Positions 1 through 22,363 of a stretch of DNA of 22,363 nt are shown piece by piece. How positions within the stretch are numbered: position 1 is the first letter of the stretch; every line of letters begins with the position of its first letter. The notes beneath the pieces were generated by a model that had not been told where the DNA came from, did not search any database, and worked only from the letters and a program-made list of their open reading frames with translations. The stretch comes from a virus: positions 1 through 22,363 of the IMG/VR virus record IMGVR_UViG_3300044451_000099; one strand, given 5' to 3'. A program made the translations under genes and the position numbers.

Positions 1-397
1 TGTTAAATCTATTTCTGAGGAACTTCGTGGTTTGGCAGTAGAACACAATTTTCCATTATGGACAGCTACTCAACTTACTCGTAGTGGTTATAATAATTCT
101 GATCCAGATATGTCTGATACTTCAGAATGTATATTTGTTGATGAAATCGTTGAAATGCGGGATGGTAGTAATAAAAAAATTTCTGAAGTGTCTGTCGGCG
201 ATCAAATTAAATCTCAAGATAATTATAAAACTATAATGATGGTTCATCATAAGAAAGATAAGGAATGTATCAAGATTACTACTAAAAACGGAAAAAATAT
301 TATTGTAAGTAAAGAACATATTTTTCCAACCAATAATGGCAGAAAGTCATTCAATTCTGGTTTATCTGTTGGTGATTGTCTTAATACTAATATATAA
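1..397 (+). CDS. 41: gp41 replicative helicase, N-terminal extein end fused to N-half of a split intein (5' partial)
   Basis: The reading frame is open from base 2, so the gene starts upstream of the window. Residues before base 128 match the C-terminal part of the T4 gp41 / DnaB-family 5'-3' hexameric helicase: a QLTRSGY segment followed by SDPDMSDTSE, which corresponds to the DnaB H3-region LSDLRES. The helicase sequence stops at TSE and continues directly into an intein beginning with Cys (base 128), running 89 residues to the stop at 395-397. The rest of the helicase (SFGLPATADMM...) resumes only at 1770 in another ORF. A functional protein therefore needs protein trans-splicing with the product of 1509-2045. 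The helicase unwinds the replication fork together with the gp61 primase encoded at 7286. Identification of the family is firm. Splicing activity is inferred from motif conservation. Confidence 0.9.
   Translation, partial: VKSISEELRGLAVEHNFPLWTATQLTRSGYNNSDPDMSDTSECIFVDEIVEMRDGSNKKISEVSVGDQIKSQDNYKTIMMVHHKKDKECIKITTKNGKNIIVSKEHIFPTNNGRKSFNSGLSVGDCLNTNI
128..394 (+). other. Split intein, N-terminal half (Int-N, 89 aa)
   Basis: Starts with the catalytic Cys (CIFVDEIVEMRDG, block A) directly after helicase residues TSE. It contains a VGDQI segment and a block-B-like segment ending VSKEHIFPT, in which the usual TxxH is SxxH as in the known gp41-1 split intein. It ends SGLSVGDCLNTNI and stop. Length and layout match the Int-N of gp41-family split inteins found in phage metagenomes (about 88 aa). 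There is no endonuclease domain in the intein itself. Confidence 0.9.
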
Positions 398-402
398 TTA
401 TA

Positions 403-450
403 AAGTCTATTGTTTTTGGTATATAAATAATAACCAGATACAATAGACTT
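403..450 (+). promoter_or_regulatory. Long hairpin between Int-N stop and endonuclease start, enclosing a late promoter
   Basis: A perfect 10-bp inverted repeat, AAGTCTATTG (403-412) and CAATAGACTT (441-450), continues inward as T413-A440, T414/T439 mismatch, T415-A438, T416-G437 and TGGT/ACCA (417-420 with 433-436). This gives about 17 pairs and a 12-nt loop (421-432). The right arm ends 7 nt before the endonuclease ATG. RNA read through from the helicase gene would fold here and cover the initiation region. RNA begun at the late promoter in the loop would lack the left arm. Confidence 0.75.
422..429 (+). promoter_or_regulatory. T4-type late promoter TATAAATA (endonuclease gene)
   Basis: Exact late promoter octamer recognised in T4-like phages by the gp55 sigma-like factor (family knowledge). 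It lies 28 nt before the endonuclease ATG at 458 and inside the loop of the 403-450 hairpin. The start of transcription would fall near 435. Confidence 0.7.
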
Positions 451-457
451 AATTTAT

Positions 458-1522
458 ATGAAAAAATATAACAGTTATGCGAATAAATTGGATTGGTTGA
501 AACGTAATAAAAAATTTTCACATTATTTTAACTATGATTTTTTTAATAAAAATACTGGGTATATTGAAGAATATCTTGATTCTATAGATGAAGTTCCAAA
601 CAGTTCCCAATTAAGAACTATCGCTTTATTATGTGATTTATCTCTTTTATATGAGAATGATATAGAACAAAAATATGATAAATATAAGTCTGAAAAAAGT
701 GTGAAGAAAAAAATAGAAATTAGATATGGTAAAGATCAACTTAACCTTTATGAAAATAAACTAAAAAATAGACCTAAACCAGTGGTAAACAGTATTTTAA
801 ATGTTAAATATTGGTTGGATAAAGGATATACAGAAATAAAAGCAAAAGAAAAAATATCAGAAATACAATCAAATAATTCTAAAAAACGACACGAAAAAAC
901 ATTTAATTATAAAATACAAAATCCAATCTGTGTTGAGTATTGGAAAAATCTTGGTTTTGGTGATAATAATGAAATCAAAAACTTAAGAAAACCTTATTTA
1001 GATAAATGCTCTAATACTTTAAGTAGATATATTGTAAAATATGGTGAAAAGGAGGGTAAAAAAATATTTTATAATGGAGTTAATAAAAGAATAAATACTA
1101 TGCTTGAAAGGTATGGAACTAAAACAGTCACTACATATGTTTCTAAAGAATCGTTAAAATTTTTAATAAAAATATATAAAGAAATAAGAAAAAATGGAAT
1201 AAAAAAAGAAGATGTAGTGTGGGGTATTTCTGGAAATAAAGAATTTGTTTTGACTGATAATAAACTCGGAAAAAGTTATTTTTATGATTTTGTGATTAAA
1301 AGTAAAAAAATAATTATAGAATATAATAATTTATTTTGGCATTCAAGAAAAAAAGAAGAATGGAAAGGTATTGGAGATTATGATAAAGTATTGGAGTATC
1401 AAAAGACAAAAGAAAACCTTGCCATTTCTCGTGGATATGTGGTATATTATGTTTGGAATGATGATGACATTCAAGAAAAAGTAAAGTATTTAAGTGGAGT
1501 GGTATTGAATGACGGAACTTGA
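458..1522 (+). CDS. Vsr-like (EDxHD family) homing endonuclease inserted between split-intein halves
   Basis: A 354-residue, Lys-rich free-standing ORF located exactly between Int-N and Int-C. The C-terminal part (about residues 265-345) has the Vsr-like nuclease pattern: YFYDFVI, IIIEYNNLFWHS, a D..K helix (DYDKVLEYQKTK), then a GYVVYYVWNDDD strand like the Gw.v...W ending of Vsr. The middle holds short repeated helical modules (VKYWLDKGYTEIKAKEKIS; VEYWKNLGF; VKYGEKEGKKIFYNGVNKR) that probably bind DNA. Its arrangement matches the fractured genes described from ocean metagenomes, where a split intein flanks an endonuclease of this family. The likely target is intein-free gp41 in competing phages, which would spread the unit by homing. 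It overlaps the Int-C ORF by 14 nt. Target and activity are inferred. Confidence 0.8.
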   Translation: MKKYNSYANKLDWLKRNKKFSHYFNYDFFNKNTGYIEEYLDSIDEVPNSSQLRTIALLCDLSLLYENDIEQKYDKYKSEKSVKKKIEIRYGKDQLNLYENKLKNRPKPVVNSILNVKYWLDKGYTEIKAKEKISEIQSNNSKKRHEKTFNYKIQNPICVEYWKNLGFGDNNEIKNLRKPYLDKCSNTLSRYIVKYGEKEGKKIFYNGVNKRINTMLERYGTKTVTTYVSKESLKFLIKIYKEIRKNGIKKEDVVWGISGNKEFVLTDNKLGKSYFYDFVIKSKKIIIEYNNLFWHSRKKEEWKGIGDYDKVLEYQKTKENLAISRGYVVYYVWNDDDIQEKVKYLSGVVLNDGT

Positions 1523-1769
1523 AGAAAAATGTCTATGCAGGGCAGACAAATTAATTAGATCTGGTTTTAGTGATTTGGATTTATTTGAACTATCTGATTT
1601 ACTAATTAAGTTAGAAACTGAAAAAAACGAAAAAAATCTTCTATCCGATAAAAGCATTGATTATAATGATGAGGTTGAACTCATAGAAGAATGTGGAATT
1701 AAGGAAACTGTGGATATAAGTGTATCTGGGGACAACTTATTTTATTGTAATGGTATTTTAACAAAAAAT
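1509..1769 (+). other. Split intein, C-terminal half (Int-C, 87 aa, with extended N-terminus)
   Basis: Block F/G motifs are clear at residues 67-87: ETVDISVSGDNLFYCNGILTKN, then Ser+1 of the extein. The terminal Asn (codon 1767-1769) is present, but the penultimate residue is Lys where most inteins have His. The first ~45 residues (MTELEEKCLCRADKLIRSGF... up to about LETEKNEKN) are additional to the usual 35-50 aa Int-C and are rich in charged and leucine residues. They could help the halves associate or be a remnant of a former linker. Confidence 0.85.
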
Positions 1770-2045
1770 AGTTTCGGACTTCCTGCTACTGCTGATATGA
1801 TGATTGGTATGATAAGAACTGAAGAATTAGATCAACTCAATCAAGTAATGTTCAAACAGATTAAAAATCGAGACAATGATGTGTCAATCAATAAAAGATT
1901 TGTAATAGGAATTGATAGAGCAAAAATGAGACTTTATGATGTAGAGCAAACAGCACAAGACGATATACTTGACTCTGAAAAGGAAGAAGAGTATAATAAT
2001 GAAGAAAGAAAATCTAAAAAATCATTTGAGGGGTTTAAGTTTTGA
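1509..2045 (+). CDS. 41: C-half of split intein fused to the C-terminal part of gp41 helicase
   Basis: ATG at 1509 with GGAG at 1496-1499 (9 nt spacing), overlapping the end of the endonuclease gene. Residues 1-87 are Int-C, ending VDISVSGDNLFYCNGILTKN. Residues 88-178 are the helicase C-terminus: SFGLPATADMMIGMIRTEEL followed by KNRDNDVSINKRFVIGIDRAKMRLYDVE, as in T4 gp41, and an acidic/Lys-rich tail. The first extein residue is Ser, as expected for the trans-esterification step. TSE+SFGLPATAD restores an uninterrupted gp41/DnaB core sequence. It is translated separately and should be joined to the product of 1-397. The last base pairs overlap the mazG start. Confidence 0.9.
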   Translation: MTELEEKCLCRADKLIRSGFSDLDLFELSDLLIKLETEKNEKNLLSDKSIDYNDEVELIEECGIKETVDISVSGDNLFYCNGILTKNSFGLPATADMMIGMIRTEELDQLNQVMFKQIKNRDNDVSINKRFVIGIDRAKMRLYDVEQTAQDDILDSEKEEEYNNEERKSKKSFEGFKF

Positions 2046-2491
2046 TTGATATTCAAAAAGAAAATCTTCCTGGTGGAAGTAACAAAAAAGTTATCAATTC
2101 TCAGGAATACATTGAGTTTGTAAAAAAAACTACAAGTAAAGAAAGTAGTGATTTTCCATCTTTACTTTCTCGTTTAGCTGAATTAGAAGTTAATGATGCT
2201 GATATTCCTCGTCTTATGACTGCAGCACTTGGAGTTAGTGCTGAGGCAGGAGAACTTGCCGAAATTATTAAAAAAATATTTTTACAAGGAAAACCATATA
2301 ATGAAGATAATGTTCTTCATATGAAAAAAGAGGCAGGAGATATTTTATGGTATATGTCTCAACTTTGTATTGCTCTTGATACTACATTTGAAGAATTGAT
2401 GGAAATTAACTATCAAAAATTATCCGCAAGGTATCCAGAAGGAACTTTTTCTGTTTATAAATCAGAAAATAGGGTAAAGGGAGATATTTGA
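2042..2491 (+). CDS. mazG: MazG-like nucleotide pyrophosphohydrolase
   Basis: 149 residues. The MazG-type signature is present: an E-x3-E helix (SAEAGELAEIIKKIF, about residues 66-80) paired with KKEAGDILWYMSQLC (about 99-113), supplying the acidic metal ligands, and a closing NYQKLSARYPEGTF that is typical of phage MazG. The family hydrolyses (d)NTPs to NMPs and PPi. In cyanophages mazG sits next to gp41, as here. The start is taken as TTG at 2042, which forms a TTGA overlap with the helicase stop and has GAGGGG 9 nt upstream. The next in-frame ATG lies at residue 59, inside the domain. It is probably co-transcribed with the helicase/endonuclease genes and ends at the terminator 2497-2521. 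Confidence 0.85.
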   Translation: MIDIQKENLPGGSNKKVINSQEYIEFVKKTTSKESSDFPSLLSRLAELEVNDADIPRLMTAALGVSAEAGELAEIIKKIFLQGKPYNEDNVLHMKKEAGDILWYMSQLCIALDTTFEELMEINYQKLSARYPEGTFSVYKSENRVKGDI

Positions 2492-2496
2492 TTTAC

Positions 2497-2521
2497 GGAG
2501 GTTTAGAAACCTCCTTTTTTT
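2497..2521 (+). terminator. Intrinsic terminator after mazG
   Basis: Perfect stem GGAGGTT/AACCTCC (2497-2503 with 2508-2514), 4-nt loop TAGA, followed by seven T (2515-2521). It closes the helicase-mazG transcription unit, 5 nt after the mazG stop. Confidence 0.9.
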
Positions 2522-2528
2522 ATATTTG

Positions 2529-2536
2529 TATAAATA
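2529..2536 (+). promoter_or_regulatory. Late promoter TATAAATA (upstream copy)
   Basis: Exact late octamer 29 nt before the ATG at 2566 and 8 nt after the mazG terminator. This is the better-spaced of two tandem copies, giving a leader of about 24 nt. Confidence 0.7.
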
Positions 2537-2548
2537 TAAAAAATAGAG

Positions 2549-2556
2549 TATAAATA
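2549..2556 (+). promoter_or_regulatory. Late promoter TATAAATA (downstream tandem copy)
   Basis: Second exact octamer, 20 nt after the first. Only 9 nt separate it from the ATG at 2566, so a transcript from it would be nearly leaderless for that gene but could serve 2804 and 4000. Confidence 0.5.
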
Positions 2557-2565
2557 CAATTTCTT

Positions 2566-2769
2566 ATGAAAACATTTCAAATATTTTTAGAAGATGTAAA
2601 TTCTGCGTACGCGCAAAAAAAAGAAGATGCCGAAAGAAAAAAACAAGAAACAATACGAAAAATAATAAAACAAAGAGAAGAAGATGCTGAAAATCAAGAG
2701 TTGGAAGATGAGATAGCACGAAGACTGGAAGCTGAATTGGAAGAAAGAGATAAAAAATCTAAAAAATAA
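2566..2769 (+). CDS. Small charged coiled-coil protein with internal-protein-like N-terminus
   Basis: 67 residues, beginning MKTFQIFLEDV, which resembles the T4 internal protein capsid-targeting peptide (MKTYQEFIAEA in IPIII). The rest is a continuous Lys/Glu/Arg-rich helix, probably a coiled coil (EDAERKKQETIRKIIKQREE, then EIARRLEAELEERDKKSKK). There are no catalytic motifs. It follows two tandem late promoters and precedes two more genes with similar N-termini, so a role inside the head or in the prohead core is the leading guess. The prohead-protease consensus (L/I)xE is not exact here, since the sequence reads FLED. The function is not known. Confidence 0.65.
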   Translation: MKTFQIFLEDVNSAYAQKKEDAERKKQETIRKIIKQREEDAENQELEDEIARRLEAELEERDKKSKK

Positions 2770-2777
2770 AGTTTTTT

Positions 2778-2785
2778 AATAAATA
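2778..2785 (+). promoter_or_regulatory. Late-type promoter AATAAATA
   Basis: One mismatch to TATAAATA. It lies 18 nt before the ATG at 2804 and just after the stop of the preceding gene, a position matching the other late promoters in the window. Confidence 0.5.
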
Positions 2786-2803
2786 ACTAAAAACTTTACA
2801 TAA

Positions 2804-4003
2804 ATGAAGACATTTGCCCAATTTATTAAAGAGGCTATTGAAACTCTTGCATCTACCGAAGCAAAAAATAGAGGTCTTGTATCTGATGGGCATGGAGACT
2901 ATTATGACAATCAAGGAAATTTAGTAGCAAAAACGATTGGTGGAAAATTAAAATATTTTGGAAGAGGAAATAAAAGTCCAAAAGATATAGAGGTTTCACC
3001 ACAAGAAAATAAAAAATCACAAACAATATCACCAACATCTACACAAGTTGTAAAAGACGAAGAACAACAACAAGAGAAAATAAAAGGTATTGTAATTTTA
3101 CTTGGTAGGTTTAATCCACCATCGAAAAATCACGAAGCATTGTTAAAGGCGGGTTATAATCAAGCAACAAGACGAGGATTTGAATATCGCATATATCCAA
3201 GTCGTATTCAAGATGGAAGTTTAAATCCTCTTAATCCATCATTAAAGATTTCATATATGAAATCTATGTTTTCCAAATATGAAGATTACATTGTAGATAG
3301 TGATGAAATAAGAACAATTTTTGATGCGTTAAGTTCTGTTTATAATGATGGATTTACTGATGTTATAATTGTAGTTGGGCAAGATAGATTGGGTGAATTT
3401 CAAAGTTTAGCTCATAAGGGAGAAGGACAGAATTATCAATTCAATAATATTGAGGTAATTTCCTCTGGTGTCAAGGATCCAGATAGTGATGTAGAAAGTG
3501 CTGGTTCTTCTGCAATGATGAGAACTGCTGCTGCAGTAGGAGATTATGAAAGATTTGCAACAGGACTTCCTGCATCTATGAAAATCAGTGAAAAACAAGA
3601 AATGTTTAATACTGTAATGAAATCAATAAAAGTCACCGAAGACACAGAATTATGGAAAATAGCACCAGAACTGGATGTTAATGGATTAAGACAAAATTAT
3701 AAAAATAATGGATTATTTGAAGTTGGTTCATTAGTTGAAAATCAAAATACTGGATTACAAGGAAGAATACTTCGTCGTGGTTCTAATCATCTCATTTGTG
3801 TAACAAAAGAAGGAATAATGTTTAAGAGTTGGTTAAAAGATGTTCGTGAGGTATATGAAATTGGAACTTGCGAGTATAGAGCACATGCACAAGAAATGAC
3901 TCCGGGACAACCAGTAACTTCTTATACTGACATATTAATTAAACCAACAATGATGAAAAAAAATATAAATATCAGTAGGAAAAAAGTATCTAAAGTAAAA
4001 TGA
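2804..4003 (+). CDS. Putative internal head protein with nucleotidyltransferase (NMNAT/cytidylyltransferase-like) domain
   Basis: 399 residues. The N-terminus MKTFAQFIKEA matches the T4 IPIII capsid-targeting peptide closely, including IKE|A, the form cut by the gp21 prohead protease in T4 (family knowledge). A charged, Gln-rich linker follows to about residue 95. Residues about 96-270 form a nucleotidyltransferase-like alpha/beta domain: GIVILLGRFNPPSKNHEALL at the position of the (H/T)xGH loop, a VIIVVGQDR strand and GSSAMMR corresponding to the family's SSTxxR motif. The loop reads SKNH, so the usual Gly is Asn and activity is uncertain. The C-terminus (about 305-355) is a small beta-rich region with GRILRRGSNHLICVTKEGIM and FKSWLKDVREV. 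It sits in a late operon with 4000-5064 (ATGA overlap). Exact substrate is unknown. Confidence 0.7.
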   Translation: MKTFAQFIKEAIETLASTEAKNRGLVSDGHGDYYDNQGNLVAKTIGGKLKYFGRGNKSPKDIEVSPQENKKSQTISPTSTQVVKDEEQQQEKIKGIVILLGRFNPPSKNHEALLKAGYNQATRRGFEYRIYPSRIQDGSLNPLNPSLKISYMKSMFSKYEDYIVDSDEIRTIFDALSSVYNDGFTDVIIVVGQDRLGEFQSLAHKGEGQNYQFNNIEVISSGVKDPDSDVESAGSSAMMRTAAAVGDYERFATGLPASMKISEKQEMFNTVMKSIKVTEDTELWKIAPELDVNGLRQNYKNNGLFEVGSLVENQNTGLQGRILRRGSNHLICVTKEGIMFKSWLKDVREVYEIGTCEYRAHAQEMTPGQPVTSYTDILIKPTMMKKNINISRKKVSKVK

Positions 4004-5064
4004 AAAACTGGAAAGATATTATAAAGGAAGAAACTCCGGAGGAAAGAAGAAAAAGAATTAACGAACTAGGTAGAGAAGCATTAGAGGATGAAATGGGAAA
4101 AAATAAAAAAGAAAAGGGAAAAACTCCTTATCAAGATTACTTAGAGCGGCAACTTAAGTTTAAAGAAAAACAATACGCATATCAAAAGAAAAGACAAATA
4201 GCAAATTTAAGACAAAAAAGAGTAGACGAACCACTAGAACGAGCAAGACAATCACTTGGTAGTATTAGAATCACACCAATTTCTGATAGAGATCCATCAG
4301 GAACTGCTGCTTCTAAACTTCTTGGAAATGTGGGTTCTACTGTTGCTGGACTTGGTGGTGGTATATTTCATGGTATAAGAGCACTTGCGGCGGCAAGAAA
4401 AAAACCGACATCAAATCAACCAGATATGAGACCAAGAGGAAAACCAGGAAGACCTAAAAAAAATCAACCCGACTCACCATCTCCCGATGAAAATGATGGT
4501 GGTGGAACTCCACCAAGAAAACGTCTTCCTCCTTCACCAAAACCAAAAGGACTTCTTCCTCCAGCAAAAATAAAAGGACTTCTTTCACCAGAAAAGACAA
4601 GAAAACGTCTTCCTCCTTCACCAAAACCAAAAGGACTTCTTCCACCAGCAAATACAACGGAAGGATATTCAAACTGGAGAGAAGAACTTCTTATAGAAAT
4701 AGATGTCCCTAAAACAAAAAATAAACCTATTGATGTGATGAAGCGAGGAAAAACAAATACAATTATATTAAATCCGGATAATAAAAAAGTATATGAAGCA
4801 TCTGCTGCATGGCAAAGAAAGGAAGGAAAAAATCCCACAGGAGGATTGAATGCAAAAGGAATTGCTTCTTATCGCAAACAAAATCCAGGATCTAAACTTT
4901 CTATGGCAGTTACAACTCCACCTTCAAAACTAAAACCAGGTTCTAAATCTGCAAAACGTAGAAAATCATTCTGTGCTCGTATGGGAGGAATGCCTGGACC
5001 TATGAAAGATGAAAAAGGTCGTCCTACTAGAAAAGCATTAGCACTAAGAAAATGGAATTGCTGA
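4000..5064 (+). CDS. Putative virion/internal protein with Pro-rich repeats and C-terminal DUF6321-type domain
   Basis: 354 residues, starting in an ATGA overlap with the upstream gene. The N-terminus MKNWKDIIKEETPEER again has an (I)xE site (IKE|E) and a short amphipathic opening like the two genes before it. Residues about 10-90 are a Lys/Arg/Glu-rich helix. About 105-130 is a Gly/Ala-rich hydrophobic stretch (LGNVGSTVAGLGGGIFHGIR). About 135-225 is a Pro/Lys low-complexity region in which KRLPPSPKPKGLLPPA occurs twice. The last ~100 residues match the phage DUF6321-type module, with WQRKEGKNPTGGLNAKG, FCARMGGMPGPMKDEKG and a final KALALRKWNC. The function of that module is not established. 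Late expression and context suggest a particle component. Confidence 0.7.
   Translation: MKNWKDIIKEETPEERRKRINELGREALEDEMGKNKKEKGKTPYQDYLERQLKFKEKQYAYQKKRQIANLRQKRVDEPLERARQSLGSIRITPISDRDPSGTAASKLLGNVGSTVAGLGGGIFHGIRALAAARKKPTSNQPDMRPRGKPGRPKKNQPDSPSPDENDGGGTPPRKRLPPSPKPKGLLPPAKIKGLLSPEKTRKRLPPSPKPKGLLPPANTTEGYSNWREELLIEIDVPKTKNKPIDVMKRGKTNTIILNPDNKKVYEASAAWQRKEGKNPTGGLNAKGIASYRKQNPGSKLSMAVTTPPSKLKPGSKSAKRRKSFCARMGGMPGPMKDEKGRPTRKALALRKWNC
4514..4643 (+). repeat. 46-nt exact direct repeat encoding the Pro-rich motif
   Basis: Copies at 4514-4559 and 4598-4643 are identical over 46 nt and extend 8 further bases (CCAGCAAA) after one mismatch. The period is 84 nt. They encode RKRLPPSPKPKGLLPPA twice, separated by KIKGLLSPEKT. 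This indicates recent in-frame duplication or slippage. Confidence 0.9.
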
Positions 5065-5096
5065 AATATAATAAAATTATTGAGAATTTATAATTT

Positions 5097-5104
5097 GATA
5101 AATA
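5097..5104 (+). promoter_or_regulatory. Late-type promoter GATAAATA
   Basis: One mismatch to TATAAATA, 29 nt before the ATG at 5134. The spacing equals that of the exact copies at 2529 and 5493. Confidence 0.5.
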
Positions 5105-5133
5105 ATCTAGGACATTAAAATCGGAGAAAAAAA

Positions 5134-5298
5134 ATGAAATTTTTAGTTTCAATTGTAAAACCTATTATTCTTCAAGCTGCACAATCACGTCAAGTTAAAG
5201 AACTTGTGATTCAATTGATGGAGAAGTATGTAAAGGCAACTGATAATGATATTGATAATATAATTTTTGTAACAGTCAAAACAGCACTTCTCAAGTGA
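5134..5298 (+). CDS. Small conserved-type phage protein (54 aa)
   Basis: ATG at 5134 with a GGAG ribosome site at 5122-5125. It encodes 54 residues: MKFLVSIVKPIILQAAQSRQ, then VKELVIQLMEKYVKATDNDIDN and IIFVTVKTALLK. It is predicted to be amphipathic and helical without a clear transmembrane segment. It is preceded by a late-type promoter and overlaps the next gene by GTGA. Similar tiny proteins are common in T4-like cyanophages, but I know of no assigned function. Confidence 0.75.
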   Translation: MKFLVSIVKPIILQAAQSRQVKELVIQLMEKYVKATDNDIDNIIFVTVKTALLK

Positions 5299-5465
5299 TT
5301 TCTGTGTTATCTTGTATATTTTATAATTATGGATTTACTCTTTTTTTAGCACTTTGTCTTGCTATTTCGGAGTGGTTGGGCGGAAATAAAAAAATAAAAG
5401 AAAATTCAATATATCAAGTTTTAAATTCATTTTTAAAATATAGTTTAAATAAAAAAAATAATTAG
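5295..5465 (+). CDS. Small membrane protein (56 aa, GTG start)
   Basis: GTG at 5295 overlaps the previous stop as GTGA. The 56 residues contain one hydrophobic segment (about residues 2-25, VISVLSCIFYNYGFTLFLAL plus CLAI), then SEWLGGNKKIKENSIYQ and a Lys/Asn-rich hydrophilic tail. Translational coupling to the upstream gene is likely, since no other ribosome site is seen. Similar one-pass small proteins (SE.L...IK.NS..Q pattern) occur in T4-like cyanophages. A holin-like or membrane-associated role is possible but not shown. Confidence 0.7.
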   Translation: MISVLSCIFYNYGFTLFLALCLAISEWLGGNKKIKENSIYQVLNSFLKYSLNKKNN

Positions 5466-5471
5466 ATTAAC

Positions 5472-5493
5472 GGGGAGGCACTCCCCATTTTTT
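5472..5493 (+). terminator. Intrinsic terminator
   Basis: Stem GGGGAG/CTCCCC (5472-5477 with 5481-5486), loop GCA, then A and six T. It ends the 5134-5465 pair. Its last T is also the first base of the next late promoter. Confidence 0.9.
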
Positions 5494-5500
5494 ATAAATA
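5493..5500 (+). promoter_or_regulatory. Late promoter TATAAATA (structural gene operon)
   Basis: Exact octamer, 30 nt before the ATG at 5531, overlapping the T-tract of the preceding terminator. Confidence 0.75.
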
Positions 5501-5530
5501 AGTTTAGGAAAAAAATTAACGAGAAAGCAC

Positions 5531-6298
5531 ATGGCACTTTGGGGTATTTCTACTAATGCTGAAACCTCAGCAAATAATTATGCAATTCCCAAGTATTTGG
5601 GAAATTATTCCGTTGCTAGTGGTATGTTTGAAGCAACTGATAGAACTAGAAGTCCTTATAATTGTTTTGCTGATAATCGTGGGTGGATTTATAGAAATTA
5701 TGGAACTGTAATGCACTCTGGACTTTCTACTTCCTATTGTGATGAAATTTTGATTCCTGTTGCTGGATTAAATACCGCAGGTGCTGGATCTAATACTACT
5801 GGATTGGGACAAGCAACTCCAGTTGCAGTATTTTTTGAGGATCCAAATTTAGCATCACCAATTTCCATTGGTGCAGGTGGAACGACTGGAATTGGAACAG
5901 GAAGAACTGGATATGTTCATGTTGTTTGGAATGAAGCAGTTTATTGTTCTGCTGGTGCGACTGTTTTAATTACTCCTTCTACTGGAACAAATATTGTTGC
6001 AACTGCATCTTCTTCTGGTTCTCCCGTTTCAGTTAATATTCCTGGAGTTGGTCAAACTATAATTACTTTTAATGGACAAGTGACTAATAGAGTTGCTTTT
6101 ACATTTACTGTCCCAAATACTGGAATTGGAACTGTCTTAAGAATTTCTACTTCAAATGGAGTAGTTGGAACAATTACTGATTTTTCTGGTGGTGGTGCAG
6201 TGGATAAAGTGATTAATGGACTTGTAAAAAATGTTGCTGGTGCCGGAACAACTTCTGATGTTGGTATTGGAGTTACTACTTTAACAATTCAAGCATAA
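5531..6298 (+). CDS. Putative virion structural protein
   Basis: 255 residues, beginning MALWGISTNAETSANNYAIP, an opening seen in T4-like cyanophage proteins annotated as virion structural. The first ~90 residues are aromatic- and Asn-rich (YNCFADNRGWIYRNYGT). The remainder is Gly/Thr/Ser/Val-rich with alternating hydrophobic residues (GAGGTTGIGTGRTGYVHVVW; GVGQTIITFNGQVTNRVAFTF), which suggests beta-rich structure such as a fibre, neck or surface protein. It has no signal peptide or catalytic motif. It is first in a unit driven by a strong late promoter and followed by closely packed small genes. Exact virion location is unknown. Confidence 0.7.
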   Translation: MALWGISTNAETSANNYAIPKYLGNYSVASGMFEATDRTRSPYNCFADNRGWIYRNYGTVMHSGLSTSYCDEILIPVAGLNTAGAGSNTTGLGQATPVAVFFEDPNLASPISIGAGGTTGIGTGRTGYVHVVWNEAVYCSAGATVLITPSTGTNIVATASSSGSPVSVNIPGVGQTIITFNGQVTNRVAFTFTVPNTGIGTVLRISTSNGVVGTITDFSGGGAVDKVINGLVKNVAGAGTTSDVGIGVTTLTIQA

Positions 6299-6299
6299 T

Positions 6300-6671
6300 A
6301 TGAGATTTGATGAGTTGAATGAAGACAATTATATAATTTTTGCGATAAAAAATTATGAAAATCCTCAAGCAATCACGCAAGATGATTTTTTTGAAGATAT
6401 GAAAAGATTTAAATGGATTAAAAGACTTCTAAACAAATACAAAAATACAGGTGAATTAAACACTCATTTAATTGTGAATCATTTTACTATTCTTTATAAT
6501 GTATTTGGTGAAGCAACAACTCCTTTATTATTTTTTAAAATTAATAAAGAACTTTGGAGTATTTTAAAAACTTTTGTTTTATATTTTGGTAGACTTCCAG
6601 ATTACCCAAAAACATCAATACACGATATACCAATTGATATTGAATGTCTTAAAATCTTAAATTCAATCTAA
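6300..6671 (+). CDS. Conserved hypothetical T4-like phage protein (123 aa)
   Basis: ATG one base after the previous stop. 123 residues with the recognisable phage pattern of an acidic start (MRFDELNEDNYIIFAIKNY), DDFFEDMKRFKWIKRLLNKY, then LNTHLIVNHFTILYNVFG and LLFFKINKELWSILKTF. It is mostly helical and has no membrane segment or known catalytic motif. The combination is common among T4-like cyanophages, usually unannotated. It overlaps the next gene as TAATG. Confidence 0.75.
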   Translation: MRFDELNEDNYIIFAIKNYENPQAITQDDFFEDMKRFKWIKRLLNKYKNTGELNTHLIVNHFTILYNVFGEATTPLLFFKINKELWSILKTFVLYFGRLPDYPKTSIHDIPIDIECLKILNSI

Positions 6672-6871
6672 TGAAAGAAAATACTTTAATAAAAATTATT
6701 AATACTGTTCGTATTCTCCGTGAAGATGGGATGTTGCCTACTAATAATACTTCTAATGGAAATATTGCAGGACTTCCTCCAGATCAACCTCCAGTAGATT
6801 TAAGAAAAAAAAACTACAGTAAACTTCCATTTTTTTACAAAAACATCTTTAGGAGAAAGAAAAATGTTTAA
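6671..6871 (+). CDS. Hypothetical small protein (66 aa)
   Basis: Starts in a TAATG overlap with the preceding gene and ends 8 nt inside the next. 66 residues: a short N-terminal helix (MKENTLIKIINTVRILRED), an Asn/Gly/Pro-rich middle (NNTSNGNIAGLPPDQPPVDL), and a basic, aromatic end (KLPFFYKNIFRRKKNV). I do not recognise a family. Tight packing in the operon supports it being real. Confidence 0.6.
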   Translation: MKENTLIKIINTVRILREDGMLPTNNTSNGNIAGLPPDQPPVDLRKKNYSKLPFFYKNIFRRKKNV

Positions 6872-7289
6872 CCAAAAAGAATCATCAACTAGTACTAAAG
6901 TTGCAGTTCTTGAAGAAAAGGTTTCTATTTATGAACAAATGCTAAAAAAAATTGAGGATGCAATTTACGCAATCAGTGAAACAAGTCAGGGTATATCAAA
7001 AATGCTTGCTATTCATGAAGAAAAATTAGAGCAGTCGGTGAGATCTGACGAAGTAATTATTAAAATGATTGATGAAGTAAAAAAACAAAACACTTTGGAT
7101 CATCAACTTGTTATTAAAAGAATAGAAGTAATTGAAAAAACTGTAATTGAATTATCAAAATTTAAATGGCAAGCTCTTGCATTAACTGGATCTGCAGTTG
7201 TAATTGTTGGGTTGATTATTCCTTTCGTTGACAATATGATTCAAGTTCCTTATAATCAAGGAAATAGCCAAGTCCAAATTAAAAAATGA
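6864..7289 (+). CDS. Coiled-coil protein with C-terminal membrane anchor
   Basis: Strong ribosome site AGGAGA (6851-6856), 7 nt before the ATG. 141 residues. About 10-95 form a long heptad-rich coiled coil (STKVAVLEEKVSIYEQMLKK; KRIEVIEKTVIELSKF). About 100-122 is one transmembrane segment (WQALALTGSAVVIVGLIIPF). A short hydrophilic tail follows. The coiled coil plus single C-terminal membrane span resembles XhlA/holin-associated small phage proteins in architecture only. It overlaps the primase start by ATGA. The function is unknown. Confidence 0.7.
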   Translation: MFNQKESSTSTKVAVLEEKVSIYEQMLKKIEDAIYAISETSQGISKMLAIHEEKLEQSVRSDEVIIKMIDEVKKQNTLDHQLVIKRIEVIEKTVIELSKFKWQALALTGSAVVIVGLIIPFVDNMIQVPYNQGNSQVQIKK

Positions 7290-8296
7290 GTTTTATTGAT
7301 GAAAAATATATTCTGTTAGTTTCTTCTAGGCTTCAAAAATTTACAAGAAAAAAAGCAGGACTTTATAATTTTCGTTGTAATTATTGTGGAGATTCCGAAA
7401 AACAAAAAAATAAAGCACGAGGGTACTTATATCAAATAAAAAATGATTATAATTATAAATGCCATAATTGTGGAACATCAAGAACTCTTACTAATTTTTT
7501 GAAAGATATTGATAATATTCTTTATGATCAATATATAATGGAAAGATATAAAAATGGCATTACCGGTAGAAAAACTAATACACCAGAACCACAATTTAAA
7601 TTCAAAAAACCATCTTTTAGTAAAAAAATATTTAATCTTCCTACAATTCTAGAATTAGATAAAAGTCATTTTGCGAGAGAGTATTTAGAAAAAAGACAAA
7701 TACCAGAAAAAAGTTTGAATGATTTATATTATTGTGAAAATTTTAAAGAATGGACCAATACACAAAAACTAACTTTCAAGTCAACTCAGTATGATGAACC
7801 AAGAATTATTATTCCATTAATTAAGGATAGTCAAATTTTTGGTTATCAGGGTCGCAGTTTAAAAAAATCATCTAAAGTTAAATATATTACAATTATTTTA
7901 GATGAAGAGCAACCTAAAATATTTGGTTGGGATAAAATTGATTGGGATAAAAAAGTTTATATTGTTGAAGGTCCTTTTGATAGTATGTTTTTAAATAACT
8001 CAATTGCAATGGTTGGAGCTGATATAGATTATATGTTTTTTAAAAATAAACCTGATGTTGAGTTTGTTATGATTTATGATAATGAAAGAAGAAATAAAGA
8101 AATTGTCAACCGAATTGAAAAAACCATTAATAGTGGTAACAAGGTACTTATTTGGCCTCCTAACGTTATAAGTAAGGATATTAATGAATTAATATTAGAT
8201 GGTATGACTGAAAATGAAATAATGGAAATTATTGAAAATAATACTTACTTTGGTGCAATTGCTAAATTAAAATTAAATCAATGGAAGAGATGTTGA
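7286..8296 (+). CDS. 61: DNA primase subunit (T4 gp61-like)
   Basis: 336 residues, the usual size for gp61. There is an N-terminal zinc-binding module with Cys31, Cys34 (CNYCGDS) and Cys59, Cys62 (CHNCG). It is followed by a linker and a TOPRIM-type catalytic domain: VYIVEGPFDSMF (conserved Glu, about residue 227), GADIDYMF, and FVMIYDNERRNKE with the metal-binding Asp (about residue 265). In T4 gp61 makes RNA primers as part of the primosome with gp41, whose split gene is at the start of this window. It begins in an ATGA overlap with the coiled-coil membrane gene, downstream of a structural-type gene. I see no early promoter directly in front, so its early expression must come from further upstream. 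Confidence 0.92.
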   Translation: MSFIDEKYILLVSSRLQKFTRKKAGLYNFRCNYCGDSEKQKNKARGYLYQIKNDYNYKCHNCGTSRTLTNFLKDIDNILYDQYIMERYKNGITGRKTNTPEPQFKFKKPSFSKKIFNLPTILELDKSHFAREYLEKRQIPEKSLNDLYYCENFKEWTNTQKLTFKSTQYDEPRIIIPLIKDSQIFGYQGRSLKKSSKVKYITIILDEEQPKIFGWDKIDWDKKVYIVEGPFDSMFLNNSIAMVGADIDYMFFKNKPDVEFVMIYDNERRNKEIVNRIEKTINSGNKVLIWPPNVISKDINELILDGMTENEIMEIIENNTYFGAIAKLKLNQWKRC

Positions 8297-8341
8297 TGTA
8301 TTTGGGATACATTTGAGATGGTGTTTTGATATGATACTTTC

Positions 8342-8365
8342 TTGACTTGATGTTCAGTGTATAAT
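8342..8365 (+). promoter_or_regulatory. Possible sigma70-type promoter before nrdA
   Basis: An exact TATAAT (8360-8365) preceded directly by TG. A TTGACT occurs at 8342-8347, but the 12-nt spacer is too short for a standard -35/-10 pair, so the -10 element is the main evidence. It lies 48 nt before the first nrdA ATG, in the 117-nt gap after the primase gene, and fits early or middle expression of RNR. Confidence 0.5.
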
Positions 8366-8413
8366 AGAATCAAATACATATTCTGGTTTAAAAGCAAAAG
8401 TAAAATTAATTAG

Positions 8414-10729
8414 ATGGGAACTAGCATGAGTAACGGAACAAAGGTAACAAAAAGAAGTGGAAAGAAAGAAGATTTGGATCTTGATAAACTTCATATAATG
8501 GTAGAAGAAGCCTGTAAAGATATATCAGGAGTGTCTGCATCTCAAGTTGAGATACAATCTGGAATTCAATTTTATGACGGAATTAGTACCGAAGAAATAC
8601 AAGAAATATTAATTCGTTCCGCCTCAGATTTGATTGACCTTGAGAATCCAAATTATCAATATGTTGCAGCAAGATTACTTTTATTTTCAATTCGTAAATC
8701 TTTATATGGAAAACTTCAAGAACATCCAAACTTTTTGACTCATATTAAGTTTTGTGTGAATATTAATGTATATGATTCTGAAATTTTAAAATTATATACA
8801 GAAGATGAACTTAATAAACTTGAATGTTATATTAAACACAGTAGGGATTATCTTTTTACTTATGCTGGATTGAGACAAGTGGTGGATAAGTACTTGGTTC
8901 AAGATCGTAGCACGGGTAAAGTATATGAAACTCCTCAGTTTATGTACATGATGATTGCTGCTACAATTTTTTCTAAATATCCTAAGGATACAAGATTGGA
9001 TTACGTTCGTAGGTATTACAATGCAATATCAAAACACAGAATCAACATTCCCACTCCCATTATGGCAGGAGTGCGAACACCACTTCGTCAATTTGCATCT
9101 TGTGTTCTGGTTGATGTTAATGACACCCTCGATAGTATCTTTAGTAGTGATATGGCTATTGGCAGATATGTCGCACAAAGAGCTGGTATCGGTATTAATG
9201 CAGGTAGAATCCGGGGCATCAATAGCAAAATCAGAGGGGGAGAAGTTACTCATACGGGGGTTATCCCATTCCTCAAAAAGTTTGAATCAACTGTTAGATG
9301 TTGTACACAAAACGGGATTCGTGGTGGAAGTGCTACGGTCCACTTTCCAATCTGGCATCAAGAAATAGAAGATATTATTGTTCTTAAGAATAATAAAGGA
9401 TCCGAGGATAATCGTGTTCGTAAACTTGATTATTCAATTCAAATCAGTAAATTATTTTATGAAAGATTTATTCAAGATGGTGAGATTACGCTTTTCTCCC
9501 CACATGATGTACCTGGACTTTATGATTCTTTCGGAACAGATAAGTTTGATTCTCTTTATGTTTCATATGAAAATAATTCGTCCATCCCGAAAAAAGTTGT
9601 TAAGGCACAAGAACTCATTCTTAATCTTCTCAAAGAACGTGCGGAAACAGGTCGCATCTATATTATGAATATAGATCATTGTAACACTCATAGTTCCTTT
9701 AAGGATAAGGTGAATATGTCTAATCTTTGTGCCGAAATTACTCTTCCGACTAAACCACTGGAACACATTGATGACCAAAATGCAGAAATTGCACTTTGCA
9801 TTTTGTCTGCAATTAATGTAGGTAAAGTAAAAGATGATGAAGAATTTCAAGAACTTTGTGATTTATCAGTTCGTAGTCTTGAAGAATTAATCGACTATCA
9901 AGAGTATCCTGTAATTGCCGCAGAAAAGTCTACAAAGGCACGTAGATCTCTTGGAATTGGATTTATTGGTCTTGCACATTATCTTGCAAAACTTGGATTC
10001 AACTATGATTCACAAGAAGCATGGGATGCTGTTCACGGACTTTCAGAATCTTTTCAATATTTCTTACTTAAATCTTCAAATCAAATTGCAAAAGAAAAAG
10101 GTCCATGTTCTTTATTCGCAAATACCAAATACGCTGATGGTGTTTTGCCCATTGATACCTATAAAAAAGATGTAGATGAGATTTCCAACATTCCCTTTCA
10201 GCATAATTGGGAAGAATTGAGGATGTTTATTCAAAAATATGGTCTTCGTCATTCTACATTATCTGCACAGATGCCAAGTGAATCTAGTTCAGTTGTATCA
10301 AATGCAACAAATGGTATTGAACCTCCTCGTGGATATTTGTCTGTAAAGCAATCTAAAAAGGGACCACTCAAACAGATTGTTCCACAATATGCAACTTTGA
10401 AAAATAACTATACACTTCTTTGGGATATGTCTAGTAATAGGGGATATATTAATGTTGTTGCTGTTATGCAAAAGTTTTTTGATCAATCAATTAGTGGAAA
10501 TTGGAGTTATAATCCAGAGAATTATTCAGATAATGAAGTTCCTGTGAGTGTTATGGCAAAAGATATGCTTACTTGTTTTAAATTTGGACATAAAACAGCG
10601 TATTATCAAAACACTTATGATGGAAAAACTGATGAAGCAAAAGAAGAAAAGGTAAATAGTATTGATGAATTAGTAAATGAAATTTTAAGTTCAAAGGGAG
10701 AAGAGGATTGTGAAAGTTGTAAAATTTAA
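8414..10729 (+). CDS. nrdA: Ribonucleoside-diphosphate reductase alpha subunit, class Ia (NrdA)
   Basis: 771 residues, full length. There is an N-terminal ATP-cone-like region (KVTKRSGKKEDLDLDKLH). The active-site redox pair is Cys230 (FASCVLV) and Cys462 (ALCILSA). The radical and proton residues are Asn437-Cys439-Glu441 (NLCAEI), the radical-transfer tyrosines are Tyr730-Tyr731 (TAYYQNTYD), and the C-terminal shuttle cysteines are in DCESCKI (Cys766, Cys769). Apart from Cys230, the core numbering is the same as in E. coli NrdA. It reduces NDPs to dNDPs with NrdB to feed phage DNA synthesis. The start could be ATG 8414 or ATG 8426; the latter has GGGAA 5 nt upstream, so the true protein may be 4 residues shorter. 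No intein is present. Confidence 0.97.
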   Translation: MGTSMSNGTKVTKRSGKKEDLDLDKLHIMVEEACKDISGVSASQVEIQSGIQFYDGISTEEIQEILIRSASDLIDLENPNYQYVAARLLLFSIRKSLYGKLQEHPNFLTHIKFCVNINVYDSEILKLYTEDELNKLECYIKHSRDYLFTYAGLRQVVDKYLVQDRSTGKVYETPQFMYMMIAATIFSKYPKDTRLDYVRRYYNAISKHRINIPTPIMAGVRTPLRQFASCVLVDVNDTLDSIFSSDMAIGRYVAQRAGIGINAGRIRGINSKIRGGEVTHTGVIPFLKKFESTVRCCTQNGIRGGSATVHFPIWHQEIEDIIVLKNNKGSEDNRVRKLDYSIQISKLFYERFIQDGEITLFSPHDVPGLYDSFGTDKFDSLYVSYENNSSIPKKVVKAQELILNLLKERAETGRIYIMNIDHCNTHSSFKDKVNMSNLCAEITLPTKPLEHIDDQNAEIALCILSAINVGKVKDDEEFQELCDLSVRSLEELIDYQEYPVIAAEKSTKARRSLGIGFIGLAHYLAKLGFNYDSQEAWDAVHGLSESFQYFLLKSSNQIAKEKGPCSLFANTKYADGVLPIDTYKKDVDEISNIPFQHNWEELRMFIQKYGLRHSTLSAQMPSESSSVVSNATNGIEPPRGYLSVKQSKKGPLKQIVPQYATLKNNYTLLWDMSSNRGYINVVAVMQKFFDQSISGNWSYNPENYSDNEVPVSVMAKDMLTCFKFGHKTAYYQNTYDGKTDEAKEEKVNSIDELVNEILSSKGEEDCESCKI

Positions 10730-11894
10730 AGTTCAATCGCAAAAACAAAAAATGTTCGAAGGAATTACCGTCTTTAACACTAATGACGTTGATTCCAAAA
10801 AACAACCAATGTTTTTTGGGAAACCACTTGGTATTCAAAGATATGATTCCTATAAATATCCAGTTTTCGATAAACTTACACAACAACAACTTGGATTTTT
10901 TTGGAGACCAGAAGAGGTCTCTTTACAAAAAGATCGTGCAGATTATCAAACTTTAAGATTAGAACAAAAACATATTTTTACTTCTAACTTGAAGTATCAA
11001 ATTATGCTTGATAGTGTTCAAGGAAGAGGTCCTGGAATGGCATTTCTTCCATATTGTTCACTTCCAGAATTAGAAGCGTGTATGACAGCATGGCAATTTA
11101 TGGAAATGATCCATTCACGTTCTTATACTTATATTATTAAAAATGTGTATGCAGATCCATCAGAAGTTTTTGATGCTATTTTAAATAATGAAAAGATTTT
11201 AGAAAGAGCATCATCAGTTACAAGTGCTTATGATGATTTTATAAATTCAGCATATTCATATGGTTCTTCAAATGATTGGACTTTTGCAAATGAAGGAGTT
11301 CCTTATGGTGCTGATGTAAGAAAAGAATTAAAAAGAAAACTCTATCGTGCAATCGCAAATGTCAACATTCTCGAAGGTATCAGGTTTTATGTCTCGTTCG
11401 CTTGCAGCTTTGCGTTTGGTGAACTCAAACTTATGGAAGGATCCGCTAAAATTATCTCTCTCATCTCACGAGACGAAAATCAGCATCTTGTCATTACTCA
11501 AAACATCCTCAATAAGTGGCGTGAAGGAGATGATTCAGAAATGCAAAAGATTGCCAAAGAAGAGGAGGAATGGGTAAGATACGCATTTAAAACTTGTGTA
11601 GATGAAGAAAAAATGTGGGCAAAATATCTTTTTTGTGATGGTTCTATGATTGGATTGAATGATAAGTTATTAAATAATTATGTAGAGTGGATTGCAAATC
11701 GTCGTATGAAAGCAATTGGAATGAAACCTGAGTATGATATTGCTGCTAAAAATAATCCTTTACCTTGGACAGAACATTGGATTAATTCAAAATCAGTTCA
11801 AGTAGCTCCACAAGAAACAGAAAATTCTTCATATTTAGTTGGTGGAATTAAACAAGATTTGAAAAATAATGCTTTTTCTGGTTTTAAACTATAA
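10710..11894 (+). CDS. nrdB: Ribonucleoside-diphosphate reductase beta subunit, class Ia (NrdB)
   Basis: Ferritin-like di-iron radical protein. With the GTG start, the metal ligands are Asp101 (MLDSVQG), Glu132 and His135 (MEMIHSRSY), Glu222 (ILEGIRF), and Glu256 and His259 (DENQHL). The radical tyrosine is Tyr139. All are present. The start is uncertain. GTG 10710 has GGGAG at 10696-10700 and overlaps nrdA by 20 nt. ATG 10752 (MFEGITVFNTNDV) agrees better with the N-terminus of T4 NrdB (FNTN...MFFG...LGIQRYD) but has no ribosome site. It ends at a terminator, 7 nt after the stop. Confidence 0.95.
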   Translation: MKVVKFKVQSQKQKMFEGITVFNTNDVDSKKQPMFFGKPLGIQRYDSYKYPVFDKLTQQQLGFFWRPEEVSLQKDRADYQTLRLEQKHIFTSNLKYQIMLDSVQGRGPGMAFLPYCSLPELEACMTAWQFMEMIHSRSYTYIIKNVYADPSEVFDAILNNEKILERASSVTSAYDDFINSAYSYGSSNDWTFANEGVPYGADVRKELKRKLYRAIANVNILEGIRFYVSFACSFAFGELKLMEGSAKIISLISRDENQHLVITQNILNKWREGDDSEMQKIAKEEEEWVRYAFKTCVDEEKMWAKYLFCDGSMIGLNDKLLNNYVEWIANRRMKAIGMKPEYDIAAKNNPLPWTEHWINSKSVQVAPQETENSSYLVGGIKQDLKNNAFSGFKL

Positions 11895-11901
11895 AAATTA
11901 G

Positions 11902-11920
11902 AGGCAGTAATGCCTTTTTT
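11902..11920 (+). terminator. Intrinsic terminator after nrdB
   Basis: Stem AGGCA/TGCCT (11902-11906 with 11911-11915), loop GTAA, and a T run to 11920, directly followed by a late promoter. Confidence 0.85.
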
Positions 11921-11928
11921 TATAAATA
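11921..11928 (+). promoter_or_regulatory. Late promoter TATAAATA
   Basis: Exact octamer abutting the nrdB terminator, 21 nt before the ATG at 11950. That ATG also has an AGGA ribosome site at 11941-11944. Confidence 0.75.
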
Positions 11929-11949
11929 CTTTTAAAACTTAGGAATATT

Positions 11950-13491
11950 ATGTCTAGACTTTATATCGAAGGACGAGCATCTGAACATCCTGATGTTGCT
12001 GGACAAACAGAGTTTCAAAAAAAGGCAGACGAAGAATTAACAAGAAGAAGAAAGGAGAGATTAAAAAAAACAGGTCCACAACTTCCAAGTTTTTTAAAGA
12101 AGGAAGAGTATGTAGTAGAAAGAGAAATGACTTCCACTGAAAAAAAAGAAGAAACAAAACTTAAAAAAAAGTATGATAAAAGTGGAATGAAAGCAAGTAT
12201 GATTAAGCAATATGGACCAGAAAAAGGAAAACAAGTTTATTTTGCTACGATTCGTAAACAAGCAATGGCAAATTCATTTGAACCAGAGGGTGGGCAGATT
12301 GATGAAGTTTTAGGTGGTCAACCGGGTGATGGATATCTTGGACATCCAAAACTTGGTATTAAAAACCCACTTGCTAAACAACAAACACCAACTACAAAAA
12401 GTACAAGCACAGGTATTGCTGGAAAACTTGGAAATAGAGCATCTGAACTAGATGATGCAATGAAGCAACTTCGTCAATCATTTGACTATGAAGATGCTTA
12501 TGATTACATTATTGAGATGTTGATTGCTGCTGATTTTTCAGAAACTTATGAAAATGCAAAAGCAATGTATGAAGCATTTAGTGAAGATTTTAAAAATTCA
12601 TTAATTGAGGAATATATTGAAGAGAAGGCAAGAGGAACTAGAAGAAAAACAACGGCACATATGTACGATATGGATGAGACCTTATTTGGTCACGATCACT
12701 CAAAGGTTAAAGTTCATATTCACGATAAAGACGGAAATACAATAAAGACTTTAAGTAATCAAGAATTTAATGATCATAAGTTCTCTGATGAAGAAAAAGA
12801 ATCAGGTCATCATTATAATTTTGATGAGTTTAGAAGTTCAAAAGTTTTTGGACAATCAGCAAAACCTTTGAAAAAAATGATTAAACACTTGAATAGACAA
12901 AAAGCACGAGGTTATGATACTCATATTGTGACGGCTCGTAGCGATATGGACGATCAACCCGCATTTGCAAAATATCTTCTCAAGTATGGTATTCAAATTA
13001 ATCCTAATACAACTGGTAGTGGTCACACACACGTTCATCGTACAGGTAATCTTGAAGGTAGTAATGTAGGAGTAAAGAAAAGAGATACACTTGAAAGATT
13101 ATCAAAAAAACACGGATATAAAAAATTTCATATGTATGATGATGCCAAAAAGGTACTCAATGCAGTTCAAAACACTCCAGGAGTTGAAGTTAAAACGCAT
13201 ATGGTAAAACCAAGAGGGGAGTCTGGTGAAGTGCGAGCAAGGTCTTTTAGAGCAACCGAAACACAACAAAAACCAACAATTAAAGCAGATTTTGAGATGT
13301 GGGTAGATGGACTTTTAAATGAAGGTTATGATTTATCTGATTATACTTGGGACGAACTTGCTGAATACTTTACAGAAAAAATTGCTGCTGTTAAACCATA
13401 TCTTTTTAAATTTACTAATAATTCTGAAAAAATAAAAAAAGAAGAAGTAGATATAAGTCTTTATGAGTATTGGAAAAAGTCCATTAAATAA
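11950..13491 (+). CDS. Multidomain putative virion protein with HAD-type phosphatase domain
   Basis: 513 residues. About 1-110 are charged, with KASMIKQYGPEKGKQVYFATIRKQAM, a module common in cyanophage virion-associated proteins. About 175-225 is an acidic helical module (FDYEDAYDYIIEMLIAADFS...). About 236-415 has HAD-superfamily motifs in order: MYDMDETL (nucleophile Asp240, Asp242), VTARSD (motif II Thr, about residue 327), Lys-containing VKKRDTLERL and HMYDDAKK (motif IV acidic pair). About 448-475 is the repeat FEMWVDGLLNEGYDLSDYTW, shared with the next gene. The C-terminus is basic. It is driven by its own late promoter with a good ribosome site. The HAD motifs look complete, so it is likely an enzyme (phosphatase or polynucleotide 3'-phosphatase-like). 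Substrate and virion location are unknown. Confidence 0.75.
   Translation: MSRLYIEGRASEHPDVAGQTEFQKKADEELTRRRKERLKKTGPQLPSFLKKEEYVVEREMTSTEKKEETKLKKKYDKSGMKASMIKQYGPEKGKQVYFATIRKQAMANSFEPEGGQIDEVLGGQPGDGYLGHPKLGIKNPLAKQQTPTTKSTSTGIAGKLGNRASELDDAMKQLRQSFDYEDAYDYIIEMLIAADFSETYENAKAMYEAFSEDFKNSLIEEYIEEKARGTRRKTTAHMYDMDETLFGHDHSKVKVHIHDKDGNTIKTLSNQEFNDHKFSDEEKESGHHYNFDEFRSSKVFGQSAKPLKKMIKHLNRQKARGYDTHIVTARSDMDDQPAFAKYLLKYGIQINPNTTGSGHTHVHRTGNLEGSNVGVKKRDTLERLSKKHGYKKFHMYDDAKKVLNAVQNTPGVEVKTHMVKPRGESGEVRARSFRATETQQKPTIKADFEMWVDGLLNEGYDLSDYTWDELAEYFTEKIAAVKPYLFKFTNNSEKIKKEEVDISLYEYWKKSIK
13291..13350 (+). repeat. 60-nt direct repeat, copy 1
   Basis: Identical over all 60 bases to 15037-15096. It encodes FEMWVDGLLNEGYDLSDYTW near the C-terminus of the HAD-containing protein. 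Flanking bases differ at once on both sides. Confidence 0.97.
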
Positions 13492-13500
13492 TATAGTTTT

Positions 13501-13508
13501 TATAAATA
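13501..13508 (+). promoter_or_regulatory. Late promoter TATAAATA
   Basis: Exact octamer 22 nt before the ATG at 13531 and 9 nt after the stop of the upstream gene. No terminator separates the two genes. Confidence 0.7.
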
Positions 13509-13530
13509 ACTAAAAAGTATTTTTAAAAAA

Positions 13531-15654
13531 ATGAATAGTAAACAGTATAAAGGTTTATCTGAATCTTATGTGGCAGTTTATGCTCATCAAGAAGAAGTTA
13601 AGAACTGGGTGAATTCACTCTTGAGTGAAGGATATGATTTGAGTGGATATACCTGGGAAGATATGTATGAGACTTATGCTGTGTATAATCCTGCCTTTAA
13701 TGCTCCCAAACCTAAAGGTTCTGGTAATCCAGTATATGACATTCTTAATGCAGCGAATGTAAGACATGATGCAACAATTGCAGCAATTGCAGCAAAAAAT
13801 AATGCAGCAAGAAATAAAACTAAATATAAATCCTCATCTGATAATAAGTATTATGCAAATTATAATGATGCTCTTGCGGCAAGAAATTCTAGGATGAAAA
13901 CTCTCAAAATCGGTCAAGAAATCACTAAAAATTTGTTGAGCGGAAAAACAAAACTACCAAAAAAACCACCAGAAACACCACCAGGACCTACCCCTGAATC
14001 TACCTCTGGATCTACCTCTGGATCTACCCCTAGACCTACTCCTAGACTTACTCCTACTGCTCCTTCTTCTACCCCTAAACCTACTCCTACTCCTACTCCT
14101 GCAACAGGTGCAGGATCTGCAATGGATCAATTTGCAAGAGCAAATCCAACACTTGCTGCAAAGGTAAAACCAGGACAAGCTGGTTATGAAACCATAAGAA
14201 CAAGATTATCTGCTGATAATGATAGAGGTGTTGATTCCACTCCTTCTAGTTCTTCTCCTAGTTCTTCTACTTCTTCTGCTTCCACTCCTCCTACTCCTGC
14301 TGCTTCCACTCCTCCTACTCCTTCTACTTCTTCTACTAATAATAGTGATTCTAGAATGTCTGACAGACTCAAAAAAGCATTACAGATTAAAAACTCAGAT
14401 GTAACATCTTCTTATCAGTGGCCTTCTATAAAAACAATTAGAGACATTGCAGATGCTTATAACAGCATTTATGAAGCAAAGAAAAAAGTAGACCAAGACC
14501 AAGATGGTGACAATGACTTTGCAGATGTACAGATTGCAAGAATGATTGCATCTGGAATGACAAGAAAAGAAGCAATCGCAGCAGTTAAGAACAAAGAATA
14601 TAACGAAGAGTATGAACTAGATGAAGCAACTAGAATGAGAAAAGAACTTGGTAAGGAAGGTGAAATAAAAGTTCGTAAAGAACTTGCAAGACGATCCAAT
14701 GCGGCAGCGGCTCAACGTTCTGGTAGTGTAGATAGAACTATTGCAGCAGCAGAAAGACGTATTGAAGATCCTTACATTAAGTTCAAACCTCATGAGTCTG
14801 ATAAAGACCGTAAGAAGAGAAAAGAAGAGCAGAGCAAAACCTTAACTCGTCTTGCATCCTCAAGAAGGGGTTCGGTAAGAGACAAACCAAGAGTACAACT
14901 GCGTGGTTATCCTGCTAAGGTGGAAGGTTCAGATAGAGAATTACAAAGAGCAAAAGCAAGCGCAATGGCTGCAGGAACTCTAACTCCAAGAGAGATGGAG
15001 CAATTGGGTATTGGTAGAGGTGTTGTAACATCTTCATTTGAGATGTGGGTAGATGGACTTTTAAATGAAGGTTATGATTTATCTGATTATACTTGGAATG
15101 AAGTATATGAGATTTATGAAGATGCTATTATGGAAGCAGAGCAAGAGTATGAGATTTATAATATTGTATTAGAATATTTAATTTCAAATCATTACACCGA
15201 AACTGAAGATGGAGCAAATACTATTATTGAAAATATGAGTGATGTGTGGATAGATGAAATTATAAATGAAGAAATAGTAGAACGTGGAGAGGGATACAAA
15301 GGTGGTCCTAAGTTTAGTTGGATGATGAAACCATCCAAACCAAAACCACCTTCGGGAAAAAAAGGTGATAGAAGTGGTTATGGGCCTGATGAAAAATTTA
15401 AAACTCCAGAGGACAAAATAAAAAAACCAGGGACAGATGTTCCTCCTCCAAAAAAAGGAGGATATAGAAGAATATCAAGAACAGTTCCTATAATTGGTCC
15501 TCATGCAGATAAACCAAATTCAAGAGTTACTACAGTTACTGGTGGAGATCCTGGAGCATCACCATCAAAAAAAATAGCAAAAGATGATAGAAAACCAAAA
15601 CCAATCAAAAGAGGAAAATTTACAGTAGTACCCATAGAACCACCATCAAAGTAA
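13531..15654 (+). CDS. Large low-complexity putative virion protein with EF-hand-like loop
   Basis: 707 residues. It begins MNSKQYKGLSESYVAVY, an opening typical of cyanophage particle-associated proteins. About 24-46 is a diverged copy of the WV..LL.EGYDLS.YTW module. About 145-195 and 230-275 are Pro/Thr/Ser-rich low complexity with tandem DNA repeats. About 315-350 has VDQDQDGDNDFADVQIARMI, an EF-hand/Ca-binding-like Asp loop followed by GMTRKEAIAAV. About 355-490 is basic and helical. About 503-522 is the exact repeat FEMWVDGLLNEGYDLSDYTW, then an acidic helical module (YEIYNIVLEYLISNHYTETE) also seen in the preceding gene. The tail is Pro/Lys-rich. It appears to be built by module shuffling. 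Late promoter and domain style suggest a capsid or tail-associated protein. Its exact role is unknown. Confidence 0.7.
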   Translation: MNSKQYKGLSESYVAVYAHQEEVKNWVNSLLSEGYDLSGYTWEDMYETYAVYNPAFNAPKPKGSGNPVYDILNAANVRHDATIAAIAAKNNAARNKTKYKSSSDNKYYANYNDALAARNSRMKTLKIGQEITKNLLSGKTKLPKKPPETPPGPTPESTSGSTSGSTPRPTPRLTPTAPSSTPKPTPTPTPATGAGSAMDQFARANPTLAAKVKPGQAGYETIRTRLSADNDRGVDSTPSSSSPSSSTSSASTPPTPAASTPPTPSTSSTNNSDSRMSDRLKKALQIKNSDVTSSYQWPSIKTIRDIADAYNSIYEAKKKVDQDQDGDNDFADVQIARMIASGMTRKEAIAAVKNKEYNEEYELDEATRMRKELGKEGEIKVRKELARRSNAAAAQRSGSVDRTIAAAERRIEDPYIKFKPHESDKDRKKRKEEQSKTLTRLASSRRGSVRDKPRVQLRGYPAKVEGSDRELQRAKASAMAAGTLTPREMEQLGIGRGVVTSSFEMWVDGLLNEGYDLSDYTWNEVYEIYEDAIMEAEQEYEIYNIVLEYLISNHYTETEDGANTIIENMSDVWIDEIINEEIVERGEGYKGGPKFSWMMKPSKPKPPSGKKGDRSGYGPDEKFKTPEDKIKKPGTDVPPPKKGGYRRISRTVPIIGPHADKPNSRVTTVTGGDPGASPSKKIAKDDRKPKPIKRGKFTVVPIEPPSK
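14278..14322 (+). repeat. Tandem repeat in Ser/Thr/Pro linker
   Basis: Two exact 21-nt copies (14278-14298 and 14302-14322) with a 24-nt period encode ASTPPTP twice. The surrounding 13970-14100 and 14230-14340 regions are made of short TCT/ACT/CCT-rich units encoding (S/T)P repeats and are likely to vary in length between strains. Confidence 0.85.
15037..15096 (+). repeat. 60-nt direct repeat, copy 2
   Basis: Identical to 13291-13350 over all 60 bases. It lies in the second large protein and encodes the same 20 residues. Confidence 0.97.
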
Positions 15655-15655
15655 A

Positions 15656-16090
15656 TTAATTATTTTCTTTGTACTTATTATTTTTTAAAACTATTTCATA
15701 TATATTTGTTCTTTCACTTACGAAAAACTTACCTTCAATATTTGTGTTATAATAATCATCAGTCATTAGAACCTCTCTTTTGAATTGTTCCATAGTTTCA
15801 TAATAACTCATAGATTTCCTATGAGGACATAGGTAAAGTATTTCTCTTGAGAATTTATCTTTACCTAAAAGTTTTACATCTTCTTTTAGTTCATCACAGG
15901 AACTAAAATAATTTCTCCAATCACTTTCTTTCTTTTTTCTTCTTCCAGTTTTTTTATCTTTTTGCCTGGTCCAAAAGTGTTTTTTGCCAATATATTTTTT
16001 ATTATTAGTTAAATTTGTTATTAGATATACAAAACCTTCCATATTTTTTGGAATGTCAATAAAATCTTCTTCATTATATTTCCATACCAT
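15656..16090 (-). CDS. GIY-YIG-type endonuclease (putative homing/site-specific nuclease)
   Basis: 144 residues and the only minus-strand gene in the window. The N-terminal GIY-YIG-type core is visible as GFVYLITNLTNNKKYIGKK (GIY replaced by VYL, YIG retained). It is followed by a basic stretch (RQKDKKTGRRKKKESDWRNY), LGKDKFSREILYLCP, and YYETMEQFKREVL with the conserved Glu, then DDYYNTNI. This form is common in T4-like phages and cyanophages, where it is a free-standing nuclease of the Seg/homing type. It converges with the 13531 gene with only one base between stops and no terminator on the plus strand until 16200, so late RNA from that gene would run antisense through it. A CATAAATA on the minus strand lies 25 nt upstream of its ATG. 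Confidence 0.75.
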   Translation of the reverse strand: MVWKYNEEDFIDIPKNMEGFVYLITNLTNNKKYIGKKHFWTRQKDKKTGRRKKKESDWRNYFSSCDELKEDVKLLGKDKFSREILYLCPHRKSMSYYETMEQFKREVLMTDDYYNTNIEGKFFVSERTNIYEIVLKNNKYKENN

Positions 16091-16115
16091 AGAAATATTT
16101 TTATTTTATATATTT

Positions 16116-16123
16116 TATTTATG
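16116..16123 (-). promoter_or_regulatory. Late-type promoter CATAAATA (minus strand)
   Basis: One mismatch to TATAAATA, reading toward the GIY-YIG gene, 25 nt from its ATG. It lies between AT-only inverted arms at 16093-16101 and 16128-16136. The region is extremely AT-rich, so chance occurrence is possible. Confidence 0.4.
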
Positions 16124-16166
16124 TTTGAAAATATTTTTTACTAAACTATTAGATTAAAGATTATAC

Positions 16167-16195
16167 TTGACATACCCTAAATAATGAAATATAAT
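16167..16195 (+). promoter_or_regulatory. Consensus sigma70 promoter TTGACA-17-TATAAT
   Basis: Perfect -35 TTGACA (16167-16172), a 17-nt spacer and a perfect -10 TATAAT (16190-16195). The start is expected at about 16202. It is the strongest host-type promoter in the window and should act early. It points to the leader RNA and the lysozyme-like gene. Confidence 0.9.
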
Positions 16196-16199
16196 GTTT

Positions 16200-16227
16200 A
16201 AACAATCCTTAAAACGATTGTTTTTTT
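16200..16227 (+). terminator. Hairpin and U-tract immediately at the start of the sigma70 transcript
   Basis: Stem AAACAATC/GATTGTTT (16200-16207 with 16216-16223), loop CTTAAAAC, and T run 16221-16227. It has the form of an intrinsic terminator and could stop late antisense read-through from the 13531 gene. It also starts at the predicted +1 of the 16167 promoter, so it could act as an attenuator or a stabilising 5' hairpin. Confidence 0.65.
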
Positions 16228-16240
16228 ATAATTAGATTTT

Positions 16241-16316
16241 GAGTGCGATTTAGAGCCGTGGAAGATGCCCTTCGGGAGTTGGGTGTACCCCTCTTCTATA
16301 CGGATGCCGAGTTCTA
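16241..16316 (+). ncRNA. Candidate structured leader RNA (wcaG-like or similar, not confirmed)
   Basis: A non-coding stretch that is markedly more GC-rich than its surroundings. It folds as an outer helix CCGT (16256-16259)/ACGG (16300-16303), then GAAGA (16261-16265)/TCTTC (16292-16296), closing two small hairpins: CCC-TTC-GGG (16268-16276, UUCG type) and GGG-TGTA-CCC (16281-16290). Together they form a three-way junction. It sits 40 nt after a consensus promoter and ends about 10 nt before the ATG at 16326, which has no clear ribosome site. Structured RNAs such as the wcaG motif are known from cyanobacteria and their phages. I cannot assign this one to a family from memory. Confidence 0.5.
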
Positions 16317-16325
16317 TTAATTTAA

Positions 16326-16988
16326 ATGCTATTTTCAACAATTACAGCCTTCTCAGTGTCTGCCTTAACTGCTTTCAATTCACCTTTATTACTTCCAGTG
16401 AATGAACCTCTAGCAGTTTCACAAGATAGTTTAGAGTTGACAATTCAAGACTATCTAAAAAAAGCAGAATCCAAACCAGAAAAACCGAATATTGCAGAAC
16501 AAGAAACAAAGGTCGAAAAAACAGAAACGGTTTGGAAATGTAAAGGGTGTAATCATACCGAAACTTATACTTTGAGTTACTTACAAAAACAAGGAATCAA
16601 AGATAAGAATGCTCTTGCCACCATTATGGGCAATATCAAACAGGAATCAGATTTTGTTCCTAATATCTGTGAAGGTGGGGCAAGAGTTTCCTACCAATCC
16701 TGTGGAAGCGGTGGATACGGATTGATTCAGTGGACGGATTCCACTCGATTTAATGGTTTAGGAAGACACGCTGCTCGTATAGGTTCCAGTGCTTCTTCAC
16801 TTGATACTCAACTTAACTATATGTTGAATGAAGGTGATTGGAAAATGATTGAACCAAGAATGAAAACTCCTGGTAAATCTATTGATCAATATATGTACTA
16901 TGCAAGTAAGTGGATACGTTGGGGTCATCATGGAGCAAGAACTGATTTTGCCTATCGATACGCAAATAAAATGTATCTGGATAGTTGA
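16326..16988 (+). CDS. Secreted phage tail lysozyme-like protein
   Basis: 220 residues. The N-terminus is a hydrophobic signal-peptide-like segment (about 1-30, MLFSTITAFSVSALTAFNSP). A charged linker (about 45-68) and a CKGCNHTETYTLSYLQKQG segment follow. The catalytic-type domain (about 85-218) has ALATIMGNIKQESDFVPN with the candidate catalytic Glu, GSGGYGLIQWTDSTRFNGL, LDTQLNYMLNEGDW and YYASKWIRWG, matching the phage tail lysozyme family that hydrolyses peptidoglycan. It lies behind the sigma70 promoter and the candidate structured leader, and ends before a strong hairpin-T terminator. Role in lysis, superinfection exclusion or entry is open. Expression from an early-type promoter is unusual for a lytic enzyme. 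Confidence 0.75.
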   Translation: MLFSTITAFSVSALTAFNSPLLLPVNEPLAVSQDSLELTIQDYLKKAESKPEKPNIAEQETKVEKTETVWKCKGCNHTETYTLSYLQKQGIKDKNALATIMGNIKQESDFVPNICEGGARVSYQSCGSGGYGLIQWTDSTRFNGLGRHAARIGSSASSLDTQLNYMLNEGDWKMIEPRMKTPGKSIDQYMYYASKWIRWGHHGARTDFAYRYANKMYLDS

Positions 16989-16996
16989 ATAAATAT

Positions 16997-17023
16997 GAGA
17001 AGACTGGCCATCTTCTCTTTTTT
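16997..17023 (+). terminator. Intrinsic terminator after lysozyme-like gene
   Basis: Stem GAGAAGA/TCTTCTC (16997-17003 with 17011-17017), 7-nt loop CTGGCCA, then TTTTTT(A)-type tract 17018-17023. The next ATG (17024) follows without a gap. An AATAAATA lies just upstream at 16988-16995. Confidence 0.8.
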
Positions 17024-17440
17024 ATGAATTTTAACTTTGGAAAAAAATCAAAAAGTATTTTTCAATACGCAATCATTGGAATTGTCTTTACTTCAATTAT
17101 AACTGGACTTTCTAAATGCACCAATATTCCAGAAGAAAGACTTTATGATGTTGTAGATGAAGTTCAAAGAAAACTTCCTGGAAAACTTTTAAATGATTGG
17201 ATTATTACTGATCCAATTCTTTTAGATCGTCGGATCAAAAGAGATGTAGATAAAGCAATTGAAAAATATGAAAGATTGACAGGAGATGATGGAAGTGTTA
17301 GAATAAGTCCATCATATTTTTCTCAAAAAGAACCTGATGGTAGTAAAGCACAAGAATTACTTGGTGGTGAAATAAGAATATGTGGTTCTTGGGTTTCGGA
17401 TTGTCCGAAAGAAAATCAAGCGGAGGTAATTTCGTGGTAG
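17024..17440 (+). CDS. Membrane-anchored hypothetical protein (138 aa)
   Basis: The ATG at 17024 is chosen because the longer in-frame TTG option (16985) would place coding sequence over the terminator hairpin. 138 residues: a short basic start (MNFNFGKKSKS), one membrane segment (about 12-31, IFQYAIIGIVFTSIITGL), then a soluble acidic/basic domain (LYDVVDEVQRKLPGKLLNDW; RIKRDVDKAIEKYERLTGDD; GGEIRICGSWVSDCPKE). LSKC after the membrane segment is not a good lipobox because Lys precedes Cys. I recognise no family. It probably faces the periplasm. Confidence 0.6.
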   Translation: MNFNFGKKSKSIFQYAIIGIVFTSIITGLSKCTNIPEERLYDVVDEVQRKLPGKLLNDWIITDPILLDRRIKRDVDKAIEKYERLTGDDGSVRISPSYFSQKEPDGSKAQELLGGEIRICGSWVSDCPKENQAEVISW

Positions 17441-17444
17441 GATA

Positions 17445-17473
17445 TTGTAAATAGAATTATTCTATCTTATAAT
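17445..17473 (+). promoter_or_regulatory. Sigma70-type promoter for the tRNA pair
   Basis: TTGTAA (17445-17450), 17-nt spacer, exact TATAAT (17468-17473). The predicted start is at or just after the first base of the tRNA (17478), so the tRNA would have almost no 5' leader. Confidence 0.7.
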
Positions 17474-17477
17474 ATTT

Positions 17478-17548
17478 GCGTGATTGATGTAGTGGTAACA
17501 TTCCTCCCTTCCAAGGAGATCTCCTCGGTTCAAATCCGTGATCACGCT
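17478..17548 (+). tRNA. tRNA-Gly (anticodon TCC)
   Basis: 71 nt. Acceptor GCGTGAT (17478-17484) pairs with ATCACGC (17541-17547), discriminator T. The D arm is ATG/CAT with loop TAGTGGTAA. Anticodon stem CCTCC/GGAGA (one C-A mismatch at the base) with loop CTTCCAA gives TCC. The T arm CTCGG-TTCAAAT-CCGTG has one T-T mismatch. CCA is not encoded. It would read GGA codons, which are very frequent in this AT-rich genome's proteins. Confidence 0.9.
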
Positions 17549-17573
17549 TACTCTAAACTTTTAGAGAATTCAA

Positions 17574-17645
17574 AGCAGAGTAGAACAGTAGCAGTTCGTC
17601 AGGTTCATACCCTGAAGGTCGTAGGTGCAATTCCTTCCTCTGCCA
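17574..17645 (+). tRNA. tRNA-Met (anticodon CAT), initiator-like
   Basis: 72 nt. Acceptor AGCAGAG (17574-17580) and CTCTGCC (17638-17644) pair except for A1-C72. T8-A9 follow, then D stem GAAC/GTTC. Anticodon stem TCAGG/CCTGA with loop TTCATAC gives CAT. Variable AGGTC, T stem GTAGG/CCTTC (one T-T mismatch) with loop TGCAATT, discriminator A, no CCA. Much of the body (TAGA.CAGT, GTTCGTC, AGGTCGTAGG) matches bacterial initiator tRNA-fMet, and the unpaired 1-72 position is an initiator hallmark. Only two of the three usual G-C pairs remain at the base of the anticodon loop. Confidence 0.85.
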
Positions 17646-17646
17646 T

Positions 17647-17654
17647 TATAAATA
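17647..17654 (+). promoter_or_regulatory. Late promoter TATAAATA (dps-like gene)
   Basis: Exact octamer 1 nt after the tRNA-Met discriminator base and 16 nt before the ATG at 17671. Confidence 0.65.
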
Positions 17655-17670
17655 TATAAAAATCTTTCTA

Positions 17671-18105
17671 ATGGAAAAATTATTCAAACAATTGAGTGAT
17701 GCACAAGCATCACTTTTTATTTTGTTTCAAAAAACTTGGATTTATCATTGGAATGTTGTTGGATCAGATTTTCAACAACTTCATACACTCTTTGGTGAGC
17801 AATATCAAACTATGTTTGAAGAGATAGATACTCTTACCGAACATATGAGGTATTTGGGTATGAAACCAGTAAGTACATTGACTAGAATAGTAGAAGTTTC
17901 TATAATTAATGAAGCTAATAGCTCAGCTAATGCCGAAACAATGATTGGTGAATTGCGTGATGATAATATGAAATTGTGTGATATTTTTACTGATGTTTCG
18001 GAAGAAGCAGATACGCAAAAATTGTATGCAACTTCAAATTTAGTTCAGAGTATTATAGAAACTCATGGTAAATTTGTTTGGATGTTAAGATCCTTTTTAG
18101 AATAA
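17671..18105 (+). CDS. dps: Dps-family ferritin-like DNA protection protein
   Basis: 144 residues, slightly shorter than cellular Dps (about 160-170), as only a brief N-terminal tail precedes helix A. The Dps signature is clear in KTWIYHWNVVGSDFQQLHTLF and EEIDTLTEHMRYLG. All four inter-subunit ferroxidase ligands are in place: His26, His38, Asp53, Glu57. The helix pattern continues to the end. The family forms 12-mers that oxidise and store iron using H2O2 and may bind DNA. Without a Lys-rich tail, DNA binding is doubtful here. It is preceded by an exact late promoter, so the protein may protect phage DNA late or be carried in particles. It overlaps the next possible ATG (18105) in TAATGG. 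Confidence 0.85.
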   Translation: MEKLFKQLSDAQASLFILFQKTWIYHWNVVGSDFQQLHTLFGEQYQTMFEEIDTLTEHMRYLGMKPVSTLTRIVEVSIINEANSSANAETMIGELRDDNMKLCDIFTDVSEEADTQKLYATSNLVQSIIETHGKFVWMLRSFLE

Positions 18106-18119
18106 TGGAGAATAGTAAA

Positions 18120-18371
18120 ATGATTGAAGTACGTTGTAAACTTTGCAATACAGAACTTAAAAGTCATCCTACGCAAACTAAATGCTGCGGATGTAATAAT
18201 ATGGTAACTGTTGTTGGTGATAAGATTACGGCACTTGACTTATCTAAGGTAGTAATGTTAAACTCAATGAAAGCAAAACAATTTTCTTCTTATTTTACAG
18301 AAGAAGAACTTGCTTGGCAAAATGCAAGAGCAAATCGTAAAGTTCGTAAAATGGAGTTTGAAATTCGATGA
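18120..18371 (+). CDS. Small zinc-ribbon protein (83 aa)
   Basis: ATG at 18120 is preferred because GGAG (18107-18110) is 9 nt upstream and the protein then starts MIEVRCKLCNTELKSH. An ATG at 18105 would add 5 residues. Cys-x2-Cys (CKLC) and CCGC form a likely zinc site within the first 30 residues, followed by MVTVVGDKITALDLSKVVML and a helical charged tail. Similar short proteins are frequent in T4-like cyanophages without known function. It is in a tight run of small genes after the dps-like gene (ATGA overlap with the next). Confidence 0.75.
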   Translation: MIEVRCKLCNTELKSHPTQTKCCGCNNMVTVVGDKITALDLSKVVMLNSMKAKQFSSYFTEEELAWQNARANRKVRKMEFEIR

Positions 18372-18526
18372 ATTGGGAATCCCCAAATCTTTCCAAAAGT
18401 GATATAGAGTTATTAACTGTAACTTTAGATGATTATATTTTTTATGCAAAAAATGATGGAGTATCAGATACTGAAGAAGTAGAAAAACTTTTAATTCGTT
18501 TAGAAGAATATTTGTATGATTGCTAA
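18368..18526 (+). CDS. Hypothetical small acidic protein (52 aa)
   Basis: ATGA overlap with the zinc-ribbon gene and TAATG overlap with the next. The 52 residues (MNWESPNLSKSDIELLTVTL... DTEEVEKLLIRLEEYLYDC) are acidic and probably two helices. No family is recognised. The coupling on both sides supports its being translated. Confidence 0.65.
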   Translation: MNWESPNLSKSDIELLTVTLDDYIFYAKNDGVSDTEEVEKLLIRLEEYLYDC

Positions 18527-18684
18527 TGGATTCTTATATTTACGAAAATTGGAAAAAAATTAAAGAATATATGGAATCAGTTGACGAAACTAATAATCCA
18601 TATTACTATAGAGCAGTAAAAATCTATGAAACTGGAATTGATCCCGGAGAATTTTTTGAATTTGATAAAAATGACCGGGTGTAA
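18526..18684 (+). CDS. Hypothetical small protein (52 aa)
   Basis: Starts in a TAATG overlap. 52 residues, MDSYIYENWKKIKEYMESVD then ETNNPYYYRAVKIYETGIDP and GEFFEFDKNDRV. Aromatic-rich and helical. Its last codons overlap the beginning of the tRNA-Pro-like half at 18675. No family is recognised. Confidence 0.6.
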   Translation: MDSYIYENWKKIKEYMESVDETNNPYYYRAVKIYETGIDPGEFFEFDKNDRV

Positions 18685-18716
18685 GTCAGAGGTAGACGGT
18701 TTGCTTTGGGAGCAAG
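18675..18716 (+). pseudogene. 5' half of a tRNA-Pro (anticodon TGG), truncated
   Basis: CCGGGTG acceptor-like strand, TA, D arm AGTC-AGAGGTA-GACG, then a perfectly shaped anticodon arm: stem TTTGC/GCAAG (18700-18704 with 18712-18716), loop TTTGGGA with anticodon TGG. The variable loop is followed by AT-rich sequence with no T arm and no matching 3' acceptor strand. It is therefore a remnant or a fragment, not a full tRNA. It overlaps the end of the preceding small gene. Confidence 0.65.
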
Positions 18717-18742
18717 AGTAAACATTTTTATTAAAATAAACT

Positions 18743-19825
18743 ATGATTCAATATCAAAAAATAGCACTTGTTTTGGGTGCCGGTGGATTTATTGGAAGCC
18801 ATATGGTAAAAAGACTACGATCCGAAGGTTATTGGGTTCGTGGTGTAGATCTAAAAGAACCGGAGTTTTCAAAAACAGAAGCAAATGAATTCATTCAGGG
18901 AGATCTTCGTGATCTAAACTTTGTCGAAAGAGTGATTCGATTTAAGGGATATCTGGGAAACTTTTATCATTTTGTCCCTTCTCAATACTTACAACCATTT
19001 GATGAAATCTATCAATTTGCTGCTGATATGGGTGGTGCAGGATTTGTATTTACTGGTGAGAATGATGCAGACATTATGCATAATTCTTGTACCATCAATT
19101 TAAATGTACTTGAATCTGTTCGTCAGTTTAATGACTTCAAAGGTATAAATACTACCAAGATTTTTTATTCTGGATCAGCATGTATGTATCCAGAACATAA
19201 TCAACTTGATCCTGATAATCCAGATTGTCGTGAAGAATCAGCATATCCAGCTAATCCAGACTCTGAGTACGGTTGGGAAAAACTGTTCTCGGAACGTCTC
19301 TACTTTGCTTATCATCGCAACTATGATATTCCTGTACGTGTTGCTCGATATCATAATATATTCGGACCAGAAGGAACCTGGGAAGGTGGAAGAGAAAAAG
19401 CACCCGCAGCAATCTGCCGTAAGGTAGCAGAACTTCCAGAAAGTGGTGGTACTATTGAGGTATGGGGTGACGGAAAACAAACTCGTTCTTTCCTTTACAT
19501 TGATGAGTGTATTGAAGCAACTCGTAGATTAATGGATTCTGATTTTATTGGACCAGTGAATATTGGTTCGGAAGAAATGGTGACTATTAATCAACTTGTC
19601 GATACTGCTGCAAAAGTCTCCGGAAAAGTAGTAAATAGAAGACACAAGTTGGATGCTCCTCTGGGAGTTCGTGGACGTAATTCCAATAACGATCTCATTC
19701 GTGAAAAACTGGGATGGGATTATTCTCAAAGTCTAGAAGAGGGAATTCGCAAAACCTATAACTGGATTTCTGAACAAATCAACGCACATCAAGATAGTGT
19801 AGTCAAAGAATTAGTCACTGTTTGA
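18743..19825 (+). CDS. GDP-mannose 3,5-epimerase-like extended SDR enzyme
   Basis: 360 residues. Rossmann NAD-binding loop GAGGFIGSH (about residues 12-20), catalytic Ser in YSGSACMYPE and the Tyr-x3-Lys pair in YGWEKL (about 172-180). The stretches YHNIFGPEGTWEGGREKAPA, WGDGKQTRSFLYIDECIEA, PVNIGSEEMVTINQL and GVRGRNSNNDLIREKLGW match plant and bacterial GDP-mannose 3',5'-epimerase (GDP-D-mannose to GDP-L-galactose/L-gulose). It is the first gene of a four-gene sugar-modification cluster, close to the tRNA-Pro fragment. The specific substrate could be another GDP-sugar. Products are likely used in virion or host-surface glycans. Confidence 0.85.
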   Translation: MIQYQKIALVLGAGGFIGSHMVKRLRSEGYWVRGVDLKEPEFSKTEANEFIQGDLRDLNFVERVIRFKGYLGNFYHFVPSQYLQPFDEIYQFAADMGGAGFVFTGENDADIMHNSCTINLNVLESVRQFNDFKGINTTKIFYSGSACMYPEHNQLDPDNPDCREESAYPANPDSEYGWEKLFSERLYFAYHRNYDIPVRVARYHNIFGPEGTWEGGREKAPAAICRKVAELPESGGTIEVWGDGKQTRSFLYIDECIEATRRLMDSDFIGPVNIGSEEMVTINQLVDTAAKVSGKVVNRRHKLDAPLGVRGRNSNNDLIREKLGWDYSQSLEEGIRKTYNWISEQINAHQDSVVKELVTV

Positions 19826-19841
19826 ATAAAAGGTACTTAAA

Positions 19842-20504
19842 ATGTCAGTTTTAGTTTATGTTGGCGCTAATGAAGGCGTGTCTTTATGGAGTTTGTTTGA
19901 TAAATTTGATAGTGTTTATGCTTTTGAACCAGATCCAGAAATCTTTCAATCTCTTCATAGAAGATACTCACAATTTGAATGGGTAACTCTTGTAAATGCG
20001 GCTTGTTCTGAACAAGTTGGTGAGTCTCGTTTCTTCGTTACTAATAACCGAGTTGCTAGTAGTCTAGGAGCCGGAAGTGAGTTATTTCAAAGTTTTGGTG
20101 AGTATAATAAAGTTCTCAAAGAAATCAAAGTGAAAACTATTAATTTACTTGATTACTTGGAAGAAAATGAAGTAGATGAGATTGATCTTTATTATTCTGA
20201 TTGTCAAGGAAGTGATCTAACTGTTCTAAAAACAATTAAAAAATATGTTGATGAAAAGAAAATTAAAGAAATGTTTATAGAAACCCATGGAAATGGTAGA
20301 CTTCTATATGAAGGATTAGACAATCAGTTTGATGGATTTAAAGAAGTTCTTTCAGGGAACTATGATTTTATTCATGCAAGTCTTGGATGTCATAATGGAA
20401 GAATTGTTGGTGAAAGTGATATTCCACCAGAGGATCCAGAATTTGATAGTTATTGGAGACTCAAATCAACAAATCCAGAAATCGGTAGTCAATTAATAGC
20501 ATAA
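19842..20504 (+). CDS. FkbM-family methyltransferase
   Basis: 220 residues. The S-adenosylmethionine fold begins with VLVYVGANEGVSLWSLF (motif I, VGAN.G.) and YAFEPDPEIFQSL (acidic end of strand 2), and has VNAACSEQVGESRFFV and IDLYYSDCQGSDLTVLKTI (FkbM 'D.QG.E...L' pattern), then EMFIETHGNG. The family usually methylates sugar hydroxyls. AAAGG lies 8 nt before the ATG. It sits between two epimerases, so its likely substrate is the sugar or glycan built by this cluster. Confidence 0.85.
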   Translation: MSVLVYVGANEGVSLWSLFDKFDSVYAFEPDPEIFQSLHRRYSQFEWVTLVNAACSEQVGESRFFVTNNRVASSLGAGSELFQSFGEYNKVLKEIKVKTINLLDYLEENEVDEIDLYYSDCQGSDLTVLKTIKKYVDEKKIKEMFIETHGNGRLLYEGLDNQFDGFKEVLSGNYDFIHASLGCHNGRIVGESDIPPEDPEFDSYWRLKSTNPEIGSQLIA

Positions 20505-20506
20505 CT

Positions 20507-21358
20507 ATGAAAATTACAATACTCGGTTCCAGCGGGCAAATTGGTGCCTATCTTACGGAATATCTTTGCAGTAAGGGACATATTGTTCATGAGTTTGATG
20601 TTGTCAATGGAAAACACCAAGATATGACAGTTATCCCAAATCCAGAACTTCATAGAGTAATTAAGGATACTGACTTTGTTTTTTTCCTTGCGTTTGATGT
20701 TGGTGGTTCTCGTTATCTGAAAAAGTATCAACACACCTTCCAATTTATTGATAATAATGCCCGTTTGATGGCAAATGCATTTGGATATCTTAAAAAATAT
20801 AATAAGAGATTTGTATTTGCATCATCTCAGATGAGCAATATGAGTTATTCTCCTTATGGAGTGTTAAAAAATGTTGGTGAACTGTATACTAAGTCTCTTA
20901 ATGGACTTATTGTTAAATTCTGGAATGTTTATGGAATTGAGAGGGATCATGAAAAATCACATGTTATCACAGACTTTATTCGTAAAGGATTTGAAACTGG
21001 TGTAATTGATATGCTTACGGACGGGCAGGAAGAACGTCAATTTCTTTATGCTGAAGATTGTTGTGAGGCACTGGAAATTATTATGAATAATTATGAGGAT
21101 TTTACTTCAGAGGATAATCTTCATATTACAAGTTATCATTCAACTAGTATTTTAAATATTGCTCATATTATTAAGGGTCAATTTAATTTGATAGGTAAGT
21201 ATAATATAAAATTGCAACCATCTACGGAAAAAGATAGTGTTCAATTGGACAAAAAAAATAAACCCGATACTTATTTGACAAAGTGGTGGATTCCAAAAAC
21301 TACCATCGAACAGGGTATTGCTAAAGTATTTGAGGTAATGAAAAATGATTGGATGTGA
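20507..21358 (+). CDS. NAD-dependent epimerase/dehydratase (extended SDR)
   Basis: 283 residues. GSSGQIGAYL (residues 7-16) is the dinucleotide-binding glycine loop, SSQMSNMSYSPYGVLK gives the catalytic Ser and Tyr-x3-Lys, and VKFWNVYGIERD and QEERQFLYAEDCCEA match the family's substrate region. The enzyme probably epimerises or dehydrates a nucleotide sugar. It is short for this family (usually 300-350). It starts 2 nt after the FkbM stop and overlaps the fucosyltransferase by 14 nt. Confidence 0.85.
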   Translation: MKITILGSSGQIGAYLTEYLCSKGHIVHEFDVVNGKHQDMTVIPNPELHRVIKDTDFVFFLAFDVGGSRYLKKYQHTFQFIDNNARLMANAFGYLKKYNKRFVFASSQMSNMSYSPYGVLKNVGELYTKSLNGLIVKFWNVYGIERDHEKSHVITDFIRKGFETGVIDMLTDGQEERQFLYAEDCCEALEIIMNNYEDFTSEDNLHITSYHSTSILNIAHIIKGQFNLIGKYNIKLQPSTEKDSVQLDKKNKPDTYLTKWWIPKTTIEQGIAKVFEVMKNDWM

Positions 21359-22196
21359 TATAATTGGTAGAAATGGTAGATTTGGAAATCAAATGTTCCA
21401 ATATGCTGCCCTTAAGGGAATTGCAGCAAATCGCCAATATGAATATACTATACCTCCGGTTGCTGGTAGAACAATTCAGCAACATAATTATGGATTAATT
21501 GAAGCATTTAAATTGCAAACAAATAGAACTATAGGGTGGATGAATTCTCAAAATGTAATTTACGAGGAAGGGTTTCATTTTGATGAAAATTTATTTAATA
21601 ATTGCGAAGATAATGTAAATATTATTGGATTTTTTCAAAGTGAAAAATATTTTAAAAACATTGAAGACGATATTCGCAAAGACTTTACCTTTCATGATGA
21701 AATTTTTAATCCTTGCATTGAAATGATGCAAAGATTTGATCAAATACCTATATTTCTTCATGTTCGTAGAGGAGATCCTAGTCTAGATGATAGAGGATTT
21801 AAATGGGCCTATACTGAATGTTCGGATCAACATCCACCACAATCTTTATCTTATTATGAAGAGGCACTTAAATATTTCCCAGATAATATTCCAGTAATTG
21901 TATTTTCAGATTCTCCGGAATGGGTTAAAGAGCAAGAGATTTTTTCTAATGATAGATTTTCAATTTCTATTCCAGAAGACAAATATCCAGATGGATCTTA
22001 TATACCCTATGTTGATGTTTGTTTAATGTCTTTATGTTCTGGAGCTATAATTGCAAATAGTACTTTAAGTTGGTGGGGTGCTTGGTTGCAAAGTGATATG
22101 AATAAAAAAATTATTGCACCTAAAAACTGGTTTGGGAAATCATACTCTCAACATAATACCAAAGATTTATATTGTTCTGATTGGATAGTTTTATGA
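21345..22196 (+). CDS. GT11-type alpha-1,2-fucosyltransferase
   Basis: 283 residues, typical length. GRFGNQMFQYAALKGIAA near the N-terminus, IFLHVRRGDPS (the H-x-R-R-G-D GDP-fucose binding motif) in the middle, and IIANSTLSWWGAWL near the C-terminus are the three GT11 signatures. It transfers L-fucose, or a related GDP-L-sugar, to galactose-type acceptors. The GDP-L-sugar could be supplied by the 18743 epimerase in this cluster. GAGG (21332-21335) is 9 nt before the ATG. It ends in an ATGA overlap with the broken GT2 start. Confidence 0.9.
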   Translation: MIGCDIIGRNGRFGNQMFQYAALKGIAANRQYEYTIPPVAGRTIQQHNYGLIEAFKLQTNRTIGWMNSQNVIYEEGFHFDENLFNNCEDNVNIIGFFQSEKYFKNIEDDIRKDFTFHDEIFNPCIEMMQRFDQIPIFLHVRRGDPSLDDRGFKWAYTECSDQHPPQSLSYYEEALKYFPDNIPVIVFSDSPEWVKEQEIFSNDRFSISIPEDKYPDGSYIPYVDVCLMSLCSGAIIANSTLSWWGAWLQSDMNKKIIAPKNWFGKSYSQHNTKDLYCSDWIVL

Positions 22197-22279
22197 AAAT
22201 TTCTGTTGCAATTCCGACTTGGGAATCTCATGGTAGAGGTGAAGTTGAGTTTATAGATAAACATATTAATTACTATTAA
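22193..22279 (+). pseudogene. N-terminal remnant of a GT2 glycosyltransferase (28 aa)
   Basis: ATGA overlap with the fucosyltransferase gene. It reads MKISVAIPTWESHGRGEVEF, the opening strand of family 2 (GT-A) glycosyltransferases (V.IPTW/Y), but stops after IDKHINYY at 22279. No continuation of the GT2 fold is seen in other frames before 22307. Either the gene was truncated by deletion or only a peptide remains. Confidence 0.55.
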
Positions 22280-22306
22280 TTTTTTAATTTGTTAAACCAT
22301 AAAATT

Positions 22307-22363
22307 ATGACTCAAATTTTAGAAAAACTTATCAATAAATCATTGACTGGACAAAAAGATTCT
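22307..22363 (+). CDS. Start of an unidentified gene (3' partial)
   Basis: ATG at 22307 opens a frame that runs off the window end (MTQILEKLINKSLTGQKDS, 19 residues). No clear ribosome site is seen. It is likely another member of the sugar cluster, but the visible part is too short to identify. Confidence 0.45.
   Translation, partial: MTQILEKLINKSLTGQKDS

What the first reader, a model, noticed from the sequence alone, without database searches (positions are those of the whole stretch)
1..2045. Fractured gp41 helicase: split intein halves separated by a Vsr-like homing endonuclease gene
The helicase gene ends in an Int-N, the endonuclease ORF follows, and an Int-C fused to the rest of the helicase comes next. 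Joining TSE to SFGLPATAD restores an unbroken gp41 core, so the DNA-level break must be repaired by protein trans-splicing. The site differs from the known gp41-1 split intein (exteins TRSGY/SSS): here TRSGY continues uninterrupted into NNSDPD, and the intein sits 12 residues further on. This position aligns with DnaB RE|SG, two residues from the Ssp DnaB intein site. It may thus be a distinct gp41 split-intein allele.
Basis: partly seen in the sequence, partly recalled or inferred. Interest (0 to 1): 0.85.

Follow-up and report, generated by a model that had tools for sequence, protein, structure and literature searches.

The report
Phage helicase gene split by mobile intein
A marine T4-like phage has its essential replication helicase gene cut in two by a mobile DNA-cutting gene, and the two protein halves carry a split intein that should join them back together; this kind of broken gene has been known since 2009, but this family turns up at one exact site in dozens of phages, in one cultured T4-type phage, and in helicase genes broken into three pieces.

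Summary
Bases 2-397 encode the 3' part of gp41 helicase ending ...TSE plus an 89-aa Int-N (128-394). A 354-aa EDxHD/Vsr-like endonuclease follows (458-1522), then Int-C fused to SFGLPATAD... (1509-2045). A contig 99.96% identical to an occupied relative on both flanks lacks exactly the 1,642-bp insert. I found the same arrangement in 44 non-redundant Int-C loci. All sit at the same (E/D)|S site, with Cys1, block-B His, terminal Asn and +1 Ser invariant and an unusual penultimate Lys (44/44). No intact gp41 was found in contigs up to 100 kb or in one complete isolate genome. Inteins and endonucleases that are 97-100% identical occur in helicases only ~65% identical, so the cassette is mobile. 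A hairpin holding a T4-type late promoter precedes the endonuclease in 22 of 24 loci tested, as for I-TevI. The kind is known ('fractured genes', Dassa et al. 2009). It is not the gp41-1 site: in two contigs both inteins occur 12 residues apart, so gp41 is made in three pieces; other contigs pair it with a split intein in the P-loop. Cultured Tequatrovirus ESh36 carries an unannotated member. Trans-splicing is inferred, not shown.

The parts
2..127 (+). 3' end of the N-extein coding part of gp41 (DnaB-like replicative helicase), ends ..NNSDPDMSDTSE; gene is cut by the contig start
   Evidence: PHROG 19 match to profile 481-523, E=3.6e-15; joined extein aligns to 8DTP chain A, E=9e-23
128..394 (+). 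Int-N, 89 aa, Cys1 at 128-130, block B ..SKEHIFPT; stop codon 395-397
   Evidence: TIGR01445 intein N-terminal region above curated cut-off; 6QAZ gp41-1 intein E=1e-13; C1 and block-B His invariant in 40/40 non-redundant relatives
403..450 (+). inverted repeat (stem AAGTCTATTGT / ACAATAGACTT with further inner pairs) between the Int-N stop and the endonuclease start
   Evidence: fold z=-6.0; hairpin enclosing the promoter in 22/24 HEN-bearing relatives; 6 of 17 pairs with changes on both sides in a 10-sequence alignment
422..429 (+). TATAAATA, T4-type late-promoter-like motif in the loop of the hairpin
   Evidence: 10 copies in the window, all on the + strand, 3.7 expected on both strands; present in the loops of relatives
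458..1522 (+). free-standing EDxHD/Vsr-like homing endonuclease gene, 354 aa, putative catalytic residues E262, D277, E288, H295
   Evidence: These residues are invariant in 16 diverse relatives; profile hits Vsr 1ODG/1VSR/1CW0 E~0.02 and 3R3P mobile intron protein E=0.13; DUF559/Vsr Pfam hits in relatives
1509..1655 (+). conserved N-terminal extension (about 48 aa, predicted helical) of the Int-C polypeptide; its gene overlaps the 3' end of the endonuclease gene by 14 bases; GGAG ribosome-binding site upstream
   Evidence: conserved in all relatives, also those without endonuclease; dN/dS 0.33; helices 3-17 and 25-47 at pLDDT about 80 in a model that is poor overall
1656..1769 (+). Int-C core, ends GILTKN; terminal Asn, penultimate Lys in place of the usual His
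   Evidence: 6QAZ gp41-1 intein E=0.005; N 44/44, K 44/44; dN/dS 0.15
1770..2045 (+). C-extein: C-terminal part of gp41 helicase, starts with +1 Ser, SFGLPATAD..
   Evidence: PHROG 19 match to profile 522-597, E=1e-17

Best explanation
This is a fractured gp41 gene. A mobile cassette of 1,642 bp sits exactly between the codons for Glu and Ser in the DnaB motif-4 region of the phage helicase. It consists of the first part of a split intein, an EDxHD (Vsr-like) homing endonuclease gene with its own control element, and the second part of the split intein. The two helicase polypeptides are made separately. Int-N and Int-C bind each other and, by the class-1 route (Cys1, Ser+1, C-terminal Asn), ligate ..TSE to SFGLP.. 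to give full-length gp41. The endonuclease probably cuts gp41 genes that lack the insert, so that repair copies the cassette in. On transcripts running through gp41 the endonuclease start region is folded into a hairpin, and a late promoter in its loop gives transcripts that lack the 5' arm, so the nuclease is probably made late, as for I-TevI. Shown by sequence: anatomy, exact insertion site, conservation, horizontal movement, empty allele. Inferred: splicing, cleavage, timing.
For: The two halves cover the helicase profile without gap. L003 and L014 are 99.96% identical over 2,622 and 2,544 bp and differ only by the 1,642-bp insert at GAA|AGT. 44 non-redundant Int-C loci, all at (E/D)|S, with C1 40/40, block-B His 40/40, terminal N 44/44, S+1 44/44. 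Purifying selection on Int-N (dN/dS 0.23), Int-C (0.15), extension (0.33) and HEN (0.43). No intact gp41 in complete ESh36 or in contigs up to 100 kb. Mobility: L005 and L038/L084/L085 share 98-100% Int-N and 97% HEN (dS 0-0.10), with N-exteins only 64-67% identical and synonymous sites near saturation. Two contigs have a 12-residue middle extein between two split inteins, which cannot work as a free peptide. EDxHD core invariant. Hairpin with late promoter in 22/24; the I-TevI precedent is in PMC2988022. No group I or II intron in the window.
Against: No splicing or cleavage experiment exists for this family in the papers held. The penultimate His is Lys and the block-F His is Asn/Gln throughout, so the C-terminal cleavage step must be assisted differently. 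The HEN assignment rests on weak profile scores and motif conservation; its structure model was too poor for a fold match. The window lacks the 5' part of gp41 and its genome is incomplete. A clear Shine-Dalgarno in the hairpin's 3' arm is seen in some relatives, not in the window.
Confidence: 0.92

Rival explanations
1. Genes in pieces without splicing: the two helicase halves assemble non-covalently, as for the NrdA halves of phage Aeh1 split by mobE, and the intein remnants are dead.
For: A phage precedent exists in which an endonuclease splits an essential gene that works as two peptides (cited in PMC10448857).
Against: All nucleophiles and the terminal Asn are invariant and Int-C is the most constrained segment. 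Int halves persist in 15 loci without the endonuclease. A 12-residue middle extein in L011 and L126 would be useless unspliced.
Confidence: 0.04
2. Pseudogene: the helicase is inactivated here and an intact copy or host helicase takes over.
For: The window is a 22-kb fragment that cannot exclude another copy.
Against: In the near-identical L014 the same locus holds the only gp41 seen. ESh36 (complete) and 11 long contigs hold only the pieces. Extein dN/dS is about 0.26.
Confidence: 0.02
3. RNA-level repair: the insert is a self-splicing intron or is bypassed by the ribosome.
For: EDxHD-type endonucleases also occur in group I introns (I-Bth0305I).
Against: No intron family matches in the window. 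The insert ends coincide with Cys1 and Asn|Ser+1 of an intein, and both parts are open frames under purifying selection.
Confidence: 0.01
4. Assembly or sequencing artefact.
For: The data are metagenomic contigs.
Against: The identical insert occurs in contigs of three other samples (L002, L003, L043) and the same architecture in a cultured phage (ESh36).
Confidence: 0.01

Closest known systems
Fractured genes with split inteins and Vsr-like homing endonucleases (Dassa et al. 2009, Nucleic Acids Res 37:2560; paper not held, content from memory, cited by several held papers)
   Same: Conserved replication enzyme broken by a split intein with a free-standing endonuclease gene between the halves; endonuclease related to Vsr; mainly phage; gp41 among the hosts
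   Different: Whether the E|S site was among those loci could not be checked. New here as far as held papers go: near-isogenic empty allele, HEN-less split relatives, three-piece helicases, a cultured Tequatrovirus member
gp41-1 split intein (PDB 6QAZ)
   Same: gp41 helicase host; Cys1/Ser+1; similar Int-N length (88-89 aa); detectable sequence relation (E=1e-13 for Int-N)
   Different: Sits 12 residues upstream at Y|S, goes with a GIY-YIG endonuclease in the loci seen here, has HN instead of KN at the C-terminus and lacks the 48-aa Int-C extension; both co-occur in L011 and L126
Ssp DnaB intein
   Same: Same motif region of DnaB-family helicases; weak Int-C match to 1MI8 (E=0.44)
   Different: Cis intein, reported insertion two residues further on (from established knowledge)
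I-TevI/td intron control element (PMC2988022)
   Same: Hairpin masking the endonuclease start region on read-through transcripts, late promoter placed so that late transcripts lack the 5' arm
   Different: Here it lies inside a split intein instead of a group I intron, and drives an EDxHD enzyme; timing is not measured
I-Bth0305I, EDxHD homing endonuclease (PDB 3R3P)
   Same: E-D-(x)-H core in a Vsr-like nuclease domain
   Different: Intron-encoded; only weakly matched here (E=0.13)

Membership tests
Fractured gene (split intein + free-standing HEN) | enzyme coding region broken in two at an intein with the HEN gene in between | tested here: met
Fractured gene (split intein + free-standing HEN) | no intact copy of the host gene in the genome | tested here: met
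   ESh36 complete genome and 11 long contigs; not testable for the window's own incomplete genome
Naturally split class-1 intein | Cys1, block-B His, C-terminal Asn, +1 Ser/Thr/Cys | tested here: met
   invariant in 40-44 non-redundant loci
Naturally split class-1 intein | penultimate His and block-F His (common, not universal, so not strictly defining) | tested here: not met
   Lys in 44/44, Asn/Gln in 44/44; other inteins splice without the penultimate His (references listed in PMC4031507)
Naturally split class-1 intein | protein trans-splicing activity | not testable with these tools
   needs expression
gp41-1 intein allele | insertion at TRSGY|SSS | tested here: not met
   site is (E/D)|S, 12 residues on; both inteins co-occur in L011 and L126
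EDxHD (Vsr-like) homing endonuclease | conserved E-D-x-H core | tested here: met
   E262, D277, E288, H295 invariant in 16 diverse members; the final Asp is not invariant and is not obvious in the window
EDxHD (Vsr-like) homing endonuclease | Vsr-type fold | tested here: inconclusive
   profile E about 0.02 to Vsr; AlphaFold model too weak, no fold match
EDxHD (Vsr-like) homing endonuclease | cleaves the intein-less allele and promotes homing | not testable with these tools
   indirect support from transfer between diverged gp41 genes and the empty allele
Group I intron | intron covariance model match | tested here: not met
   Rfam finds only two tRNAs in the window

The most novel reading that the evidence does not exclude
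The E|S split inteins are a separate, phage-only family marked by a penultimate Lys and a conserved extra module on Int-C. With a second, different split intein in the same gene (at Y|S in L011 and L126, or in the P-loop in L101, L112, L118, L120 and probably L147) they make natural three-piece helicases, assembled by two independent trans-splicing reactions, in two cases with a middle piece of only 12 extein residues. Such natural three-segment assembly has not been described in the papers I could search.
Probability: 0.55. Interest if true: 0.72.

Novelty: new member of a known kind. Interest (0 to 1): 0.5.

Why it matters
The same break at one exact codon junction in dozens of phages, with a near-isogenic empty allele, forms with and without the endonuclease, and a cultured Tequatrovirus carrier, makes the proposed route from endonuclease invasion to permanently split intein testable in a T4-type phage. 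The family is also a source of split inteins at a different junction (SE|SFG) with an unusual C-terminal active site. Genes that carry two of them are natural examples of the three-segment protein assembly that engineers build by design.

Tried and rejected
Group I/II intron: Rfam negative. Structure prediction of the endonuclease and of the Int-C ORF with the available alignments gave poor models (pLDDT 70 and 56), and Foldseek found nothing, so fold evidence is not used. The Int-C extension has no significant Pfam match. Int-C relatives in bacterial and archaeal genomes: none found, consistent with a phage-only family. The key paper (Dassa 2009) and the gp41-1 structure paper are not in the library, so prior knowledge of this exact site could not be excluded. 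Contiguous (cis) inteins at the E|S site: none seen among the loci of five viral-contig scans.

Full report
What is there. The window starts inside gp41, the DnaB-like replicative helicase of a T4-like phage. Reading frame 2-397 carries 42 extein residues ending ..NNSDPDMSDTSE and then an 89-residue Int-N starting with Cys at 128; 458-1522 is a 354-aa ORF; 1509-2045 is a 178-aa ORF that ends an Int-C at Asn 1767-1769 and continues as SFGLPATAD... PHROG 19 matches the halves at profile positions 481-523 and 522-597. The joined extein aligns gap-free with the solved T4-type gp41 helicase (8DTP, E = 9e-23). Int-N and Int-C match the gp41-1 intein structure 6QAZ.

Exact insertion and empty allele. 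IMG/VR contigs L003 (occupied) and L014 (empty) are 99.96% identical over 2,622 bp upstream and 2,544 bp downstream and differ only by a 1,642-bp insert between the Glu and Ser codons. The insert is thus a discrete element. Identical intein proteins occur in contigs of several samples, so it is not an assembly artefact.

A family with one site. An alignment-based scan gave 62 loci, 44 non-redundant. All lie at the same place: -1 residue Glu in 38 and Asp in 2 of 40, +1 Ser in 44 of 44. Cys1 (40/40), block-B His (40/40) and terminal Asn (44/44) are invariant. The penultimate residue is Lys in 44/44 and the block-F His position is Asn or Gln in 44/44. A scan with Int-N added further diverged members, again at (S)E|S. 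None was found in the collection of 84,980 bacterial and archaeal genomes. The Int-C polypeptide always has an N-terminal extension (87 or more residues from Met to Asn in the loci listed, against 36 for the gp41-1 type), also where no endonuclease is present.

A cultured member. Shigella phage ESh36 (Tequatrovirus, ON528746) carries the same arrangement at ..SDIAE|SAGLPATAD: Int-N, a diverged Vsr-like endonuclease and an Int-C ending GILTKN. Of 584 records with a similar gp41 region it was the only one in which a single place covered most of the query, insert included, and no other phage record matched its insert beyond 34 bases of flank. The paper that reports the phage does not mention an intein or helicase (PMC9686686). 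Escherichia phage teqskov shows the empty site with 97% identical flanks. A profile search of the whole ESh36 genome finds only the two gp41 pieces; eleven long contigs of the family up to 100 kb likewise hold pieces of one gp41 only.

The endonuclease. Sixteen diverse members share invariant E262, D277, E288-Y289 and H295, the EDxHD/Vsr core. A profile reaches the Vsr structures at E about 0.02 and 3R3P at 0.13; single members reach DUF559 at 5e-5 and Vsr at 0.01. Each of these is weak alone, but they agree. The final Asp of the motif is not conserved in all. Structure prediction did not help.

Mobility and selection. L005 shares 98-100% Int-N and 97% endonuclease identity (dS 0-0.10) with L038, L084 and L085, while their helicase N-exteins are 64-67% identical with dS above 2 or saturated. 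The cassette has moved between strongly diverged helicase genes. All its parts are under purifying selection: median dN/dS 0.23 Int-N, 0.15 Int-C, 0.33 extension, 0.43 endonuclease (a rough Nei-Gojobori estimate). Fifteen of 40 loci lack the endonuclease yet stay split; L011 lacks the Vsr-type endonuclease of L018 although its window-type Int-N is nearly identical. This fits the idea that endonuclease invasion breaks an intein and the break persists, though the order of events was not reconstructed on a tree.

Control element. Between the Int-N stop and the endonuclease start lies an inverted repeat with TATAAATA in its loop. TATAAATA occurs 10 times in the window, all on the coding strand, with 3.7 expected, as for T4-type late promoters. 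In 22 of 24 endonuclease-bearing loci tested a hairpin encloses this motif or a one-mismatch form; the stem sequences differ between lineages, and a transcript starting just after the motif would be nearly unstructured. In an alignment of ten, 6 of 17 pairs have changes on both sides. This is the published I-TevI layout (PMC2988022). L096 and L101 have the motif but no hairpin, and ESh36 has neither in this form. In the window itself no clear Shine-Dalgarno lies in the 3' arm, so masking of the start region is inferred.

Three-piece helicases. In L011 gp41 is encoded as: N-extein to TRSGY + gp41-1-type Int-N; a GIY-YIG endonuclease; gp41-1-type Int-C + 12 extein residues SSSDPELTDTSE + window-type Int-N; window-type Int-C + C-extein. 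L126 has the same order with both a GIY-YIG and an EDxHD endonuclease. In L101, L112, L118 and L120 a split intein with a very short Int-N (about 15-20 residues) interrupts the P-loop (AG|TGxGKS) and the E|S split intein follows; L147 shows the P-loop Int-C half; L121 has the P-loop intein in one ORF. The 12-residue middle extein is the strongest sequence argument that both inteins splice.

How it most likely works, step by step. (1) The two gp41 polypeptides are translated from gp41 transcripts, the second from its own ribosome-binding site (GGAG before 1509): inferred. (2) Int-N and Int-C associate and splice by the class-1 route: inferred from invariant residues. (3) The nuclease is made late from the promoter in the hairpin: inferred from anatomy and the I-TevI precedent. 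(4) It cuts empty gp41 alleles and the cassette is copied: inferred from the empty allele and the transfer pattern. Alternatives (non-covalent halves, pseudogene, intron, artefact) are each contradicted by the data above.

Known or new. The arrangement was named 'fractured genes' by Dassa et al. 2009, a paper that is not held here; it is cited for this in held papers. gp41-1 and gp41-8 are established tools. I could not check whether the E|S site was among the 2009 loci, so I file this as a new member of a known kind. What appears new in the papers searched is the ESh36 member, the near-isogenic pair, and the recurrent three-piece genes.

Noticed in passing
L011:148-3255 (IMGVR_UViG_3300005512_003673); L126:333-4405: gp41 in three pieces: gp41-1-type split intein at Y|S and window-type split intein at E|S, 12 residues apart, with a tiny middle extein
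   Followed up: yes
L118, L120, L112, L101 (and L147 Int-C half only): P-loop (AG|TGxGKS) interrupted by an atypically split intein with an Int-N of only about 15-20 residues, upstream of the E|S split intein; L121 has a contiguous version
   Followed up: partly
L082 (ON528746.1, Shigella phage ESh36) 1494-4474: Unannotated fractured gp41 in a cultured Tequatrovirus; the record is flagged UNVERIFIED and annotates two 'primase/helicase' pieces
   Followed up: yes
L034:2-2001 (IMGVR_UViG_3300043420_001024): uvsX-like recombinase gene also fractured by another split intein next to a fractured gp41
   Followed up: no
L048:3-1896; L026:1-903: DNA polymerase gp43-like pieces behind an Int-C (..LVHN|SIYLCM, ..CVHN|SNYLNF), in L048 preceded by a Vsr-like endonuclease ORF
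   Followed up: no
L156 and L157, 2007 onwards: A gene that reads like DnaE-type DNA polymerase III alpha, also broken by a split intein (..NYSFNK|CIFEEE.. and ..GFVTSN|SHSVSYS)
   Followed up: no
window 1509-1655 and all relatives: Conserved, predicted helical extension at the N-terminus of Int-C of unknown role, kept even without the endonuclease
   Followed up: partly
window 13321, 13627, 15067: Recurrent motif W(V)..LL.EGYDLS.YTW in large ORFs downstream (also in L011), function unknown
   Followed up: no
window 15656-16090 (-): SegE-like GIY-YIG endonuclease on the opposite strand (Pfam SegE_GIY-YIG)
   Followed up: no
window 17478-17548 and 17574-17645: Two tRNA genes directly upstream of a ferritin-like gene (17671-18105)
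   Followed up: no
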